Shown here one piece after another: positions 1-64,000 of a stretch of 64,000 bases of DNA. The position numbers were made by a program, and so were the translations under genes. Source of the DNA: a virus; IMG/VR virus record IMGVR_UViG_3300049793_000366, positions 372,865 to 436,864 of that record. One strand, written 5' to 3'. How positions within the stretch are numbered: the first letter of the stretch is position 1; every line of letters begins with the position of its first letter. The notes under the pieces were generated by a model, which saw only the letters and a list, made by a program, of their open reading frames with translations, was not told the DNA's origin and made no database searches.

Positions 1-714
1 GTAATCCTCAAATGTTTTAATCTGAATTAATTTATCATTGAAATATACTTTTATACTTGGATTACAACCAGCGATATCAAGTACACGCTTATGCAACAAA
101 CGCATATGTGATTCATCTATACCATTCATACCGAATTTTTCATAATCAGGTGTGTATGATATTTGTGTGAAATTCTTAGTTGCCTTTTTAACCTTAGGTT
201 GAGTCCTGTCTCTCATATTATTAGAGAACGCCTGACTGTACTGGTTCTCACCATCACAGGTATCAATGATGAATTGTTTAGAATAGATATTAGTTAATGT
301 AGAACCTACACCATTTGTACCAGCACCAGTCCTAGATTCATCATCATTAAAGTTTGAACCAGCTTTCAGATTTGAAAATATCATTTCTGGAATCCACTCT
401 TTATGTTCTTTATGTTTTACTACTGGTATACCACCATTATCCCAAATAACAATAGTACCATTATTTATTGATACTTTAATTGTATTCAATTTTGAACCAG
501 AACGTTTGTGTTCATCGACTGAGTTTGTAATAATTTCGTCGAATACTTTTAAAAATCCTGGATTATAAGTAATTGTAGTTAGCTCCATTTTACTTTCCTT
601 GTTAGGAAGGTATTTGTTAGCCGTGTGTGGCTTAATAGACCCGATATACATTCCTGGTCTCTTCAATACGTGTTCTATATCATCTAACTTCTTAAATTTG
701 CTCTCAATGCTCAT
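1..714 (-). CDS. 39: DNA topoisomerase II large (ATPase) subunit, partial
   Basis: The gene starts at 714 and runs off the left edge, so only the first 238 codons are seen. The translation begins MSIESKFKKLDDIEHVLKRP and continues with PGMYIGS, then FDEIITNSVDEH (Bergerat N-box), WDNGGIPV (Mg/ATP-binding DxGxG-like motif) and GAGTNGVGS. These are the ordered motifs of the GHKL ATPase domain of type IIA topoisomerases, as in T4 gp39. It is divergent from the medium subunit gene, with a 119-nt shared intergenic region. The function is unwinding or decatenation of phage DNA during replication. Confidence 0.9.
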   Translation of the reverse strand, partial: MSIESKFKKLDDIEHVLKRPGMYIGSIKPHTANKYLPNKESKMELTTITYNPGFLKVFDEIITNSVDEHKRSGSKLNTIKVSINNGTIVIWDNGGIPVVKHKEHKEWIPEMIFSNLKAGSNFNDDESRTGAGTNGVGSTLTNIYSKQFIIDTCDGENQYSQAFSNNMRDRTQPKVKKATKNFTQISYTPDYEKFGMNGIDESHMRLLHKRVLDIAGCNPSIKVYFNDKLIQIKTFEDY

Positions 715-833
715 ATAATTGGTGAAGTGTCTTTTTTATTATATATGCCATTACGCATTTTACCTTTCTAAACTTTTGTCGGGAAAGGGAATAAAAGTGT
801 AAAAGTTATATTTTTAAAAAATAAAAAGTTTGA

Positions 834-2183
834 ATGTTAGAATCCAAGAGTATTTCACAGTTTTTAGCGGATGAGTATAAAGAGTTTTCTCTCTACACAA
901 TAGAATCGAGAGCTATTCCATCAGTAATTGATGGATTTAAACCAACGCAAAGAAAAATCATACACGTATCAAGTGGTATATGGAAAACCGGATCTGAGAA
1001 GACCCTTAAAGTGTTTCAATTAGCCGGTAAAGTAGCCTCAGATGCATTCTATCATCACGGTAATGCTTCACTTGAGAGTTCAATAATAACAATGGCTCAG
1101 AAGTTTAAAAACAATATGCCATTATTAGAAGAAGACGGACAGTTTGGTTCTCTTCGCGCCCCTGAGCCTGGTGCGCCACGTTATATTGGTACTAAATTAA
1201 ATAAAAACTTCCGATTACTTTATAAGGATTTCGAATTACTTAAATTCAAAGAAGAAGAGGGTGAAGTAATTGAACCAAGATATTTCTTACCAATTATTCC
1301 AACCGTTTTATTAAATGGTTCTTCTGGAATTGCGGTAGGGTTTTCATCAAACGTATTGAATAGAAATCCTAAGGACATCATCGAAGCTTGTCAAAATGTA
1401 TTGAGAGATAAAAAAGTAGGTAGTATAAAACCATTTATACCTGACTTCAAAGGAACATACATACAAGATACTGATAACCCGAAGCGTTGGATTATCAGAG
1501 GTATTTACGAAATTGTTAATACATCAACGGTTAAAATATCAGAACTTCCACCATCAATGACATATGAAAAGTATGAAGAGATATTGGATGAATTAGTTGA
1601 GAAGAAAGCAATTGCTGGTTACGATGATAACAGTAAAGATAAAGTTGATTACACTATTAAGTTCAACAGAGAATCTTTAGCTAAATATCTTGAAGAAGAT
1701 AGACTATGGAAATTACTAAGATTAGAAGAAGCAGAAACAGAAATCTACACAACATTGGATGAGTTTGGTAAATTAAAAATATTTGACTCACCTGACCAAA
1801 TAGTAAAATACTTTGTTGACTTTAGATTAATATACTATCACAAGAGAAAGAAATTTATGTTGGATAAATTACAACATGAAGTAAATGTTTTATCGAATAG
1901 AGGTAAATTTATAAAAGCAATTTTAGATGGTAAGTTAGAAATAAAGAATAGAAAGAAGGAAGAACTTATTAATGATATTGCTAGTTTAGAATTAGCAAAG
2001 ATTGATGATTCATTTGATTACCTTTTACGTATGCCACTTTGGTCTTTAACTAAAGAGTTATTTGATAAATTAAGAGAAGACTTCAAGATAAAGAAGGAAG
2101 AAATTAATGAATTAAAGGCAACGGATCCGAAGGATATGTACAACTTAGACCTATCTGAATTGAAGAAGAAAGTCGTAGGATAG
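834..2183 (+). CDS. 52: DNA topoisomerase II medium (DNA-cleaving) subunit
   Basis: This 449-residue protein matches T4 gp52 (about 440 aa) in size and motifs. The N-terminal part has the GyrA-type winged-helix region with SRAIPSVIDGFKPTQRK. The catalytic tyrosine lies in APRYIGTKL (Y117) and is followed by the tower/coiled-coil region. It would form the cleavage-religation half of the phage topoisomerase with the divergently transcribed ATPase subunit. The C-terminal DNA-wrapping domain of bacterial GyrA is absent, as in T4. Confidence 0.92.
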   Translation: MLESKSISQFLADEYKEFSLYTIESRAIPSVIDGFKPTQRKIIHVSSGIWKTGSEKTLKVFQLAGKVASDAFYHHGNASLESSIITMAQKFKNNMPLLEEDGQFGSLRAPEPGAPRYIGTKLNKNFRLLYKDFELLKFKEEEGEVIEPRYFLPIIPTVLLNGSSGIAVGFSSNVLNRNPKDIIEACQNVLRDKKVGSIKPFIPDFKGTYIQDTDNPKRWIIRGIYEIVNTSTVKISELPPSMTYEKYEEILDELVEKKAIAGYDDNSKDKVDYTIKFNRESLAKYLEEDRLWKLLRLEEAETEIYTTLDEFGKLKIFDSPDQIVKYFVDFRLIYYHKRKKFMLDKLQHEVNVLSNRGKFIKAILDGKLEIKNRKKEELINDIASLELAKIDDSFDYLLRMPLWSLTKELFDKLREDFKIKKEEINELKATDPKDMYNLDLSELKKKVVG

Positions 2184-2201
2184 TAAATATTTTAATATAT
2201 A

Positions 2202-2233
2202 TTTGGATATTGTCCGGAAATTAATTATATTTG
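2202..2233 (+). promoter_or_regulatory. Bacteroidota-type promoter of RNA ligase gene
   Basis: TTTGG at 2202-2206 and TATATTTG at 2226-2233 are separated by about 20 nt, matching the -33/-7 consensus of Bacteroidota primary sigma factor. The predicted transcript start is at or just before the first ATG at 2239. Confidence 0.65.
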
Positions 2234-2238
2234 TATAA

Positions 2239-3582
2239 ATGAAGTGGCTTAAAGAAAGAGATAAATTTAGTATGAACGAATCAGTCGTGGTAAAACACAA
2301 CATACCAACATATGATGAGTGCGTTGAAATGTGCGCTCAGGAATCACCATGTTTCTATGAGACTAAGCTGGTTTTAGATGGATATAATATATCTGTCTTT
2401 AACTATCGTCTTGCTATGTATAGCGATTTCGTTAAACCAATCGCAGATAAGCCACAAATCAAAGCATATGAAATGAGAGGATTAACTTTCGTCTTCAATG
2501 AAGATGGAACAATCTTTAATCGTTTCCTTTTACTTGAGAAGTTCTTTAACTTAAATCAAGTTCCAGAGTCTATGTATTCTATTGTTAAGAACTACAAAAT
2601 AAAGTATGTTAATAACAAAGAAGATGGTTCTATTGCTTCATTTATCAAATTACCGAATGGTAAAATATACGGTAAGTCAAAGATGTCATTTGATAATGAC
2701 CAAGCTGATGGTATCAACAGAGTTTACAAAACTAATAAGCAAATCAAATCACTTGTTGATTGGTGCTTAGATAACGATATCGCGCCTATTTTTGAATATG
2801 TTGCACCACATAATAGAATAGTTCTTAGATACACAACTGAGGACTTAATATTATTGCGTCTAAGAGACAATAAGACTGGTAGGCACATTGACTTAAAGGA
2901 TCATTTAGATAAGATTGGTGAGATTAAAATCGCACCATTTGAAGATGATTTCGATGGTCTTGACCACCTAATTGAATTAGTTGCAAAGCAAACTGATAAA
3001 GAGGGTTGTATTGTACAAGCTGTTGACGAAAATGGTCACGACTTCTTATTTAAGCTTAAAACACCATGGTATTGTGAGAGACACGGTTTATTGACTGAGG
3101 ACTTATACCGTGAGCATATTATTATTGGTTATATCTTACAAGACAAAATTGATGATATTCTTGGACAAATCCCAGAAGAAGAGAAAGAGGCGCACGAAAG
3201 AATCAATAAAATCATCAAGATAGCCAAAAAAGCTATTGCTGATAAAGAAGCTGAAATACTTGGTTTCTATCAAGTTTATTTAGATATGAATGATAGAAAA
3301 GCATTTGCATTAAAGTATCACAGACACCCGTTATTTGCTATGACTATGGCTTATGTTAAAGGTGTATATATGAAAACTCTTTCAAAAGAAGAGATTGCTG
3401 AAATGTACGAAGGTGACTTTGACCGTTTCGCTATGATTCTTAATCAGTGCGAATCATATGAAATAGCTAAAGAATGGCTTAGAGAACAAACTAAGTGGTT
3501 GATGATGGCAAGAGATTGGCTTCAAGACAAAGACCCTACTTTATTTTTCATAGATCCTATCGAAAGTGATGAAGATAACTAA
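2239..3582 (+). CDS. rnlA: RNA ligase, T4 Rnl1 (RnlA) family
   Basis: The protein is 447 aa with the nucleotidyltransferase motif I KEDGS (K127 as the predicted AMP-accepting lysine), EMRGLTFVF upstream as in Rnl1 proteins, and a downstream EGCIVQ/FLFKLKT region corresponding to motifs IV-V. Rnl1 ligases seal RNA ends, classically repairing anticodon loops cut by host anticodon nucleases. That role suits a phage with dozens of tRNA genes. The promoter -7 element ends 5 nt before the first ATG, so either the mRNA is leaderless or the real start is Met12 at 2272. An intrinsic terminator overlaps the stop codon. Confidence 0.85.
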   Translation: MKWLKERDKFSMNESVVVKHNIPTYDECVEMCAQESPCFYETKLVLDGYNISVFNYRLAMYSDFVKPIADKPQIKAYEMRGLTFVFNEDGTIFNRFLLLEKFFNLNQVPESMYSIVKNYKIKYVNNKEDGSIASFIKLPNGKIYGKSKMSFDNDQADGINRVYKTNKQIKSLVDWCLDNDIAPIFEYVAPHNRIVLRYTTEDLILLRLRDNKTGRHIDLKDHLDKIGEIKIAPFEDDFDGLDHLIELVAKQTDKEGCIVQAVDENGHDFLFKLKTPWYCERHGLLTEDLYREHIIIGYILQDKIDDILGQIPEEEKEAHERINKIIKIAKKAIADKEAEILGFYQVYLDMNDRKAFALKYHRHPLFAMTMAYVKGVYMKTLSKEEIAEMYEGDFDRFAMILNQCESYEIAKEWLREQTKWLMMARDWLQDKDPTLFFIDPIESDEDN

Positions 3583-3608
3583 CCCTGAACTAAAGTTCAG
3601 GGTTTTTT
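3582..3608 (+). terminator. Intrinsic terminator after RNA ligase
   Basis: Perfect inverted repeat ACCCTGAAC/GTTCAGGGT with a 4-nt loop followed by six T, starting at the last base of the RNA ligase stop codon. Confidence 0.85.
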
Positions 3609-3649
3609 ATTTTGGCTTTTTAATATATAATAAAAAGCAAATAATTCAT

Positions 3650-4816
3650 ATGTCATGTTGTGGTGGTAGTAATAGACTTCTTGGTAATAACAATAACGTA
3701 ATCAAGTATTATGGCTCAGACCTAATAGCGGTTGAGGGTTCAAACACTGTTGCGAAATTGCCATTGGGATTCATCAGAATACCATATAAACAAGTATTAA
3801 CAAGTCGTATCATATTAAAACCTGGTCAATCAAACTACTTACTTAACTTTTTAGGTATGGGTGACAATGCTAATTTACTATGTCTTACTGCTAAATATGA
3901 ACTTAAAGCTAAAATAGAAACAGAAAACTACGTTCAGTACAATTATTTTGATGATTTCTCAAGAATGTATGCTTTCAATACTGTTTTAACTCTTTCTGGT
4001 AACTCTACAAACAGAGTTAAACAGATATACTTACACAATCCAAATCAAGACTATTCAGTTACGATAGAAGTTATGTGTGCTGTTATTGATGAGACTTATT
4101 CATTCTTTAACTCTACGAGTGGTCAGGATATGGCTTTCTCTGGATTAGCATATACAGACATCGTTACATGGGTTCCGGGTGAATCTATTGCGATTTTAAA
4201 TAGTACAAACGCAGTTCCACCATTAGGTGGTGTGCCGATGGCATATATTCAATTACAGAATATTTCTTCTATTGAGAGAGTTGGTAAGATTTTAATTATC
4301 GATGATACATCTTTAGGTTATATCTACCTTGATTTTACTGACGAATTTAATGCTGAACAAGCACAATCATTAATATCATGGGCTACTGAAGGTACTGATA
4401 GAGTTATTCAAGACCTTGACCCAAGAGCCGATTTATTGGATCCTATAATTTATTTTACATCGGATATCACATTGGTTGGTGCTACTGTTGCTGGTCCTTA
4501 TAACTCAGACCAAGGTGACTACTTTGACTCTGCTACTATATCACTTGGTACATACAGTGGTGCTATCACTAAGCTTGATATCATCAACTACACAATTGAT
4601 TATGTATATGATAACAGAGGTGGTCTTACTGGTAGTACAGCAGGTGATGGTTTAATCACACTTACAGCATCAAACATTATTGTTACTGGAACTGCAAATA
4701 CACCACTTACTTATATCACAGTACCAGGAACATATTCTGTTACGTTTGATATTACCGACATTGCTGCTAACACAGTTGACCTTACTAACTATGTTATATT
4801 AAATGTAACGTCTTAA
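3650..4816 (+). CDS. Probable virion protein, Ig-like C-terminal region
   Basis: I chose Met at 3650 (MSCCGGSNRLLG), because the in-frame upstream extension to 3566 crosses the terminator of the previous gene and a TAATATATA element sits at 3621-3629. The 388-aa product is rich in Thr, Ser, Asn, Gly and Ile with almost no charged clusters. Its last 100 residues have the beta-rich pattern of bacterial Ig-like/PKD folds (ITLTASNIIVTGTANTPLTY, YSVTFDITD). It reads into the next gene with a 2-nt gap. A structural or tail-decoration role is inferred from composition, the late-type upstream element and the neighbour; no family was recognised. Confidence 0.6.
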   Translation: MSCCGGSNRLLGNNNNVIKYYGSDLIAVEGSNTVAKLPLGFIRIPYKQVLTSRIILKPGQSNYLLNFLGMGDNANLLCLTAKYELKAKIETENYVQYNYFDDFSRMYAFNTVLTLSGNSTNRVKQIYLHNPNQDYSVTIEVMCAVIDETYSFFNSTSGQDMAFSGLAYTDIVTWVPGESIAILNSTNAVPPLGGVPMAYIQLQNISSIERVGKILIIDDTSLGYIYLDFTDEFNAEQAQSLISWATEGTDRVIQDLDPRADLLDPIIYFTSDITLVGATVAGPYNSDQGDYFDSATISLGTYSGAITKLDIINYTIDYVYDNRGGLTGSTAGDGLITLTASNIIVTGTANTPLTYITVPGTYSVTFDITDIAANTVDLTNYVILNVTS

Positions 4817-4818
4817 CA

Positions 4819-5328
4819 ATGGCTAACTTTATAAGAACAAACTTCCTTGTACAACCATCAACTGGTGATACTGCTGTTTTCTTCAAAGATAAAAACGGTA
4901 ATATTGTTCATGAGATTTTTGTTAAAACTATAACAGCTATATGGCACGATGGTCCAACTGTTAAGATTAAAAAGGACTCATCATCAAAGCCAACCATATT
5001 AGATTTCTCAACGTCACAAGAAGCATCAGTAGCTCTACAAATAGCTAATAAAGCTATTGAAGATATTAAAGCTACATTACCATCTGGTGATATAAATCAG
5101 GATATTATAGATTATATTGATTTGAGATTTTCACAATCATCTTTTCAGTATCATCAATTAACACCAATAACAAATTGGTTGATAACACATAACTTAGATA
5201 AGTTTCCAAGCGTAACAGTAACAGATAACTCATTATACGAAATAGAAGGATTAGTTAGATATTTAGATTCTAACACTGTTATGGTTTTATTTAACCAGGC
5301 TGTTGAGGGTTGGGTTTATATCAATTAA
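4819..5328 (+). CDS. Phage virion/tail-associated protein with C-terminal tail-fibre-type domain
   Basis: The 169-aa product has a helical middle (ASVALQIANKAIEDIKATLPS) and a C-terminal 50 residues of the type NWLITHNLDKFPSVTVTDNS, ending with NTVMVLFNQAVEGWVYIN. A block of this form (W-x-I-x-HNL-x-KxPSVTV ... NxVxVxF ... GxxY) is a small domain seen repeatedly at the ends of phage structural proteins. It is cotranscribed with the preceding virion gene. The precise role in the particle cannot be told. Confidence 0.6.
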   Translation: MANFIRTNFLVQPSTGDTAVFFKDKNGNIVHEIFVKTITAIWHDGPTVKIKKDSSSKPTILDFSTSQEASVALQIANKAIEDIKATLPSGDINQDIIDYIDLRFSQSSFQYHQLTPITNWLITHNLDKFPSVTVTDNSLYEIEGLVRYLDSNTVMVLFNQAVEGWVYIN

Positions 5329-5898
5329 TTATTTACCAGCTAAATAAACTCTTAACTTAGCTAATAACAATTCAGTTATTAAATCACTTGGATTCAAATG
5401 GTCTCTATATTTAATATCAACCTTAACTGACTTACTGATACTTTCATTTTTAGTACCATCACCTCTCGCGATTACTTCGTGGTAGTCATTTTCAGTAAGA
5501 GGCACTAAACAATAATAAAATTGTGATGTAGTTGTTTTACAAGCAAACACGGGTCTTTCAAATTCAAATTGATATCCTTCTCTAAGAACAATACCAGCTT
5601 CTTCTTCAAGTTCTCTTTTCAAAGCTTGCTCAGGAGATTCACCAGTTTCAATTCTACCAGCAACAACAGTTAGGAAATAGTCATTACCTTCTACTTTTTT
5701 GAAAGTAGGTATATATTCTTGTCTAACAATAATTTGATTCTCTTCAATTAAATATGGTAAACAAGCAACAACATTAGGTTCTTCTACCACTACCCAATCC
5801 TCAAAGTTAGTTACTTTTAAAAAGTCATTCTCAAATATAACTGGTTCGTCAGTTGGTGACGCTGGTTTTTTCTTTATAATTTTGCTGAATTTGTCCAT
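5329..5898 (-). CDS. Nudix hydrolase (ADP-ribose pyrophosphatase-like)
   Basis: A complete Nudix box is visible, GRIETGESPEQALKRELEEE followed by AGI, fitting Gx5Ex7REUxEExGU. The region before it (VACLPYLIEENQIIVRQEY) resembles the beta strands of NudF-type ADP-ribose pyrophosphatases. The likely reaction is hydrolysis of a nucleoside diphosphate derivative. Upstream on this strand a TAATATATA element ends 4 nt before the ATG. It ends back to back with the preceding + strand virion gene. Confidence 0.85.
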   Translation of the reverse strand: MDKFSKIIKKKPASPTDEPVIFENDFLKVTNFEDWVVVEEPNVVACLPYLIEENQIIVRQEYIPTFKKVEGNDYFLTVVAGRIETGESPEQALKRELEEEAGIVLREGYQFEFERPVFACKTTTSQFYYCLVPLTENDYHEVIARGDGTKNESISKSVKVDIKYRDHLNPSDLITELLLAKLRVYLAGK

Positions 5899-5915
5899 AG
5901 TTTATATATTAAAAT

Positions 5916-8177
5916 TTATATGTCGAATGACGGAAGAATTAAAGTTGAGTTTGCATTATCTCCGAATATCAACGCTGATGAGTCTCTTATGATTGTTTGA
6001 TTCAATACTTTGTTATGAGTATCTTCTGCTATAACATCATTGAATAATCTAATGTTGGTCATATTAGAATCAGAACCTAACACTGACATTTCAACATTTT
6101 CCAATGCGAATTCAAACGGTGTGATATCTGCTTCATATGTACTAACTAATAACAACTTAGATGAACCAAGATTACCAGCATCACTTTCTATTGATACATT
6201 ACGTTTGTATATGTAATGAGTTATTTTACCTTGTCTTTGGTCAAGATTTAATAGGTAGCAATACCAAACATCTTCGCTTAATTCCGTAGCGGTTGATGCA
6301 GTAGAACCAGATAAGTTATATTGCGATACAGTACCATTGTAAGTAAAGTTAATGTTATCAGCTTCTAAATCTATTCTATAACCAACCTCATTCACATCAT
6401 CATAATTATTGATGAAATTATATTTCTCATTGATAACATAGTTATTCAATTTAAACCATAACATAAACGCTCTGTTATCACCCTTCTGTAATAAAGAATC
6501 AGCAGATGTGTATGTAACAGCAGGAGTATCATAAGTAACTGAATTCATATCATAGTTTGATTTGCTTAATACAAGAGTTGAGTTCTCAATAAGTTCTTTA
6601 TTTATCTTAGCTAAAACTTTATGTCTTACAACATCTCTTGTAAGAGTTCTATATTGGTCTTTGTTAGCAACATCTTTTAAATCATTAGTTGCTTCTAATC
6701 CAAATAATTCATCAATAGTTGAATTCTTAGTAAGTTCTTTAACCTTATTAGAAATTTCAACATCAGTGATTTGAACATTCGCAAGCTGGCTCCATTTCTT
6801 AAGCATTACTTTATAGTAAATAGATGCATTATTAAACTGTCTGAATGGTTGTGCGTGTTCAACTCTAAACATTCTACTTATTTCCGGAAAATATAAGAAG
6901 TCATCTTTGTGTGGTCTACGTTGAACACCGAAGATACTCTTAAAGTTTTCTTTAGTAATATGTATTTCAAATGTATCGAATAATGATAAATCAAATTGAT
7001 TCATTACTATCTGATTATCAGGGAAGTTATTCTGGTCAACAGAAACTTTAACTACACCATCACAAGCAACATTTAATAATTGATACTCGTGGAACGTGTG
7101 GTCAATACCATTTGAATCAGCATCAGTAGCAAAGTACACAACATCGAATCCAAGAATACTTGTTGCTTGATTTGCTAATACGTTTAACAAATCAGTTGCT
7201 TGATTCAAAGCATATGGTTTAAATAATTGACTCTTCTGTGCATCATTCAACGGCTTTATTAAATCTGTTAAAGGCCCACAATATTTAGACACGTCTAAAA
7301 ATCCACCATCAGACGGTGGTAAATCACTATCATTCGCTGTGTTTGAGAATGATGCAATTATACTCTGAGCATTATCTCTTATTCCAAATAAATTAGATTT
7401 TAAATAATCCAATGAAACATTTTGAAAGTCACCGATGATATTGAAATCATAAATATAAACATCACTTGTTGTTTTGTTTGTAAATTGATATTCAACCTCA
7501 AAGAATCTTATTGGATTAATACGTGCGCTAATAGCATTATCTTTATTAAGTGGTTCCCACTTCGTCCAGTTTCTTTTATTATCTTGTGTATATCTCCATT
7601 CAGTTTTAATTGAATCGTTATTTGATGATAGTAATTCTATATCATCTATTCTAAATACTTTATAAACATAAGGTGGTGAGTAAATAACAGACTGTGTTGC
7701 TGATAACTTAATAGTAGGTTCAGTTGTCTCAAGTCTTTCTATATCACCTTCGATACTATATTCTTTTATTGAAATGATTCCAGATAATGAAATACCTTTT
7801 CTAACCCATTTTATTTGAATAGCTGATGTAGCAGAAGGGTCAAGATTAGGAAAATCGCTTATATCAAAGTAATTCTTCTTATATACAATTGAAGTAGTTG
7901 CTCCTGTAACAGTTTCTTCACTTTTCTTAGTGGTAATTTGATACCATTCAGAATAGTTCACACCGTTATCAACGGATGCTCTCCACCATCTCTCTAAATA
8001 TCGATTTTCTGTCTCATTGGTGGTCATATCATACAATTCACAGAATTTAATCACATCAGTTAGTCCACTACCGGACACTATCTGTTGTTGATTAACGAGT
8101 GAAAAATCAAGGGTAGTACTGAACTGATCCTCAATGATTACTGTACCATTCTGGGTATTGTAGTTAATTTCTTGCAT
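5916..8177 (-). CDS. Large virion protein with ConA/laminin-G-like C-terminal domain
   Basis: The 753-aa protein is beta-rich, low in Cys and acidic. Residues from about 560 to 750 (AFMLWFKLNNYVINEKYNFI, RIDLEADNINFTYNG, WYCYLLNLDQRQGKITHYIY) look like a concanavalin/laminin-G jelly roll. The N-terminal half has repeated IKWVRKG / IKTEWRYTQDN-like strands (WRxSxDNGxxWxxWxx). The gene has a TAATATATA element 6 nt before the ATG and lies among structural genes, so a baseplate or tail-fibre role is inferred. No family name is assigned. Confidence 0.6.
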   Translation of the reverse strand: MQEINYNTQNGTVIIEDQFSTTLDFSLVNQQQIVSGSGLTDVIKFCELYDMTTNETENRYLERWWRASVDNGVNYSEWYQITTKKSEETVTGATTSIVYKKNYFDISDFPNLDPSATSAIQIKWVRKGISLSGIISIKEYSIEGDIERLETTEPTIKLSATQSVIYSPPYVYKVFRIDDIELLSSNNDSIKTEWRYTQDNKRNWTKWEPLNKDNAISARINPIRFFEVEYQFTNKTTSDVYIYDFNIIGDFQNVSLDYLKSNLFGIRDNAQSIIASFSNTANDSDLPPSDGGFLDVSKYCGPLTDLIKPLNDAQKSQLFKPYALNQATDLLNVLANQATSILGFDVVYFATDADSNGIDHTFHEYQLLNVACDGVVKVSVDQNNFPDNQIVMNQFDLSLFDTFEIHITKENFKSIFGVQRRPHKDDFLYFPEISRMFRVEHAQPFRQFNNASIYYKVMLKKWSQLANVQITDVEISNKVKELTKNSTIDELFGLEATNDLKDVANKDQYRTLTRDVVRHKVLAKINKELIENSTLVLSKSNYDMNSVTYDTPAVTYTSADSLLQKGDNRAFMLWFKLNNYVINEKYNFINNYDDVNEVGYRIDLEADNINFTYNGTVSQYNLSGSTASTATELSEDVWYCYLLNLDQRQGKITHYIYKRNVSIESDAGNLGSSKLLLVSTYEADITPFEFALENVEMSVLGSDSNMTNIRLFNDVIAEDTHNKVLNQTIIRDSSALIFGDNANSTLILPSFDI

Positions 8178-8236
8178 ATGACTTATATATTAAAATTATA
8201 GCGTTGGAATTCAGATTTAACATTTATAGATAAATG

Positions 8237-8268
8237 TTTGGTTATTGTATAGAATGTCCTTATATTTG
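8237..8268 (+). promoter_or_regulatory. Bacteroidota-type promoter of peptidase operon
   Basis: TTTGG (8237-8241) and TATATTTG (8261-8268), 19 nt apart, located 31 nt before the ATG of the peptidase gene. Confidence 0.65.
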
Positions 8269-8299
8269 TGTAGGATTTATAAAAATATCCAGTTGAAAG

Positions 8300-9457
8300 A
8301 TGAACATTAAACAAACATTCCTTAAACTGACAAGTCACACTTACCCACATGGGACTGAGAGTGCGGTGTTGCCACTACTACCTAAGGAATTGAATACGGA
8401 TGAATTTGGTAATCTTTACATAGAGATTGGAACTACAACAACAATGTTCGCTTCTCATTTAGATACAGCCACTAAGGCTGATTGCCCTGTAAAACACGTA
8501 TTTGATAATAATATTATCAAAACTGATGGTACTTCTATTCTTGGTGCTGACGATAAAGCTGGTGTAACCATCATGCTTCATATGATTGAGAAGAAAATAC
8601 CTGGTTTATACTATTTTTTCTTAGGTGAAGAAGTCGGTTGTGTCGGCTCTAAAAAATTAGCAGAAAAGCTAAAAACAACAAACATTTACCCACATATCAA
8701 AAAATGTATATCATTCGATAGACGCGGTACTAAATCGGTAATTAGCTTTCAATTCGGCACTCGATGCTGTTCTGATAACTTCGCTAAAGACCTTTCTTCT
8801 AAGATAAACTCAGTTAGTACATTAAAGCTTGAACCAGACCCAACTGGTCTTTATACTGACTCAGCACAATTTATTAAAATATTTCCTGAGTGTACAAATA
8901 TCTCAGTTGGTTACCAAAATGAGCATACATTCAATGAGCTTCAAGATATTGTATACCTTGAACAACTTGCTGATGCCGTTATTAAAATTGACTGGGAAAA
9001 GCTTGTTGTAGAAAGAGATCCATCTGTTACTGAATACGACTATAACGATGATTACTACGGTACTCAGTATGGTCAATACAGGAACAATTATAAGTCTTGG
9101 AACTATGGTAATAGAAACTACAACAATAGTGGTTTCTATGGTAGTGGTAGCAAAACAAAGGAAAAACCAGTAACTAAGAAGCAACACTTCTATGATGAAA
9201 AGTGGGAACACGTTACTACCATTGAGTCTGAGCTTGGTGAGATTACTAAAATAAATCTTCACCCAGAGAGATTGAAAGCAGAGTCTAACCTAATTCAGGA
9301 TTTGTTTGACATACTTGAGATTAAAGCAGAGACTTATACATGGGATGGGCTTGAATTGGTTGTAAATTACAGAAATAATGGTAAGACTGTATTCACTCGA
9401 AAGAAGTTAATGGATTTCTTACCTGAGATAGATTACACAGACTTCGTTGCAAAATGA
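8300..9457 (+). CDS. Zinc metallopeptidase, M20/M28/M42 clan
   Basis: The metal-binding signature of co-catalytic dizinc peptidases is visible in order: FASHLDTA (H53, D55), ILGADDKAG (D84/D85), FLGEEVGCVGS (catalytic E110, ligand E111), SFDRRG and TDSAQF. Tripeptidase T and M42 aminopeptidases share this layout. The last third (about residue 245 to 290) is an unusual Tyr/Asn/Gly-rich tract (YDYNDDYYGTQYGQYRNNY), followed by a C-terminal domain not recognised. A role in peptide recycling during infection is inferred. The stop overlaps the start of the next small ORF. Confidence 0.8.
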   Translation: MNIKQTFLKLTSHTYPHGTESAVLPLLPKELNTDEFGNLYIEIGTTTTMFASHLDTATKADCPVKHVFDNNIIKTDGTSILGADDKAGVTIMLHMIEKKIPGLYYFFLGEEVGCVGSKKLAEKLKTTNIYPHIKKCISFDRRGTKSVISFQFGTRCCSDNFAKDLSSKINSVSTLKLEPDPTGLYTDSAQFIKIFPECTNISVGYQNEHTFNELQDIVYLEQLADAVIKIDWEKLVVERDPSVTEYDYNDDYYGTQYGQYRNNYKSWNYGNRNYNNSGFYGSGSKTKEKPVTKKQHFYDEKWEHVTTIESELGEITKINLHPERLKAESNLIQDLFDILEIKAETYTWDGLELVVNYRNNGKTVFTRKKLMDFLPEIDYTDFVAK

Positions 9458-9546
9458 AATTAGTAGACTTTGAATATTACGCGATACTCACCGTAGCAGG
9501 CTGTGCCTTTCTATATTGGGTTTTCACTAAACTAAAGAAACGATAA
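9454..9546 (+). CDS. Single-span membrane miniprotein
   Basis: This 30-codon ORF begins with an ATG overlapping the TGA of the peptidase (ATGA) and ends 1 nt before the coaD start, so it fits tightly in the operon. Its product is a hydrophobic helix (YYAILTVAGCAFLYWVF) followed by a basic tail (TKLKKR), the form of a single membrane anchor with the positive end inside. The function is unknown. The overlaps and composition are the only support. Confidence 0.5.
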   Translation: MKLVDFEYYAILTVAGCAFLYWVFTKLKKR

Positions 9547-9547
9547 T

Positions 9548-10042
9548 ATGAAAACAATTGCTATTTACCCAGGTTCATTTAATCCATTTCATATTGGACA
9601 TTTGAATATACTTGAAAAAGCAGAAAGAATGTTTGATGAAGTTATAGTGGCTGTTGGGCAAAACCCAACCAAACCACAAACAGAAACGTATATCTCGCTT
9701 AGTGGTGTGGTTACAATCGTGAGCGATAAACCAAGACATGAAGTTTTATCTTCTGTTTTAAATCGTAAAGTAGAGAGCTATGTTGGTTATCTAAGTGAAT
9801 ACATTAAGAATAAGATTGATAAAGACACCAGAATCGTTTTGGTGCGTGGTTTACGCAATGGTGATGATTTGGACTACGAGATTAACCAATTGCGTGTAAT
9901 CGAGGATTTGATGGGTAAGGATAGGCTTAATGTTGTATTCATTGCTTGTGATAAAGAATATGAACACATATCATCTACTGTGTGCCGTCAAATGGAAGTA
10001 ATTGAGAAAAATTCAAGTTTAATATATTATCCTAAAATCTAA
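9548..10042 (+). CDS. coaD: Phosphopantetheine adenylyltransferase (CoaD)
   Basis: The 164-aa length equals bacterial CoaD (about 160 aa). Signature blocks are present: YPGSFNPFHIGHLNIL (T/HxGH nucleotidyltransferase motif at H15-H18), LVRGLRNGDDLDYE (CoaD-typical RGLR) and YEHISSTVCR near the C-terminus. It transfers AMP to 4'-phosphopantetheine, the penultimate step of coenzyme A synthesis. A second CoA gene (coaB) sits at the right edge of the window, so this is not an isolated acquisition. Its stop overlaps the start of the next gene. Confidence 0.9.
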   Translation: MKTIAIYPGSFNPFHIGHLNILEKAERMFDEVIVAVGQNPTKPQTETYISLSGVVTIVSDKPRHEVLSSVLNRKVESYVGYLSEYIKNKIDKDTRIVLVRGLRNGDDLDYEINQLRVIEDLMGKDRLNVVFIACDKEYEHISSTVCRQMEVIEKNSSLIYYPKI

Positions 10043-10503
10043 TGGACTTAAAAGAAGCTAAAAAGAATGTTGCATTTTTGAGAAGGCAACTTATATCATC
10101 AATAAAAAATGATGCGTGGTCTATGTCATTCGAAAGATATAGTAATTCATCTGACGAGAGTAAAGGTAAGCGTTTTTGGGAGAACGAGAAATTCAAAATT
10201 TGCTTTGATACATCGTATAAAGAAAGCGGTGAATATGAAATAAAAGCACATATTAAATCTCAGAACAATAACAGACCGAGTCTAAGCACTGTTGACTGGG
10301 AGGTATTAGATATATCCAGATTCAGAATGTGGTTCCTTAGAAGATTCTACCTAATGGTTAAGGGTACAACCTTTGAAGAAGAAAAAAGAAGAAAGAATTT
10401 TGAATCACGTATAATATCGGTTGCACATGAAGCACAAGCATTTATGAATACACATAAAGGTGTTGTTCGTGATGAAAAAATAAACGACCTTTTACAAAAG
10501 TGA
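10042..10503 (+). CDS. Hypothetical protein
   Basis: The 153-aa product is basic and mixed alpha/beta, with an aromatic/Arg-rich core (SRFRMWFLRRFYLMVKGTT). I do not recognise a family. It is translationally coupled: its ATG overlaps the coaD stop and its own TGA overlaps a GTG start of the next ORF. Confidence 0.65.
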   Translation: MDLKEAKKNVAFLRRQLISSIKNDAWSMSFERYSNSSDESKGKRFWENEKFKICFDTSYKESGEYEIKAHIKSQNNNRPSLSTVDWEVLDISRFRMWFLRRFYLMVKGTTFEEEKRRKNFESRIISVAHEAQAFMNTHKGVVRDEKINDLLQK

Positions 10504-10691
10504 GAGTACTCTGTGTAAATCAAGTAGACATCTATAAGTTAAAACAGTTCAATTGGTATACATCTACCAAAACTGTGAATGATTTATATGATATACAAGG
10601 CATTGGTTTAGTACCGTGTAGCAAGTTCATCACAGAAGAAGAGTATACCGAAAGGAAAAGACAAGAAAAGATAGAATTGGTTCTTAGTTAA
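10500..10691 (+). CDS. Hypothetical small protein
   Basis: A 63-aa ORF starting with GTG within GTGA, which overlaps the preceding stop codon. The product has a short beta-rich N-terminus and a charged helical C-terminus (TEEEYTERKRQEKIELVL). No family is recognised. It overlaps by 8 nt, tail to tail, with the minus-strand gene ending at 10684. Confidence 0.55.
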   Translation: MRVLCVNQVDIYKLKQFNWYTSTKTVNDLYDIQGIGLVPCSKFITEEEYTERKRQEKIELVLS

Positions 10692-12543
10692 TTCTATAAA
10701 TGAAATAATAAGTACCATCGTAGTTTATTTCATTCTCGGTACCATCATATCCTGACAACATATGCCCTCTACCATCAGTATCTATACAATCTTCGATATA
10801 GGCATCTTTGTCAATAAATTCCAATAGTTTCTTACCACCATTTTCATCAGCAATTCTACCGTTCTTATCGAATGATATAAGTCCCATTTCTTCTAACTTA
10901 TCTAAAGGATCATCTTTTATATCCTGATTAAGTTCTTCTACTTTAGAGTTGATATCATCATCGGAATATTCCCAATAGTAATCATTATCTTCATCTTCAA
11001 TCTGAGATATGATTTCTTCTAATTCTTCTATCTTCGCAAGAGTTTCTTTGTATAGCTTAGTACCTTTCTTCAAAGTTTCTAACTTCTCATATAGAGTATC
11101 TTTATCTGCGGTAACAGTATCTAATTTTTCCTGGGCGCCTTCTTTCATTGACTTCTCAATTCCCCAATTATCTGGTTCTTCTGCAATATAATCATAGTCG
11201 TAACCATAATAATCAGCAACCTTATCACCATCTATATGTTTACCAATTAACCATCTATCACCACCAATCCCAATATCATCTAATAGATTATCCAAATCTT
11301 CCTTAGCTGCTTCAGTTGCTTCATCATCATTACCAATAGCCCATTCTTTACCATCATCACCAACACTGAATATTCTTAAACCATAGTGTGTGTGGTCTTG
11401 CTCTTCTAATACATAAACAGACTCACCCTCTTCTAATTCACCCTGTTCGATTAAGAATTCCTTCATAGCATTTGGATATGGATCATCATCCCATTCACCA
11501 TCTTCTTGACGTTCAGCCGCTCTGTGCGCCCTTATCTTTGCTTTCTCTGCTTTTAATTTAGCTTCGAATTCTGCCAATTTTCTTTCTCTTTCTGCTTTCT
11601 GAACTTCTTTCTCTTTTAATTCTTTCTTATTAAGAGGTCTGAATACCTTACTTGGTATTTTACAAGTTTTAATAAAATCTTCAAATATTTCTGGTCTGTT
11701 TTGTGAGTCTTGGCATTCTCTTACTGTACCATCCTTTTTGATAGTAACACCCACAATATGTAGAGATTCATGTTTTTCGTAATTTAAGTTCCAAGCGAAG
11801 TATTGAGCATTGTTTTCATTCTCAACATAGTTATTCCATTGTGACATACCAGTTTCGTTACTGATACACCATTTAAAACTACCTAATTTATAAGAGTCAA
11901 CGTAGTCAGCGATTCTAGCAACAATAACTTTATTCTTCTCATTTTTATATACCACTTTACTATTATCAGTCTCTTCGATTTTGCTAATAAGCTTTTCAAA
12001 AGATTCTTTATCTTTCATCTTATTAACAAATAATTGCATATCCACCATTAAATCATCAAGGTCTTTAACTCTACTTAATGATGATGTAAATACTTTAACA
12101 TCAGCTTCAGTGAATTCATTCATAATTCGCGATGCTAAGTCAATATATGGTTTTTGCTTATCTTTATCCAATTCAAATAATTCACGTCTGATATCACCCT
12201 TAATTTCATTTAAAAGCTTCTTGGCTTTTCTTTCATATTCAAGCTCTTCAACATCATCATTTAACTCATTAAAGTCACTATATTCGTGAACAGCTTTAGG
12301 TAGTTTATTTAATATATCCTTATTGACTTTTAATAGGCGTAGAAGTCTTCTAATATCATCAATTGATATATTATCTTCTACTAAGAATTTAGTGAACATA
12401 CCCAATAGGTTTGGTGTACGACTCATTAAGTTCTTAAGTTCAATATATTCTGGGCTATTTGCATCATAGTTAGAGTCGATGATAATTTTCTTAGCTAACT
12501 GTGCGTTTTCGTTTATGTCTTTAAAACTGATTAAGTGCTTCAT
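10684..12543 (-). CDS. Putative capsid-targeted protein, acidic with coiled coils
   Basis: The 619-aa protein starts MKHLISFKDINEN, a variant of the MK(H/Y)LKxFE start shared by many genes here. Residues about 205-300 contain a globular block (SFKWCISNETGMSQWNNY ... YFAWNLN ... VGVTIKKDGTVRECQDSQN) of a type I have seen in other large phage proteins but cannot name. Residues 330-370 and 470-530 are charged coiled coils. A TAATATATA element lies 6 nt before the ATG. A role as an internal head protein is inferred from the N-terminus and the upstream element. Confidence 0.6.
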   Translation of the reverse strand: MKHLISFKDINENAQLAKKIIIDSNYDANSPEYIELKNLMSRTPNLLGMFTKFLVEDNISIDDIRRLLRLLKVNKDILNKLPKAVHEYSDFNELNDDVEELEYERKAKKLLNEIKGDIRRELFELDKDKQKPYIDLASRIMNEFTEADVKVFTSSLSRVKDLDDLMVDMQLFVNKMKDKESFEKLISKIEETDNSKVVYKNEKNKVIVARIADYVDSYKLGSFKWCISNETGMSQWNNYVENENNAQYFAWNLNYEKHESLHIVGVTIKKDGTVRECQDSQNRPEIFEDFIKTCKIPSKVFRPLNKKELKEKEVQKAERERKLAEFEAKLKAEKAKIRAHRAAERQEDGEWDDDPYPNAMKEFLIEQGELEEGESVYVLEEQDHTHYGLRIFSVGDDGKEWAIGNDDEATEAAKEDLDNLLDDIGIGGDRWLIGKHIDGDKVADYYGYDYDYIAEEPDNWGIEKSMKEGAQEKLDTVTADKDTLYEKLETLKKGTKLYKETLAKIEELEEIISQIEDEDNDYYWEYSDDDINSKVEELNQDIKDDPLDKLEEMGLISFDKNGRIADENGGKKLLEFIDKDAYIEDCIDTDGRGHMLSGYDGTENEINYDGTYYFIYRIN

Positions 12544-12584
12544 ATTCTATATATATTAATAAAACTTGGCTTAAAAACCAGAAA

Positions 12585-12616
12585 TTTGGATTATATGAAT
12601 TTAATCCGTATATTTG
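12585..12616 (+). promoter_or_regulatory. Promoter of RNase P RNA
   Basis: TTTGG (12585-12589) and TATATTTG (12609-12616). The expected start, 4-6 nt downstream, coincides with the first base of helix P1 of the RNA at 12621. Confidence 0.75.
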
Positions 12617-12620
12617 TTAT

Positions 12621-12836
12621 GTTAAATTATGATAGACCGAAGGACGCATAGCACTACGGTGAGGAAGTTCAACACACCGACCTTCATGTAGGAGACCTAA
12701 TCAGTCGCTTTGACTACACGGTGAAACTCAAAACAGGTTAGCGCAAGACAGGTCGCAATGATACCGAGGTGGAGGACAATAGACAAATTATGTGATAAAA
12801 CAAAAAGTTGACTACACTTGGTTTATCAGATTTAAC
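12621..12836 (+). ncRNA. rnpB: RNase P RNA, highly reduced
   Basis: The 216-nt RNA can be folded as a minimal RNase P RNA. P1 pairs GTTAAAT (12621) with ATTTAAC (12830-12836), extended by TGATA/TATCA and ACC/GGT. P2 pairs CGCATAG with TTATGTG. P3 is a 3-bp stem closed by a TACG loop. Conserved region I reads GAGGAAGTTCAAC. P4 pairs AG-T-TCAAC with GTTGA-CT and keeps the universal bulged U, and the preceding ACAAAAA matches ACAGAAN. P5 pairs CACCG with CGGTG, followed by GAAACTC and GCGCAAGAC, which match the GGUAAACUC/GAGCAAG core. It lacks most peripheral helices of bacterial versions (about 350-400 nt). Its job would be 5' maturation of the many phage tRNAs. Confidence 0.82.
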
Positions 12837-12858
12837 TTAACATTTAAAACAAAAAAGA

Positions 12859-13272
12859 ATGACATTAAAAGAGAAAATTGCCCAGGACTACATCGTTGCT
12901 TTTAAAGCAAGAGAGCCAAAGAAGAATACTTTAGGCTTCATTAAATCGGCTATCGATACTGCTGAGAAAAATGGTGGTAAATCAACAGATGAAGAAGTAC
13001 TTGAAATCTTAATTAAGATGGAGAAAAACTTGAAAGATGTTTTAGTGAATGAAGCTAAAGCTGGTGTATCATCTGATGCTACAAATGCTGAGATTGAAGT
13101 AATTCAATCTTATTTGCCTAAGAAATTATCAGAAGATGAAATCAAGGCAGAAATTCAAAATGCTATCAATGGTGGTGCTAATAACATTGGTGCTATTATG
13201 GCTTTGTTTAAAGACAAACCAGTAGATAGAAAAGTAGTTTCAACTATTGCTAATTCAATGCTTGCTAAATAA
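12859..13272 (+). CDS. yqeY: YqeY/GatB C-terminal-like domain protein
   Basis: The 137-aa product matches the YqeY family over its whole length: MTLKEKIAQDYIVAFKAREP, VEVIQSYLPKKLSEDEI-type centre (EIEVIQSYLPKKLSEDEIKA) and the end block IGAIMALFKDKPVDRKVVST. The fold is the tRNA-binding tail domain of GatB. It starts 22 nt after the RNase P RNA, so both may share a transcript. A tRNA-linked role is suggested by the family and by this neighbour, but the biochemical function of stand-alone YqeY is not known. Confidence 0.88.
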   Translation: MTLKEKIAQDYIVAFKAREPKKNTLGFIKSAIDTAEKNGGKSTDEEVLEILIKMEKNLKDVLVNEAKAGVSSDATNAEIEVIQSYLPKKLSEDEIKAEIQNAINGGANNIGAIMALFKDKPVDRKVVSTIANSMLAK

Positions 13273-13280
13273 ATTATATC

Positions 13281-13655
13281 ATGGAGCTAACAACAGATAA
13301 TGTTTCAAAGATTCTAAAAGATTCTTTATTCAAAGATGGTGTGGACACCACTAACGCAGTAATTGTTGAGGGTGTGAGAGGTAAATTTGGATTTGACCCT
13401 ACCCAATTAGAGAAAAATAAGCAACACATTGTAGATATGCTTTCCCAGCTACCAAATGAGTTTAAATCAACTGGTGGTGGCGGTTGGAGCTTTCTACAAG
13501 CTTGTATGCGAAGTGATGATGTACAGTGGGGAGACCACACCAGCATTGATGAATTGATATGTTTAGGACTTGCAGTTGGTGAGGTATCTTTCTTAATGCC
13601 TCGTGATATGTGGTCTATGTTTCCTGGTGGAATGCCCTATTTTGCGATTAAATAA
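13281..13655 (+). CDS. Conserved hypothetical protein
   Basis: The 124-aa protein has a Gly-rich centre (STGGGGWSFLQACMRSDDVQ) and ends with a block rich in Met/Pro (LMPRDMWSMFPGGMPYFAIK). It follows yqeY by 8 nt and is probably cotranscribed. I recognise the pattern as a recurrent hypothetical protein type but not a function. Confidence 0.7.
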   Translation: MELTTDNVSKILKDSLFKDGVDTTNAVIVEGVRGKFGFDPTQLEKNKQHIVDMLSQLPNEFKSTGGGGWSFLQACMRSDDVQWGDHTSIDELICLGLAVGEVSFLMPRDMWSMFPGGMPYFAIK

Positions 13656-13944
13656 TGCTTTGGACTGATTATTGTTTATCAATATAAAATTGGTCACAGA
13701 CGATAATCCAGCCCAAAAAGAGAATAAAATCTCAAGAATTAAGCAATTTTGAATAAAATAAATGTTAAATTAATCAATATGGTAATTATGTAACATTCAG
13801 TGGACGCGAGAGATAGAAAGGCTTCCAAGTATTTTTAGTCCAGTTTTAAACAACTATATGTTGAAAACTTAAAAAAATCCTTGATTATTGTAAAATTAGC
13901 CGTATCTTTACATCCAAGAATTTACAAATCGTAAAAGGAGAAGG
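13656..13944. other. Intergenic region without identified gene
   Basis: About 290 nt of AT-rich sequence. An interrupted inverted repeat (GGACTG-ATTAT near 13664 with ATAAT-CCAGCCC near 13708) may act as the terminator of the upstream operon. A promoter-like TATCTTTA lies near 13903-13910, before the repeat-protein gene. No tRNA or ORF with support was seen. Confidence 0.4.
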
Positions 13945-13983
13945 TTGATGCCTATAAGTTTAACCAGAATTAAAAAAAAGAAA

Positions 13984-14919
13984 ATGAGTAAAGTAAAAGA
14001 GTCGCCAGATAAAAATGGCAACGGAAAACACGGTAACGACAACGCTAACGGGCATCATAAAGCCGAAGGCCACTCGACTGCTGAAGCATCATCTTCATCA
14101 TCAAAAACCGAAAAAGAAAAGTCACCCGCAAAACAACATAGGAAAACAGAGGTGACTTCGAAGCTTAAAGAGCGTAAGCCAAGCTCTGATAAGTTAGGCA
14201 GTTTTTCCGTTAAGGATTTAGAATCCATGACACCACAGCAAAGATGGCATCTTAGAAAACGTCTTGAAGCTCTAACGGGTAGCAAGAAGTCAACAAGCAA
14301 AGCCAAGGCTACAACCGGAAACGGTAAAAGAGGTCGCCCTGCTATCGGTGATGGTATGACACCACAACAAAGATGGCACCTGAAAAAGAAACAGGAAAAG
14401 GTAGCACTTCAAAAGAAGACAGGTCAGCCTGCTCCTAAAAGAGGTCGTCCTGCCGCTCCAATCAAAAGTGCCGCTGACTTAACACGTCAGAAAAGATGGC
14501 ATCTTAAGCAGAAGCTTGAGAAATTGGAGAAAATGAAGAAAAAAGGCGCAATCTCTAAAGAAGTCAGAGCCGACATTCGCAACATCCGCGCATTACTTGA
14601 CGAAAGCTACAAATCAGCTAAGACAGTAAAGGCTAACAAAGCTAACAAAAGGATCTCTAATAAAGACCTTGCTTCAATGACACCTCAGAAACGTTGGTAT
14701 CACAAGCACAAAGCTGACTTAGCTAAGACCAGAAAAACAGGTAAGAAAACTACCAAAGTTCACAAGGTAACTGCTAAAGTTGCTTCTGGTAAGCGAATCT
14801 CAAACAGTGACTTAAAAACTGTTACTACTAAAAAAGTTAAAACAACTAAGAAACCAACAGCAAGGCTTTCCAACAAACAGTTGAAAAACATGAGCAAATT
14901 GGACAAAGTTTTATCTTAA
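13984..14919 (+). CDS. Very basic repeat protein with RWHLK motif repeats
   Basis: The ORF opens at 13945, but Met at 13984 (MSKVKESPDKNGNG) gives a more typical start. Codon 1 at 13948 after GGAGAAGG is an alternative. The product is Lys/Ser/Thr-rich and contains four degenerate copies of a motif: SMTPQQRWHLRKRLEAL, GMTPQQRWHLKKKQEKV, DLTRQKRWHLKQKLEKL and SMTPQKRWYHKHKADLA. AT-hook-like GRP tripeptides (KRGRPA) lie between repeats. The composition resembles histone H1-like nucleoid proteins, so DNA or RNA binding is inferred. It is followed by an intrinsic terminator. No family was recognised for the RWHLK repeat. Confidence 0.65.
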   Translation: MSKVKESPDKNGNGKHGNDNANGHHKAEGHSTAEASSSSSKTEKEKSPAKQHRKTEVTSKLKERKPSSDKLGSFSVKDLESMTPQQRWHLRKRLEALTGSKKSTSKAKATTGNGKRGRPAIGDGMTPQQRWHLKKKQEKVALQKKTGQPAPKRGRPAAPIKSAADLTRQKRWHLKQKLEKLEKMKKKGAISKEVRADIRNIRALLDESYKSAKTVKANKANKRISNKDLASMTPQKRWYHKHKADLAKTRKTGKKTTKVHKVTAKVASGKRISNSDLKTVTTKKVKTTKKPTARLSNKQLKNMSKLDKVLS

Positions 14920-14938
14920 TGGTAGAAACATCCATCAT

Positions 14939-14974
14939 AAAAAGAGCTATCATAATCATGGTAGCTCTTTTTTA
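14939..14974 (+). terminator. Intrinsic terminator after repeat protein
   Basis: Inverted repeat AAAGAGCTA / TAGCTCTTT around a short loop followed by a T run. Confidence 0.75.
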
Positions 14975-14984
14975 TTAAAACAAA

Positions 14985-15016
14985 TTTGGATATTAACGTA
15001 TAATGTATTACATTTG
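14985..15016 (+). promoter_or_regulatory. Promoter of cold-shock protein gene
   Basis: TTTGG (14985-14989) and TACATTTG (15009-15016), 19 nt apart, 31 nt before the ATG. Confidence 0.65.
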
Positions 15017-15047
15017 TATCAAACAATTATAAACAAACAAAACAATT

Positions 15048-15239
15048 ATGAAAAACGGAGTAGTAAAATTCTTCAATGAAACTAAAGGTTTCGGCTTTAT
15101 TAAAGCAGAAGATGGTCAAGAAATTTTTGTTCACGTAAGTGGATGTAAAGAAGAAATACAAGAAAACGACAATGTAGTTTTCGATGTACAAGAAGGAAAA
15201 AAAGGATTAAATGCGGTTAACGTAAAGTTAGCTGACTAA
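15048..15239 (+). CDS. csp: Cold-shock-domain RNA-binding protein
   Basis: The 63-aa protein is a single cold-shock domain with RNP1-like KGFGFI and RNP2-like IFVHVS motifs and the usual start NGVVKFFNETKGFGFI. CspA-type proteins bind single-stranded RNA and act as RNA chaperones or antiterminators. Its position immediately before the AspRS attenuator, whose TAATATATA element begins in its stop codon, is notable because Csp proteins can modulate terminator hairpins. That link is an inference. Confidence 0.9.
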   Translation: MKNGVVKFFNETKGFGFIKAEDGQEIFVHVSGCKEEIQENDNVVFDVQEGKKGLNAVNVKLAD

Positions 15240-15252
15240 TATATACCTACCT

Positions 15253-15315
15253 ATGACTATTAAAAGAATTAAATTAGCTGATGATTGCCTAACCTGTCTA
15301 ACTGTGACGGATTAG
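15253..15315 (+). CDS. Leader peptide of aspS attenuator (Asp codons)
   Basis: A 20-codon ORF starts 7 nt after TAATATATA (15237-15245). The peptide includes LADDCLTCLTVTD. Two adjacent GAT codons lie directly before the segment that can pair with the terminator. Downstream is an Asp-type aminoacyl-tRNA synthetase. It fits a control peptide that senses charged tRNA-Asp. Confidence 0.7.
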   Translation: MTIKRIKLADDCLTCLTVTD

Positions 15316-15338
15316 TAATCTATTGACTATATAATTCG

Positions 15339-15374
15339 AAACCCAGTTAGACACGTTCTAACTGGGTTTTTTAT
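15339..15374 (+). terminator. Attenuator terminator before aspS
   Basis: AACCCAGTTAGA / TCTAACTGGGTT hairpin plus T run. Within the leader ORF, GTCTAACTG (15296-15304) is perfectly complementary (9 bp) to CAGTTAGAC (15344-15352) in the 5' arm, giving a mutually exclusive antiterminator. Confidence 0.8.
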
Positions 15375-15414
15375 TTGCACTAAAAATTATAAACTAAAAA
15401 CAAAAACAATTATT

Positions 15415-16692
15415 ATGAAAAGAACAAACATCAATGAACTGAATGCCCATGTAGGTGAGACAGTTCTAATTAAAGGTTGGGTATCACAATTTAGAAAATT
15501 AAGTAAGATATCCTTTATTATTCTACGCGAGAGAACAGGATATTGTCAAGTGATAGTACCAAAAGAAGTATTTTTCGAAACAATACATTCTGAATCAGTA
15601 GTAGAAATAGTTGGTACGGTTAAAGCTGAACCACAATCTAAGTATAACGGTCTTGAGATTGTAGTAGAGAAGATAACTATTGTATCAAGCGCAGAAGTAT
15701 TACCATTCCCAATCAGTAGAGAAGAAGGTGTACCATTCAATACACTAAACACTTATCGACCATTGACACTGAGAAAAGAACAAGAGCGATGTATATTTAA
15801 AATACAGTCTGAAATTATTTGGGCATATAGAGAATATCTTCGTTCACAAGGCTTCACTGAAATACAATCTACAAAACTATCTGCCGCTGGTTTAGAAGGT
15901 GGTTCAGAAATGTTTGAGATAAACTATTTTGGAGAGAAGATGTATCTAACACAAAGCCCGCAGTTCTATAAACAGATGATGGTTGGTGTATATGAACGAG
16001 TGTTTGAAGTTGGTAAAGTTTACAGAGCAGAAGGTTCTAATACAAACAAGCACTTAACAGAATTTGTTGGGTTTGAATTTGAAATGGGATTCATTGAATC
16101 AGTTGAAGAAGTAATGCAAATGGAAGAGAATGTACTTGAACACATATTCAATCATTTGAATGTAGTTTGTAAGTCTGAGCTATCACATTTATCAATTGAG
16201 TTGAAGTTTAATCCAATACCAAGAGTTACTTATTCAGAAGCTATTGAAATAATTAAACGTGAACATGGTATCACTTATGAGAAAGTAGGACTGAGTACCG
16301 AAGCTGAGAGATTGATTGGTGAATATATTCTGAAGACACAAGGTTCAGAGTTTGTATTCATCACTAAATATCCATTATCAGAAAGACCATTCTATGCGAT
16401 GCCATCACCAGAAGAAGGTATGTCTGAAACATTTGAATTGCTTTATAAGGGGATGGAAATTACTTCTGGTGGTCAGCGCATTCATAACTATGAACAATTA
16501 GTTAAATCAATAGAAGCTAAGGGATTAAACCCAGAAGCATTTGAGAGCTACCTAATGGCATTTAAGTATGGTATGCCTACTCACGGAGGTATGGGTATCG
16601 GTGTAGAGCGAGTGCTTAAGCAAATGCTAAATTTGAATACCGCAGAGGAAGCATCATTGATACCAAGAACTAAAGAGAGATACAGTCATTAA
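15415..16692 (+). CDS. aspS: Aspartyl-tRNA synthetase, archaeal/AspRS2 type
   Basis: The 425-aa length and sequence match archaeal-type AspRS rather than the about 590-aa bacterial enzyme. There is an N-terminal OB fold (VLIKGWVSQFRKLSKISFII), LEGGSEMFEINYFGEKMYLT, motif 2 region VYRAEGSNTNKHLTEF and motif 3 region FKYGMPTHGGMGIGVERV, with SGGQRIHNYEQL before it. AsnRS shares this ancestry, so Asn specificity is the alternative. The Asp codons in the leader and the three tRNA-Asp genes 2 kb downstream favour Asp. Archaeal-type AspRS can be non-discriminating. It has its own attenuator. Confidence 0.83.
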   Translation: MKRTNINELNAHVGETVLIKGWVSQFRKLSKISFIILRERTGYCQVIVPKEVFFETIHSESVVEIVGTVKAEPQSKYNGLEIVVEKITIVSSAEVLPFPISREEGVPFNTLNTYRPLTLRKEQERCIFKIQSEIIWAYREYLRSQGFTEIQSTKLSAAGLEGGSEMFEINYFGEKMYLTQSPQFYKQMMVGVYERVFEVGKVYRAEGSNTNKHLTEFVGFEFEMGFIESVEEVMQMEENVLEHIFNHLNVVCKSELSHLSIELKFNPIPRVTYSEAIEIIKREHGITYEKVGLSTEAERLIGEYILKTQGSEFVFITKYPLSERPFYAMPSPEEGMSETFELLYKGMEITSGGQRIHNYEQLVKSIEAKGLNPEAFESYLMAFKYGMPTHGGMGIGVERVLKQMLNLNTAEEASLIPRTKERYSH

Positions 16693-16723
16693 TTGCAAAT
16701 TAGGATTTTATTCCGTATATTTG
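16692..16723 (+). promoter_or_regulatory. Promoter of the 16.7-18.6 kb small-gene operon
   Basis: TTGC/TTTG-like -33 (16692-16696) and TATATTTG (16716-16723). The ATG follows after only 4 nt, suggesting a leaderless message. Confidence 0.55.
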
Positions 16724-16727
16724 GACA

Positions 16728-17120
16728 ATGACTGTATCTGATTGTAATTTAATTGTACATCCTATTGGTGAGAGTTTCAGAATGTTTAAAAGAAACTCTC
16801 ACCTTAATATAGATGATGTCGTGTTTTACTTAGATGGTTCACCAATTGGTGAATATCGAATGGTTGGTCCTTATAGAGTCGTAAAACATCACTCTGACTT
16901 AACAGATGCGAAAACTGGATATAAAATAACAAAGTTTGAATGTTACGATATAGAAAGAGGTGGGTTTGATTATTTAAATGTAGATAAAACATTCACTATG
17001 GGTCCAGAGATACCCAAAACTCACATTTATAAAAAATATACATTCGCTTACAAACCATCTATTGATTTAGTAAGATGGTATAAGCTACATGAACTAACTG
17101 AGAATGGATCTGATTTATAA
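16728..17120 (+). CDS. Hypothetical protein
   Basis: First gene of a run of six tightly packed or overlapping small genes (to 18653). The 130-aa product has an aromatic-rich second half (THIYKKYTFAYKPSIDLVRWY). No family is recognised. The promoter -7 box ends 4 nt before the ATG. If a 5' leader is needed, Met19 would be the start. Confidence 0.6.
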   Translation: MTVSDCNLIVHPIGESFRMFKRNSHLNIDDVVFYLDGSPIGEYRMVGPYRVVKHHSDLTDAKTGYKITKFECYDIERGGFDYLNVDKTFTMGPEIPKTHIYKKYTFAYKPSIDLVRWYKLHELTENGSDL

Positions 17121-17493
17121 AATAGAAGATTGGTATATTTATGATAATATGTTTAACCTAAAGTGTAGGTTTGTAGCTTCTATTGTACCAAAAGATTTTA
17201 GAATAACAGATTTATATCACATTATAAAATATAACGAGTCTATTGTTATTGATGATGTTAATACGAATGATTTGATATATGAACTTTTAGAAGGTACACA
17301 TCAACCAAATTATAATGCTTATTCTATGAAGTGGAATGAGACTAAGTTTGGTATTGATTTGACTAAATACAATACATTCTACATACAACCAATAGGTGAA
17401 GATGGTAAACTACAAGCTTATACATCATTCAATATTTGTAAGGTGAGTAGAGCTAAGGCTATGCGTGAGTATCAATTAAATAAATTAGTATGA
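17104..17493 (+). CDS. Hypothetical protein
   Basis: The 129-aa product shares little with databases I know. It has a Tyr/Asp-rich first half (IEDWYIYDNMFNLKCRF) and a basic end (VSRAKAMREYQLNKLV). It overlaps its neighbours at both ends (17 nt before, 4 nt after), indicating coupled translation. Confidence 0.6.
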   Translation: MDLIYKIEDWYIYDNMFNLKCRFVASIVPKDFRITDLYHIIKYNESIVIDDVNTNDLIYELLEGTHQPNYNAYSMKWNETKFGIDLTKYNTFYIQPIGEDGKLQAYTSFNICKVSRAKAMREYQLNKLV

Positions 17494-17741
17494 TATCATT
17501 GAAGGAAAATATAGATAAGGCAAAGAATCTTATCAACGCAATTGATAGTTTGACAAATCCTGATGTGTATTTAAACACACGTACACGATATGCAAATGAG
17601 AAACAGCTTAGAAAAACTATGAAGAATTTTAGACGTTTATCTGTTGTTATTGATAAGCAAGTCAAAGAGGGTTCTCGTAATAAGTTTAAGGAATCTACTA
17701 GTCAAACACGCAGTAGAAAATTAAATACAATCTTTAAATAA
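17490..17741 (+). CDS. Hypothetical basic protein
   Basis: The 83-aa product is helical and basic (ANEKQLRKTMKNFRRLSVVI), rich in Lys/Arg/Asn/Thr, suggestive of nucleic-acid contact. ATGA overlap with the gene before; the last base of its stop is the first base of the next ATG. No family is recognised. Confidence 0.6.
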   Translation: MISLKENIDKAKNLINAIDSLTNPDVYLNTRTRYANEKQLRKTMKNFRRLSVVIDKQVKEGSRNKFKESTSQTRSRKLNTIFK

Positions 17742-18040
17742 TGTACGTATATAGTAAACGAACCATAGAGTATGTATTTAACGAGCGCAATGCACCAAAA
17801 GATGTTTGGTGTAATCTTAAGGGTACACTGAGACCTTTTGTAAATTTTAGTGTTCTACATAATGTTAGGTTCTACGGATATTTTGACCTGACAGAATATC
17901 AAATTACAGTTGACTACACTGAATATAATGAACGCAAATCAATTAGTGACTCAAAAGATACCTATGGTATCATTAAGACTATCACACCATGTATAAAACA
18001 CATGGAGAGAGAAACTAATATAAATAACATCTTGAAATGA
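17741..18040 (+). CDS. Hypothetical protein
   Basis: 99 aa, mixed composition with several aromatic residues (NVRFYGYFDLTEYQITVDYT). It starts in the stop codon of the preceding gene and its TGA overlaps the next ATG. No recognised family. Confidence 0.6.
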   Translation: MYVYSKRTIEYVFNERNAPKDVWCNLKGTLRPFVNFSVLHNVRFYGYFDLTEYQITVDYTEYNERKSISDSKDTYGIIKTITPCIKHMERETNINNILK

Positions 18041-18321
18041 ATATAATAAATCACACAACCACTGTATCTACGGAAGATATGCTTGATATAATATCAGACA
18101 TCGATAAGAGAATTGGTGTTGAATTTTATGTTAGAAAAATAACTTCAATTGAATATGTTGAAAAGGCTGATTCGGGTATAACTACCTGGAAAAAACCAGA
18201 ACATTTATTAGTTTCATATACTTGGTATAGTGATAAGATTAAAGATGGTAATGGTCACTGTGAAGTATATGAACCATTTACGAGAATAAGAGAAATAAAA
18301 TTAAAGGCTATTACTCAATGA
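18037..18321 (+). CDS. Hypothetical protein
   Basis: 94 aa, beginning MNIINHTTTVSTEDMLDIIS, with a beta-rich second half. ATGA overlaps on both sides place it firmly in the operon. Function not recognised. Confidence 0.6.
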   Translation: MNIINHTTTVSTEDMLDIISDIDKRIGVEFYVRKITSIEYVEKADSGITTWKKPEHLLVSYTWYSDKIKDGNGHCEVYEPFTRIREIKLKAITQ

Positions 18322-18653
18322 ACGTTTTATTTGTCTGTTCTGCTAATAAGCAAAGGTCAAGAACTGCTGAAGACCACTTCACATCTAAGTATAGTGATAT
18401 AAAATTTCTCAGTGCTGGTACTAATATAAAAATTTGTAATCAAGAAGGAACTACACCACTCACAGAAGATTTATTAGAATGGGCTGATGTAGTTTACGTG
18501 ATGGAAAACAAACATCTGAATCAAATAAAACAACACACTGGTTCGAAGTATAATAAGAAGATTAAGGTATTAAATATACCGGATATTTATAAGTACGGTG
18601 AAACTAAACTCATTGATATACTGGAAGATAAGATAAATTTTGAAAATAATTGA
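18318..18653 (+). CDS. Low-molecular-weight phosphotyrosine-phosphatase-like protein
   Basis: The 111-aa protein begins MNVLFVCSANKQRSRTAEDH, the P-loop (C-x5-R-S form, CSANKQRS) of a compact branch of LMW protein tyrosine phosphatases. It is followed by LSAGT and WADVVYVMEN as in that family. It closes the six-gene operon. A regulatory phosphatase on host proteins or a phosphoester hydrolase on nucleotides are both possible. Confidence 0.75.
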   Translation: MNVLFVCSANKQRSRTAEDHFTSKYSDIKFLSAGTNIKICNQEGTTPLTEDLLEWADVVYVMENKHLNQIKQHTGSKYNKKIKVLNIPDIYKYGETKLIDILEDKINFENN

Positions 18654-18660
18654 AAATAAA

Positions 18661-18692
18661 TTTGCAAATTGAAAACTTTCACCTTACATTTG
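18661..18692 (+). promoter_or_regulatory. Promoter of Gln/Pro/Asp attenuator operon
   Basis: TTTGC (18661-18665) and TACATTTG (18685-18692). The 5' leader that follows has a near twin at 46469, including an AAAGGGAGC stretch and a TAATATATA before the leader ATG. Confidence 0.65.
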
Positions 18693-18748
18693 TATAAAAT
18701 TAATAAGAAAAATAAAAAGGGAGCGAAAGCTTTATAATATATAACAAC

Positions 18749-18826
18749 ATGAAAACATTAATAAACATACAAGTTCAACCCGATCCGCAAGTGTCGTCTG
18801 CTGGCTGTATGTTTCATATGAGTTGA
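18749..18826 (+). CDS. Leader peptide of Asp/Pro tRNA-proS attenuator
   Basis: A 25-aa ORF with the control stretch QVQPDPQV (Gln, Pro, Asp codons) followed by VSSAGCMFHMS. The operon behind it encodes three tRNA-Asp, a tRNA-Glu, two tRNA-Pro and ProRS, and the Gln operon lies next. A TAATATATA box ends 5 nt before the ATG. Confidence 0.72.
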   Translation: MKTLINIQVQPDPQVSSAGCMFHMS

Positions 18827-18852
18827 AAATAACTATTTCAAATAATATCGAA

Positions 18853-18885
18853 AACCCTCAGTTAGCAATGACTGAGGGTTTTTTT
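18853..18885 (+). terminator. Attenuator terminator before Asp/Pro tRNA cluster
   Basis: AACCCTCAGT / ACTGAGGGTT hairpin and seven T. TGCTGGCTG (18799-18807, just after the Pro/Asp/Gln codons) can pair with CAGTTAGCA (18859-18867) over 9 positions including two G-U, which would open the terminator. Confidence 0.75.
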
Positions 18886-18895
18886 ATGCCTAAAC

Positions 18896-18968
18896 GGAGC
18901 CATGGTTGAATGGTTACAATGCCACCCTGTCACGGTGAGCGATGCCGGTTCGAATCCGGTTGGTTCCG
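18896..18968 (+). tRNA. tRNA-Asp (GTC)
   Basis: Acceptor GGAGCCA/TGGTTCC, anticodon loop CTGTCAC and T-loop TTCGAAT. First of three tRNA-Asp genes with different bodies. Confidence 0.85.
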
Positions 18969-19046
18969 CAAAGTATCATAATCCAATCAAGAGTGTGGAG
19001 GATGAAGAGACCAATGCTTCTGTGGTTCTTATGATACTAAAAATAC

Positions 19047-19120
19047 GACTCTGTAGCTCAGTTGGTTAGAGTGCCTGTTTGTCAAGCAGGAGGTCGCCGG
19101 TTCGAACCCGGTCATTGTCG
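19047..19120 (+). tRNA. tRNA-Asp (GTC)
   Basis: Anticodon loop TTGTCAA, D-arm AGCTCAGTTGGTTAGAG and T-loop TTCGAAC. The acceptor GACTCTG/CATTGTC has two T-T/C-T mismatches at positions 4 and 5. Confidence 0.8.
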
Positions 19121-19125
19121 CAAAA

Positions 19126-19199
19126 GGATCGTTAGTAGAGTTGGTTACAATGTCGCCCTGTCACGGCGAAGGTCACGGGTTCGAGTCCCGTACGGTCCG
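19126..19199 (+). tRNA. tRNA-Asp (GTC)
   Basis: Acceptor GGATCGT/ACGGTCC, anticodon stem TCGCC with loop CTGTCAC, T-loop TTCGAGT. Confidence 0.85.
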
Positions 19200-19204
19200 C
19201 AAAT

Positions 19205-19275
19205 GTTTCGGTAGTTTAACTGGCTAGAATGGCCCCATTCGGGGGTTGGTAGAGGTTCGAATCCTCTCTGAAACG
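19205..19275 (+). tRNA. tRNA, probably Glu (TTC), unusual A33
   Basis: Acceptor GTTTCGG/CTGAAAC. Stem GGCCC/GGGTT closes the 7-nt loop CATTCGG, which places TTC at 34-36 but A instead of U at 33. The variable region is only 3 nt. Isotype is uncertain. Confidence 0.6.
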
Positions 19276-19528
19276 CAAGAAAGTAGATGAGGTCATAGTG
19301 AGAGTGTACACTACTGTTATCTGGATGATAGCACTTCTGTATTAAAAAGACTCCGCTCTGAGTGGTTAGGTACCGTGTAGTATCTTCGCGTGTTCTCTGC
19401 TCGACAAAAGCAATGCCCAGTTGAAAGACTGTAAAAAAGCTGAGTCAGTGTATAAAGGGGAACGGGATATTAAAAGGTGTTAAACCTAAACTAAGTGGCT
19501 ACACCGCACGGCTCAGCTCTCTACACTT
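19276..19528 (+). other. Structured spacer between tRNAs, possible ncRNA
   Basis: A 253-nt gap inside the tRNA transcript without an ORF. It contains AGGT-gttaa-ACCT and GTTATC-tggat-GATAGC hairpins and a long-range GCTGAG(T)/GGCTCAGC pair spanning about 75 nt. It may be a separate small RNA or remains of decayed tRNAs. Not identified. Confidence 0.35.
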
Positions 19529-19602
19529 CGGGATATAGCGTAGTCCGGTATCGCGCCTGCTTTGGGAGCAGGAGGTCGTCAGTTCGAATCTGGCTATCCC
19601 GA
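19529..19602 (+). tRNA. tRNA-Pro (TGG)
   Basis: Acceptor CGGGATA/TATCCCG, anticodon stem CCTGC/GCAGG with loop TTTGGGA. It precedes proS in the same transcript. Confidence 0.9.
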
Positions 19603-19652
19603 CTGGAGCTTAGTTGTCAGTAGACTCGCGTTGGAAAGAGGAATTGTCAAAA

Positions 19653-19726
19653 CGAGATATAGCGTAGCCCGGTATCGCGCTTGCTTTGGGAGCAAGAGGC
19701 CGCAGGTTCGAATCCTGCTATCTCGA
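19653..19726 (+). tRNA. tRNA-Pro (TGG)
   Basis: Near duplicate of the tRNA at 19529 in the D-arm and anticodon loop (TTTGGGA), with a different acceptor CGAGATA/TATCTCG. Confidence 0.9.
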
Positions 19727-19730
19727 CAAA

Positions 19731-19949
19731 ATGAAAGTAGTTTGTGTAAATAATGGAAAAGAAACTAGAAGCGTCAATAATGACGTTACGGTTAATGATG
19801 TGTATGATGTTATATATGAACACACATCAGATTATTACTTAACTAATGATAATAAAAAGAGACTCATGTACCCCAAAGATATGTTTATTACTTTGGATGA
19901 ATTTAAAAAAGAAATTAGAAATAAAAAATTATTAAATATAGGGTTATGA
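19731..19949 (+). CDS. Hypothetical protein
   Basis: I chose Met at 19731, since an upstream in-frame Met lies inside the tRNA-Pro gene. The 72-aa product (MKVVCVNNGKETRSVNNDVT) is acidic and may form a small alpha/beta domain. It begins 5 nt after the tRNA body and its TGA overlaps the proS start. Function unknown. Confidence 0.6.
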   Translation: MKVVCVNNGKETRSVNNDVTVNDVYDVIYEHTSDYYLTNDNKKRLMYPKDMFITLDEFKKEIRNKKLLNIGL

Positions 19950-21052
19950 GATTATCAGAAACAAAAATTTATAATATGTCAAGAGTTGGGAAAGATATTC
20001 TCTCAACATCTGAGTTGCTTGAGAAAGCAGGCTACATTAAACAAGTTCAATCAGGATTATTTGTTCAGATGAATTTAATGAAACGTGTAGTGAACAACAT
20101 TGAACGAATTGTAAAAGAAGAACTTGAAAAAATAAGTTGCTTAGAGATTGGATTAAACCAATTACAGAGCGCAGAAATTTGGAAACAAACAGGAAGATAC
20201 GAAACATACGGATCTGAAATGTTTAAGTTGAAAGACCGTTCAGATAAAGAAATGGTATTCACTGGTACGAATGAAGAGCTTGTAACCTTAGTGGCTAAGA
20301 ATTATGTGAAGTCATATAGAGATTTATCTTTTACATTCTATCAGATAAATAATAAGTTCCGTGATGAGATTAGATGCAACACTGGATTGATTAGATGTAA
20401 AGAGTTCTCAATGATGGATGCGTATTCATTTCACGAATCAAAAGAACACTTACAAGCTTACTATGATAAGATGAGAGAATGTTACGTTAGAATCTTTGAC
20501 AGACTTGGTTTGAAATACAGAATAGAATCTACTGACTCAGGTGAGATTGGTGGTTCAGTATCAGAAGAGTTTGTAGTAACAACAAGTGATGGTGAAATAG
20601 AAGTTGGTCACATCTTCCAATTAGATACAAAGTATTCATCTAAGATGGAAGCAAGATTTGATGATAGAGAAGGTAAGAGTCAAGACATTGTTATGGGTTG
20701 TTACGGAATAGGTATCACTCGATTAGCACAAGTGTTAGCTGATGTTGGTAGAAGTGGTAACAACTTTAACTTTAGTGATGAAGTATCTGCTTATAAGTAT
20801 GGTGTTGTAATCGCGAATGTTAATGACGAGAAACAAAAAGAAATTGGAGAAAAGATATACAAAAATTTGGTAGCTCAAGGATTATCCGTATATTTGGATG
20901 ACCGAAACATAAGAATAGGTGAAAAGCTAAATGAAATAGATGCTCTCGGTATTGCGAATAAAATATTAGTAGGTAAAAACATTGAAGAAAATATTTACGA
21001 AAAGAAAAAACTTTCCAGTGAGAATTGGATAAAAGAAGAAATAACATTATAA
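19946..21052 (+). CDS. proS: Prolyl-tRNA synthetase, bacterial type without editing insertion
   Basis: Class II ProRS features appear in order: LLEKAGYIKQVQSGLFVQMN (motif 1 region), MVFTGTNEELVTL, FYQINNKFRDEIRC (motif 2), GSVSEEFV, CYGIGITRLAQVL (motif 3) and a C-terminal HGTP anticodon domain (YKYGVVIANVNDEK). At 368 aa it is about 200 residues shorter than bacterial ProRS because the INS editing domain between motifs 2 and 3 is missing. Two tRNA-Pro genes lie directly upstream, and the common leader peptide has Pro codons. Confidence 0.93.
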   Translation: MRLSETKIYNMSRVGKDILSTSELLEKAGYIKQVQSGLFVQMNLMKRVVNNIERIVKEELEKISCLEIGLNQLQSAEIWKQTGRYETYGSEMFKLKDRSDKEMVFTGTNEELVTLVAKNYVKSYRDLSFTFYQINNKFRDEIRCNTGLIRCKEFSMMDAYSFHESKEHLQAYYDKMRECYVRIFDRLGLKYRIESTDSGEIGGSVSEEFVVTTSDGEIEVGHIFQLDTKYSSKMEARFDDREGKSQDIVMGCYGIGITRLAQVLADVGRSGNNFNFSDEVSAYKYGVVIANVNDEKQKEIGEKIYKNLVAQGLSVYLDDRNIRIGEKLNEIDALGIANKILVGKNIEENIYEKKKLSSENWIKEEITL

Positions 21053-21063
21053 TATATACAGCT

Positions 21064-21135
21064 ATGAACAATTTAGTACAACAAGTCCAGCAACAACAAA
21101 TCAATCTGATGATTGACTGGACTCGTATTGGCTAA
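21064..21135 (+). CDS. Gln-rich leader peptide of glnS attenuator
   Basis: A 23-aa ORF with the stretch VQQVQQQQI (six Gln codons, both CAA and CAG) starting 5 nt after a TAATATATA element. It precedes a terminator, four tRNA-Gln genes and GlnRS. Confidence 0.85.
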   Translation: MNNLVQQVQQQQINLMIDWTRIG

Positions 21136-21160
21136 AATGTAATTAGTTCCAAATTTCGAA

Positions 21161-21193
21161 AACCCGTTAATCTGTGTGATTAACGGGTTTTTT
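21161..21193 (+). terminator. Attenuator terminator before Gln operon
   Basis: AACCCGTTAATC / GATTAACGGGTT hairpin with T run. GATTGACTGG (21111-21120 in the leader ORF, after the Gln codons) pairs with CCCGTTAATC (21163-21172) at 9 of 10 positions. Confidence 0.85.
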
Positions 21194-21206
21194 GTTTGCC
21201 TAAAAT

Positions 21207-21287
21207 TGTCTGGTGGTGAAATGGCAGCCACATCCGCCTTTGAAGCGGATGCCGAAAGGCGTGTAGGTTCGACCCCTACCCAGACAG
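21207..21287 (+). tRNA. tRNA-Gln (TTG) with extended variable arm
   Basis: Acceptor TGTCTGG/CCAGACA, anticodon stem TCCGC/GCGGA with loop CTTTGAA. The variable region (TGCCGAAAGGCGT) forms a small stem, as in class II tRNAs, which is atypical for Gln. Confidence 0.8.
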
Positions 21288-21293
21288 CAACAT

Positions 21294-21366
21294 TGCGGAA
21301 TCGTCTAACGGTTAGGATAACACCCTCTGAAGGTGTCTGGTGTGGGTTCGAATCCTACTTCCGCAA
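21294..21366 (+). tRNA. tRNA-Gln (CTG)
   Basis: Acceptor TGCGGAA/TTCCGCA, anticodon stem ACACC/GGTGT with loop CTCTGAA. Confidence 0.88.
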
Positions 21367-21372
21367 CAAATT

Positions 21373-21444
21373 GTTCTATGGTGTAACTGGTTAACACGTC
21401 CGACTTTGACTCGGAAGACTCTAGGTTCGAATCCTAGTAGAACA
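21373..21444 (+). tRNA. tRNA-Gln (TTG)
   Basis: Acceptor GTTCTAT/GTAGAAC, anticodon stem TCCGA/TCGGA with loop CTTTGAC. Confidence 0.88.
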
Positions 21445-21454
21445 GCTAAAATAT

Positions 21455-21525
21455 TCCTCTTTGGTCTAATGGTATGACGTTGGGTTTTGGTCCCAAAGGT
21501 GGTGGTTCGATTCCATCAAGAGGGA
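21455..21525 (+). tRNA. tRNA-Gln (TTG)
   Basis: Acceptor TCCTCTT/AAGAGGG, anticodon stem TTGGG/CCCAA with loop TTTTGGT. Confidence 0.85.
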
Positions 21526-21556
21526 CAACAAATAGTAATAATTAAATACAAACAAT

Positions 21557-23176
21557 ATGAATTTCATTGAAGACAAAATAACAGAAAGGGGAATAATTGA
21601 AAGTTTTAAACTTCGTTTTCCACCAGAAAATAATGGCTTTTTACATATCGGTCATGCGAAATCTATATGCCTTAACTTTGGTTTAGCTGAAAAATATAAC
21701 AGACCATGTAATTTAAGATTCGATGATACTAATCCATCAAATGAATCAAATGAATTCACAGAGGCTATTAAGAGAGACATAGCATGGTTGGGTTATAGAC
21801 CAGCTAATATTCATCACACATCAGACTACTTCGCATTCCTATATGATTGTGCTAAGACATTAATCAGAAAAGGATTAGCATACGTTGATGATTCAACATC
21901 AGAAGAGATTGCGGCACTTAAAGGTACAACAACTTTAGCTGGTAGACCATCGCCTTATTACTCAAGAACAATCGAAGAGAATCTTGATTTGTTCGAGAGA
22001 ATGAAGAACGGTGAATTCAATGAAGGTTCTAAAATATTAAGAGCTAAGATTGACATGGCTTCTCCTAATATGATTTTGAGAGATCCTGTTTTATATCGTA
22101 TCATCAACAAGACACACCACCACGTTGGTGATGCTTGGAAGATTTATCCAATGTATGACTTCGCTCACCCATTGTCTGACTTCATTGAAGGTATCACTGA
22201 TTCACTTTGCACTTTAGAGTTCGAAGTACACAGACCATTATATATGTGGGTACTTGAGAATTGTGATTTGAATGGTACATTACCAGAAGAAACAGAGTTC
22301 GCTCGTTTGAACATTGACTACACAGTTATGTCAAAGAGAAAGCTTAAGAGATTAGTTGAAGAGGGATTTGTTTCTGGTTGGGATGATCCAAGACTTCCAA
22401 CAATTTCAGGTTTGAGAAGAAGAGGATATACACCAGCATCTATTAAAGATTTCTGTGATAGAATTGGTGTTACTCGTAAAGAGTCTGTTGTATCACACTT
22501 GTTACTTGAAGAGTGTTTAAGAAATGATTTAAACAAAGTAGCTAATCGTGTGATGGGTATAATGGATCCTGTTAAGTTAGTTATTACCAATTGGGATAAC
22601 GGTACTGAAATGGTTGAGATTGAAAACAACCCAGAAGATGAAAGTGCTGGTAAGAGAATGGTTCCATTCAGTGGTGAAATATACATTGAACGTGAAGACT
22701 TCAGAGAAGAAGCTGATAACAAGTTTTTCCGATTGAAGCCAGGTTGTGAAGTAAGATTGAAGGGTGCTTGTGTAATCATGGCTAATGAAATTATCAAAGA
22801 TTCAAATGGTAACATCATTGAAATCAGATGTACTTATGACCCTAACAGTCGGTCAGGTATGACACTTGATAGAAAAGTTAAGGGTACTATTCACTGGGTA
22901 TCAGTTGAACACGCTATTAAAGGAGAAGTTAAAGAGTACAGTAACTTATTCAATGTGGCTAATCCTGATGAGTTAGAAGACTTCGTAGAAGGATTGAACA
23001 AAGAGTCATTGATAGTTAATACGAATGCTTACTTTGAACCAGAAGCTTTGAATTGTTCAATCGATAAGCCAGTTCAAATGGTAAGAAAAGGTTACTATGT
23101 GATGGATAAAGATTCAACAACTAATTGCTTGATTTTCAATAAAACAGTTAATTTAAAAGAAGACCGTAATAAATGA
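21557..23176 (+). CDS. glnS: Glutaminyl-tRNA synthetase
   Basis: Full-length (539 aa) class I GlnRS. HIGH motif in GFLHIGHAKS (H30-H33), FDDTNPSNE, DYTVMSKRKLKRLV (KMSKS region near residue 257), and the two C-terminal beta-barrel anticodon domains. It is probably transcribed as the last part of the Gln leader-tRNA unit, an arrangement that supplies both enzyme and substrate. Many Bacteroidota encode GlnRS, so acquisition from a host is possible. The stop overlaps the next gene. Confidence 0.96.
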   Translation: MNFIEDKITERGIIESFKLRFPPENNGFLHIGHAKSICLNFGLAEKYNRPCNLRFDDTNPSNESNEFTEAIKRDIAWLGYRPANIHHTSDYFAFLYDCAKTLIRKGLAYVDDSTSEEIAALKGTTTLAGRPSPYYSRTIEENLDLFERMKNGEFNEGSKILRAKIDMASPNMILRDPVLYRIINKTHHHVGDAWKIYPMYDFAHPLSDFIEGITDSLCTLEFEVHRPLYMWVLENCDLNGTLPEETEFARLNIDYTVMSKRKLKRLVEEGFVSGWDDPRLPTISGLRRRGYTPASIKDFCDRIGVTRKESVVSHLLLEECLRNDLNKVANRVMGIMDPVKLVITNWDNGTEMVEIENNPEDESAGKRMVPFSGEIYIEREDFREEADNKFFRLKPGCEVRLKGACVIMANEIIKDSNGNIIEIRCTYDPNSRSGMTLDRKVKGTIHWVSVEHAIKGEVKEYSNLFNVANPDELEDFVEGLNKESLIVNTNAYFEPEALNCSIDKPVQMVRKGYYVMDKDSTTNCLIFNKTVNLKEDRNK

Positions 23177-23679
23177 GTAATATATTAGATAAAATGTTTG
23201 ATATGAATTTATCAGACTGTTTAGCAGCGTTAGTTATCATAATAACATTCCTTACATTTATTATTAAAAAAACAAGGATAGGTTTTTTAAATTTTTGTTT
23301 ATTTCTTTATAGAAAGGTTAAGTCTGTAATAGTTTTTATTCGTAGAAGTATAATATTATTTAGACTTCATAGGCTATTATCAAATTTGGATATTAATAGT
23401 GAATTTATAATTGATAAGGTTAAAATTAAAAAACAAACACTCACAATATATAATGGTAAAAACAACATTGATATACATATTTCTAATAGTGACTTAGAAA
23501 TGTTTTCTAAATATAAATTAAGTAAGTGGAAAAAATCACTTCCACTTAGTATTTCACTATATATAGTAGATGGTATATTATTTAGAAATGAAGATGTATC
23601 TAAATTTACCAGAGAACATAGGCTATCTAAATATTTACATGATTATATAAATGGAATAAAAACACCAAGTATTAATTAG
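23173..23679 (+). CDS. Membrane-anchored hypothetical protein
   Basis: The 168-aa product has a hydrophobic segment at residues 17-33 (CLAALVIIITFLTFIIKK), a second amphipathic segment (KVKSVIVFIRRSIILF) and a soluble C-terminal part. Translation is coupled to glnS by an ATGA overlap. No family is recognised. Confidence 0.6.
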   Translation: MSNILDKMFDMNLSDCLAALVIIITFLTFIIKKTRIGFLNFCLFLYRKVKSVIVFIRRSIILFRLHRLLSNLDINSEFIIDKVKIKKQTLTIYNGKNNIDIHISNSDLEMFSKYKLSKWKKSLPLSISLYIVDGILFRNEDVSKFTREHRLSKYLHDYINGIKTPSIN

Positions 23680-23680
23680 A

Positions 23681-23737
23681 ATGAAACACATTAACTCAAA
23701 TAACGTAGTCGTAGTCAACAGGAATCCCGTCTGTTAG
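23681..23737 (+). CDS. Val/Asn-rich leader peptide of valS attenuator
   Basis: An 18-aa ORF with the stretch INSNNVVVVNRNPV: four consecutive Val codons plus one more, and five Asn codons. It starts 1 nt after the stop codon of the gene before and precedes a terminator and valS. The Asn content suggests a second sensed amino acid. Confidence 0.75.
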   Translation: MKHINSNNVVVVNRNPVC

Positions 23738-23759
23738 GCTACGCTATATCTATTATACT

Positions 23760-23791
23760 AACCCATCAGACAATCTCTGATGGGTTTTTTT
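23760..23791 (+). terminator. Attenuator terminator before valS
   Basis: AACCCATCAGA / TCTGATGGGTT hairpin with T run. GTCTGTTAGG (23729-23738), overlapping the leader stop, pairs with CCCATCAGAC (23762-23771) at 8 of 10 positions. Confidence 0.75.
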
Positions 23792-23830
23792 ATACCAAAA
23801 AATTACTAAAAAATTAAAACTAAAAATATT

Positions 23831-25360
23831 ATGAAAACGAAATACACACCCGAAATTGAAAATGAAATCAACCAAGAATGGTTAGAAAATAAAACATACA
23901 AATCAACACCTGATGAGAGAGAAGCATTCACTATCATCATGCCACCACCAAACATCACTGGTATACTTCACCTTGGACACATCTTGAATAACACAATACA
24001 AGATATTTTCATTAGAAGAAAGAAACAACTTGGTTACAACACTTGTTGGATTCCTGGTATCGACCATGCTTCAATCGCAACAGAAGCTAAAATCATTCAC
24101 TGGTTGAAAGAACAGAACATCGAGAAGAATGATCTGACTAAAGAACAATTTCTTGAGTATGCTTGGCAATGGAAAGATAAATATGGTAACATAATCATCG
24201 ACCAACTTAAACGATGTGGCTTTGCTTGTGATTGGGATAGACTTACATTCACAATGGATAAACATCACTCTGATAGAATCTATGAAATGTATGACAGACT
24301 TAAAGCTGGCAACATCATATATCGCGGTACTAAAACAATGGCTTATGACCCATTAGCTAAAACATACTTATCAGACTCGGAAACGTTTGAGAAGAATGGT
24401 AAACTATTCTCTGAGAGAACAGGCGCTAAGATTGAAATGAAAGACACTGAGCAGATATTTATCGATATGAATAAGATTGCTCAACCCGCACTTGATAGTA
24501 TCGGAGAACGCATTAAAATGATTCCTGATACAGCATTCCCATCTTATAAGAATTGGTTTGATAACTTACAAGATTGGTGTATCTCAAGACAGTTAACATG
24601 GGGTCACTCTATACCAGATGATGAAGGAACTTTTGATACTTGGTTCTCTTCTTGGTTATGTGCTATCACAGCATTTAAATCACAAGAAGAAATAGATTAC
24701 TATATGCCATCAGACTTCATCATTACTGGTCAAGACATCGCTTTCTTTTGGATTGCTAAGATGATAATGGCGAATGATTACTGGGATAAATCTATACCGT
24801 TTCATAACATCTACTTCACTGGTATTATGAGAGATAAAGACGGTAAGAAGTTTGCGAAGCAGTTTAATAATTCACCAGACATTATGAATTTGATGGAAGA
24901 GCATGGCGCTGACTCATTGCGATTCTCAACTATCATTAACCATCACGCTGGTATGGATTCTAAATGGACTATGGATCAATTGTTACAGGGTAAAAGATTC
25001 TGTAATAAGATTTGGAATATCAACAAGCTAATGTCTTCGTGGCAACCATCTGATATAGAAATGTCAGACAAACAAAGAGAATCATTGAATACTTGGAAGA
25101 TGCAGTTTGCTTCTGCTAAGAATAGCTACAAGCAACTATTTGATGATGAGCTTAGATTCTCAGAAGCTTTGATATTAACCTACAATCTTATTTGGGAAGA
25201 CTTTTCATCTGGGTTACTTGAAGCCATAAAGCCTGAACAGGGCATTTGGCCAAATTTAAACCGTGAGCTGTATGATTGTTTAATGAGTGATTTCAGAGAA
25301 TTGATGCTAATGTTGGAGCCATTTATGCCATTCATAAGCAATTATATGTTGAATAAGTAA
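23831..25360 (+). CDS. valS: Valyl-tRNA synthetase, compact, editing domain deleted
   Basis: Class I ValRS signatures: MPPPNITGILHLGHILNNTI (HIGH as HLGH, H47-H50), CWIPGIDHASIATEAKI, FDTWFSSWLCAITAF, and KFAKQF replacing KMSKS. Only 509 aa, against about 880-950 in bacteria. The CP1 editing domain is reduced to a short linker between the two Rossmann halves, and the C-terminal coiled-coil arm is absent. Misacylation with Thr would not be corrected in cis. Its leader peptide is Val-rich. Confidence 0.9.
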   Translation: MKTKYTPEIENEINQEWLENKTYKSTPDEREAFTIIMPPPNITGILHLGHILNNTIQDIFIRRKKQLGYNTCWIPGIDHASIATEAKIIHWLKEQNIEKNDLTKEQFLEYAWQWKDKYGNIIIDQLKRCGFACDWDRLTFTMDKHHSDRIYEMYDRLKAGNIIYRGTKTMAYDPLAKTYLSDSETFEKNGKLFSERTGAKIEMKDTEQIFIDMNKIAQPALDSIGERIKMIPDTAFPSYKNWFDNLQDWCISRQLTWGHSIPDDEGTFDTWFSSWLCAITAFKSQEEIDYYMPSDFIITGQDIAFFWIAKMIMANDYWDKSIPFHNIYFTGIMRDKDGKKFAKQFNNSPDIMNLMEEHGADSLRFSTIINHHAGMDSKWTMDQLLQGKRFCNKIWNINKLMSSWQPSDIEMSDKQRESLNTWKMQFASAKNSYKQLFDDELRFSEALILTYNLIWEDFSSGLLEAIKPEQGIWPNLNRELYDCLMSDFRELMLMLEPFMPFISNYMLNK

Positions 25361-25370
25361 TATATAGAGT

Positions 25371-25751
25371 ATGAAACATCTTAAGAAGTTTAACGAGAAT
25401 ATATTCTCTGATAGAGGCGAATACATAAGAGCTACATTAACTGAGCTTGTAGATGATATTGATGCTGAATTAACTTACTCTGATAAGGGTAGTGATGAGT
25501 ATTATAAGGTTACTTATAAGATACCAACTGATGGGATAAACTTCACAGGTAGTATGCTTGTTCCAGATATAAACAAGATTATTGAGTTTAATAATCTAAA
25601 CAATAGAATAGCTATTGCTTTTAAGAAAGCATTATTGAAATTAAATGCTGATAATATTTTAGGGTTATTTGATATTACTCATCATCATACACATTATGAA
25701 TATGATTTATGTGCTTATGTTAAAGTAAAAGAAGAAAATGAAGTATCTTAG
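25371..25751 (+). CDS. Putative capsid-targeted protein
   Basis: The 126-aa protein starts MKHLKKFNENIFS, an example of the recurrent N-terminal motif, and has a TAATATATA element 4 nt before its ATG (within the end of valS). The rest is a small alpha/beta domain that I do not recognise. Packaging into the head is inferred from the N-terminus only. Confidence 0.6.
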   Translation: MKHLKKFNENIFSDRGEYIRATLTELVDDIDAELTYSDKGSDEYYKVTYKIPTDGINFTGSMLVPDINKIIEFNNLNNRIAIAFKKALLKLNADNILGLFDITHHHTHYEYDLCAYVKVKEENEVS

Positions 25752-26607
25752 ATTATACGAAGCATCACATAGAGACGCTAAATTACAAGAGCTTATAAGT
25801 GCTTTTGAGTATAACCGTAATTGGGAACCAGTAAGTGGTGCCGAATATCCAGATACCGTAAAAGCATTCGTTCATAAGTTAAATAGTAATTTCATAGTAA
25901 AGGTTTTATTCAGAAAGAGTAGTCAGGATTTAACAACGGTGAATTGTTATTTATATGATGTGAAGGATGATTCTATGTCGTACTTGGATAATGTTGAAGA
26001 CCCACATATCACAGCAAATAGATATCTAAGAGGTATTGGTAATTCATATGGTAGAGAATCTTATAATCCTCTTGAAATACCAGATTGGTGCGTCAAGATA
26101 GCTGAGAAGCAAATGGAATACTATAAAGTATTAAATAAGTTTCCATCAGAAGAAGAGATGAATAGCTTCATTGAAGAGCTTATTGATTTTAGATTTGCTA
26201 AACCATTAAATGAGTTTGATTTGATTGACTTGAAGTTTGGTTATATTGATTATAGTTTTCCTAAAGATATATGGGATGATAATGTTTATTATCACAAAGA
26301 CAATAAATCAACAAGAGAGCCGCTTTATGTCGCTTATTTGGAATCAAGTACAGCCGCGTATGATATCTATGTGAAATACAGAGATGAGTTTAAATCTGGT
26401 AAAGACTATTGTGATAAAGTGAAGCAGTGCTTAACTGAATGCTTTGAAATTGCTAAGAAGAAAATATCTGCTATTTATGGGTTTGAAGCCAATATATTTA
26501 CATCAACTGATTTTGATGAGCATAATCTTGAACAGCTACAAAGATTAATGGATAGTGGTGAGTATGGTAGAAATTACAGAATAATTATTACATTCAAATT
26601 AAAATAA
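25738..26607 (+). CDS. Putative capsid-targeted protein
   Basis: The 289-aa protein starts MKYLRLYEASHRD, another copy of the N-terminal motif, and overlaps the preceding gene by 14 nt. The body is acidic with many aromatic residues and shows no family that I know. A bidirectional terminator follows directly. Confidence 0.6.
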   Translation: MKYLRLYEASHRDAKLQELISAFEYNRNWEPVSGAEYPDTVKAFVHKLNSNFIVKVLFRKSSQDLTTVNCYLYDVKDDSMSYLDNVEDPHITANRYLRGIGNSYGRESYNPLEIPDWCVKIAEKQMEYYKVLNKFPSEEEMNSFIEELIDFRFAKPLNEFDLIDLKFGYIDYSFPKDIWDDNVYYHKDNKSTREPLYVAYLESSTAAYDIYVKYRDEFKSGKDYCDKVKQCLTECFEIAKKKISAIYGFEANIFTSTDFDEHNLEQLQRLMDSGEYGRNYRIIITFKLK

Positions 26608-26634
26608 AAAGAGCGAGATAATTCTCGCTCTTTT
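26606..26634. terminator. Bidirectional intrinsic terminator
   Basis: AAAGAGCGAGA-taat-TCTCGCTCTTT, perfect inverted repeat with A and T runs on both sides, between convergent genes. Confidence 0.85.
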
Positions 26635-26635
26635 A

Positions 26636-27013
26636 CTATCTTGGAAAACCAATTCCTCTATTACCAGTTGATATTTTAAAATTACCTGGTTTGAATAGTT
26701 CTAAGATATACTTCTGACACAATTCGGTATCAAAAGGTTTACAGGAGAACACGTCAATGAAAGTCCAACCCTTATCTTCAAATGAATGTACAGAAATATG
26801 GCTCTCTGCGATGATAACTATACCAGTTATCCCTTTGTCTTCTGGAACTAACCCAGCATACGGAAACACATAAGGTTGTGTGATTGGTGTCATACCAATC
26901 ATCTCAGGCATCTCTTTTAGAAATTTAAAGTGCAAATCATAGTTTGCTAAGACTTCCTTAGGGCAATCCCATAGGTCAATCATAATGTGAGGTCCAAATA
27001 CTTCTTCGTTCAT
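26636..27013 (-). CDS. speD: S-adenosylmethionine decarboxylase proenzyme
   Basis: 125 aa, the length of the small bacterial SpeD class. The self-cleavage site is in IIAESHISVHSFEDKG (Glu70-Ser71; Ser71 would become the pyruvoyl group), followed by FIDVFSCKPFD with the conserved Cys. It makes decarboxylated AdoMet for spermidine synthesis. Phages may use polyamines to neutralise packaged DNA. It sits alone on the minus strand between capsid-targeted cargo genes. Confidence 0.92.
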   Translation of the reverse strand: MNEEVFGPHIMIDLWDCPKEVLANYDLHFKFLKEMPEMIGMTPITQPYVFPYAGLVPEDKGITGIVIIAESHISVHSFEDKGWTFIDVFSCKPFDTELCQKYILELFKPGNFKISTGNRGIGFPR

Positions 27014-27083
27014 TATTTTGATTATTTTTGAGATTATATATAAAATAAGGTACTCGGTATTGAAAATTAATATATACTTTTAT

Positions 27084-27503
27084 ATGAAGTATTTAATTCT
27101 ATTCGAAGCATATGTCAGTACGACAGTAAATCCGGTTACTAAGCTATTAAGAAGCTATAATAACTGGACTGTTAAATGGAATCATAATACAACATATAAC
27201 CACGATATCTTAGCCAGGATTCAAAAGAGAACTGGTCTCAGCATTGATGAGATAAATGAGAAGCTTAAGAAAGTAATCGACAGGATTGAAGTATTGGTAT
27301 ATTCCGGACATATTAAGGAAGATGGTGATTATGCGTTCAAAATGAAGAATTCTGACTTTACCTTCCTAATTAACATCGATACTTATGATACAGCTAACTC
27401 ACTGTATATCAGAACTATACTGGATAAAGGGATGAAGATTTACTCGACAGAGGGTGAATTTACCCTGTTTGAAGGAAAAAAGTACGAAAATATCGAATTT
27501 TAA
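27084..27503 (+). CDS. Putative capsid-targeted protein
   Basis: The start is set at 27084 (MKYLILFEAYVSTTV), because a TAATATATA element lies at 27069-27077, 6 nt upstream, and the shared N-terminal motif begins there. The in-frame extension to 27018 is AT-rich intergenic sequence. 139 aa. The centre (DILARIQKRTGLSIDEINEK) is helical, followed by a beta-rich end. Family unknown. Confidence 0.6.
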   Translation: MKYLILFEAYVSTTVNPVTKLLRSYNNWTVKWNHNTTYNHDILARIQKRTGLSIDEINEKLKKVIDRIEVLVYSGHIKEDGDYAFKMKNSDFTFLINIDTYDTANSLYIRTILDKGMKIYSTEGEFTLFEGKKYENIEF

Positions 27504-27524
27504 CATAATTTTCGGACGAAATTA

Positions 27525-27556
27525 TTTGCAAATCCGGATCATTTGCCTTATATTTG
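27525..27556 (+). promoter_or_regulatory. Bacteroidota-type promoter
   Basis: TTTGC (27525-27529) and TATATTTG (27549-27556), ending 8 nt before the ATG at 27565. Confidence 0.6.
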
Positions 27557-27564
27557 TATTATAA

Positions 27565-27807
27565 ATGACAGATATGACAAACACAACTAACATAAAGAAA
27601 AAGTTCACTCAAGTATTATTTCAAAATGATGCTAACGTTTGGATGATAGATCCAGTTATGTTAGAGAAAATCACTAATAGATTTCCTGAGTTAAATTCTG
27701 CTGAAAATCAGAAGTTTCTTAATGAGTTTGTTGATTTCTTAAACTTAAGTCAAATCAATGAAGATTTCGAAAAGACTTTCGAAATTTTTGAAACTATCTA
27801 CGGTTAG
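27565..27807 (+). CDS. Hypothetical protein
   Basis: 80 aa, mostly helical and acidic (ENQKFLNEFVDFLNLSQINE). Own promoter. It ends convergently with, and overlapping by 4 nt, the minus-strand operon. No recognised family. Confidence 0.6.
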   Translation: MTDMTNTTNIKKKFTQVLFQNDANVWMIDPVMLEKITNRFPELNSAENQKFLNEFVDFLNLSQINEDFEKTFEIFETIYG

Positions 27808-28637
27808 TCTTCAAGAACTACCTTCGTATCAAAGTCAACTATAATTTCAAATCCCGGAACTTTGTGGGAGTATTCACCCTCTGGTTTCACGATAGCATAA
27901 CCAAAGTGGTTTAGTTTCTTACAAAGCTTTTCAATTAGTTGATTTACTTCCTCAGCCATTGGTCTATCACTTACAACAGATATAACATCACGTAGACTAA
28001 GTTTACCATCTTGAATTGCTTTCTTTACTTCTCTTTTATCATCAATGGTGAACATTTTTCTAACAACTAATTCATCTTTGTCGTGTGACTTACCAGCCAT
28101 AACAATTAGATGGTCAAAGTGACGTTCAGCGTGTATTATCTTACGAGATAAGCTGATATGAACATCATGTTCCATTAGTTCATTTAATAGATAATTGTAC
28201 TCATCAATTGTAATTGGATATTGAAGTGCTATCTTAGAATTAAGAGCATCCACACCAAGAAAAGATTCGTGTAATTTACTTGCGTCATAGATAATGAAAT
28301 TGTCTTCGTTTCTATGTGCTTTATATTTATGACCATCAATGCCTAATCCAAGTAAGAACTCAGATGCTTTGCTATCACCACCTAATTTAGTAGATAGTAA
28401 TCTATATGTAGTCGAAAACTTATTTGAATGTAATTCTGGTTCAATCTTAGACAATAAAGAATTTGATGGTTTCTCATCCCAATCTTCAAGCTTTAAATGT
28501 GATAACAATGTTGAATCGTGTACCCATTTATTTAAACCAGATGTATAGTACTTAGCCAACTCAGTATTTGATTTAAGATGTAAACCCCAACCATAAGTAT
28601 TATGTGTAAATTCTTCGAATAGTCTTAAGTGTTTCAT
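27804..28637 (-). CDS. Capsid-targeted protein with ADP-ribosyltransferase-like N-terminal region
   Basis: I place the start at 28637 (MKHLRLFEEFTHN); the ORF opens two codons earlier. After the N-terminal packaging-type motif come TYGWGLHLKSNTELAKYY and LLGLGIDGHKYKAHRNEDNF ending IIYDASKL. These resemble the GxGxYF...A..Y and DGxKY...NYVVFD elements of ADP-ribosyltransferase-like domains found in phage polyvalent/MuF-type toxins. T4 Alt is a packaged ADP-ribosyltransferase injected with the DNA, so this may be an analogue. The catalytic Glu cannot be placed with confidence. Confidence 0.55.
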   Translation of the reverse strand: MKHLRLFEEFTHNTYGWGLHLKSNTELAKYYTSGLNKWVHDSTLLSHLKLEDWDEKPSNSLLSKIEPELHSNKFSTTYRLLSTKLGGDSKASEFLLGLGIDGHKYKAHRNEDNFIIYDASKLHESFLGVDALNSKIALQYPITIDEYNYLLNELMEHDVHISLSRKIIHAERHFDHLIVMAGKSHDKDELVVRKMFTIDDKREVKKAIQDGKLSLRDVISVVSDRPMAEEVNQLIEKLCKKLNHFGYAIVKPEGEYSHKVPGFEIIVDFDTKVVLED

Positions 28638-29188
28638 TCCCAAATAAAATATGTTTTCTTATCATCTTGTTCTTCAATATAACCATCTGGTTTAAATTGT
28701 TCATCAGGCATATTGTATGTATATAACGCAGTTGAATATGTAGCTTTCAATCCAGGATAAGACATAGACATCTTAGTTTTCTCATGTGTCTTCTCGAATA
28801 TTAATTTTGATGTGTCTACCACATCTAATCCCAATTCTTCTTCTAAACATCTAATTGCTGATTGTTCTGATGTTTCACCAGCAATACATTTCTCACCACA
28901 TCTTTTAGTACCTCTTCTTCTAACTCTACCATCATTAAATTCTTGTCTATCTTCAACCAATCGCTTACCGTTATTCTCAACGGCTACTGCTACAACACTA
29001 ACAAATCTAATTAATTCACCATCTATTTCTTTAAGTACGGTTTCTTTATCATCAATTTCTTTTTGTAGATGTTTAATATTTTTAGCGGATCCTTTACCCC
29101 ACTCAGATAATGGAATACCAAAACTTAAAAGCTTTTCTTCAAGCGATTGTTCTTGGTTGAAATTCTCATAAATCTTTAAATATCTCAT
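28634..29188 (-). CDS. Capsid-targeted Nudix-like protein
   Basis: The 184-aa protein starts MRYLKIYENFNQEQS (shared N-terminal motif). It contains a degenerate Nudix box, KCIAGETSEQSAIRCLEEEL then GL, in which the RE of REUxEExGU is RC. The central EE pair is kept. Overlaps on both sides with neighbouring genes make one operon with the kinase and ART-like genes. A nucleotide-processing enzyme delivered with the genome is inferred. Confidence 0.65.
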   Translation of the reverse strand: MRYLKIYENFNQEQSLEEKLLSFGIPLSEWGKGSAKNIKHLQKEIDDKETVLKEIDGELIRFVSVVAVAVENNGKRLVEDRQEFNDGRVRRRGTKRCGEKCIAGETSEQSAIRCLEEELGLDVVDTSKLIFEKTHEKTKMSMSYPGLKATYSTALYTYNMPDEQFKPDGYIEEQDDKKTYFIWE

Positions 29189-29766
29189 CTGTGTACTTTA
29201 TATTTTTCGGTATCAGTGTTTAAAACTTTATCAAGTGTTAAAGCACCATTGCTTTGATAAGTATCAAACATGAGTTTTATTACATCAAGTGGTACACCGT
29301 GTGTATTTCTTTGAGCTAGTTCTTCTGGACTTAATCCTGATGTACCAACATCTTCGAAATGTATATTTTCATCAGCATAACCTATTGATAAGGCATAGAG
29401 AATATATTCTCTAGGGTCAGAGACTCTTATATTTGTGTTATCAATAATTACTGGTGAAATACCAGCATTCATCGATTCTTTAGCATTTTCTAAATTCTTC
29501 TTGTGAAAATTTGATAATTGACTGAAATCATTCTCAGCTTTCATTTTATCAAAAAAATCTCTATAATTACCAGTTTCATCAATTAATGAATCGGTAGAGT
29601 GAATAACACCATTCTCAATAAGTGATTTAGCTCTGGTTGATTTACCAGAACCAGGTAACCCACGCATGATTATTAATACATCATTTGGTCTTGTTACGGG
29701 TACACCCAAAGCATTATTCGGTACTTCAATGTTTTCGAAATTTTCATAAAGCTTTATATACTTCAT
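29185..29766 (-). CDS. Capsid-targeted P-loop kinase (polynucleotide-kinase-like)
   Basis: The 193-aa protein begins MKYIKLYENFENIEV and has a Walker A motif in IMRGLPGSGKSTRAKSL (G36-S43), then HSTDSL and VIIDNTNI. This is the layout of the T4 PNK/N4BP2 family of 5'-kinases: GxPGSGKST, D at the end of strand 2, and DNTN with Arg-rich lid. A role in RNA or DNA 5'-end repair is inferred; no phosphatase domain is present. Confidence 0.75.
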   Translation of the reverse strand: MKYIKLYENFENIEVPNNALGVPVTRPNDVLIIMRGLPGSGKSTRAKSLIENGVIHSTDSLIDETGNYRDFFDKMKAENDFSQLSNFHKKNLENAKESMNAGISPVIIDNTNIRVSDPREYILYALSIGYADENIHFEDVGTSGLSPEELAQRNTHGVPLDVIKLMFDTYQSNGALTLDKVLNTDTEKYKVHR

Positions 29767-29767
29767 A

Positions 29768-30244
29768 TTAGATATAGAATGTTCTTGATGAAAGTTTTAA
29801 TTGAGCAGGCGTTAAATTCATCTCACCTAACATACCAACGAAATTTGGTTGATAGCTACCCAATATTCTAAGAATTGTAAGGAAATTGTTTACTGATTTT
29901 CTATCAGCAAATTTATTATAATCTCTCCAAGAAATAGTACCATCTTGTGCTATTGTTGCACAAACTCTATGAGCATTATTAGGCTCAGAGTGGAAATTAC
30001 AAACAATTGAATATGCTGTCTTTTCTCTTAATATATCCAATGATTTAAATGTAGCATCGCTGAATGTTCTAACTTCACCAACAAGTATATTAAATTTATA
30101 CTCATCTATCTTTTTGCGTTCCATTTCAGCACCGTGTTCACGTACTTTTTTGGCTCTCTCCTTCTGCCCTAAATCTTGAAATTTATTAGCTGCTGATGTG
30201 TAAGTATCATAGTCCAATTCTTCAAATTTTTTAAGATGTTTCAT
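29768..30244 (-). CDS. Putative capsid-targeted protein
   Basis: First gene of the minus-strand four-gene cargo operon. 158 aa starting MKHLKKFEELDYDTYTSA. A helical Lys/Arg-rich segment (KFQDLGQKERAKKVREHGAE) follows, then a beta-rich domain not recognised. Upstream is the palindromic TTAATATATATTAA (30263-30276), which could serve both this gene and the plus-strand gene at 30295. Confidence 0.6.
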   Translation of the reverse strand: MKHLKKFEELDYDTYTSAANKFQDLGQKERAKKVREHGAEMERKKIDEYKFNILVGEVRTFSDATFKSLDILREKTAYSIVCNFHSEPNNAHRVCATIAQDGTISWRDYNKFADRKSVNNFLTILRILGSYQPNFVGMLGEMNLTPAQLKLSSRTFYI

Positions 30245-30294
30245 TTAATCAAGTGGTATTTTTTAATATATATTAAAAACACAATCTCAATATA

Positions 30295-30753
30295 ATGAAG
30301 CGTATCTGGAGATTTGACTTTAAGGTAAACACAGAAAAGCTCAATCGTGCATATGAGCAGATTACAAACGACGATAAGGATTATTTAGCAACAGCTAGTA
30401 TCTATGGTTCGTTTGATATTGAGTTGAAGAATAAATGCCAATCCTTCCTAATTGCCGCGATAAGTGACATCGAAATCTACAAAGAGATGTTCAATAAATA
30501 CAAAATAAAGTGTAAAATCGCTGATATTACACCAGATTGTATAGATGGTAAGTTAGACATAGAAATGGATATCATTGATTTTATGGGTGTCAGAAACGAT
30601 TTGAGTGACTATTTCATAGAGCAAGTTGAGATAATTGTCTATGAGAACTTAACTATGGATAGGGTATTGGATAAGATATCTATGTCCGGAATAAAGTCTC
30701 TTGGTAGAATTGAGCGTAAATTTATGGACGACCTGAGCCATACTATCGAATAA
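30295..30753 (+). CDS. Hypothetical protein
   Basis: 152 aa, starting MKRIWRFDFKVNTEKLNRAY. Mixed alpha/beta, acidic. It lies 19 nt after the palindromic TTAATATATATTAA element. Family not recognised. Confidence 0.6.
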   Translation: MKRIWRFDFKVNTEKLNRAYEQITNDDKDYLATASIYGSFDIELKNKCQSFLIAAISDIEIYKEMFNKYKIKCKIADITPDCIDGKLDIEMDIIDFMGVRNDLSDYFIEQVEIIVYENLTMDRVLDKISMSGIKSLGRIERKFMDDLSHTIE

Positions 30754-30766
30754 GTTCAAACTTTAC

Positions 30767-30797
30767 TTGTTTTTTACGAATAATATCCTTACTTTTG
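30767..30797 (+). promoter_or_regulatory. Bacteroidota-type promoter
   Basis: TTG-type -33 (30767-30769) and TACTTTTG (30790-30797). The ATG follows after 4 nt. Confidence 0.5.
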
Positions 30798-30801
30798 TAC
30801 T

Positions 30802-31227
30802 ATGTGGTTATATTTAGACGATAAGCGTAAGGATCCTACCGTTTCTCATAATGATGAGAGAGGTCTTGGTTTACCAATTGGTAAGTCCAGAGAGTGGATT
30901 ATTGCCCGAAATTATCAAGAATTCGTTGATTTACTAACCGCTAACTTCGAAATAATCGAGTTTATAAGCTTTGACCACGATATTTCATCTTATGATATTG
31001 ATGAAAATGAATTGACTGGTAAGGATGCCGCAGACTTTCTAATCAATATGTGCTTGGATAACAACAGAACATTACCAGATTGGTTTGTTCATTCTGATAA
31101 CACTGGTGGTAACAAAAATATTAGACAGCTACTTGCTAATTATATGTTCAGAGTTGAGGGAAGAGTTGATAGAATGATACTAGATGCTTACGGATTTTAC
31201 AAAGATAAATTTTATTATAGACCATGA
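30802..31227 (+). CDS. Receiver-like domain protein (cyclic-phosphate processing type)
   Basis: 141 aa: starts MWLYLDDKRKDPT, then FISFDHDISS and TGKDAADFLI, and DWFVHSDNTGGNKNIRQLL. This LDDxR / SFDHDL / TGxD / HSxNxxGxxNI series is that of the predicted cyclic-phosphate-processing receiver family found in RNA-repair and conflict loci. It heads an operon of five genes to 33252, each overlapping the next. An RNA-end-related role fits the two ligases elsewhere, but is inference. Confidence 0.65.
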   Translation: MWLYLDDKRKDPTVSHNDERGLGLPIGKSREWIIARNYQEFVDLLTANFEIIEFISFDHDISSYDIDENELTGKDAADFLINMCLDNNRTLPDWFVHSDNTGGNKNIRQLLANYMFRVEGRVDRMILDAYGFYKDKFYYRP

Positions 31228-31895
31228 ACTATCACGCATTAACAGTACAAAGAGGTAAAGGATTCGGTAAGTCTGTATTGGGATTCCCAACAGCTAATGC
31301 TACTGCTTATATTGGAAACAATGTATCAAATGATTTAGTTGGTGCATGGGTGGTTATTGTTTCTGTTCATGGTCTTAACGGTGAATTTAAAGGATTCGCT
31401 GGTGTTTCTAAAACAGGTTCTAGTAAAAGTACCAATCTGGTATTTGAGACGCATATATTAGACTTCTCTGCTGATTTATATGATAAGAAAATAAATATCA
31501 CACTTATTAAAAAAATAAGGGATGCTATCACTTTTAAATCACTTGAAGAGTCGAAAGAACAAATTAAAAAAGACTTTGAGGTTGCTTCTAATTGGGATTT
31601 AAAAAGAACTTGTGATAACTGTAAATTCTTCGTTAAAAAAGACTATGGGTACTCAAACTATACTGTTGAGGGTACTGATGGTTATTGCTCAGTAAAGAAG
31701 CATCCAATTGATTCATTTGAGGTTAGTAGTGGTCATATGCAAGAGTATGAACAAGCTAAAGAATGCTCATACTTTTATGAAGGTGAATGTTGGAGTTGTG
31801 ATGTTGATGGTGATGAACCTTATCCAACAGACGAGTGGATTAAATCAGAATTACGAGATTTTACGATTAAATATATTACCGATGATAAAATATAG
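31224..31895 (+). CDS. Riboflavin-kinase-like protein with Cys-rich C-terminal domain
   Basis: Residues 1-125 match the flavokinase half of RibF: RGKGFGKSVLGFPTANATAY (G-x-PTAN motif), a beta barrel, and FETHILDFSADLYDKKINIT with a later F-K-S-LEESKEQIKKD tail. Residues 128-200 carry several Cys pairs (CDNCKFF, GYCSVKKHP, CSYFY, CWSC) suggestive of zinc binding. The FAD synthetase half of RibF is missing. The fusion is unusual. Substrate phosphorylation of riboflavin to FMN is inferred from the family. Confidence 0.65.
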   Translation: MNYHALTVQRGKGFGKSVLGFPTANATAYIGNNVSNDLVGAWVVIVSVHGLNGEFKGFAGVSKTGSSKSTNLVFETHILDFSADLYDKKINITLIKKIRDAITFKSLEESKEQIKKDFEVASNWDLKRTCDNCKFFVKKDYGYSNYTVEGTDGYCSVKKHPIDSFEVSSGHMQEYEQAKECSYFYEGECWSCDVDGDEPYPTDEWIKSELRDFTIKYITDDKI

Positions 31896-32214
31896 ATTAT
31901 CCGAATATGGAAAACATACCGACTTCACCGAACTAAGCGAAGCTGTTAAACACTGTGAGAGTAAAAACATTACTGATGGTGAGCATGGTCGTCTTTGGTT
32001 AATGGTTAAGAATAGAGGCGCTGGCTATGAGTGGTTAAAAGCAAACAGAGAATTATACATAGATAAATATATGATTCTTTCATATACACGTAGAGGAAAT
32101 ATCTATATCTGGGATGAAGATTCTAATAACTGGTACGAGTCTGAAATGTACTGGGAACTGTGTAGAAGAATGGGTGAGATATTGACTGAAGTAGCAAACA
32201 ATATAGAAATATGA
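31882..32214 (+). CDS. Hypothetical protein
   Basis: Met at 31882 (MIKYRLSEYGKHTDF) is used, since longer in-frame starts lie deep inside the preceding gene and give an implausible N-terminus. 110 aa, Trp/Tyr-rich (IYIWDEDSNNWYESEMYWEL). Overlaps neighbours on both sides. Family unknown. Confidence 0.6.
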   Translation: MIKYRLSEYGKHTDFTELSEAVKHCESKNITDGEHGRLWLMVKNRGAGYEWLKANRELYIDKYMILSYTRRGNIYIWDEDSNNWYESEMYWELCRRMGEILTEVANNIEI

Positions 32215-32780
32215 ATCCATATTTAATATTAGATAATTTTCTTTCTAAAGAAAAATGTGACGAGTTAGTTAACCTATCTGAGTCTATCGGATATAGTGAA
32301 GCTGATTTATCATTACCGGGTGGTCCAAAGATGATTAAGAATTATAGAAACAATTCTCGCGTCTTATATCGTAGTGAAGAATTACGAAAAGAATTAGAAT
32401 ATATGATTCTACCATTCGCACCAAAAACACTCACCTTCATAAAAGAAGGTGGTATATTAGAATATAAAGAATTTCTCAAATTATCTGGCAATTTCAGATT
32501 TTATAAATATCAACCAGGTGAAGAATTCAAAATGCACAGAGACGGCAATAACCTTGAAGAAGGTGGTGTTTCGTTAGTGACAATACTTCTGTATTTAAAT
32601 GATGCTGAGTTGGGTGGTGAGACAAATCTGTGTGATAATTTTCTATTGGAAGAACCAATATTAGTCAAGCCCGAAACTGGTAAGCTACTTATGTTTGAGC
32701 ATACCGTTATGCACTCAGGTCTGAAATTAGAAGCTGGTGTTAAATACATTCTTAGAACAGATTTAATATACAATGCTTGA
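32211..32780 (+). CDS. 2-oxoglutarate/Fe(II)-dependent oxygenase (prolyl-4-hydroxylase-like)
   Basis: The 189-aa double-stranded beta-helix has the Fe ligands HxD in EEFKMHRDGN and the distal His in FEHTVMHSG, followed by the 2OG-binding Arg in YILRTDLIY. LYLNDAELGGETNL is the typical central strand with GGET. It may hydroxylate a protein or nucleobase; the substrate cannot be told. Confidence 0.85.
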   Translation: MNPYLILDNFLSKEKCDELVNLSESIGYSEADLSLPGGPKMIKNYRNNSRVLYRSEELRKELEYMILPFAPKTLTFIKEGGILEYKEFLKLSGNFRFYKYQPGEEFKMHRDGNNLEEGGVSLVTILLYLNDAELGGETNLCDNFLLEEPILVKPETGKLLMFEHTVMHSGLKLEAGVKYILRTDLIYNA

Positions 32781-33252
32781 TAAGATACACAACATAATTA
32801 TCTACGCTCATTTCGCGTGTAATCATTTTAGAAATAAAAGTTTAGGGTTTGTAACGAAAGATATTGACTTCAATAAACTATTAGAACACGAACACGAGTA
32901 TCTACAAGAGAAGGTAGATAAATATCTCAGTAAAGAAATTTCGGTAACTGAGTTAAATCACAATGAAATTGTTATAATGTGGTTTAACAAACCAAGTGTT
33001 AATTCATTGGGTGCATTGATTGAATATTTTATGCCACTCATTGATAAAATAAAAACAACAACTAATTTACTACCCAAAACCGAACTGATAGATAGTAGTG
33101 GTAGCCTAACGGGTATCACCGACCAATTTTTCACAGTACATGGTGCCGACTACTCAGTTATACGCGAAATAGAATCTTATATGCACTCTTATAGCGAAGA
33201 AGTTTGGGAAGAAGTCATAAGAGATTCTAAAATTCAAAACATTATACAGTAA
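32773..33252 (+). CDS. Hypothetical protein
   Basis: 159 aa, overlapping the oxygenase by 8 nt. Mixed helical protein with His-rich N-terminus (HNIIIYAHFACNHFRNKS). No family recognised; last gene of the operon. Confidence 0.6.
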   Translation: MLDKIHNIIIYAHFACNHFRNKSLGFVTKDIDFNKLLEHEHEYLQEKVDKYLSKEISVTELNHNEIVIMWFNKPSVNSLGALIEYFMPLIDKIKTTTNLLPKTELIDSSGSLTGITDQFFTVHGADYSVIREIESYMHSYSEEVWEEVIRDSKIQNIIQ

Positions 33253-33268
33253 TACGCATACAATAGGT

Positions 33269-33739
33269 ATGAAATCTGATTTATTGAAAACAATAGATGA
33301 AACATACCTGTTAACATATTTTGGTAGCAGAGTTTTAGTCGCTACATTCTGTGGTCTTGTAATAGGCTGGGAGCGTGAGTTAAAGAGTAAAATAGCAGGC
33401 ATTAGAACAAATGTACTTGTTTGTGTTGGTGCTTGTTTAATGACCAGTATGTCCTTTCTGGTAGCTGATTACTACACAGACTTAGATCCAATGAGAGTAG
33501 TTGGTCAAATCGTCACTGGTGTTGGTTTTCTTGGCGCTGGTGTAATCTTCAAATCAAATGATAACAAAGTCACTGGTGTAACGACTGCCGCCTTTATATG
33601 GGTAATGTGTGCGCTTGGGATATTATCTGGTTGTGGGTTTGTTTTACTACCAATAATATTAACAGTGGGTTTATTAGTGATATCGTTTATCTTCAAGCAT
33701 CTTGAAGACAGAATTGATAAGTATAAGAAAGAAAACTAA
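33269..33739 (+). CDS. mgtC: MgtC/SapB-family membrane protein
   Basis: 156 aa with four to five membrane helices. The family signature is clear: LVIGWERELKSKIAGIRTNV (the ExxxKxAGxRT loop), LVCVGACLMT, GVGFLGAGVIFK and VTGVTTAAFIWV. MgtC proteins help growth in low Mg2+ and alter host membrane potential or ATP synthase activity. A phage copy might adjust host Mg2+ or energy state. Confidence 0.9.
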   Translation: MKSDLLKTIDETYLLTYFGSRVLVATFCGLVIGWERELKSKIAGIRTNVLVCVGACLMTSMSFLVADYYTDLDPMRVVGQIVTGVGFLGAGVIFKSNDNKVTGVTTAAFIWVMCALGILSGCGFVLLPIILTVGLLVISFIFKHLEDRIDKYKKEN

Positions 33740-33760
33740 TATATAACTAAAATTAGTAAC

Positions 33761-33961
33761 ATGAATATGAAATGTGAAAGATGTTTTGTCCCAGGTAATG
33801 TATCAAAGATGTCAATCTTCAATACACAAATGATTTGCCCTGAGTGTCAAAAGAAAGAAGAAGCTCATCCAGAATATAACACAGCGAAGGAAGCTGAGTT
33901 AAATGCTGTTCAAAATGGTGACTATAATTTCCCAGGCATAGGTTTACCAAGTGATTTATAA
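33761..33961 (+). CDS. Small zinc-ribbon protein
   Basis: 66 aa with CERC ... CPEC, a four-cysteine zinc ribbon (MKCERCFVPGNVSKM, MICPECQKKEE). A TAATATATA element lies 15 nt upstream. Codon 3 is an alternative start. Confidence 0.65.
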   Translation: MNMKCERCFVPGNVSKMSIFNTQMICPECQKKEEAHPEYNTAKEAELNAVQNGDYNFPGIGLPSDL

Positions 33962-33972
33962 AAAACTATATT

Positions 33973-34230
33973 ATGAAATTTACAACTGTTACATTCGATG
34001 GTGATGAAGAAAGTGTTATGGCTCTCTATATAGATGGTGAACTACACGATTACGGTGATTGGTACCATGATAAGATAAATGTGAAGATATCCTCATTTAT
34101 AGATGGTGTACGGTTCTCAATGGTTGATGTCGATGAAGAAAAGATTGAGTGTAAGAATAAAGAACTAATAACACAAACTACTGAGTTAGGTTATAGTCCA
34201 CCAATGAAATTAAGCGATATTACCGATTAG
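33973..34230 (+). CDS. Hypothetical protein
   Basis: 85 aa, acidic and beta-rich (LYIDGELHDYGDWYHDKINV). It follows the zinc-ribbon gene by 11 nt. No recognised family. Confidence 0.6.
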   Translation: MKFTTVTFDGDEESVMALYIDGELHDYGDWYHDKINVKISSFIDGVRFSMVDVDEEKIECKNKELITQTTELGYSPPMKLSDITD

Positions 34231-34305
34231 TGAGGATTTAATTTAAACTTTAATAGTCTGATATAGAGTAAATTAAGAGAAAATTTGAAAATAATTGAAA
34301 ATAAA

Positions 34306-34338
34306 TTTGGAAATTGAAAACTTTTAACCTTATCTTTG
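34306..34338 (+). promoter_or_regulatory. Promoter of His/Lys/Phe/Trp attenuator operon
   Basis: TTTGG (34306-34310) and TATCTTTG (34331-34338), followed by an A-rich leader with TAATATATA 4 nt before the leader ATG. Confidence 0.65.
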
Positions 34339-34392
34339 TATAAATAATAATCAAATACTCAAAAGAGAGAAAACAATTTTAATATATAAGTC

Positions 34393-34497
34393 ATGTTAGT
34401 TATCAGTTCACATAAACATTTTAGTAAATCTAATAAGTGGTTTAGCCACTCTGGTTCGTGCTATGGCGTTTGTGTAAACTCTACTACAATGATGTAA
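34393..34497 (+). CDS. Leader peptide of His/Lys/Phe/Trp tRNA-lysS-trpS attenuator
   Basis: A 34-aa ORF with the control stretch SSHKHFSKSNKWFSHS: three His, three Lys, two Phe and one Trp codons. The tRNA cluster after it carries His, Lys, Phe and Trp tRNAs and then LysRS and TrpRS, so the codon content matches the operon. Confidence 0.85.
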   Translation: MLVISSHKHFSKSNKWFSHSGSCYGVCVNSTTMM

Positions 34498-34518
34498 AGA
34501 ATTTAAATCACAATACTC

Positions 34519-34552
34519 GAAGCTCGAACCGTAAAAAGTTCGAGCTTTTTTT
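34519..34552 (+). terminator. Attenuator terminator before His/Lys/Phe/Trp cluster
   Basis: AAGCTCGAAC / GTTCGAGCTT hairpin plus T run. GGTTCGTGCT (34453-34462, right after the control codons) pairs with AGCTCGAACC (34521-34530) at 9 of 10 positions. Confidence 0.85.
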
Positions 34553-34578
34553 GTGCCTAAATTTTAAAAATTTATATG

Positions 34579-34650
34579 GTGATTATCGTCCAATGGTTAG
34601 GACATACGTTTGTGAAGCGTAGGATATGGGTTCGAGTCCCATTAGTCACA
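34579..34650 (+). tRNA. tRNA-His (GTG)
   Basis: Acceptor GTGATTA/TAGTCAC, G at -1 (34578), anticodon stem TACGT/GCGTA with loop TTGTGAA. Confidence 0.85.
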
Positions 34651-34663
34651 CAAGAAATAAAAT

Positions 34664-34751
34664 GCATCTGTATCCGTAGTTGGCCGAACGGTCCTGACTC
34701 TTAATCAGATGAACGAAAGTTCCACCACAGGTTCGAATCCTGTCAGATGCA
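34664..34751 (+). tRNA. tRNA, anticodon CTT (Lys), with class II variable arm
   Basis: Acceptor GCATCTG/CAGATGC, loop CTCTTAA, variable arm GAAC-gaaa-GTTC. A long variable arm is atypical for Lys, so the isotype should be treated with care. Confidence 0.65.
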
Positions 34752-34755
34752 CAAA

Positions 34756-34826
34756 GGGGGTTTAGCTCAATGGGAGCAGACGTATTATTAATATACGTAA
34801 GGAGAAGTTCGAATCTTAAGCCTCCG
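34756..34826 (+). tRNA. tRNA with predicted anticodon TTA (possible ochre suppressor)
   Basis: Acceptor GGGGGTT/AGCCTCC. A 6-bp stem ACGTAT/ATACGT closes the 7-nt loop TATTAAT, giving TTA at 34-36 with A at 33. It would read UAA. The T-stem has two mismatches, so decay is an alternative. Confidence 0.5.
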
Positions 34827-34833
34827 CAATATT

Positions 34834-34907
34834 TGAGGGGTAGCTCAGTGGTAAGAGCGCCGGGACGGAAAACCCGGAGGTCGTTGGTTCGAATCTAACC
34901 CCCTCTA
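34834..34907 (+). tRNA. tRNA, probably Phe (GAA), 8-nt anticodon loop
   Basis: Stem CCGGG/CCCGG encloses ACGGAAAA, eight nt instead of seven. The best reading is GAA in the context CG-GAA-AA, with no U33. The first acceptor pair is T-T. Confidence 0.5.
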
Positions 34908-34915
34908 CAAAGAAT

Positions 34916-34987
34916 ACATCTGTGGTGTAACTGGCAACATGACGGTCTCCAAAACCGTTGTTATAGGTTCGAATCCTATCAGATGTG
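34916..34987 (+). tRNA. tRNA-Trp (CCA)
   Basis: Acceptor ACATCTG/CAGATGT, anticodon stem ACGGT/ACCGT with loop CTCCAAA. Confidence 0.88.
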
Positions 34988-34992
34988 CAAAT

Positions 34993-35065
<73 letters not shown>

Positions 35066-35071
35066 CAAATG

Positions 35072-35143
35072 GTGATTGTAGCTCAGTGGTAGAGCGTTGG
35101 TTTGTGGAACCAAATGTCGCGGGTTCGATACCCGTCTTTCACC
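35072..35143 (+). tRNA. tRNA-His (GTG)
   Basis: G-1 (35071) faces C73, the His identity pair. Anticodon stem TTGGT/ACCAA with loop TTGTGGA. Two T-T mismatches in the acceptor. Confidence 0.8.
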
Positions 35144-35150
35144 CAAATAT

Positions 35151-35223
35151 GGAGCCTAAGCTAACTAGGTAGAAGCGCAAGACTGAAAATCTTGAGGATC
35201 CGGTTCGATACCGGAAGGCTCCA
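35151..35223 (+). tRNA. tRNA-Phe (GAA)
   Basis: Acceptor GGAGCCT/AGGCTCC, anticodon stem CAAGA/TCTTG with loop CTGAAAA. Confidence 0.88.
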
Positions 35224-35267
35224 CAATATTTCGAATCTTTTTTAGATGTTTCGAACTTAATATATAA

Positions 35268-35834
35268 ATGAAACGCATTTTATATATGAAAGAGGAAATA
35301 TTAAAACTAAGGAGCGAAGGCAAAACATTCAATGAGATTAAAACAATATTGAACTGTTCAAAATCTACAATATCATATTATTGTAGTGATGGACAAAAAG
35401 AAAAAACTATAAAAAGAACAAAAAAAAGAAGAGAAAATTTAATACTTAGTAAACTTGAAAAATTCAAAAGCAGAAAAATAAAAAATACTAAAGAATCTGT
35501 TAGAAAATTTCAAAAAAGAGATAATGATATAAAGAAGAGAGGTAAAGTAAATAACAATTTAAATACTACATTTAGCTGGACTGACGTTATTGAAAAATTT
35601 GGTGAAAATACTAATTGTTATTTATCTGGTGAGAAAATAAATTTATATGAAAAAGGTTATAGCTTTGACCATATAATACCAGTAAGCTTGGGTGGAGATA
35701 ATAGCTTAGATAACCTTGGTGTATCAAACGAAAAGGTTAATAGAATGAAAACTGATATGATACCAGATGAATTTATAAACTGGTGTAGAAAAATATTAGA
35801 ATTCAATGGATATAAAGTTGAAAAATTCAATTAA
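35268..35834 (+). CDS. HNH homing-type endonuclease with N-terminal HTH
   Basis: 188 aa. Residues about 10-35 form a helix-turn-helix (LRSEGKTFNEIKTILNCSKS), then a Lys-rich linker and a C-terminal HNH block YSFDHIIPVSLGGDNSLDNL with a trailing N-x-x-K. It is inserted inside the tRNA cluster. Met7 at 35286 is an alternative start, since TAATATATA ends 1 nt before the first ATG. Selfish mobility by cutting tRNA-cluster alleles is the likely role. Confidence 0.8.
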   Translation: MKRILYMKEEILKLRSEGKTFNEIKTILNCSKSTISYYCSDGQKEKTIKRTKKRRENLILSKLEKFKSRKIKNTKESVRKFQKRDNDIKKRGKVNNNLNTTFSWTDVIEKFGENTNCYLSGEKINLYEKGYSFDHIIPVSLGGDNSLDNLGVSNEKVNRMKTDMIPDEFINWCRKILEFNGYKVEKFN

Positions 35835-35903
35835 AATGAAAACAATGAAAACTGAAATAAAACGAAAACGATAGTTCCGTAGTTGAATGCTACGGACGAA
35901 TAT
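35835..35903 (+). other. Spacer with hairpin before tRNA-Lys
   Basis: Contains TCCGTAG-ttgaatg-CTACGGA. A similar hairpin (GACGT...ACGTC, about 36038-36062) precedes the next tRNA-Lys. They may be processing spacers or tRNA remnants. Confidence 0.3.
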
Positions 35904-35976
35904 AATTCCGTAGCTCAATTGGTGGAGCGTCTGACTTTTAATCAGAAGGTTGTGGGTTCAAGTCCCATCGGGATTA
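35904..35976 (+). tRNA. tRNA-Lys (TTT)
   Basis: Acceptor AATTCCG/CGGGATT, anticodon stem TCTGA/TCAGA with loop CTTTTAA. Confidence 0.9.
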
Positions 35977-36073
35977 CAAAAAAATAAAATATTAAAAATA
36001 AAAACGATGAAAACTATAAAACGAAAATATAAACGGTAAGACGTGGTTCGCCTTGAGCTACGTCACCGAAAAT

Positions 36074-36145
36074 GACTCTGTAGCTTAATGGCGAAGCACT
36101 CGGCTTTTAACCGAGGGATTGTGGGTTCGAGTCCCACCAGGGTCA
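36074..36145 (+). tRNA. tRNA-Lys (TTT)
   Basis: Acceptor GACTCTG/CAGGGTC, loop CTTTTAA. One of the few genes here with a fully encoded CCA (36146-36148). Confidence 0.9.
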
Positions 36146-36150
36146 CCAAA

Positions 36151-36234
36151 GCGTCTGTCGCTCAGTGGCCGAGAGCATCAGTCTTTTAAACTGAAGGAGC
36201 AATCCCATCGTTGGTTCGAATCCAACCAGACGCA
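36151..36234 (+). tRNA. tRNA-Lys (TTT) with long variable region
   Basis: Acceptor GCGTCTG/CAGACGC, anticodon stem TCAGT/ACTGA with loop CTTTTAA. A variable region of about 15 nt is atypical for Lys. Confidence 0.8.
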
Positions 36235-36251
36235 CTAAACTAAAAAAGAAA

Positions 36252-37460
36252 GTGCAAATGGAAACAGTAAATTGTAGAATACTAAACAGAAGACTTCACG
36301 GAAAGTCTGCGTTCTTAGATGTGTTAGCGAATGGTCAACATTTACAAACATATCTTAACATAAATGAAGTTGAGAACTTCACTGAGTTGACAGAATTACC
36401 AATAGGTTCTTTCATTAGAATTAACGGGGAATACTTCACAACCAGAACTGGTCACTACACGTTGAGAATAGATAATGCTCATGTATTATTTATACCTAAC
36501 AGAATACTACCAGTAGTTCAAGACGATGGTGAGAATAGATTCAATGAAGTAACAAACGTTGAATCTATTAGAAGAAGAAGATACCTTCAAACGATATTGA
36601 ATGCTGAGGAAAGGCAAACATTCGTTACAAGGTCAAGAGTTATAAATACAATAAGGAATTTCTTTATACAAAGAGATTACTTAGAAGTAGAAACTCCAAT
36701 CTTACAACCAGTTTACGGTGGTGCTGAAGCTACACCATTCGTAACAAGATTCGAATCACTTGATTCAGACTTCTATCTAAGGATAGCACCTGAATTATAT
36801 TTGAGAAGAATGATAATTGGTGGGTATGATAGGGTGTTTGAGATTGGTAGAAACTTTAGAAATGAAGGACTATCTAACAGACATAACCCGGAGTTTACTT
36901 TCATTGAGGTGTATACCGCATTTGAAAATTATAACTTTAGTATGGATGTAGTAACTGAATTGTTTACAGAAATATTCAATCAGTTCGGTGAAGTTGAGTA
37001 TCAGGGTAACAGAATTAATTTCTCTAACATAGAGAGAAGAAGTTACACTGAGTTAGTAGCTCAACACTGTAATGTTGATACCACAACATTAACAGATAAT
37101 GAATTGGTAGCGTTGTTTGAAAATGAAGTTGAAGGTAATTTAATTAACCCAACTATTGTATATGATTACCCAGCTAGTGTAAGTCCTTTAGCGCAAGTTA
37201 GAGAAGATAACCCAAGCATAGCTGAACGTTTTGAAATATATGTTGGTGGAATGGAAATTGGAAATGCATACTCTGAGTTGAACGATGTGAATAGACACAT
37301 CGAGAACATTGGAACAGAAGATGCAGACTTCGTAGAGGCACTCGAATATGGAATGCCACCTACAACAGGAATAGGACTCGGTATAGATAGAATTGTAATG
37401 ATTCTTACAAACCGAGCAATAAGAGACGTTATATTCTTCCCAGCGATGAGAAGAGCATAA
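36252..37460 (+). CDS. lysS: Lysyl-tRNA synthetase, class II
   Basis: 402 aa. N-terminal OB fold (residues about 1-85), then the class II core: FFIQRDYLEVETPILQPVYG (motif 1), FYLRIAPELYLRRMIIGGYD, FEIGRNFRNEGLSNRHNPEF (motif 2) and GMPPTTGIGLGIDRIVMILT (motif 3). It is shorter than bacterial LysRS (about 500 aa), mainly at the N-terminus and in the insertion. Three tRNA-Lys (TTT) genes lie directly upstream, and the leader has Lys codons. The ORF opens with MQMETVN, so Met3 is an alternative start. Confidence 0.95.
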   Translation: MQMETVNCRILNRRLHGKSAFLDVLANGQHLQTYLNINEVENFTELTELPIGSFIRINGEYFTTRTGHYTLRIDNAHVLFIPNRILPVVQDDGENRFNEVTNVESIRRRRYLQTILNAEERQTFVTRSRVINTIRNFFIQRDYLEVETPILQPVYGGAEATPFVTRFESLDSDFYLRIAPELYLRRMIIGGYDRVFEIGRNFRNEGLSNRHNPEFTFIEVYTAFENYNFSMDVVTELFTEIFNQFGEVEYQGNRINFSNIERRSYTELVAQHCNVDTTTLTDNELVALFENEVEGNLINPTIVYDYPASVSPLAQVREDNPSIAERFEIYVGGMEIGNAYSELNDVNRHIENIGTEDADFVEALEYGMPPTTGIGLGIDRIVMILTNRAIRDVIFFPAMRRA

Positions 37461-37467
37461 CAAAGAT

Positions 37468-37549
37468 ACATTCGCTCATTGGCGTGACCAGCCGGCTCCA
37501 ACCCGGTAATGCGTAAGCGTGGTTGAGGGTTCGAATCCCTACGAGTGTA
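37468..37549 (+). tRNA. tRNA-Trp (CCA) with long variable region
   Basis: Acceptor ACATTCG/CGAGTGT, anticodon stem GCCGG/CCGGT with loop CTCCAAC, about 16-nt variable region. Confidence 0.8.
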
Positions 37550-37550
37550 C

Positions 37551-37630
37551 AAAACCCGGAAACACAGGTTCGAATCCTGGGGCTTCATTGAAAGATGCGG
37601 CATAGTATAGTGGTAGTGCGCCGGGACTTG
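37551..37630 (+). tRNA. Permuted or broken tRNA halves (3' half before 5' half)
   Basis: 37551-37588 is a tRNA 3' half (anticodon-stem strand CCCGG, T-arm CAGG-TTCGAAT-CCTG and acceptor strand). 37596-37630 is a 5' half (acceptor TGCGGCA, D-arm TAGTATAGTGGTAGTGC, anticodon-stem strand CCGGG). The two anticodon strands are complementary, and both halves end in the anticodon loop. It is either a permuted tRNA or the scar of a tandem-duplicate deletion. Confidence 0.45.
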
Positions 37631-37714
37631 GAAGATTGGCAGAGTGGTTTATCGTCTTTGTTTGCTAAACAAATGGGTGTAACAGCCCCACAGGTTCGAA
37701 TCCTGTATCTTCCG
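37630..37714 (+). tRNA. tRNA-Ser (GCT)
   Basis: Acceptor GGAAGAT/ATCTTCC, anticodon stem TTTGT/ACAAA with loop TTGCTAA and a class II variable arm. Confidence 0.88.
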
Positions 37715-37778
37715 CAAGCAATCAGTGTGGTAACGTACTGATATAATTTTTATATATACTATAAAATGTATTATAAAA

Positions 37779-38519
37779 ATGGAATGTAATGTGTGTAGTA
37801 AATCTTTTAAAACCGAAAGTGGTTTTAAGAGCCATACTAAGAAGTCATGTGATAAACATATAAATAAATGTAGAAATAAAAATTGCCCAAAGTGTGGTTT
37901 TAAGATAGCAAATAAAATAGAAAGTCACATAAACATATGTGATGGGTCTGGACCAAGAAGATTAAAAAAAAGAAGAGAAGGTGGGCATCAGTGGGCGAAG
38001 GGTAAAACATATGAAGAGCTTTTTGGAAAAGAGAAAGCACAAGAACGTATAGAAGAGCTTAAATTAAATTATAAAGAAAACCCAATCATTATAGATGATG
38101 ATGTGGAACAAGAGAGAAGGAATAAGATAAGAATAAAGATAATTGAACGCTATGCTAATGGTTGGGAATCTACTGCTGGTCGATGTAAGAAGATTTCATA
38201 TTTTAGTAATGTAGCAGGTAACATTAAAGTAGATGGTACTTGGGAATTATCAGTAGCAAAATACTTAGATAGCTTAGGTGTAAATTGGATTAGAAATAAA
38301 AAACGATTTAAATATTTCAACTCTATTAAAAATAGAACATCAACTTATTGTCCTGATTTTTATGTAGAAGAATGGGGTTGTTTTATAGAAGTGAAGGGAT
38401 ATAAAACAGAACTCGATGATATAAAATGGGCAAACTTTAAAGACAAATTGGAAATTTGGGATAAAGATAAGTTAACGAGTTTAGGAATAGATATAAGATA
38501 TAAAAAGAAAAGAGTATGA
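37779..38519 (+). CDS. PD-(D/E)XK-type homing endonuclease with zinc fingers
   Basis: 246 aa. The N-terminus has C2H2-like fingers (CNVCSKSFKTESGFKSHTKK and CPKCGFKIANKIESHIN). The C-terminal nuclease part contains GTWELSVAKYLDSLGVNW and YCPDFYVEEWGCFIEVKGYK, with the PD...ExK active-site order. It overlaps the trpS start and sits at the junction of the tRNA cluster and trpS, a usual place for free-standing homing endonucleases. Confidence 0.75.
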   Translation: MECNVCSKSFKTESGFKSHTKKSCDKHINKCRNKNCPKCGFKIANKIESHINICDGSGPRRLKKRREGGHQWAKGKTYEELFGKEKAQERIEELKLNYKENPIIIDDDVEQERRNKIRIKIIERYANGWESTAGRCKKISYFSNVAGNIKVDGTWELSVAKYLDSLGVNWIRNKKRFKYFNSIKNRTSTYCPDFYVEEWGCFIEVKGYKTELDDIKWANFKDKLEIWDKDKLTSLGIDIRYKKKRV

Positions 38520-39238
38520 AAAAGTATTTAATAGGAATTCAACCAACAGGAAAGATACATATTGGTAATTATCTTGGTTGCTTGAAGAAAGGGCTTGAGT
38601 TACAAGAGAAAGGTAACGATGTAACTTTTCTTATAGCTAACTATCATTCACTAACGACTGATAGCTATACTGATGAAACTGAGAAGGAATTGGTAAGACT
38701 TGGTTGTAAAAATGTGAAAAGACAAACACCTGAGTACACTGAATTGTTTTTCAAACTATGTTGTAATATGAACTTAGGTACTCTTACTAAGATGCCTCAG
38801 TACAAAGACAAGAAAGAAACAGCTAAGTATGACATGGGTATATTACTATATCCAGTTCTTATGACGGCAGATATTATGATGAATGATCCTGACGTTGTAA
38901 TTGTTGGTAAAGACCAAGTACCACATTTAGAATTGTGTAATGATATTTCTAAAAGAGTAGGTGGTAGAGAATATGCTTATGAGTTTGGTGATGTAGATAA
39001 GATTATGTCACTATCAGATCCAACTAAGAAGATGTCAAAATCTTTGGGTGATAATCATGTGATGTATGTATTCGATGATGATTACGAAAAGAAAATGAAG
39101 AAAGCCAATGCTAATGAAGATGGCTTAAATAATCTTAGAAAAATAGCTACGTGCCTTGATTTACCAGTAGATTCATACATAATGAACATTGATTTGAAAA
39201 TGGCAATTGCTGATAAAATGAAAAAATTATTTAATTAA
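38516..39238 (+). CDS. trpS: Tryptophanyl-tRNA synthetase, short form
   Basis: Class I TrpRS: GIQPTGKIHIGNYLGCLKKG (HIGN at H15-N18), FLIANYHSLTT, GKDQVPHLELCNDI and KKMSKSLGDN. At 240 aa it is about 90 residues shorter than bacterial TrpRS, ending soon after KMSKS with a reduced helical tail. Two tRNA-Trp genes are in the same cluster, and the leader has a Trp codon. Confidence 0.93.
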   Translation: MKKYLIGIQPTGKIHIGNYLGCLKKGLELQEKGNDVTFLIANYHSLTTDSYTDETEKELVRLGCKNVKRQTPEYTELFFKLCCNMNLGTLTKMPQYKDKKETAKYDMGILLYPVLMTADIMMNDPDVVIVGKDQVPHLELCNDISKRVGGREYAYEFGDVDKIMSLSDPTKKMSKSLGDNHVMYVFDDDYEKKMKKANANEDGLNNLRKIATCLDLPVDSYIMNIDLKMAIADKMKKLFN

Positions 39239-39270
39239 TTTGCATAATAGACAAAACATAACTATATTTG
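39239..39270 (+). promoter_or_regulatory. Promoter of Ser/Arg attenuator operon
   Basis: TTTGC (39239-39243) and TATATTTG (39263-39270), then TAATATATA 5 nt before the leader ATG. Confidence 0.65.
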
Positions 39271-39286
39271 CTTAATATATAACAAT

Positions 39287-39355
39287 ATGAAAACAACAAT
39301 GACAATAACAATTTCTCGCTCGCGTTCATCGCGTTCACTACCTCTGGTGGTCTGA
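39287..39355 (+). CDS. Ser/Arg-rich leader peptide of Ser/Arg tRNA-serS attenuator
   Basis: A 22-aa ORF with the stretch ISRSRSSRS: five Ser codons (TCT, TCG, TCA) and three Arg codons (CGC, CGT). The operon encodes four Ser tRNAs, three Arg tRNAs and SerRS. The Arg codons used (CGN) match the Arg anticodons of the cluster. Confidence 0.88.
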   Translation: MKTTMTITISRSRSSRSLPLVV

Positions 39356-39382
39356 GATTGTATTGTCTAATAAATAATACTT

Positions 39383-39416
39383 AACCCTTGGACTTCACTG
39401 TTCAAGGGTTTTTTGT
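39383..39416 (+). terminator. Attenuator terminator before Ser/Arg tRNA cluster
   Basis: AACCCTTGGA / TTCAAGGGTT hairpin plus T run. GGTCTGAG (39349-39356, leader end) can pair with CTTGGACT (39387-39394) over 8 bp including G-U. Confidence 0.75.
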
Positions 39417-39428
39417 TATGTGTAAATT

Positions 39429-39515
39429 GGAAGAGTAAAGCGTAATTGGTATCGCCCCAGTCTTGAAAACTGGTATCGGGAAACTGGTGTGCAGGTTCGA
39501 GTCCTGTCTCTTCCG
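39429..39515 (+). tRNA. tRNA-Ser (TGA)
   Basis: Acceptor GGAAGAG/CTCTTCC, anticodon stem CCAGT/ACTGG with loop CTTGAAA, class II variable arm. Confidence 0.9.
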
Positions 39516-39520
39516 CAAAT

Positions 39521-39592
39521 GGTCGCATCGTCCAACGGATAGGATAACATCTTGCGAAGGTGTTGATGAAGGTTCGAATCCTTCTGCGACTA
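39521..39592 (+). tRNA. tRNA-Arg (GCG)
   Basis: Acceptor GGTCGCA/TGCGACT, anticodon stem ACATC/GGTGT with loop TTGCGAA. Confidence 0.85.
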
Positions 39593-39598
39593 CAATAA

Positions 39599-39688
39599 GA
39601 GTGGGTGACTGAGATAGGTTTAAGGTGACCGGGCATGAAACCCCGGTGTCCCGTGAAGGGACCGTAGGTTCGAATCCTACTCCACTTT
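39599..39688 (+). tRNA. tRNA-Ser (TGA), enlarged anticodon loop
   Basis: Acceptor GAGTGGG/TCCACTT. Stem ACCGGG/CCCGGT encloses CATGAAAC (8 nt, A before TGA). Variable arm GTCCC-gtga-GGGAC. Confidence 0.65.
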
Positions 39689-39697
39689 TATTAATTA

Positions 39698-39782
39698 GGA
39701 AGTTTGGTAGAGTGGCCGATTGCGGTAGTCTTGAAAACTACTGAGGGTAATACCTCCGAGAGTTCGAATCTCTCAGCTTCCT
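39698..39782 (+). tRNA. tRNA-Ser (TGA)
   Basis: Acceptor GGAAGTT/AGCTTCC, anticodon stem GTAGT/ACTAC with loop CTTGAAA, class II variable arm. Confidence 0.9.
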
Positions 39783-39787
39783 CAAAT

Positions 39788-39861
39788 GCACACGTAGCTC
39801 AACTGGATAGAGTATCTGACTACGAATCAGAAGGTTGTAGGTTCGAATCCTACCGAGTGTA
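39788..39861 (+). tRNA. tRNA-Arg (ACG)
   Basis: Acceptor GCACACG/CGAGTGT with one mismatch, anticodon stem TCTGA/TCAGA with loop CTACGAA. Confidence 0.88.
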
Positions 39862-39866
39862 CTAAT

Positions 39867-39943
39867 GCCTTAGTAATGGCCACCGCTTCGAACGGTGAGA
39901 CGCATAACGGATGAAAATGCAGGTTCGAATCCTGTCTAAGGCT
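39867..39943 (+). tRNA. tRNA-Arg (TCG) lacking a D-arm
   Basis: Perfect acceptor GCCTTAG/CTAAGGC, anticodon stem CACCG/CGGTG with loop CTTCGAA, good T-arm. Only 7 nt (TAATGGC) separate acceptor and anticodon stem, so no D-arm can form. The variable region is 21 nt. Confidence 0.7.
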
Positions 39944-39948
39944 CAACT

Positions 39949-40034
39949 GGAAAGGTACCCAAGTGGACTAAGGGGACTGCTTGGAAAGCAGTTAGGATGT
40001 AACAGTCGCAAGAGTTCGAATCTCTTTCTTTCCG
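39949..40034 (+). tRNA. tRNA-Ser (GGA)
   Basis: Acceptor GGAAAGG/TCTTTCC, anticodon stem ACTGC/GCAGT with loop TTGGAAA, class II variable arm. Confidence 0.88.
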
Positions 40035-40146
40035 CACTGGGCGCAAGCGGGTTCAAACACCGCCTTTGGAGATAGCTACCAATGAAGCATTTGTGGTGAT
40101 GCGGCTCAATTTATTTATTATTTAAAATTTATCCGTATATTTAACT
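40035..40146 (+). other. tRNA remnant and promoter before serS
   Basis: GCGGG-TTCAAAC-ACCGC near 40047 is a T-arm left from a decayed tRNA. TATATTTA (40133-40140) is a promoter-like -7 box ending 6 nt before the serS ATG, so serS may have a second promoter. Confidence 0.4.
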
Positions 40147-41418
40147 ATGCTACAACTAAACTACATTCGAGAAAATAAAGACGAAGTTATTAAACGTCTT
40201 GCTATTAAAAATTTAATAGATGCTGATGTCACAATCAATACACTTATTGATAAAGACAATGAGCGAAAAAGAATTAAGAAGGAAGGTGATGATACCAGAG
40301 GTGAACTTAATGCAATCACTGATACTATTCGTGATTTAGTAAAAGCTGGTAGGAAAGATGAAATAGCAAATGAGAAAGAGAAGACCACTAAGCTTAAACT
40401 AAAATTAGAAATGCTTGATGAAGCATTTAAGTTAATAGATAGTGATATCTATGAAACACTAATTCGCCTACCAAACATTGCACACGAAAGTGTACCGAAA
40501 GGAAAAACACCAGAGGATAATGATATTATTTATGAGTATGGTGAAAAGCCAACTCTATACGATGGTGCTAAACCACATTGGGATTTAACTACAAAGTATA
40601 ATCTGATTGACTTCGAATTAGGTGTTAAGATAGCTGGTGCTGGATTCCCTGTTTATAAAGACAAAGGAGCAAAATTACAAAGAGCTTTGATAAATTATTT
40701 TCTTGATAAAGCAACAGAGAATGGTTACATCGAAGTACAACCACCAATTGTAGTAAATGAACAAAGTGGTTTTGGTACTGGTCAACTACCAGACAAAGAA
40801 GGTCAGATGTATCACATTGGTGAAGATAAGTTATATTTAATACCAACTGCTGAAGTTCCTATTACAAATATCTATCGCGATGTTATATTAAACGAAGATG
40901 AATTACCAATTAAGAATTGTGGTTATACACCATGTTTCAGAAGAGAAGCGGGTAGTTATGGTAAAGATGTAAGAGGGTTAAATCGTTTACATCAATTTGA
41001 TAAAGTAGAAATTGTACAAGTAGTTAAGCCAGAAAATAGCTATCTTGCACTAGAAGAAATGCGCGAGTATGTAGCTCAGTTATTGAGAGAATTAGAACTA
41101 CCATTTAGAACATTGAAATTATGTGGTGGTGACATGAGCTTCGCGAGTGCATTGACATATGATATGGAAGTATGGAGTGCGGCACAAGAAAAATGGTTAG
41201 AAGTAAGTAGTGTGAGTAACTTTGAAACATTTCAAACAAATAGATTGAAGTGTAGATATAGAACAACAGATGGTAATAAATTACCACATACGTTAAATGG
41301 TAGTGCGTTAGCCTTACCAAGAATCGTAGCCGCTATACTTGAGAATAACCAAACAGAAGCGGGTATAAAAGTACCCAAAGTGCTAATACCATATACCAGA
41401 TTTGAACTTATAAACTAA
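40147..41418 (+). CDS. serS: Seryl-tRNA synthetase
   Basis: Full-length at 423 aa. Residues 1 to about 105 form the coiled-coil arm that binds the long variable arm of tRNA-Ser (charged heptads KDEVIKRLAIKNLID ... KLKLKLEMLDEAFKL). The class II core follows: ENGYIEVQPPIVVNEQSGFG, LIPTAEVPITN, CFRREAGSYGKDVRGLNRLH (motif 2) and NGSALALPRIVAAILEN (motif 3). It closes the Ser/Arg tRNA operon. Confidence 0.97.
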   Translation: MLQLNYIRENKDEVIKRLAIKNLIDADVTINTLIDKDNERKRIKKEGDDTRGELNAITDTIRDLVKAGRKDEIANEKEKTTKLKLKLEMLDEAFKLIDSDIYETLIRLPNIAHESVPKGKTPEDNDIIYEYGEKPTLYDGAKPHWDLTTKYNLIDFELGVKIAGAGFPVYKDKGAKLQRALINYFLDKATENGYIEVQPPIVVNEQSGFGTGQLPDKEGQMYHIGEDKLYLIPTAEVPITNIYRDVILNEDELPIKNCGYTPCFRREAGSYGKDVRGLNRLHQFDKVEIVQVVKPENSYLALEEMREYVAQLLRELELPFRTLKLCGGDMSFASALTYDMEVWSAAQEKWLEVSSVSNFETFQTNRLKCRYRTTDGNKLPHTLNGSALALPRIVAAILENNQTEAGIKVPKVLIPYTRFELIN

Positions 41419-41444
41419 GGTATAAACTTTGTATTATTTTTAAA

Positions 41445-41906
41445 ATGGATATAGTAACTGATAATCTTTTACTGGTTGATGATAGTGAATCAGACCAAGA
41501 GCTAATAAGAAGGGCTTTTGAAACGCTGGAAATTTCAAATGAACTTATCATAATAGGTAATGCTCCTGATGCGCTAAAATATCTAAGAAGAACAAGTGTT
41601 CAACCAATGTTAATAATATGTGACATGGATATGCCAGGTATGTCTGGTTTAGACTTAAAGAGAGAAATACACAATGACTTAGAATTAAGAAAGAAGTGTA
41701 TACCATTTATATTTATAACTGGTGGTGAGTCAGAAGAAACTATTAATAATGCCTTCTTTGAGTACTGTGTTCAGGGATATTTTCCAAAGTGTAATAATTT
41801 CGAAGACACTGTTAAAATGTTAGAGCTTATTATAAATTATTGGTCAGCCTGTAGATTCCCACATAATACTTTCAATTTGATTAAGAGGGGAAAACAACAT
41901 AGGTAG
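41445..41906 (+). CDS. CheY-like response regulator receiver protein
   Basis: 153 aa, one receiver domain: acidic pair D12-D13 in LLLVDDSESD, phospho-acceptor D60 in LIICDMDMPGMSG, Thr in FIFITGG, and Lys in YFPKCNNF (the KP proline is replaced by Cys). The pattern LVDDDxxDxxLIRRAFE is that of Bacteroidota stand-alone receivers. It may interfere with host phospho-signalling. No kinase or output domain is seen nearby. Confidence 0.85.
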   Translation: MDIVTDNLLLVDDSESDQELIRRAFETLEISNELIIIGNAPDALKYLRRTSVQPMLIICDMDMPGMSGLDLKREIHNDLELRKKCIPFIFITGGESEETINNAFFEYCVQGYFPKCNNFEDTVKMLELIINYWSACRFPHNTFNLIKRGKQHR

Positions 41907-41923
41907 TTTTATATATAACCTAT

Positions 41924-42151
41924 ATGAAAACATTTACAGATAAGCTAAACGAATCTATATCACTACCAGAGAAAAATGGTTGGTATTGGGTATTAATAAA
42001 TGGGTATGAACAACCAACACCTTGTTGGTATTCACATGATGAAGATGGTGGTTACTTTCTTCCTGGTGGAATGGGTGACTCAAGTAGTATGGGCTTATTT
42101 GTTGATGATATAGCTAAAGTTGGTCCAGAGATAATCGTACCTGAATTTTAA
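41924..42151 (+). CDS. Putative capsid-targeted small protein
   Basis: 75 aa beginning MKTFTDKLNESISLP, close to the T4 internal-protein type of N-terminus. A TTATATATA element lies 6 nt upstream. The rest is Gly/Trp-rich with no family (KNGWYWVLINGYEQPTPCWY). Confidence 0.55.
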   Translation: MKTFTDKLNESISLPEKNGWYWVLINGYEQPTPCWYSHDEDGGYFLPGGMGDSSSMGLFVDDIAKVGPEIIVPEF

Positions 42152-42155
42152 ACTA

Positions 42156-42187
42156 TTTGCAAATTAGAAATATAATCCGTATCATTG
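42156..42187 (+). promoter_or_regulatory. Promoter of hisS-pheS attenuator
   Basis: TTTGC (42156-42160) and TATCATTG (42180-42187). The leader ATG follows after 4 nt. Confidence 0.55.
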
Positions 42188-42191
42188 CACT

Positions 42192-42260
42192 ATGAAAACA
42201 TTAAACATCAATACTCATTTTCACTTTCACTTCGAAAACCTCGAACTGGGAGTCCATTGA
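42192..42260 (+). CDS. His/Phe leader peptide of hisS-pheS attenuator
   Basis: A 22-aa ORF with the stretch NTHFHFHFENLELGVH: four His and three Phe codons, three of each alternating. HisRS and PheRS are the next two genes. Confidence 0.92.
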   Translation: MKTLNINTHFHFHFENLELGVH

Positions 42261-42287
42261 TATTGATATAACTATATAATCATTATG

Positions 42288-42315
42288 AAGCCCAGACGAG
42301 AATCTGGGCTTTTTT
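42288..42315 (+). terminator. Attenuator terminator before hisS-pheS
   Basis: AAGCCCAGA / TCTGGGCTT hairpin plus T run. CTCG-AA-CTGGG (42240-42250, after the control codons) pairs with CCCAG-A-CGAG (42291-42300): 9 pairs around a small internal loop. Confidence 0.85.
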
Positions 42316-42352
42316 ATTTGCAAAAATTTAAACAAAATAAAACAAAGAAATC

Positions 42353-42988
42353 ATGGAAATTAAATTAGAATCAACTTACAAAGGAACAAGAATACTATTC
42401 GCTGAAACTGCGAAAACAAAAAGAACAATCATTAACAAGATGATTGAAATACTTGAATCATATGGCTATCAAGAAATGATGATACCAATTATTCAAAAGC
42501 AAGATACTTTTAAATCTAAAGTAGGTGCTGAAAACCAAAAGATGATGTACACCTTCAAAGATATGGGTGACAGAGATTTGTGTTTAGCACCAGAGTATAC
42601 CGCGGTTATTCAACAACTTGCTAAAGAAAAGTTTAAATTCAACAAAGATGTTAAGCTATTTTATGTAGCTGAGTGTTTCAGAGGTGAGAACACACAAGCT
42701 GGTCGATTTAGACAGTTCACTCAATTTGGTGTTGAGGTGATAAACCCAAGAGAAGACTACTCTGATGAAATGTTAGAGATAGCAAAAAAGTTAATTGAAA
42801 TATGTACTGATAACTATGAAGTGAATACTGACGCGACCAGAGGCTTAGACTACTATAAAGGTGGTAAGGGCTTCGAGATTGGTTGCCCAGAGTTGGGATC
42901 CTCTAAGCAAGTATGTGGTGGTGGTTCTTATGAAGGTGGTATCGGATTCGCTATCGGTGTTGACCGAATACTAATACTTAAAAAATAA
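42353..42988 (+). CDS. hisS: Histidyl-tRNA synthetase, minimal catalytic core
   Basis: 211 aa, about half the bacterial length. Core motifs are all present: GYQEMMIPIIQKQDTFKSKV (motif 1), FYVAECFRGENTQAGRFRQF then TQFGVEVI (motif 2), the His-specific ATRGLDYYKGG, and EGGIGFAIGVDRILIL (motif 3). The insertion domain and the C-terminal anticodon-binding domain are missing. tRNA recognition may rely on the acceptor G-1:C73 pair, which His tRNAs of this phage keep. Confidence 0.88.
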   Translation: MEIKLESTYKGTRILFAETAKTKRTIINKMIEILESYGYQEMMIPIIQKQDTFKSKVGAENQKMMYTFKDMGDRDLCLAPEYTAVIQQLAKEKFKFNKDVKLFYVAECFRGENTQAGRFRQFTQFGVEVINPREDYSDEMLEIAKKLIEICTDNYEVNTDATRGLDYYKGGKGFEIGCPELGSSKQVCGGGSYEGGIGFAIGVDRILILKK

Positions 42989-42996
42989 AACAGTTT

Positions 42997-44097
42997 ATGA
43001 AATATTTAAATAAAGAAGAAATAGAAAAAACTCTTTCTCTTAAAGACTTAACAGAAGATACACATCACGCCATCGGTATGATGGTAAGTGAAATAAAAAA
43101 TGCTTTAGAATCCAAATATGGATTAGAAGCTAATGAAATAAGAACATCACCTATTGTTGATGTTAAAGATAACTATGATAGATTGTATTATCCACAAGAC
43201 ACGATTACCAAATCAAGTAGGTATACTCGTTGGATTGATGATAATACAATTCTACGTACACAAATGACTGCTTGTATACCAAATGCTTTGAGTAAGTTAA
43301 ATACAAATGATTCTCTCATGTTGTGTCCTGGTATGGTATATCGTCGTGATGTTGTAGATAAAACTCACGTTGGTGAACCGCATCAAATGGATGTATGGCG
43401 AGTAACAAAAGACAAAGTGTATAACAGGCAGGATCTACTTGAATTGGTAGAAACTATTATAAATGTTGTATTACCTGGTGTTCAGTGGCGCTATAATGAA
43501 ACTTCGCACTACTACACCAAAGATGGTATTGAAGTAGAAGTTTATGTAAATGATAACTGGTTAGAGATTCTTGAGTGTGGTTTAGCTCTACCTGAGCTTT
43601 TAAGCGACTCTGGGTTAAATCCTGATACTTGGTCAGGCTTAGCGTTAGGAATTGGCTTAGATAGAGCTGTAATGCTTAGAAAGGGTATAGCTGATATTCG
43701 GATATTAAGAAGTGATAATCCGAAAATATCTAAGCAAATGTCCACATTATTAAATTATATTTCCGTATCTTCACAACCACAAATAAAAAGAGACTTATCG
43801 ATTGCGGTTGATAGTGATGTTAATAATGAAGATTTGGGTGATATTATACGAAATTTGATGGGTGATGAAGTAAAAATCATCGAACAAGTGGTTATTATAT
43901 CTGAAACCAAATATGAAGATTTATTAGAACACGTAAGAGAAAGACTTGGTATGACTGACAATATGAAAAATATACTACTTAGAGTTATAATATGCCCTCT
44001 CGATAAAGCTATGACTAAGACTGAAGCTAATGAGATTTATACTCATTTATATAGTAAATTACATCAGGGAAATATTGGGTACACAATTAATATATAG
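42997..44097 (+). CDS. pheS: Single-chain phenylalanyl-tRNA synthetase (catalytic domain fused to FDX-ACB domain)
   Basis: 366 aa. Residues 1-235 are the PheRS alpha-type catalytic core (DNTILRTQMTACIPNAL, MVYRRDVVDKTHVGEPHQMD, WSGLALGIGLDRAVMLRKGI). Residues about 265-366 are the ferredoxin-like anticodon-binding domain (QIKRDLSIAVDSDVNNEDLG ... ILLRVIICPLDKAMTKTEAN) that normally ends the beta subunit. The whole beta subunit core is skipped. This is the layout of monomeric mitochondrial PheRS. No separate pheT is seen. Confidence 0.9.
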   Translation: MKYLNKEEIEKTLSLKDLTEDTHHAIGMMVSEIKNALESKYGLEANEIRTSPIVDVKDNYDRLYYPQDTITKSSRYTRWIDDNTILRTQMTACIPNALSKLNTNDSLMLCPGMVYRRDVVDKTHVGEPHQMDVWRVTKDKVYNRQDLLELVETIINVVLPGVQWRYNETSHYYTKDGIEVEVYVNDNWLEILECGLALPELLSDSGLNPDTWSGLALGIGLDRAVMLRKGIADIRILRSDNPKISKQMSTLLNYISVSSQPQIKRDLSIAVDSDVNNEDLGDIIRNLMGDEVKIIEQVVIISETKYEDLLEHVRERLGMTDNMKNILLRVIICPLDKAMTKTEANEIYTHLYSKLHQGNIGYTINI

Positions 44098-44100
44098 TAA

Positions 44101-44964
44101 ATGAAACATCTTAAGAAATTTGAAGCACATCAGAGAAAGTATGATACAATACAAGGTAAAGACATCGCTGAATGTTTTTATGAATTTATAGAAGATTTCG
44201 GTGGTTCAATAGACACAAGAAGGAGTGATCCTTTCGGTGATACTGGTTACTTCGATAACGCATCTATATATGGTGCTAAAAATTGTCAAATAGATATTAA
44301 TAAAACATGGTTTGCTAACACCTACTGCTATCATTTTTCATATAGAAATTCTGGTAGTAGTTATAGAGGTGATTTACCTAATGGCTATTATAAAAATTTT
44401 GATGGTGTTAATGGTGAATATAAAACAGCTCTTGAGAAAGGTACAAAAAGAGCAATGTCACTACTTGATATCGATGCATCAAGAGTACATATCGGTTCAT
44501 TCTCAGCACATGGTGGACAGTTAGATATAATGTTCTTCCCAAATGAAAGCAATCCATCATTCAAAGAATACAAAGATGTTGAATTATACGGATGTAATGC
44601 TATTGTTGAGTTAGATAAGCTGGGATATTATTTACAGTGTAATCTTATTAGACACAATAATATGTTCCAGGTTTATAATTTAAATCATCAGATACAATCT
44701 ATGCCATGTATCATTGGTTATATTGATTGTTATTATGCTTACTTCAATTCACTGTTTGCTTTTGATGATGAAGAGAAATTAGCAAGTAAGAAACCATTTG
44801 AGAAATGGATGATGAAATTATGGGAAGATGTTTGTAAGAAGGTTGGTATTACTAAGAATTTTCAAAGGATATTTAAACACTACAAAATAACAACGCCACA
44901 ATTTATGCGTTATATAGCAGACCATCAAGATACATTTGATGCTAAACAATTTTCAGGCAAATAA
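44101..44964 (+). CDS. Putative capsid-targeted protein
   Basis: 287 aa beginning MKHLKKFEAHQRKYD, the standard N-terminal motif, with TAATATATA 4 nt before the ATG. Body rich in Tyr/Asn/Asp (KNCQIDINKTWFANTYCYHF) with no recognised family. It ends convergently with another motif-bearing gene. Confidence 0.6.
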   Translation: MKHLKKFEAHQRKYDTIQGKDIAECFYEFIEDFGGSIDTRRSDPFGDTGYFDNASIYGAKNCQIDINKTWFANTYCYHFSYRNSGSSYRGDLPNGYYKNFDGVNGEYKTALEKGTKRAMSLLDIDASRVHIGSFSAHGGQLDIMFFPNESNPSFKEYKDVELYGCNAIVELDKLGYYLQCNLIRHNNMFQVYNLNHQIQSMPCIIGYIDCYYAYFNSLFAFDDEEKLASKKPFEKWMMKLWEDVCKKVGITKNFQRIFKHYKITTPQFMRYIADHQDTFDAKQFSGK

Positions 44965-45337
44965 ACTTAATAGTTACTTTACTGTTTTGAATTGTTGTTT
45001 TGAAATATTTTAGTAATTCAGTTAGCGAAACACCTATTTCGGATGGCTTACCAGATAAATCTGGGTAATGTATATAAACTGTATCAGATGAATCCTTTTC
45101 AAAGGCTAATGCATTACCATTCCACTTAACCACATTTAGTCCATGTCCACACGCTAATACTTTTTTAATAGATGATTCAATTTCAGCTATAACATCAGAA
45201 TCAATTGTTAGTTCACCTTCATAGAATAATCTACCTTCTTCTTCCCAGAATGAAAATCCGATATCAACTAGATTCTGAATCGATGATTCGATATCAGTAT
45301 TACTTTCAAACTTTTCAAACTTCTTTAAATATTTCAT
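44942..45337 (-). CDS. Putative capsid-targeted protein
   Basis: 131 aa beginning MKYLKKFEKFESNTD. Small alpha/beta protein, acidic, function unknown. Convergent with, and overlapping by 23 nt, the 44101 gene. Confidence 0.6.
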   Translation of the reverse strand: MKYLKKFEKFESNTDIESSIQNLVDIGFSFWEEEGRLFYEGELTIDSDVIAEIESSIKKVLACGHGLNVVKWNGNALAFEKDSSDTVYIHYPDLSGKPSEIGVSLTELLKYFKTTIQNSKVTIKFICLKIV

Positions 45338-45343
45338 TAAATA

Positions 45344-46357
45344 TTATGTGTAAAATTCTATTTCAACTACAGTATCTACTAATAATGAATCTTGTGTATT
45401 TCCTGTCATTGCTGAACCAGTGTAAATCTCAGCAACACCATCATTTCTAAAATTCAAATGAAAGGATTGGTCCGGATGATTTGAATTTGGTGTAATTCTA
45501 TAAACTATTTTAGTATATGGAAACCCCAACGATGAAAAATCACATTTATAATATCCTTGTGAATCTCTAGACCAGTTAAAATTACCAGCATTATTTGAAA
45601 CATCAGTTTTGCTAGGATTACCAGTACCAGATTGGCTTATTAATACTCTATACCATTTTGTTGGTAGACCAAAGTCTGATGCTGTTGGTATAACAGGTGG
45701 AGTTGGTGCAGTACTCATCGTAGAACCATCAGGGAAATGTATTAAACCATCACCAGTAAATATTATAGGAGTTCTATAATAAGAAAATGAACCACCACTA
45801 CCACTTTGCCAAGAAGTGAATGCTATTTTATAATATTTATCGTTAGTTGTATCGTGCATTATAAGAACCTCACCAGGTAGTGATAAGAAATCACCAATTT
45901 CATTCAATACTGTGTTTCTTAATGTATCATATGTTCTACTTTTAGCAGTAGAGAAATCATCACCTTCACTACTATATGCCCATTCAGTATTTGTTGGATA
46001 TGGGTCAGTGCCACTAGCACTACTTTCGAATAATGGATTATATAAAAACCCACTATTATTTCTTGTAATTTGAACATCGGTATCAATTATATCAACTATC
46101 GTATTACCTGAACCTGCGGTGTGATTAAATGAAATCGTAGAACCCATAGAGAAAAACGATAGATTTAGTGAGCTGAATGTTGGACTAGTTGGTAGTTCAG
46201 GTATTTCCGGTGACACAATAGTTAATACACCTAAGTAATCCATTTTTTTAAAAAGCCCATCTGCGATATCAATTCCTATTATATAAGATCCTGATTCTGG
46301 ATATTGTTCAGATGTTATTGTAGAAAAATTTAATGGTCCTGTTATGATTTTTGACAT
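45344..46357 (-). CDS. Probable tail-fibre or virion surface protein
   Basis: 337 aa, Ser/Thr/Gly/Asn-rich and beta-rich, beginning MSKIITGPLNFSTITSEQYP. Low-complexity, modular character (FTGDGLIHFPDGSTMSTAPT) resembles distal tail-fibre proteins of Bacteroidota phages. TAATATATA lies 25 nt before the ATG. No domain named. Confidence 0.55.
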   Translation of the reverse strand: MSKIITGPLNFSTITSEQYPESGSYIIGIDIADGLFKKMDYLGVLTIVSPEIPELPTSPTFSSLNLSFFSMGSTISFNHTAGSGNTIVDIIDTDVQITRNNSGFLYNPLFESSASGTDPYPTNTEWAYSSEGDDFSTAKSRTYDTLRNTVLNEIGDFLSLPGEVLIMHDTTNDKYYKIAFTSWQSGSGGSFSYYRTPIIFTGDGLIHFPDGSTMSTAPTPPVIPTASDFGLPTKWYRVLISQSGTGNPSKTDVSNNAGNFNWSRDSQGYYKCDFSSLGFPYTKIVYRITPNSNHPDQSFHLNFRNDGVAEIYTGSAMTGNTQDSLLVDTVVEIEFYT

Positions 46358-46468
46358 ACGTTTTTAGTTTTTTATTATTATTCTATATATTAAAATGATA
46401 AATAATAATTTTAATAGTCTGAAAGGTAGGTAGTTACTGCGTTTTTGAAAAATATTTTAATATTATAC

Positions 46469-46499
46469 TTGCAAATCGAAAACTTTCACCTTACATTTG
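46469..46499 (+). promoter_or_regulatory. Promoter of Tyr/Gly/Ala/Glu/Ile attenuator operon
   Basis: TTGC (46469-46472) and TACATTTG (46492-46499), followed by a 5' leader nearly identical to that at 18661, including AAAAAGGGAGC and TAATATATA. Confidence 0.65.
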
Positions 46500-46572
46500 T
46501 ATAAAATTAATCAGAAATAGAAAAAGGGAGCATTAGCTTCTTAATATATAAAAAAGATAAAAAACTAAAACA

Positions 46573-46668
46573 ATGAACACTTTAATCTACATAGGGTATA
46601 TAGCGGAAGGCGGTTATGAAGCGGGGAGCTTCGTGAATGGCTTGGTTTTACCTATGCGTAAAGTGTGA
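46573..46668 (+). CDS. Leader peptide of Glu/Tyr/Gly/Ile/Ala tRNA and glyS-alaS-tyrS attenuator
   Basis: A 31-aa ORF with the stretch LIYIGYIAEGGYEAG: three Tyr, three Ile, four Gly, two Glu and two Ala codons. The tRNA cluster behind it contains Glu, Tyr, Gly, Ile and Ala tRNAs, and the synthetases are GlyRS, AlaRS and TyrRS. Confidence 0.88.
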   Translation: MNTLIYIGYIAEGGYEAGSFVNGLVLPMRKV

Positions 46669-46694
46669 TGATATAAACATACTTAACAAATTCG

Positions 46695-46727
46695 AAACCC
46701 AGTCATTCAAATGACTGGGTTTTTTTA
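46695..46727 (+). terminator. Attenuator terminator before Glu/Tyr/Gly/Ile/Ala cluster
   Basis: AACCCAGTCAT / ATGACTGGGTT hairpin plus seven T. GAATGGCTTGGTTT (46635-46648 in the leader ORF) pairs with AAACCCAGTCATTC (46695-46708) at 13 of 14 positions, the longest antiterminator found. Confidence 0.9.
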
Positions 46728-46736
46728 TGCCTTAAT

Positions 46737-46809
46737 GGTCCTATCGGCAAGTTGGTTAAGCCGCCACCCTTTCAAGGTGGAGTCACGGGTTCAAGTCCCG
46801 TTGGGACTA
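46737..46809 (+). tRNA. tRNA-Glu (TTC)
   Basis: Acceptor GGTCCTA/TGGGACT, anticodon stem CCACC/GGTGG with loop CTTTCAA. Confidence 0.88.
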
Positions 46810-46824
46810 CAAAAGATAATAGAT

Positions 46825-46898
46825 GGTCCGTTCGTCTATGCGGTCTAGGACATCGCCCTTTCACGGCGAGAACACGGGTTCGAATCCCGTACGGATCA
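46825..46898 (+). tRNA. tRNA-Glu (TTC)
   Basis: Acceptor GGTCCGT/ACGGATC, anticodon stem TCGCC/GGCGA with loop CTTTCAC. Confidence 0.88.
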
Positions 46899-46966
46899 CG
46901 AAGCAATTAAGCGCGGGAGGTTGCGCCTCCGATGATAGAGATATCAGGGTTTTCTACCGCGTATAT

Positions 46967-47038
46967 GTTCTTATCGACTAAGGGTTAGGTCACCATCCTC
47001 TCAAGATGGAGATACGGGTTCGAATCCCGTTGAGAATA
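46967..47038 (+). tRNA. tRNA-Glu (CTC)
   Basis: Acceptor GTTCTTA/TGAGAAT, anticodon stem CCATC/GATGG with loop CTCTCAA. The 68-nt spacer before it holds a GGAGG/CCTCC hairpin. Confidence 0.85.
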
Positions 47039-47043
47039 CAAAT

Positions 47044-47125
47044 GGGTCAGTCGTCTAGCGGCAATGGCTGGAGACTGTAAATCTCCTCTCTTCGGAGTTC
47101 GTAGGTTCGAGTCCTACCTGGCCCA
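47044..47125 (+). tRNA. tRNA-Tyr (GTA)
   Basis: Acceptor GGGTCAG/CTGGCCC, anticodon stem GGAGA/TCTCC with loop CTGTAAA, class II variable arm. Confidence 0.92.
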
Positions 47126-47137
47126 CACGAATAAAAT

Positions 47138-47219
47138 GGATCGTTAGCAAAGCGGCAAAGTCGGGAGACTGTAAATCTCCTCCCTTCGGGGTTCGTAGGT
47201 TCGAGTCCTACACGGTCCA
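47138..47219 (+). tRNA. tRNA-Tyr (GTA)
   Basis: Acceptor GGATCGT/ACGGTCC, anticodon loop CTGTAAA, class II variable arm. Confidence 0.92.
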
Positions 47220-47224
47220 CAAAA

Positions 47225-47306
47225 GCGAGTATAGTATAATGGATGCTATGCTGGATTATACCGCACTTCCAATGCGGTGATGAGAGTTCGATTCTCTCTA
47301 CTCGCT
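47225..47306 (+). tRNA. tRNA-Gly (TCC) with enlarged D-loop
   Basis: Acceptor GCGAGTA/TACTCGC, anticodon stem CCGCA/TGCGG with loop CTTCCAA. About 29 nt lie between acceptor and anticodon stem, some 10 more than usual. Confidence 0.82.
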
Positions 47307-47539
47307 CTAAAAAATAAAATTAAAATGAACAATTGAATTAATTGAATAGGTTAGCTGATATACAAAGTGTTAATTGTATTCTCAGTAATGTATGCCTTAC
47401 AAAACAAAAACATGAAATGTCGTATCTACGAAGATGATTATGAAACATCGGTATATGACTTCAACAACAACATACGAAGAAGAAGTATGTTGACAAACAT
47501 AACAAACTATTACTCAAACGTAGATGAGTAATAGTAGAT
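47307..47539 (+). other. Spacer inside tRNA cluster
   Basis: About 230 nt without a tRNA. A short ORF starting near 47413 (MKCRIYEDDYETSVYDFNNN) could encode about 39 aa but has weak support. No terminator seen. Confidence 0.3.
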
Positions 47540-47612
47540 GCGAAAGTAGCTCAGTTGGTAGAGCGTAACCTTGCCAAGGTTAAGGTCGCGGGTTCGAGAC
47601 CCGTCTTTCGCT
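47540..47612 (+). tRNA. tRNA-Gly (GCC)
   Basis: Acceptor GCGAAAG/CTTTCGC, anticodon stem TAACC/GGTTA with loop TTGCCAA. Confidence 0.92.
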
Positions 47613-47708
47613 CAAATGCCGAGTTGAAAGGGAACGCACAGTCGGCGGACTGCCCCTCGGCTCCAACTTGATGGAAAACAATAAACCCGTCCAACCAGAC
47701 GTAAAATC

Positions 47709-47781
47709 GCGAAAGTAGCTCAACTGGTAGAGCGATAGCCTTCCAAGCTATAGGTTGCGGGTTCGAAACCCGTCTTTCGCT
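47709..47781 (+). tRNA. tRNA-Gly (TCC)
   Basis: Same acceptor and T-arm as the tRNA-Gly at 47540, anticodon stem ATAGC/GCTAT with loop CTTCCAA. Probably a duplicate with an altered anticodon arm. Confidence 0.92.
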
Positions 47782-47902
47782 CACTGAAAGGTATAAAGGT
47801 TGCAAACTTTATATTGAGTAGTAGCGTTGCTGACCGCTTAATAAAGAATGGCAATTGTTTCAATAACGTTTATGAAATAATTGTTTAGTTCAGCGAACAT
47901 TT

Positions 47903-47995
47903 GCGAAGATAACAGCACTGGCACGTTCAGCCAGCCCACGTAAAAATATGCTGTATTGGATAGTGGTGAGTATGGTTCGAATCCTACTCTTCGCA
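47903..47995 (+). tRNA. tRNA-like element with long internal insertion
   Basis: Perfect acceptor GCGAAGA/TCTTCGC and T-loop TTCGAAT, but the T-stem has a bulged T. The middle is about 60 nt, with a CTGGC-acgttca-GCCAG hairpin (GTT in the loop, Asn-like, without U33) nested in ACAG...CTGT. Not assignable. Confidence 0.4.
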
Positions 47996-48006
47996 CAAAA
48001 TAAAAT

Positions 48007-48079
48007 GCTGGTGTAGCTCAATGGTCAGAGCAGGACGCTTATATCGTCAAGGTTGTGGGTTCGAGTCCCGCCATCAGTA
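48007..48079 (+). tRNA. tRNA-Ile (TAT)
   Basis: Acceptor GCTGGTG/CATCAGT, anticodon loop CTTATAT with TAT. This reads the AUA codon, frequent in this AT-rich genome. Confidence 0.78.
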
Positions 48080-48100
48080 CAAAAAATAAAAAAGAATTAA

Positions 48101-48289
48101 ATGAGTTCTAATACATTAACATCACACCACGGTGAAAGTAATGCTTCACGAGCGGATAAAATGTCTGGTTGGATTTCTCGCTATAAAAAAGAAACTAAAG
48201 CAAGAGGTAAAATGAGCATAGCGAAGAAATTGGCGGCCAGAAAAAGAAGAATGTTTTTAAAGAATCCTAAATTTTGGGATAAGATATAA
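48101..48289 (+). CDS. Small basic protein
   Basis: 62 aa, strongly basic C-terminal half (SIAKKLAARKRRMFLKNPKF). Located between tRNA genes in the same transcript. It may bind RNA, an inference from charge only. No family recognised. Confidence 0.55.
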   Translation: MSSNTLTSHHGESNASRADKMSGWISRYKKETKARGKMSIAKKLAARKRRMFLKNPKFWDKI

Positions 48290-48297
48290 AACGACAA

Positions 48298-48371
48298 GGG
48301 GAATTAGCTCAGTTGGCTAGAGCGTCTGTCTTGCACACAGAAGGCCATCGGTTCGAATCCGATATTCTCCA
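48298..48371 (+). tRNA. tRNA-Ala (TGC)
   Basis: Acceptor GGGGAAT/ATTCTCC, anticodon stem TCTGT/ACAGA with loop CTTGCAC. Confidence 0.9.
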
Positions 48372-48375
48372 CAAT

Positions 48376-48449
48376 GGGCGATTGGTGAAACTGGCTATCA
48401 CACCTGATTTGCACTCAGGAATTACGGACTCGGATTCCGTATCTGTCCA
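48376..48449 (+). tRNA. tRNA-Ala (TGC), divergent
   Basis: Anticodon stem CCTGA/TCAGG with loop TTTGCAC; T-stem ACGGA/TCCGT with the unusual loop CTCGGAT. Acceptor GGGCGAT/TCTGTCC has two mismatches. Confidence 0.7.
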
Positions 48450-48503
48450 CAGTTCAATATGTAAACACTCCACTTTTATATATACTATAAAAGGTAATAT
48501 AAA

Positions 48504-49280
48504 ATGGATTGCAAAAACATAGAATGTGAAAATAAAGTAATTGATAATAGAAAATACTGCTCATTAAAATGTAGGAATGTTTATGTCAATAAGTATTTAA
48601 GAAATTATAATAAACTAGCAACTACTTTAAAGGTAAAAGGTAATAAGAGAAAAGAAGAATATAATCATAATCCTAAAAAATGTAAAAACTGTGATTCTAT
48701 TATTACTTTTGAAAAAAGAAGAAATGAATATTGTGGGCATTCATGTCATGCAACAAAGAGTAATAGTGAGAGAGAATTTAATTGGGGTGATAAAATAAGT
48801 AGTGGTATAAGAGAGTACTTAGTTAGCAATGGTAAACCATATAAAGCTGAATATACATTAAGCTGTAAGTATTGTAGTAATGTTTTTATAAACAAGCGAA
48901 AGGAAATTAAATATTGCTCAATTGAATGTAGAAAAAGTAAAAGAAGAGAAAATATGAATGAGCTTCAAAAGTATAAACAAAATGCATCGTTTAAGTTTAA
49001 TTTAAAAACCTACTCTGATGAATTTGATTTTACTTTGATAGAAAAATACGGATGGTACTCACCATCAAATAAATCTAATAATTTGGATGGCGTGAGTAGA
49101 GACCACATGATTTCAATTGTAGAAGGATTCGAAATGGGAGTTGATCCAAGTATAATTGCTCATCCAGCCAATTGTAGGCTTATGAGACACAGTGAGAATA
49201 TCGGTAAAAATAAAACCTCATCTATTACATTAGATGAATTGCTTGAAAGAATTAAAATGTTTAACGAAAAATACAATTAA
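48504..49280 (+). CDS. HNH-type homing endonuclease with Cys-rich modules
   Basis: 258 aa. Three C2C2 modules in the N-terminal part (CENKVIDNRKYCSLKC, CKNCDSIITFEKRRNEYCGH, CKYCSNVF...YCSIEC). The nuclease-like end has LDGVSRDHMISIVEGFEMGV, DPSIIAHPANCRLM and N-x-x-K, a pattern of phage homing HNH enzymes. It overlaps by 47 nt the ORF of glyS (whose Met is at 49282) and lies between the tRNA-Ala and glyS. Confidence 0.75.
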   Translation: MDCKNIECENKVIDNRKYCSLKCRNVYVNKYLRNYNKLATTLKVKGNKRKEEYNHNPKKCKNCDSIITFEKRRNEYCGHSCHATKSNSEREFNWGDKISSGIREYLVSNGKPYKAEYTLSCKYCSNVFINKRKEIKYCSIECRKSKRRENMNELQKYKQNASFKFNLKTYSDEFDFTLIEKYGWYSPSNKSNNLDGVSRDHMISIVEGFEMGVDPSIIAHPANCRLMRHSENIGKNKTSSITLDELLERIKMFNEKYN

Positions 49281-49281
49281 A

Positions 49282-50034
49282 ATGGAAAATAGTTTATATA
49301 GTATAAATAGTTTGGTATTCTGGACTGAAAAGGAATTACGAATACGTAGATTTATAGAGCAAACTTTCTGTGAAGAAATTAAAACAATTCTTCTTAAAGA
49401 AAATCAAGCTTGGAAATTTACACAAATCGAAGCACCGTGTCTAATACCACACGAGTTAGTTAATCAGAATTATACAAAAGAAGATATCTTCTTTATTGAG
49501 AAGACATCAGCGGATGAACCACAGATGGTTTTGAAGCCAGAGACAACACCGAGTTCATATGTGTATGCTCAGTATCTTTTGAATAATCATATGGTACAAC
49601 CACCATTTGTTATCTGGCAAACCTCAAAGTCATTCAGACGAGAGCAAGACCAAGTAATAAAGAATATGAGGTTGAAAGAGTTTTATCAACAAGAGTTTCA
49701 ATGTATCTATACAAAAGAAACACTTAATGATTATCAAGAAAAAGTATTGGAACCAATAAGGAAAATGTTTCAAGACTTGATAGCTCTACCAACAAGAATA
49801 GTAGAAAGTGATAGACTTCCTTCATATAGTATGAGAACTATGGACATAGAAGTTTATAATGAAGATAAATGGATGGAAGTTTGTTCAATATCAAAGAGAA
49901 CAGATTTTCCTGACAAAGCAAAATTCACTGTTAAGAATAACGTAGTAGAAAAAGAACTTATCGTACTTGAAATAGCAATCGGTGTTGATAGATGTCTTTA
50001 CAACTATGTTAAGAGAACAGAATTAGAAAAATAA
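49282..50034 (+). CDS. glyS: Glycyl-tRNA synthetase-like protein, minimal core
   Basis: The start is placed at 49282 (MENSLYSINSLVFWTEKELR). 250 aa class II core: MVLKPETTPSSYVYAQYLLN (LRPETAQ-like), FVIWQTSKSFRREQDQVIKN and MRLKEFYQQEFQCIY (motif 2 and REFxxxE), WMEVCSISKRTDFPD (resembling the GIANRTDYDL block) and LEIAIGVDRCLYNYV (motif 3). No anticodon-binding domain is present. Gly is favoured over Thr/Pro by the RTDF block, the three tRNA-Gly genes and the Gly-rich leader. It ends in TAA in the same frame as alaS. Confidence 0.78.
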   Translation: MENSLYSINSLVFWTEKELRIRRFIEQTFCEEIKTILLKENQAWKFTQIEAPCLIPHELVNQNYTKEDIFFIEKTSADEPQMVLKPETTPSSYVYAQYLLNNHMVQPPFVIWQTSKSFRREQDQVIKNMRLKEFYQQEFQCIYTKETLNDYQEKVLEPIRKMFQDLIALPTRIVESDRLPSYSMRTMDIEVYNEDKWMEVCSISKRTDFPDKAKFTVKNNVVEKELIVLEIAIGVDRCLYNYVKRTELEK

Positions 50035-50904
50035 AAATACAGAAAAAAGGAGGACCCAGGCTGTGGACGCAATTTAATAATAAACGAATACGAATCTTTT
50101 TGTAAGAGTAGAGGAATACACTTTCAATTAGACGATAAAGTTAACCCTTATGACGAAACAACTTTATTTTGTCCTGCTGGAATGCAGCAGTTCAAATCTA
50201 AGTTTAAGGGTGATGAGATTGGAACATTAAGTAATGTACAATCTTGTATTAGACTTAATGATATTGATGAGATTGGTGATGGAACTCACCTCTTATATTT
50301 TAATATGATTGGTCTATTTTCGTTTAGAGAGCTTACAGTTAAACAATCAATTGATTTTTGGCTTGAGTTTTTAAACAGACTGGGACTTAAACCAGATTAC
50401 ATCACGATTCATCCCGATAAAATGGATGAATGGTCAATCTTCTATAAAGAGTATGATGTAGAGATTAAACCTGATACTGAATGTATTTGGAGTGATGGTG
50501 AGATTGGTGGTTACTGTACTGAATTCTACATAGACGGTGTTGAGATTGGTAACATAGTTAATCCTCTCGGTACTTGTATAGATGTTGGATTTGGATTAGA
50601 ACGATTACAGATGTTCACTGAACAAAGAACACACGACAACAAGGATAGTATTTTAATAGAAACAATTAACAAAATAATTCAAAGTGGATATGAACCATCA
50701 AATATTAAACAAGGGTATGTATTACGTAAGTTATTGAGGCAGTTATATAAGAACGGTGGCTCAATGGAGCATACCTTCTATGAACAAGAGGTCAAGAGAC
50801 AACAAAAGATTCTTGAACGATACAATAAACTTAAAGATAAACATAAAGATAAACCCAAAGACTGGTGGTGGGAAACAATGGGCATTGACTTAGATTTACT
50901 TTAG
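50035..50904 (+). CDS. alaS: Alanyl-tRNA synthetase catalytic domain, no ordinary start codon
   Basis: Homology to AlaRS begins well before the first ATG at 50182: in frame, NLIINEYESFCKSRG and DETTLFCPAGMQQFKSKFKG match the AlaRS start. Then VQSCIRLNDIDEIGDG, FNMIGLFSFREL, TECIWSDGEIGGYCTEFYID and VDVGFGLERLQMF-like sequence (CIDVGFGLERLQMF). The open frame runs directly from the glyS TAA (50032-50034) without ATG, GTG or TTG before 50182. Only the catalytic part exists; tRNA-recognition, editing and C-Ala domains are absent. The translation mode is uncertain. Confidence 0.75.
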   Translation, partial: KYRKKEDPGCGRNLIINEYESFCKSRGIHFQLDDKVNPYDETTLFCPAGMQQFKSKFKGDEIGTLSNVQSCIRLNDIDEIGDGTHLLYFNMIGLFSFRELTVKQSIDFWLEFLNRLGLKPDYITIHPDKMDEWSIFYKEYDVEIKPDTECIWSDGEIGGYCTEFYIDGVEIGNIVNPLGTCIDVGFGLERLQMFTEQRTHDNKDSILIETINKIIQSGYEPSNIKQGYVLRKLLRQLYKNGGSMEHTFYEQEVKRQQKILERYNKLKDKHKDKPKDWWWETMGIDLDLL

Positions 50905-50941
50905 GTGGTAAATCACACATGGAGATTCTAATATATAGGAT

Positions 50942-51562
50942 ATGTGTAAAGTTAAAATAGACCTTAATTCTAAAAGTTTTTGTTATTATTTAGGATTTTT
51001 GTGGGCAGATGGGTATATCTCAAAAGATAAGCACTATAAAATTTATCTAACTCTTAAAGAGGAAGATGGTAGAGCTATTGAGAAGTATATAAAATCAGTT
51101 GGTGATATTAAAATGAAGTATAAAAAGTCAACTGGTCAAATATCGCATTATATAGGTGATAAGGAATTACACTCATTTTTGAAAAGCAATGGATATTATA
51201 CTAAATCAACTGATAGTCCATCAACTTTACTAAATATTATACCAGATAATATGAAGCCATATTTCTTCTTAGGGTTAATAGATGGTGATGGTGGATTCTA
51301 CTTCTACAAAAAGGGATATTTAAGAAATTTTACAGTAACATCATCAGAACACCAAGATTGGTCTCATATGATTAAGCTGTCTGAATATTTGGATATTAAT
51401 AAGTATGATATTATCAAGAGAAATACTGGAAAGGGAATGAACTCTGTTTATAGAATAAACAACAAAAAGGACATAGAAAAAATACACAACTATATTTATA
51501 GTGATATTAATTTTATACCTTTGACTAGAAAATATTTAATTAGTACTGAAATCATTAAATGA
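50942..51562 (+). CDS. LAGLIDADG homing endonuclease
   Basis: 206 aa with two degenerate LAGLIDADG helices: YYLGFLWADGYISKD and YFFLGLIDGDGGFYFYKKGY, spaced about 95 residues apart as in single-chain enzymes. TAATATATA ends 4 nt before the ATG. It stands between alaS and tyrS, a further selfish gene in the synthetase region. Confidence 0.85.
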   Translation: MCKVKIDLNSKSFCYYLGFLWADGYISKDKHYKIYLTLKEEDGRAIEKYIKSVGDIKMKYKKSTGQISHYIGDKELHSFLKSNGYYTKSTDSPSTLLNIIPDNMKPYFFLGLIDGDGGFYFYKKGYLRNFTVTSSEHQDWSHMIKLSEYLDINKYDIIKRNTGKGMNSVYRINNKKDIEKIHNYIYSDINFIPLTRKYLISTEIIK

Positions 51563-51568
51563 TAAATT

Positions 51569-52648
51569 ATGAAATTTGAAAAATTCCCACATACATTTAC
51601 ACTAACCAACGATAGAAAGTTACGTGTGAAATTCGGTATAGATCCTACATCAGATAAACTGCACTTAGGACATTTAATTCCTTTACAGCTCGTGAAAGAG
51701 TTCAAAGATGATGGTCACCAAATAGATATCATCTTAGGAACTTTCACGGCTCAAATGGGAGACCCGTCTGGTAAAGATACCATGCGACCTATACTAACAC
51801 CAGAACAAACAAAAGCCAATGCTGAGTCAATCATTTCACAGTTGAGTAGAATATTAGGCGAAGGATTTAACATACACTTTAATCACACATGGTTTGAGTC
51901 TATGTCAATGCCACAAATGATGTCTATCATTTCTAAATTCTCTGTTGGTAATTTACTAAGTCGAGATTCATTTCAGAATAGAATGGAAAATAATAACCCA
52001 ATTGGTATGCACGAACTAATCGTACCTATCTTACAGGGATTTGATTCAGTTCAATTAAATTCTGATGTAGAGATTGGTGGCTCTGACCAACTATTCAATT
52101 TCAAAGTGAGTAGACAAATGCAAGAAGTATCTGGTCAAGCACCTGAGAATTGTTTTCTTATGCCAATTATAAATGGTACTGATGGTCGTAAGATGTCTAA
52201 GTCATTCAATAATTGTATATTCATAAACGATTCACCAGAAGATGTTTTTGGTAAAGCTATGTCTATATCAGATTCAACTATGTTTGAATGGTTGCCATTA
52301 TTCTTTGAGACTATTGAGAAGCAACATCCGTTGAAGTTAAAAAAGATGTTAGCATTTAAGATAACAGAACTTATTTGGGGTAGTGAATCAGCAGAGAAGG
52401 GTAGAGAACACTTCGAATCTGTTATACAAGGTGATTCAATTCCGGATGATATTACAGAGATAAACAATAAGTTAATACTAGAAGTAGTACAAACTATGCG
52501 TAAGTCTTCTCGTTCTGAGGCACGTAGATTACTATTAGCAAATGCGGTTAAGGTAAATGGTCAAGTTGTTAATAGTGAAGAAACACAATTGAACACTGGT
52601 GATATTGTTAAAGTTGGTAAGAGAGATTTTGCTAAGATTGCTTCGTAA
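51569..52648 (+). CDS. tyrS: Tyrosyl-tRNA synthetase
   Basis: 359 aa class I TyrRS: KFGIDPTSDKLHLGHLIPLQ (HIGH as HLGH, H32-H35), FTAQMGDPSGKD, GGSDQLFNFKVSRQM, GRKMSKSFNN (KMSKS), and a C-terminal S4 domain (SRSEARRLLLANAVKVNGQV). It is somewhat shorter than the usual 400-420 aa. The arrangement IDPTSDKLHLGH and the late SRSEARRL S4 domain suggest the bacterial TyrRS-2 (TyrZ-like) type. Cognate tRNAs are in the same cluster. Confidence 0.95.
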   Translation: MKFEKFPHTFTLTNDRKLRVKFGIDPTSDKLHLGHLIPLQLVKEFKDDGHQIDIILGTFTAQMGDPSGKDTMRPILTPEQTKANAESIISQLSRILGEGFNIHFNHTWFESMSMPQMMSIISKFSVGNLLSRDSFQNRMENNNPIGMHELIVPILQGFDSVQLNSDVEIGGSDQLFNFKVSRQMQEVSGQAPENCFLMPIINGTDGRKMSKSFNNCIFINDSPEDVFGKAMSISDSTMFEWLPLFFETIEKQHPLKLKKMLAFKITELIWGSESAEKGREHFESVIQGDSIPDDITEINNKLILEVVQTMRKSSRSEARRLLLANAVKVNGQVVNSEETQLNTGDIVKVGKRDFAKIAS

Positions 52649-53033
52649 AGTTTGACACTTGTTGTTTATATCTCTCCTTAAGTTTGTTTAATCTTGGTAG
52701 AAATATAGACTTACCTTCATCTGTAAGATACTTATCGAGTCTTGGTTCTATGTATATTAAACTCTCACGAATATAGTTTAGTAATTTACTTATTACTTCC
52801 GGATTTCTTACTTGTGATAGGTTATTACTAATATAATCCGAATATTTCTGACCAAATATCTTAGGGCTTCTGAATTCTTTTAGAATATTACTAAGTTCTG
52901 TGCTTGAATCTGATGAGTTACCATATGATGCTAACTTACTTATATTCAATGTTATAAAGAACCCAAAGTCTGATAGGAAGTCTTCCCAATCACTTATTTT
53001 ATTGTTTTCATTGAAGCTCTTAATAAATCTCAT
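52632..53033 (-). CDS. Putative capsid-targeted protein
   Basis: 133 aa beginning MRFIKSFNENNKISDWE, a looser copy of the N-terminal motif, with TAATATATA 4 nt before its ATG. Helical remainder, basic C-terminus. Family unknown. Overlaps the 3' end of tyrS by 17 nt, convergently. Confidence 0.55.
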   Translation of the reverse strand: MRFIKSFNENNKISDWEDFLSDFGFFITLNISKLASYGNSSDSSTELSNILKEFRSPKIFGQKYSDYISNNLSQVRNPEVISKLLNYIRESLIYIEPRLDKYLTDEGKSIFLPRLNKLKERYKQQVSNFTKQS

Positions 53034-53051
53034 TAGTTATATATTAAAATA

Positions 53052-53083
53052 TTTGGATAGAAGCAGAAAAATCCATATATTTG
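53052..53083 (+). promoter_or_regulatory. Promoter of the 53.1-57.5 kb operon
   Basis: TTTGG (53052-53056) and TATATTTG (53076-53083). Ten genes follow with overlaps or small gaps. Confidence 0.6.
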
Positions 53084-53099
53084 GACGAAATTAACCCGG

Positions 53100-53528
53100 A
53101 TGTATCAGATAACTAAAAGTAGTAATTCAGGCTCAACAAAGGTGGTAGATAGAATCTATTTTGAGATATCTTCATCAAAGACGCTGGCATCGTACATTCG
53201 GTTAAAAGAAGACCTGAGGATGCAGGATGAAGACTTTCTACTGGTGTACGGTGAATCATTGAAGCGCATACAGTTTAGTAGAGATTATTTAACCAAGAGG
53301 AAAGAAGAATGTGGGTCACTAACGTGTACATATTGTCAGGCTGAGAATTTAGTGATAGAGTACGAGGGAATGAGAGTGTCTAATAAAATTAAAGCTACGA
53401 TAGACCATGTTTTAGCTTTATCGAAGGGTGGTGATATGTATGATTTGAAGAATATAGTTGTTGCTTGTGGTAAGTGCAATAGTAAGAAATCAGATAAATC
53501 AGTGGAGGAATTTTTATGTATTGGATAA
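53100..53528 (+). CDS. HNH endonuclease
   Basis: 142 aa. C-terminal HNH fold with zinc Cys pairs: LTCTYCQAENL, IDHVLALSKGGDMYDLKNIV and VACGKCNSKKSDKS. The N-terminal half is unrecognised. It heads an operon of small genes; homing or host-DNA cleavage are both possible. Confidence 0.85.
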   Translation: MYQITKSSNSGSTKVVDRIYFEISSSKTLASYIRLKEDLRMQDEDFLLVYGESLKRIQFSRDYLTKRKEECGSLTCTYCQAENLVIEYEGMRVSNKIKATIDHVLALSKGGDMYDLKNIVVACGKCNSKKSDKSVEEFLCIG

Positions 53529-53836
53529 ATTCAAATAACGGAGATTATGTAAGTCTTGATAGAGTACCACAAGGTACACCACAGACATATACGCTTCATT
53601 TGATTGATAGAACGTGTGATGGTGTCAGGTTACTTTATGAGAAGCATACATTGAATGAAAAGGAGTTTAAACTATTGAAAGGATTCTTACCAATTAAAGC
53701 TAAGAAGTTTCACAATAGAGATACCACTAAGTATAAAACCTTTGGTAAAGGTGGTGTTATAACTGACTCTAAAAGAACAGATGTACCGAATATGCGTGAT
53801 ATAAGAAATGAAATTTTAGATGGACTATTGAAATAA
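53516..53836 (+). CDS. Hypothetical protein
   Basis: 106 aa overlapping the HNH gene by 13 nt. Mixed composition, basic middle (LPIKAKKFHNRDTTKYKTFG). No family recognised. Confidence 0.55.
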   Translation: MYWINSNNGDYVSLDRVPQGTPQTYTLHLIDRTCDGVRLLYEKHTLNEKEFKLLKGFLPIKAKKFHNRDTTKYKTFGKGGVITDSKRTDVPNMRDIRNEILDGLLK

Positions 53837-54489
53837 TGTTTAGAAAGTATTATCATATAAAAATCAATCTTCAACTTGACAAGCTGAAAGAAATTGGTAT
53901 TGAATACACTAAGCAAGAGCTTGATGGAAATTTAGCACCTGATAAATTATTTGAATTGTATATTACTTTCTTTCCACGCGGTGACGATAGAATATTAGCC
54001 AATGAGGAATTACGCGATAAAGGAGTGTTTAAGATAGAGAAAACATTCTCGACATCAAACTCAGCTTTGAGAAGTGTTGGAAATGTTTACACACCATATT
54101 GTATGCTTGAGGATATAATGCTTAAGACATTAGAGCGTTTAAAGTTTTTAATTGATGCTGGTATGTTAAGCTATACAACGAGTGATGAACCATTGTATCT
54201 ATGTTCTATTTCATTATCGAATAAGATAACTGGTTCTAAATTAGAATTAGTTAAATTCATTAAAGATGCTACTGGTCTTGGTTTAAAAGAATCAAAAGAT
54301 ATAGTTGATGCCGCAATAGATATAGAAACAAAAACGAATAAGAGTGTGATTAATTTTAATTTAACTGAGAGTGAGATTGTAAACTTCAATCAAGTAGTTA
54401 TTGATAGGAATGTTTCACCACTTAATTTTCATTTTGATGGTCACTTAGTTTTAAGAAATAACAAATTAGAAAAATTATTAAATGATTAA
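53836..54489 (+). CDS. Protein with ribosomal L7/L12 C-terminal-like domain
   Basis: 217 aa. Residues about 130-165 (KLELVKFIKDATGLGLKESK then DIVDAA) match the factor-binding helix-turn-helix of the L7/L12 C-terminal domain (KxxVIKxVRExTGLGLKEAKxLVE). The other parts are not recognised. In a phage with IF3 and many synthetases, contact with translation factors is a plausible but unproven role. Confidence 0.6.
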   Translation: MFRKYYHIKINLQLDKLKEIGIEYTKQELDGNLAPDKLFELYITFFPRGDDRILANEELRDKGVFKIEKTFSTSNSALRSVGNVYTPYCMLEDIMLKTLERLKFLIDAGMLSYTTSDEPLYLCSISLSNKITGSKLELVKFIKDATGLGLKESKDIVDAAIDIETKTNKSVINFNLTESEIVNFNQVVIDRNVSPLNFHFDGHLVLRNNKLEKLLND

Positions 54490-54862
54490 TTCCTGCGAAG
54501 AAATAAAACTTGAAGTAGTTAACACTAACCGCTATCGTGATGGTGGAACTGTCGGTATTGACGTGATGATGGTTGATAGAGAAGTATCTGGTGATTTAAT
54601 GATATCACCAGATTACCGAGTGCTATTCATTTCAGAACGAATTGAGTTCAGATTACCTTACTCATTTAGTAAAGGTAGAGAAGAAGGTGTTTATATAAAC
54701 TATCAAGGAAGACAACAACCTGGTAGGTTTTATAATGTAACCATACTTAGACTATTGTTACAAGCAGTTACCGAAATGTCTGATGTTCATATCAGAGACT
54801 TATTTATGAACGAGATTAAAAAGGAATTAAGAGAGCAAGGAATAAACGAATTAACAAAGTGA
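54482..54862 (+). CDS. Hypothetical protein
   Basis: 126 aa, beta-rich (VGIDVMMVDREVSGDLMISP) with a helical end. Overlaps both neighbours. No family recognised. Confidence 0.55.
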   Translation: MINSCEEIKLEVVNTNRYRDGGTVGIDVMMVDREVSGDLMISPDYRVLFISERIEFRLPYSFSKGREEGVYINYQGRQQPGRFYNVTILRLLLQAVTEMSDVHIRDLFMNEIKKELREQGINELTK

Positions 54863-55464
54863 TAGACTACAACGACATATTAAAAAGAGCTGGGTTATCA
54901 GACAATGATGTGATAAGTGCATATCAGTATGGATCTCGTGTATATGGAAATTTCACAAACGCATCTGATTGGGATTTTATATTCATTGTTAAGAATAAAG
55001 TGAATGAACAATTTTCTGATAACAAGATTAATATAAACTTTTTTGATGAAGTTGGTCACAAGACACGTATTCTAAACCATGAGATATCAGCATTAGAAAC
55101 ATTATACCTTGATGATGAATTCATATTGAAGGAATCGTATAAAGTACCGTTTAAACTTGATTTAAGTATGCTTAGACACTCTTTATCAAGTAAGTCTTCT
55201 AACTCATGGGTTAAAGCAAAGAAGAAGCTTACAATCAAAGAGGACTATGATTTAGATGTTGGACGTAAATCATTGTGGCACTCTATAAGAATTATAGACT
55301 TTGGTATTCAGATAGCAACAACTGGTAAGATTTATAACTACGGTTCTTGTAACTCAATGTACAGAGATATAATTCAATCTTATGATTGGACTACTCTATT
55401 CGAAAGATATAAAGATGATTACAATAAGATATTAACTGAATTTAGAAAGGTAGCACCGAAATGA
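54859..55464 (+). CDS. Nucleotidyltransferase-like protein
   Basis: 201 aa, GTG start in GTGA overlap. The motif YQYGSRVYGNFTNASDWDFI (GSxxyG...SDxD) is that of the MNT/KNTase nucleotidyltransferase superfamily, followed by a third acidic residue in the KINFFDEVG strand and a helical region. Related small phage enzymes are often annotated only as nucleotidyltransferase. The substrate is unknown. Confidence 0.75.
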   Translation: MIDYNDILKRAGLSDNDVISAYQYGSRVYGNFTNASDWDFIFIVKNKVNEQFSDNKININFFDEVGHKTRILNHEISALETLYLDDEFILKESYKVPFKLDLSMLRHSLSSKSSNSWVKAKKKLTIKEDYDLDVGRKSLWHSIRIIDFGIQIATTGKIYNYGSCNSMYRDIIQSYDWTTLFERYKDDYNKILTEFRKVAPK

Positions 55465-55841
55465 TGGACTTACGATTGTTTCAAAATATAATCTATTCAG
55501 TATTCAGAGGTAAAGAGTTGAGTATCTATCCTATAAATCCAAATACGAATAAGGGAGCCGCTGCTATTGATAGACACAGCCTTAAGGGTGAGACACCAAT
55601 ACCATTTCAACTTGCTAGGTTATTAATAGATAGAAATATAATGATTGAAGAGTCTGGTAACTTTGAAACACGCGAGAGACATTTTGTTTTAGATATGGAT
55701 GTATTCAAAGAGAAGTCTATTGAATTACATAGCTTCATGTCAACATTTGGTGATTGGTCGCATTTTGAACCATTAGTTACAATATATCGTGATAATAAAA
55801 TTAATAAAATATTAGATGGAGGAAAAAAAACTAACATATAA
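55461..55841 (+). CDS. Hypothetical protein
   Basis: 126 aa, overlapping on both sides. Basic N-terminus, acidic C-terminus. No family recognised. Confidence 0.55.
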   Translation: MMDLRLFQNIIYSVFRGKELSIYPINPNTNKGAAAIDRHSLKGETPIPFQLARLLIDRNIMIEESGNFETRERHFVLDMDVFKEKSIELHSFMSTFGDWSHFEPLVTIYRDNKINKILDGGKKTNI

Positions 55842-56094
55842 AGATTTTGACATAGGACAATATGTTGTGTGTGTTTCTATTTTCGAAAAAGAGAAACCAC
55901 ATATGGATTTTTGGGAACAACACCTGACTGTTGGTAAGTCATATAGGATTGAAGACCTTGAGTGGCGATTTGGTGATAAGATTTGTGTGAAGTCTGACAA
56001 TGGTAAGACATCTATGTTCGTACCAATTGAGTTGTTTGATGATAAACAAGTATTGCGAGATTTGAAAATCGACAAAATAATAAATGAAGAATAA
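55816..56094 (+). CDS. Hypothetical protein
   Basis: 92 aa beginning MEEKKLTYKDFDIGQYVVCV, with an SH3-like or KOW-like beta pattern (VGKSYRIEDLEWRFGDKICV). Overlaps its neighbours by 26 and 11 nt. Function unknown. Confidence 0.55.
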   Translation: MEEKKLTYKDFDIGQYVVCVSIFEKEKPHMDFWEQHLTVGKSYRIEDLEWRFGDKICVKSDNGKTSMFVPIELFDDKQVLRDLKIDKIINEE

Positions 56095-56416
56095 AAGAGA
56101 CATACGCAAGAATTTTAAAATATCCGTTCTTAAGAGAGACAGGTATACTTGTCGCGTATGTGATACTGTGTACAAAGTAGGTGAAGCAGATGATATGCTT
56201 GATGCACATCATATCACAGATAGGAATGAAATGCCTAATGGTGGTTATGTAGTTGAGAATGGTATATCAGTATGTAAGAAAGACTGTCATTTTAAAGTAG
56301 AGAAGTTTCACATCTTTGAAGGTAAAGATTGGGAACCAGGTTTACATCCTACTGACTTATATAAAATGATTGGTTCATCAAAAGAGAAAGCAATATTAGC
56401 CAGTGAGAAGTTATGA
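56084..56416 (+). CDS. HNH endonuclease
   Basis: 110 aa: FKISVLKRDRYTCRVCDTVY, DAHHITDRNEMPNGGYVVEN and GISVCKKDCH give the Cys4-type HNH fold (CxxC, HH, CxxxC). It is small, and the second HNH enzyme in this operon. Confidence 0.85.
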   Translation: MKNKRDIRKNFKISVLKRDRYTCRVCDTVYKVGEADDMLDAHHITDRNEMPNGGYVVENGISVCKKDCHFKVEKFHIFEGKDWEPGLHPTDLYKMIGSSKEKAILASEKL

Positions 56417-56760
56417 GTTATATAGATCCAAATAGTAAAAGTAGTGAGATACAACCCACATCGATGGTTTATGTGAGTATTAACCCAATGAGTGGTGGTA
56501 AGCACATGAAATATGAATCAACAATCGTGATGAAGCTTGGTGGTATTGATAATGCTACCAACCTAAGTGAAATGGTTGATGAATACATATCAGTTTGTGA
56601 AATACAAAATGGGTTCTATGAAGACTATCATCGCAATAGTTTAAGTGAACTACATAAAGCTTATGTTGCTAATAGCACAAGCAGAGCAATCGCACTAGAG
56701 AAGATGCGAGTTTTTTTAAAGGAACAAATAAGAAGAGAACAACTAAGAAAAATATTATGA
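56413..56760 (+). CDS. Hypothetical protein
   Basis: 115 aa, helical second half (SRAIALEKMRVFLKEQIRRE). ATGA overlaps on both sides; no family recognised. Confidence 0.55.
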   Translation: MSYIDPNSKSSEIQPTSMVYVSINPMSGGKHMKYESTIVMKLGGIDNATNLSEMVDEYISVCEIQNGFYEDYHRNSLSELHKAYVANSTSRAIALEKMRVFLKEQIRREQLRKIL

Positions 56761-57464
56761 AAACATTAAATAACTGGAGAGTAGCTCCTGATTATCCAAG
56801 AATACCACATCTATCTAAAGACATTTCAAATATGTCGAATGATGATATTGTGTTAGATACTGCTACATTTCCATTCACAGCAGACTATCAAGAAAAAGTA
56901 GATGGTGCCAACTTAGGTATCTCTTGGAACAATGATGGTCCCGTTGTACGAAATAGAAACTTCGTATTGAATAAAGGCTATACTAAAACCAAAACACCAT
57001 CTAAAAGACAATTCGTTAATACATGGCAGTGGATTCACAAACACGAAGATGATATCAAAGAAGTCATTGATAGATGGATGGCACCACTGACAATCTATGG
57101 TGAGTGGATGTGGGCTAAACATTCGATAGAATATAATAAGCTACCAGACTTATTCTTAGCTTATGATATTTGGTCTCCATTAGATAATAAATTCGTATCT
57201 GTTAGTAAGATGGAAGAATTGCTTGATGGTACAAACATTAGGTATATCCCATCAATCAGAAAAGAGTTTAAAACTATTAGCGATGTTAAGCAAACATCAG
57301 AGTTGAAGTCTAAATATACGGATGATTATGCAGAGGGTATAGTAATCAAAATTTGCTCAGAAAGATGGGTTGAGAAAACATACAAGGTTGTCAATCAGTT
57401 CTACAACAGAAGAGACGATTTCAATGATGTAGATATTATCCGGAATAAGGTGCTTGATATTTAA
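56757..57464 (+). CDS. RNA ligase, T4 Rnl2/DraRnl-like family
   Basis: 235 aa with the covalent nucleotidyltransferase motifs: I EKVDGANLGI (K47), III IYGEWMWAKHSI, IV AEGIVIKI, V VEKTYKVVN. No extra C-terminal domain. It is the second RNA ligase in the window, besides the Rnl1-type enzyme at 2239, and could seal nicks or cleaved tRNAs. It ends the operon. Confidence 0.85.
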   Translation: MKTLNNWRVAPDYPRIPHLSKDISNMSNDDIVLDTATFPFTADYQEKVDGANLGISWNNDGPVVRNRNFVLNKGYTKTKTPSKRQFVNTWQWIHKHEDDIKEVIDRWMAPLTIYGEWMWAKHSIEYNKLPDLFLAYDIWSPLDNKFVSVSKMEELLDGTNIRYIPSIRKEFKTISDVKQTSELKSKYTDDYAEGIVIKICSERWVEKTYKVVNQFYNRRDDFNDVDIIRNKVLDI

Positions 57465-57520
57465 TACAACTATTTGCTTTTTTGATATAAAATTAAAAAA
57501 TAGTATTATATCAAATCAGC

Positions 57521-58045
57521 ATGAGAAAGCAGAAACAGCAACTACATAGACTCAACAATCAAATCACACACGAAACAGTGAGAGTGATATCTGATGAGAA
57601 TGGACAGAGGTTATCAACTGTAATGTCAATAAATGAGGCACTGCAATTAGCAGATAGTCTTGCTGTTGATTTAGTAGAGGTAACACCTAATGCTAACCCA
57701 CCTATTTGTAGAGTTGTGGAGTATGGTAAATTCCTTTATGAGTTAAAGAAAAAGGAAAAAGAAAACTCTAAGAAATCTCAACAACAAGAAGTTAAAGAGT
57801 TAAGACTAACCCCTCACACTGATGAACATGACTTCGAGTTTAAGCTAAAACACGCAGAGGCTTGGCTTAAGAAAGGAGATAAAGTAAAAGCTACTGTCTT
57901 CTTCAAAGGAAGAGAAATAGTTTACCAGGATCAAGGTAGAGTACTTTTGCTTAAATTAGCTGATACATTAAAGGATATTTCAAAGGCTGAGAGTTTACCT
58001 ATTCTGATGGGTAAACGAATGTCGATAACGATATCACCTAAATAA
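57521..58045 (+). CDS. infC: Translation initiation factor IF-3
   Basis: 174 aa, full-length for IF3. The N-terminal domain has NNQITHETVRVISDENGQRL, INEALQLADSLAVDLVEVTP and PPICRVVEYGKFLYELKKKE. The C-terminal domain has KELRLTPHTDEHDFEFKLKH, WLKKGDKVKATVFFKGREIV and ILMGKRMSITISPK. All landmarks of bacterial IF3 are kept. IF3 governs start-codon choice and subunit dissociation, so a phage copy could redirect initiation toward phage messages. Confidence 0.95.
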   Translation: MRKQKQQLHRLNNQITHETVRVISDENGQRLSTVMSINEALQLADSLAVDLVEVTPNANPPICRVVEYGKFLYELKKKEKENSKKSQQQEVKELRLTPHTDEHDFEFKLKHAEAWLKKGDKVKATVFFKGREIVYQDQGRVLLLKLADTLKDISKAESLPILMGKRMSITISPK

Positions 58046-58053
58046 ATATTATT

Positions 58054-58092
58054 ATGAACACATTATATACACCGCGCCCAGTAGTCTTTTAA
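58054..58092 (+). CDS. Possible mini-leader ORF after infC
   Basis: MNTLYTPRPVVF, 12 codons, starting like the attenuator leader peptides (MNTL/MKTL). Its stop codon lies inside a long hairpin that ends exactly before the next ATG. There is no T run. Confidence 0.3.
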   Translation: MNTLYTPRPVVF

Positions 58093-58114
58093 GTTAAAAA
58101 TAACTTAAACTACT
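58080..58114 (+). promoter_or_regulatory. Long hairpin abutting the 58115 start codon
   Basis: AGTAG and TTTAAGTTA pair with TAACTTAAA and CTACT (14 bp with a small bulge). The hairpin ends one base before the ATG at 58115. It may control translation of that gene. Confidence 0.45.
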
Positions 58115-58408
58115 ATGAATAATAAGATTTACAACTTCACTCCAAAACAGCGGAAGAAAGATTTACGTTTCTATAAATTAAGTCTCTATGATGAATCACC
58201 ACTTCAATTTCTATTAGAAGATGAAGAATGGTGTCATATATCCAAGTGGTATAGCTGGACTAGTCATGCTCCTGCTTGGTACAGAAGACAAAAGAATAAA
58301 AAACTAAAAGCTAAAGCTAAACAGGCTTTGTATAAACAATTAACGTATGGTATAGATGATATTAACTATCCGTTATTCACTAAAAATGCTGGCTATGATT
58401 GGTGGTAA
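58115..58408 (+). CDS. Hypothetical protein
   Basis: 97 aa, Trp/Tyr/Lys-rich (EEWCHISKWYSWTSHAPAWY, then RRQKNKKLKAKAKQALYKQL). The basic tract suggests nucleic-acid binding. Preceded by a long hairpin and a mini-ORF. Family unknown. Confidence 0.6.
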   Translation: MNNKIYNFTPKQRKKDLRFYKLSLYDESPLQFLLEDEEWCHISKWYSWTSHAPAWYRRQKNKKLKAKAKQALYKQLTYGIDDINYPLFTKNAGYDWW

Positions 58409-58437
58409 AAAATATTTTAAAAAAAATTAAAAATAAA

Positions 58438-58468
58438 TTTGCAATATCAAAAAATGTCCATATTTTTG
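58438..58468 (+). promoter_or_regulatory. Promoter before tRNA-HU region
   Basis: TTTGC (58438-58442) and TATTTTTG (58461-58468). The 200 nt between the previous gene and the next tRNA hold no ORF. Confidence 0.5.
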
Positions 58469-58612
58469 TGACATAAATAAGAAGAATAAATTTTAACAAA
58501 AAATATTTAGTTAGAATGTAAACTTTTTAAAACATCAACATTATAACATCTCACTTCGGTGAAAACGTTCTTTAAAATATTTCATTTTTGTTTTTTAAAT
58601 ACTGAGCTAAAT

Positions 58613-58685
58613 GGCGCTGTCGTCTACTGGAAGGACGCTACTTTGTTCAAAGTGGAAACATACGGTTCGAATCCTATCGGCGCTA
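58613..58685 (+). tRNA. tRNA, isotype unclear (GTT or TTC), enlarged anticodon loop
   Basis: Acceptor GGCGCTG/CGGCGCT. Stem CTACT/AGTGG encloses TTGTTCAA (8 nt): GTT with U33 would be Asn, TTC would be Glu. The T-stem needs a bulged base. Confidence 0.55.
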
Positions 58686-58801
58686 CAAATGTTAAAAGTT
58701 AGAAAAATATTTAAACTTCTCTAAACTTTTAAAAACTCAAAGATTATAACATATAACTTTGTACAACATAACAAGCAAAGTAAATAAAAAACAAAAGAAA
58801 A

Positions 58802-59074
58802 ATGAATAAAGCTGAATTAATTGATGTTATTGCGAAAGAAGCAAACTTAACAAAAACATCCGCTACACAAGCGTTAGACGCAACTCTTGCTGCTATCACT
58901 AGCTCTTTGAGCAATGGCGACAAGGTAACACTTGTAGGTTTTGGTACATTTTCAGTTTCTAAGAGAGCAGCCCGCAAAGGTCGCAATCCAAAAACTGGTG
59001 AAGTAATCCAAATCTCTGCAAAGAATGTTGCAAAGTTCAAAGCTGGTTCTGAGTTATCTTCTTCAGTGAAGTAA
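58802..59074 (+). CDS. hup: HU-type DNA-binding protein
   Basis: 90 aa, a complete HU/IHF fold: [40 protein letters not shown] and [20 protein letters not shown] (the RNPKTG beta-arm tip). A promoter-like TATAACTTTG lies near 58747-58756. It could compact phage DNA or act as an accessory in transcription. Followed by an inverted repeat. Confidence 0.96.
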
Positions 59075-59084
59075 TTTAAAATCA

Positions 59085-59117
59085 CGCGAGAGTTGATTCC
59101 AAAAGAGTAAACTCTCG
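59085..59117 (+). terminator. Hairpin after HU gene
   Basis: CGAGAGTT...AACTCTCG inverted repeat with a 15-nt loop, no T run. Either a weak terminator or a processing structure before the next tRNA. Confidence 0.5.
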
Positions 59118-59122
59118 TACAT

Positions 59123-59196
59123 GGCGCAATCGTCTACCGGAAGGACGCTACCCCATTTCAGGGTAGAAACGTATGGTTCGAATCCTGCTTGCGCTA
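59123..59196 (+). tRNA. tRNA, isotype unclear, unusual anticodon and T arms
   Basis: Acceptor GGCGCAA/TTGCGCT. A 6-bp stem CTACCC/GGGTAG closes the loop CATTTCA, where geometry gives TTT with A33 and TTC is one base later. The T-stem has a bulged T (GTA-T-GG/CCTGC). Confidence 0.6.
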
Positions 59197-59640
59197 CAAT
59201 GTGCCAATCTCGGTTGGCTTCTCAGTGAGGTGAACACTGTGCTATATATGAGAAGTTGTTGTCAACTTTTATAACTAAAAAACACATTGCGTTCATTTTA
59301 ATACGGCAAATTTTCACTGGTTAAAAACCGAGCGTAAATGTCTTGTAACGTAAGAGCTTAATAAATTGGGTGGAAGATACGCCGCCAAGTATTGAGTTAA
59401 ACACATTAAGTTGTGTGAGTCGATGCGAACAAAAAGGTCCAGTAGTTAGACTGCCTTTAAGGTTTATGATTCATAATAGAATTATATTCTTTACTGAAAA
59501 TGAATACACAACTAGGCCTGTGGTTGAGGAAGTTGAACATCGATTAGATGTGAGAGTCTCCGAAATGTATTCAACAGTTCAAAAAGCTCTTACTTAGCTT
59601 GTTTATAAGTAAAATTATTATAAGTTCGTTCTTTGATTTA
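59197..59640 (+). ncRNA. Structured RNA, 5' part
   Basis: Hairpins CCAA-tctcgg-TTGG, CTTCTC...GAGAAG, ACACA-ttaag-TTGTGT and AAAGG..CAGT..ACTG.CCTTT follow one another directly after the tRNA. They may belong to the same large RNA as 59641-60405. The segment around 59466-59597 is more coding-like. Confidence 0.4.
59466..59597 (+). CDS. Possible 43-aa protein embedded in the RNA region
   Basis: Begins MIHNRIIFFTENEYTTRPVV. It has the same length as the ORF at 59778, and the C-terminal parts align (RVSEMYSTVQKAL against KVGYYVRNVQTLV). Weak evidence; it may be chance within a structured RNA. Confidence 0.35.
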   Translation: MIHNRIIFFTENEYTTRPVVEEVEHRLDVRVSEMYSTVQKALT

Positions 59641-60405
59641 AAAATTTAAAAATATTGGGCAGTATAGTGTCCTACACAAATCTTCGGGTTTGTGTGAAAA
59701 TAAAGCTGGTAACAGTCTATAAAGCAAACGTAGAGTTTGCGACTTCTTCACGGGAGTTTAACTATAAAATACTTAGTATGTCTTTGATGGACGAATGTTC
59801 AATGAGATATCATCATCCAACTATGGTGATTGCGTCAGAAATGATTACAAGAAAGGTAGGGTATTATGTGCGAAATGTCCAAACATTAGTGCGTGTGCTA
59901 TCTGATTAAGTTATACAACGTATAGTTTATATTCGCAAGGGTATTTATTATACATGGGCGACTGAAGCAGACGTGAGCTGGAAACTCACAGAAGGGCGTT
60001 TAGTATTTTGTTCTCAAAAGGAACGAAGCTATACCACACAGGCGTCCTTCATACAAATAGTTGTTATCTAACATGATTTTGAAATATCAAAAAAGCAAAA
60101 TCTGTGTGGCGCTGGAGTCGAAAGGTCTCTAATTCCATCCGTTGCGAAACGAAGATGGAGTCTAATATCCCGCAAGGATATGGATTTAGCTAAGAAAAAT
60201 CTAGTGGGCGCAACCCTTAGTCAGTTCGCAAGACTGAATAGACAGAGTAGCAGTTGAGTAGACAAACTGGTCAAACAGTTCTAGCGATACGAGTGATTAC
60301 CGTAAGGAATCGAGACTGACAGAATACTTATCGCAAGGTGAGTGGATAATGAGAGAACCAATAATGCTCAGAAAGATTTGTCGACCAAAGCTATAATCTC
60401 AAGCT
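59641..60405 (+). ncRNA. Large structured RNA with many GNRA/UUCG hairpins (ROOL/GOLLD-like candidate)
   Basis: Strong hairpins include CACAAATC-TTCG-GGTTTGTG (about 59676), GCAAAC-gtaga-GTTTGC, GTTCTC-aaa-GGAAC, CCATCCGTT-GCGA-AACGAAGATGG, CCC-GCAA-GG, TCAGT-tcgcaag-ACTGA, TTACC-GTAA-GGAA and TAT-CGCAAG-GTGA. A TATGG...CTAAG pair near 60180 resembles an 11-nt tetraloop receptor. It lies between tRNA genes, as ROOL and GOLLD RNAs do in phages. Family assignment is a guess. Confidence 0.5.
59778..59909 (+). CDS. Possible 43-aa protein embedded in the RNA region
   Basis: Begins MSLMDECSMRYHHPTMVIAS. Possible paralogue of the ORF at 59466 by equal length and C-terminal similarity. No promoter or RBS evidence. 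Confidence 0.35.
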   Translation: MSLMDECSMRYHHPTMVIASEMITRKVGYYVRNVQTLVRVLSD

Positions 60406-60412
60406 TTTTTAC

Positions 60413-60486
60413 GGCGTGTTCGTCTATCGGAAGGACGCTACCCCATTTCAGGGTAGAAACGTATGGTTCGAATCCTGCACACGCTA
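60413..60486 (+). tRNA. tRNA, isotype unclear, duplicate of the 59123 tRNA
   Basis: From the D-loop to the T-loop it is nearly identical to 59123-59196 (loop CATTTCA, bulged T-stem). Acceptor differs: GGCGTGT/ACACGCT. Confidence 0.6.
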
Positions 60487-60504
60487 CTGAGTAAAATAAA
60501 ATAT

Positions 60505-60617
60505 GGCGAGTTCTTCTAGCGGACTAAGCTGAACAACGCACTTCTACTGTGTTATTCGCTTAAAGGATGCCGTTCTTTTCAGAATGGAGACAGCAGGTTC
60601 GAATCCTCTACTCGCTA
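60505..60617 (+). tRNA. tRNA with hairpin inserted in D-loop, isotype unclear
   Basis: Acceptor GGCGAGT/ACTCGCT and T-loop TTCGAAT are intact. Compared with its neighbour at 60413, about 39 nt are inserted in the D-loop and fold as AAGC.GAACAACGCA / TGTGTTATTCGCTT. The anticodon arm is CCGTTCT-TTTC-AGAATGG (TTT or TTC). Total 113 nt. Confidence 0.5.
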
Positions 60618-60666
60618 CAAACAGTAATGCCAAGTTTTCCAGACTCTTTTATTGTTTACCATGAAG

Positions 60667-60698
60667 AAGCCGATGTGATTTATCATATCGGTTTTTTT
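60667..60698 (+). terminator. Intrinsic terminator of tRNA/ncRNA region
   Basis: CCGAT.TGAT-tt-ATCA.ATCGG hairpin followed by seven T. Confidence 0.75.
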
Positions 60699-60699
60699 A

Positions 60700-60731
60700 T
60701 TTGGTCATGTCCGGAATTATGATTATATTTG
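60700..60731 (+). promoter_or_regulatory. Promoter of membrane protein operon
   Basis: TTTGG (60700-60704) and TATATTTG (60724-60731), 19 nt apart. Confidence 0.65.
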
Positions 60732-60771
60732 TAACTGAATAATTTTTTTCACTTAAAACCAAAAAACAAAC

Positions 60772-62538
60772 ATGAAAGTATTTGCAATTATCTTATCACT
60801 AATCCTTGGTTGGTTATGTTATTATTTCGGAATGCCAACATTATCATTCGGCTTCATTGGATGGCCATCAACATTAATGGTAATGTCTATTCCACTTATT
60901 CTACTTGATGTAGAAGAACGAGAAGGTATGTTTAAAACAGGAGTGGGTATAGCAGTCTTTGGTTTGTTTTTCTTAACCATTGTACCGATGCTTACAAGTT
61001 GGTCACTATTTCGCTCTGACGCATATAAATCATTACTTGGTACAGTAAACGAAAAGAGTATAAACTCCACAATTGAACCTATCAATCCTGAGAATATTGT
61101 AATAATTGATGAACAAACAGCACATCGATTAGCTGATAAATGCTTAAATGAATATCCGGATGCTCGTGCTATTGGTTCAGAAGTTGAACTTGGTTCACTT
61201 ACACTACAAAAAGTTGGTGATAAGATGTACTATGTTGCTCCGCTATTACACCGCTCATTCTTTAAGTGGTCTTCTAACTCACAGGGTACACCAGGTTATG
61301 TTATGATTAACACAACGAATGACAAAGATGTTAAGTTTGTACAAGAAGTAAATGGTAAAAAACTACGCATTAAATATCAAGAGGGTGCCTGCTTTGGTGA
61401 TAATATAGAACGACACATTTATACATCTGGTTATAAAACAAAAGGAGTATCAGATTATTCTTTTGAAGTTGATGATAATGGTACACCTTATTACATCGCC
61501 ACTATATATGAGAAACAAGTTGGATATGCTGGTGAAGATGCTACTGGTGTTATAACGGTTGATGTTGCCTCTGGTGAGATTACAGAATACTCAGTAAAAG
61601 AAACACCTACATGGATTGATAGAATTTACCCAGTTGACTTTATTAAGACACAGGTTGATGATTGGGGTTATTTCTCACATGGTTGGTTAAATCCATCTGA
61701 CAAAGATAGGTTAGAGTCAACTGATGGTATATCGTTAGTATATGGTAATGATGGTCAGTGCTACTTCTATTGTGGTTTAACATCTGTTGGTAAGGATCAA
61801 TCATCTATTGGATTTTTAATGATAAACTCTCGAACTAAGGAAGTTAATTACTATCATCAAGGTGGTGCTACCGAACAAGCCGCTATGGCATCTGCTGAGG
61901 GTAAAGTACAAGAGAAAGGTTATGCCGCAAGTCACCCAAGACCATATAACATTGATGGTATATGGACATATGTTATGGCTCTGAAAGATAAAGAGGGATT
62001 AATCAAAATGGTTGCTCTGGTATCAGTTAAGAATTATGATATCGTTGGTGTTGGTCAAGACATAAAAGACGCTATACGTCAATACAAATCAGCTTTAAAC
62101 TCAAGTGGTAACGTCACTACATTTGAAGGTAAGAAGTCAGACTTTGAAGTAACTGGTAAGATAACCCGATTCTCTGTTGATAATCGAAGTGGTAACTCTT
62201 ATTACTATTTTATGATTGATACTATTAAAACTAAAATATTCGTAGCAACATCCAATATATCTGATGAAGTAGTTTTAACACAGCTTAATGATATAGCAAC
62301 TGTAACGTTTGCTGATGCTAATTCATATCTTATTGATGTAAGAACCTTTGATAATAAGGGACTGAGCTTATCTAAGAGCGAAAGTCAGAATAAAGTTGAA
62401 AAATATTTTAAAACAGTTAACGATTCAATTAGTATAAAGCAAGACGCAAATGATGCAAATGCTTTATGGGACACATTGAGTGAATCTAAAAAAGCTGAAA
62501 TTTTGAAATCATATCAAAAGACAAACACTAAAAAGTAA
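60772..62538 (+). CDS. Membrane-anchored protein of unknown function
   Basis: 588 aa. Three hydrophobic N-terminal segments (residues 1-22, 32-47 and 57-76: MKVFAIILSLILGWLCYYFG, WPSTLMVMSIPLILLDV, TGVGIAVFGLFFLTIVPML), then about 500 soluble residues. The soluble part holds repeated blocks of the type YVAPL...GYVMINTTND, YYIATIYEK...GVITVDVASGEI and YFYCGLTSVGK...GFLMINSRTKEV, a PepSY-like repeat pattern. A C-terminal OB-like region follows. No family recognised. Confidence 0.65.
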   Translation: MKVFAIILSLILGWLCYYFGMPTLSFGFIGWPSTLMVMSIPLILLDVEEREGMFKTGVGIAVFGLFFLTIVPMLTSWSLFRSDAYKSLLGTVNEKSINSTIEPINPENIVIIDEQTAHRLADKCLNEYPDARAIGSEVELGSLTLQKVGDKMYYVAPLLHRSFFKWSSNSQGTPGYVMINTTNDKDVKFVQEVNGKKLRIKYQEGACFGDNIERHIYTSGYKTKGVSDYSFEVDDNGTPYYIATIYEKQVGYAGEDATGVITVDVASGEITEYSVKETPTWIDRIYPVDFIKTQVDDWGYFSHGWLNPSDKDRLESTDGISLVYGNDGQCYFYCGLTSVGKDQSSIGFLMINSRTKEVNYYHQGGATEQAAMASAEGKVQEKGYAASHPRPYNIDGIWTYVMALKDKEGLIKMVALVSVKNYDIVGVGQDIKDAIRQYKSALNSSGNVTTFEGKKSDFEVTGKITRFSVDNRSGNSYYYFMIDTIKTKIFVATSNISDEVVLTQLNDIATVTFADANSYLIDVRTFDNKGLSLSKSESQNKVEKYFKTVNDSISIKQDANDANALWDTLSESKKAEILKSYQKTNTKK

Positions 62539-62544
62539 TATATA

Positions 62545-63051
62545 ATGGGTGATATGCCACAACATCTTGAAATTGAACGTAAGTTTTTGGTTAAAGACTT
62601 ACCGAATAGAAAACCGTCATGTATAGTACAAATTGACCAATACTATTGGAAAAATCCAAAGGGTGTCTGGGAGCGTGTGAGAACATGGCACACTAACACT
62701 GGTGAGAGACGATGGATTCACACCGTTAAAAAATATCTCAGCAAGGGAGTCAACATCGAAGACGAGAAAGACATCACCGAATCAGAATATAAAAGCTTTA
62801 TTAAGAAGTGTTCAAGTGTTGGTCAGAGTGGTAAATTTATCTCAAAGACAAGACATATATACATTGATGCGAACAAGATGAAGTGGGAGATAGATGTGTT
62901 CAATACTGGTGCTAAGATTATTATGGCAGAGGTTGAATTACCTAAGAAAAGCTTTAGACTTAAGATACCAAAGTTTGTAAAGGAGATAGTATTATTAGAA
63001 GTGACTGAACTAAAGAAGTTCAGCAATCGCAACTTAGCAAACGAAATATAA
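62545..63051 (+). CDS. CYTH-domain phosphohydrolase/cyclase-like protein
   Basis: 168 aa with the ExExK signature near the start (HLEIERKFLV), Arg/Lys strands (VWERVRTWHT, RRWIHTVKKYLS), WEIDVFN and the closing acidic strand IIMAEVELP. CYTH enzymes act on triphosphates (inorganic triphosphate, thiamine triphosphate, RNA 5'-triphosphate, or adenylate cyclase IV). The activity here is unknown. Met4 at 62554 is an alternative start, since TAATATATA directly abuts the first ATG. Confidence 0.85.
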   Translation: MGDMPQHLEIERKFLVKDLPNRKPSCIVQIDQYYWKNPKGVWERVRTWHTNTGERRWIHTVKKYLSKGVNIEDEKDITESEYKSFIKKCSSVGQSGKFISKTRHIYIDANKMKWEIDVFNTGAKIIMAEVELPKKSFRLKIPKFVKEIVLLEVTELKKFSNRNLANEI

Positions 63052-63312
63052 ATGCGCTTTAAAATTATATGCAATGACAAGGAGTTCGAACACGAAGTCT
63101 CTGTTAAAAATATTACTTACTTTGGTAAACCAGGTAAGATATCAGAGCTTTACATTCAGATAGAACAACTATTGAGTCTTGACCGCAAACTTTTTGAATA
63201 TCACATCGACTACTTTCAAGAAAAGATTTACATTGAGAATACTCATGCTAATTTCATGTCACACTTGCGCGAGAATAGACTTTCTAACCTTTTAGATATC
63301 GAATTGGTATGA
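63052..63312 (+). CDS. Hypothetical protein
   Basis: 86 aa (MRFKIICNDKEFEHEVSVKN). Begins immediately after the CYTH stop and overlaps the next ORF by 4 nt. No recognised family. Confidence 0.6.
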   Translation: MRFKIICNDKEFEHEVSVKNITYFGKPGKISELYIQIEQLLSLDRKLFEYHIDYFQEKIYIENTHANFMSHLRENRLSNLLDIELV

Positions 63313-63602
63313 TGAACAACAACTCTAAGAGACCACATATTATCTTGAAACGAAATCCGGAAAGGGATAAATTTATTGATGCTATAAAATCAATAGGGTT
63401 TAGGCCCAGGATGGAGCAGAAGAATGTTGTTATCAGTACAACTGATTCAAATTCTGATTCTTCTACATATACACAATTGTGGGTAAAGGGTGACTTTGAA
63501 ATAAAGCTAACACACAAGAATGTAGAATTCGATGGTGATTTCTATGATTACAATGAGAGTGAAATATTATTCAGAAATTTAAAATTAAAAAACATTATAT
63601 GA
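63309..63602 (+). CDS. Hypothetical protein
   Basis: 97 aa (MMNNNSKRPHIILKRNPERD). Coupled to both neighbours by 4-nt overlaps. No recognised family. Confidence 0.6.
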   Translation: MMNNNSKRPHIILKRNPERDKFIDAIKSIGFRPRMEQKNVVISTTDSNSDSSTYTQLWVKGDFEIKLTHKNVEFDGDFYDYNESEILFRNLKLKNII

Positions 63603-64000
63603 AAGCTTTAGTAACAGCGGGACCAACATATGAACACATTGACCCAGTTAGATTTATTGGTAATCATTCCTCTGGTAAAATGGGAATTGAAATTGCTGAG
63701 GAATTAAAACGTAGAGGTTATGATGTAACACTTATCATTGGACCCACACACTTAACGTGTTCGGAAAGTATTAACCGTGTTGATGTAACATCTGCTGATG
63801 ATATGTATGAGGCTTGTATTAAAGAGTTCCCATCATGTGATGTTGCTATAATGTCAGCCGCAGTAGCAGATTATAAACCAAGCTTTTGTTCTGATAAGAA
63901 GATAAAACGAAATGGTGATAACCTCACTATTGAATTAATTCCAAATAAAGACATCGCTTCTGAGTTAGGTAAAATGAAGAAGGCTAACCAAAAGTTAATC
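63599..64000 (+). CDS. coaB: Phosphopantothenate-cysteine ligase (CoaB), partial
   Basis: The first 134 codons are seen before the window ends. MKALVTAGPTYEHIDPVRFI, GNHSSGKMGIEIAEELKRRG, VTSADDMYEAC and DVAIMSAAVADYKP are hallmarks of the CoaB half of CoaBC (SGKMG, AAVADY). The CoaC decarboxylase half is not fused at the N-terminus. With coaD at 9548 the phage has at least two CoA-pathway steps. Confidence 0.92.
   Translation, partial: MKALVTAGPTYEHIDPVRFIGNHSSGKMGIEIAEELKRRGYDVTLIIGPTHLTCSESINRVDVTSADDMYEACIKEFPSCDVAIMSAAVADYKPSFCSDKKIKRNGDNLTIELIPNKDIASELGKMKKANQKLI

What the first reader, a model, noticed from the sequence alone, without database searches (positions are those of the whole stretch)
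12621..12836. Phage-encoded miniature RNase P RNA
A 216-nt RNA with its own promoter folds with P1, P2, a 3-bp P3, P4 with the universal bulged U, P5 and recognisable conserved regions (GAGGAAG..C, GAAACTC..GCGCAAGAC, ACAAAAA-P4). Bacterial RNase P RNAs are about 350-400 nt. A virus supplying its own catalytic RNA for tRNA 5' maturation fits the roughly 46 tRNA genes, many with odd D/T arms the host enzyme might process poorly. I am not aware of such a small bacterial-type RNase P RNA in a phage.
Basis: partly seen in the sequence, partly recalled or inferred. Interest (0 to 1): 0.9.

Follow-up and report, generated by a model that had tools for sequence, protein, structure and literature searches.

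The report
Miniature RNase P RNA of huge phages
A giant bacteriophage carries its own very small copy of RNase P RNA, the catalytic RNA that trims the front end of transfer RNAs, plus a gene for the enzyme's protein partner, and dozens of other viral contigs carry a relative of the RNA, usually among their tRNA genes, which suggests these viruses help to finish their own tRNAs.

Summary
Confirmed and extended. Positions 12621-12836 of a 508-kb phage encode a 216-nt RNase P RNA. Rfam does not recognise it, but its homologue in the 642-kb phage LR756502 matches archaeal RNase P (E=3.6e-8), and a further family member matches bacterial class A (E=1.3e-14). A covariance model built without this RNA finds it as the best hit in the genome (73 bits, E=2.4e-14). 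Sixty-seven family members, nearly all on viral contigs, share P3, P4 with the bulged U, P5, P6 pseudoknot, P7, P15-P17 and the L15 GGU motif: 94.4% of pair cells are paired, with 612 two-sided changes against 172 in shuffles. The catalytic domain is kept; the specificity domain is cut to about 45 nt. Family genes lie in tRNA arrays, always on the strand of the nearest tRNA (53/53). This phage and two other phages above 600 kb also encode RnpA, so both subunits. I found no report of viral RNase P RNA in the open-access papers searched. Most likely role: 5' maturation of phage tRNAs. Activity and expression are untested.

The parts
12585..12616 (+). Putative Bacteroidota-type promoter: TTTG (12585-12588), 20 nt, TATATTTG (12609-12616)
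   Evidence: Sequence; TAnnTTTG lies within 60 nt upstream of 14 of 66 homologues against 2.2 in shuffles, maximum 8 in 1000 shuffles. Promoter consensus from own knowledge.
12621..12836 (+). RNase P RNA (216 nt)
   Evidence: Leave-out model R2: 73 bits, E=3e-15 in window; family model R1 126.7 bits; homologues match RF00373 and RF00010
12621..12642 (+). P1/P2 5' strand
   Evidence: Pairs with 12817-12836; a long flanking P1 of unrelated sequence is found in most homologues
12652..12661 (+). P3, 3 bp with UACG loop
   Evidence: CUG-GAAA-CAG and others in homologues; 94.2% of cells paired, all 3 pairs with two-sided changes
12661..12673 (+). CR I (GAGGAAG) and P4 5' strand, bulged U at 12669
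   Evidence: 98.1% of P4 cells paired, 7 of 8 pairs with two-sided changes
12675..12678 (+). P5 5' strand CACC (3' strand GGUG 12720-12723)
   Evidence: 98.5% paired, 3 of 4 pairs with two-sided changes
12680..12683 (+). P6 pseudoknot 5' strand ACCU (3' strand AGGU 12750-12753 in L17)
   Evidence: 93.9% paired, all 5 pairs with two-sided changes; P6 was not part of the model used for the alignment
12688..12717 (+). Reduced specificity domain: P7 GUAG/CUAC enclosing GAGACCUAAUCAGUCGCUUUGA with a GAC/GUC hairpin
   Evidence: P7 95.2% and hairpin 99.4% paired with two-sided changes; P5-to-P5 segment median 45 nt, range 39-153
12727..12774 (+). P15-P16-P17 with L15 GGU motif (12768-12770)
   Evidence: P15 94.9%, P16 88.6%, P17 85.8% paired; register in this copy 12727-12729/12772-12774, 12736-12738/12763-12765, 12741-12743/12754-12756 (and sequence)
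12781..12788 (+). CR IV-like AGACAAAU
   Evidence: Aligned with AGAugAAUG of RF00010; conserved across A7
12800..12813 (+). CR V (ACAAAAA) and P4 3' strand GUUGACU
   Evidence: ACARAA plus P4 partner conserved across the family
12859..13272 (+). YqeY-like gene 22 nt downstream; neighbour, not shown to be part of the system
   Evidence: PF09424 65.7 bits

Best explanation
The element is a bacterial-type RNase P RNA that keeps the catalytic domain (P1-P6, P15-P17, L15 GGU motif, conserved regions I, IV and V) and has lost most of the specificity domain and P18. During infection it most likely pairs with an RnpA protein, here the phage's own 105-aa RnpA encoded elsewhere in the genome (record position 165889-166158), and cleaves the 5' leaders of the phage's tRNA transcripts. 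Shown by computation: homology, fold, covariation, RnpA gene, association of the family with tRNA arrays. Inferred: expression, holoenzyme assembly, catalysis and the identity of the substrates.
For: Homology chain: window RNA to LR756502 by blastn (E=7e-27), LR756502 to RF00373 (E=3.6e-8 genome-wide), LR756502 to L113 by blastn (E=4e-9), L113 to RF00010 (E=1.3e-14, end to end). Leave-out model finds the window RNA as best hit in 508 kb. Out-of-sample prediction: LR745206, picked only for its RnpA, has the RNA (102.6 bits). Covariation 0.609 against 0.162 in shuffles and at most 0.09 for slid structures. RnpA in three phages above 500 kb with the RNR motif. tRNA density 1.01 per kb around family genes against 0.008 in 100 control viral loci, nearest tRNA on the same strand in 53 of 53. 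The window holds 39 tRNAs and many tRNA ligases. The record carries a terminase. A Bacteroidota MAG has a short copy on a 14-kb contig and its own 338-nt RNase P RNA elsewhere.
Against: No expression or activity data. This copy is one of the most divergent: it escapes Rfam and departs from the family at some core positions (GAAA for GCAA, CGAGGU for CGGGU). RnpA was not found in LR756501 or in 38 other records, so most would depend on host RnpA. The nearest tRNA here is 6 kb away. Model E-values are rough because calibration was shortened.
Confidence: 0.83

Rival explanations
1. A decoy: the RNA folds like RNase P RNA and binds host RnpA to reduce host RNase P activity, without catalysing cleavage.
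For: Most relatives have no RnpA gene and would have to use host RnpA; the specificity domain is nearly lost.
Against: The catalytic core (CR I, P4 with bulged U, CR IV, CR V, L15 GGU, P6) is kept with compensatory changes over a diverse set, more than protein binding alone should need; the RNA lies in tRNA arrays; three phages bring their own RnpA.
Confidence: 0.09
2. An active RNase P specialised for other substrates, such as phage mRNAs or large structured RNAs like GOLLD, rather than tRNAs.
For: Loss of the tRNA-elbow-binding domain could widen specificity; GOLLD RNA occurs in this window and in L115 and L158.
Against: Nearest-neighbour association is with tRNAs, often within 30 nt on the same strand; the L15 GGU motif is kept. 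GOLLD loci themselves hold or adjoin tRNAs.
Confidence: 0.06
3. Ordinary bacterial RNase P RNA captured by misassembly or by calling bacterial DNA viral.
For: Most records are metagenomic.
Against: Copies occur in long uncultured-phage genome records (LR756501, LR756502, LR745206; 635-735 kb) and in a record with a terminase; the MAG with a short copy has a separate normal one; among 297 Bacteroidota genomes only that MAG has a strong hit, plus one weak hit.
Confidence: 0.02

Closest known systems
Bacterial class A RNase P RNA (Rfam RF00010)
   Same: P1-P7, P15-P17, the P6 pseudoknot, L15 GGU, CR I, CR IV and CR V in the same order; L113 aligns end to end at 47.8-56.3 bits
   Different: Mostly about 190-260 nt instead of about 374 nt on average (PMC7191817); P8-P14 replaced by about 45 nt; P18 absent; below Rfam's gathering score of 100 bits
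T-type (Pyrobaculum) archaeal RNase P RNA
   Same: Catalytic domain kept, most of the specificity domain lost (described in PMC7191817 and PMC4919922)
   Different: Archaeal, where RNase P has several protein subunits; the phage RNAs go with a bacterial RnpA. No RNase P model of any type matched the window RNA
Archaeal RNase P RNA (RF00373)
   Same: L014 homologue matches at 32.4 bits, CR I, P4 and CR V aligned
   Different: Below the gathering score of 84; P6 and L15 present as in bacteria
Diverged RNase P RNAs of CPR bacteria (PMC8172020)
   Same: Missed at Rfam thresholds, several helices missing, P12 absent in some
   Different: Chromosomal copies of cells; the phage RNAs are accessory
Theta ribozymes of gut phages (PMC10879173)
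   Same: Phage-encoded ribozymes tied to phage tRNA processing
   Different: HDV-like self-cleaving RNAs discussed for tRNA 3' processing, not a trans-acting 5' enzyme

Membership tests
RNase P RNA | P4 helix with conserved bulged U between CR I and CR V | tested here: met
   98.1% of P4 cells paired, 7 of 8 pairs with two-sided changes; U 12669
RNase P RNA | Match to an established RNase P covariance model | tested here: inconclusive
   The window copy has none; homologues do, E=3.6e-8 for RF00373 and 1.3e-14 for RF00010, both under the gathering score
RNase P RNA | Conserved regions I, IV and V in order and spacing | tested here: met
Bacterial class A RNase P RNA | P15-P16-P17 with L17-P6 pseudoknot and L15 GGU motif | tested here: met
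   P6 93.9%, P15 94.9%, P16 88.6%, P17 85.8% of cells paired; CGGGU or CGAGGU in nearly all rows
Bacterial class A RNase P RNA | Specificity domain with P8-P14, CR II and CR III, and P18 | tested here: not met
   P5-to-P5 segment median 45 nt; no P18 seen in the window copy. Filed as a variant, not as a typical class A member
T-type RNase P RNA | Archaeal catalytic-domain-only RNA, matched by its model | tested here: not met
   No RNase P family matched in the cmscan of the interval
Bacterial RNase P holoenzyme | RnpA protein partner | tested here: met
   PF00825 51.9 bits against a cut-off of 22.3; RNR motif RANKRNRVKRLMR. TIGR00188 38.0 bits, just under its cut-off of 38.35
RNase P | Cleavage of pre-tRNA 5' leaders | not testable with these tools
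   Needs biochemistry

The most novel reading that the evidence does not exclude
Huge phages carry a widespread, previously unrecognised class of RNase P RNA with a minimal specificity domain; some encode the complete two-subunit enzyme, which makes tRNA 5' maturation independent of the host and tuned to phage tRNA arrays.
Probability: 0.7. Interest if true: 0.93.

Novelty: new variant of a known kind. Interest (0 to 1): 0.9.

Why it matters
RNase P RNA is a nearly universal cellular ribozyme, and I found no report of one encoded by a virus in the open-access papers searched. A viral version with the bacterial single-protein partner and almost no specificity domain gives a natural test of what the specificity domain is for, and adds tRNA 5' processing to the translation functions known from huge phages. 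Standard annotation misses the family because it scores below Rfam's thresholds (no RNase P hit in 15 loci at gathering scores), so it can be searched for at once in existing data.

Tried and rejected
Pattern GTGAAACTCN{5,25}GCGCAAGAC in viral contigs gave only hits that look like coding sequence. The scan with GAGGAAGTTCAACAC was mostly chance; one true homologue, L092, surfaced later with the model. RnpA protein patterns found no viral relatives, although tblastn and Pfam did. RnpA-like hits in small 'Bacteriophage sp.' fecal records were set aside as possible bacterial fragments, not tested further. The AlphaFold model of RnpA from one sequence was poor (pLDDT 60) and its fold search uninformative. 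I first read the helix 12679-12683/12750-12754 as P7; comparison with class A showed it is P6, and P7 is 12688-12691/12714-12717. Alignment A2 misplaced CR IV and was dropped. A promoter-terminator scan with the dedicated tool was not run.

Full report
Setting. The window is positions 372865-436864 of a 507,910-bp virus record with a terminase. It carries 39 tRNAs by ARAGORN and genes for tRNA ligases, several next to cognate tRNAs, IF-3 and RNA ligases. The interval 12544-12858 has no ORF of 60 aa or more.

Is it RNase P RNA? Rfam does not recognise the window copy at any useful score. Blastn links it to the 642-kb phage LR756502 (79.5% identity over 157 nt, E=7e-27), whose copy matches RNaseP_arch at 32.4 bits, E=3.6e-8 in a search of that whole genome (CR I, P4 and CR V aligned). 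The 735-kb phage LR756501 has a copy with P4 replaced by compensatory changes (GUUCGCGA/UCGCGGCU). Patterns from these three pulled out more viral copies; L113 and L115 match bacterial class A RF00010 at E=1.3e-14 and 3e-11, L113 end to end. L113 is linked to LR756502 by blastn (E=4e-9).

Model tests. A covariance model from ten sequences (R1) finds one copy in LR745206 (102.6 bits, E=4.7e-21), a 635-kb phage chosen only because it encodes RnpA. A second model built without the window RNA and without LR756502 (R2) finds the window RNA at 73 bits, E=3e-15 in the window and best in the 508-kb record. Across 854 kb of 100 viral loci fetched by chance patterns, R1 gives one significant hit, a true copy in a 364-kb contig; all else is at most 16 bits.

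Fold. Sixty-seven matches (66 distinct) were aligned. The named structure has 94.4% of cells paired, 35 of 39 pairs with two-sided changes, 612 such cells against 172 in shuffles, covariation 0.609 against 0.162; sliding the partners drops it to at most 0.09. P6, which the model did not contain, covaries too (93.9% paired). P1 was outside the model, and most copies have a long flanking helix of unrelated sequence. The class A catalytic domain is present, with L15 GGU. The segment between the P5 strands is 39-153 nt, median 45, against far more in RF00010 (omitted stretches). Estimated full length is about 190-260 nt for most copies (median 236).

Who has it. Copies occur in contigs up to 479 kb and in uncultured huge-phage records of 635-735 kb. 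Of 66 loci, 53 hold tRNAs; the nearest is always on the same strand and within 500 nt in 34; tRNA density is 1.01 per kb against 0.008 in controls. Among 297 Bacteroidota genomes only one MAG has a strong hit, on a 14-kb contig, and it has its own 338-nt RNase P RNA elsewhere; one other genome has a weak hit of 34 bits.

Protein partner. The window phage encodes a 105-aa RnpA at record position 165889-166158 (PF00825, 51.9 bits), as do LR756502 and LR745206, with a shared RNRxKRLMR core. It was not found in LR756501 or in 38 other records that carry, or were fetched for, the RNA; many are fragments.

Expression. A TTTG-N20-TATATTTG element ends 4 nt before P1, and TAnnTTTG motifs are enriched upstream of the family (14 of 66 against 2.2 expected). 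LR756501 and L110 have a hairpin with a T run after the RNA. This is suggestive only.

Mechanism. Most likely the RNA with RnpA removes 5' leaders from phage tRNA transcripts. Homology, fold, protein gene and tRNA association are shown by computation; assembly, catalysis and substrates are inferred.

Literature. Ten searches of open-access papers and full-text look-ups found no viral RNase P RNA. The huge-phage survey (PMC7162821), a jumbo-phage review (PMC13282480) and an RNase P evolution paper (PMC12974513) do not mention one in their main texts. Subscription papers and most preprints were not covered, so priority is not certain.

Noticed in passing
window 18896-59197 (39 tRNAs): tRNA genes mostly do not encode CCA; after the discriminator base 28 of 39 read CAA, and tandem tRNAs are often only about 4-8 nt apart.
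   Followed up: partly
window 23831-25360, 42353-42988, 50182-50904: Short tRNA ligase genes: ValRS-like 509 aa, HisRS-like 211 aa, AlaRS-like 240 aa, well under the lengths of the matching profiles.
   Followed up: no
window 59991-60486: GOLLD RNA (232 bits) directly followed by a weak tRNA match that ARAGORN does not report; GOLLD also occurs near the RNase P RNA in L115 and L158.
   Followed up: no
L115 3206-3509: Two tandem RNase P RNA copies, one complete and one truncated (model positions 35-135).
   Followed up: partly
window 34834-34908: tRNA with a four-base anticodon call (ggaa) by ARAGORN.
   Followed up: no
L136 426-1037: A group I intron match adjoining and partly overlapping a tmRNA match in a 416-kb viral contig that also carries the RNase P RNA.
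   Followed up: no
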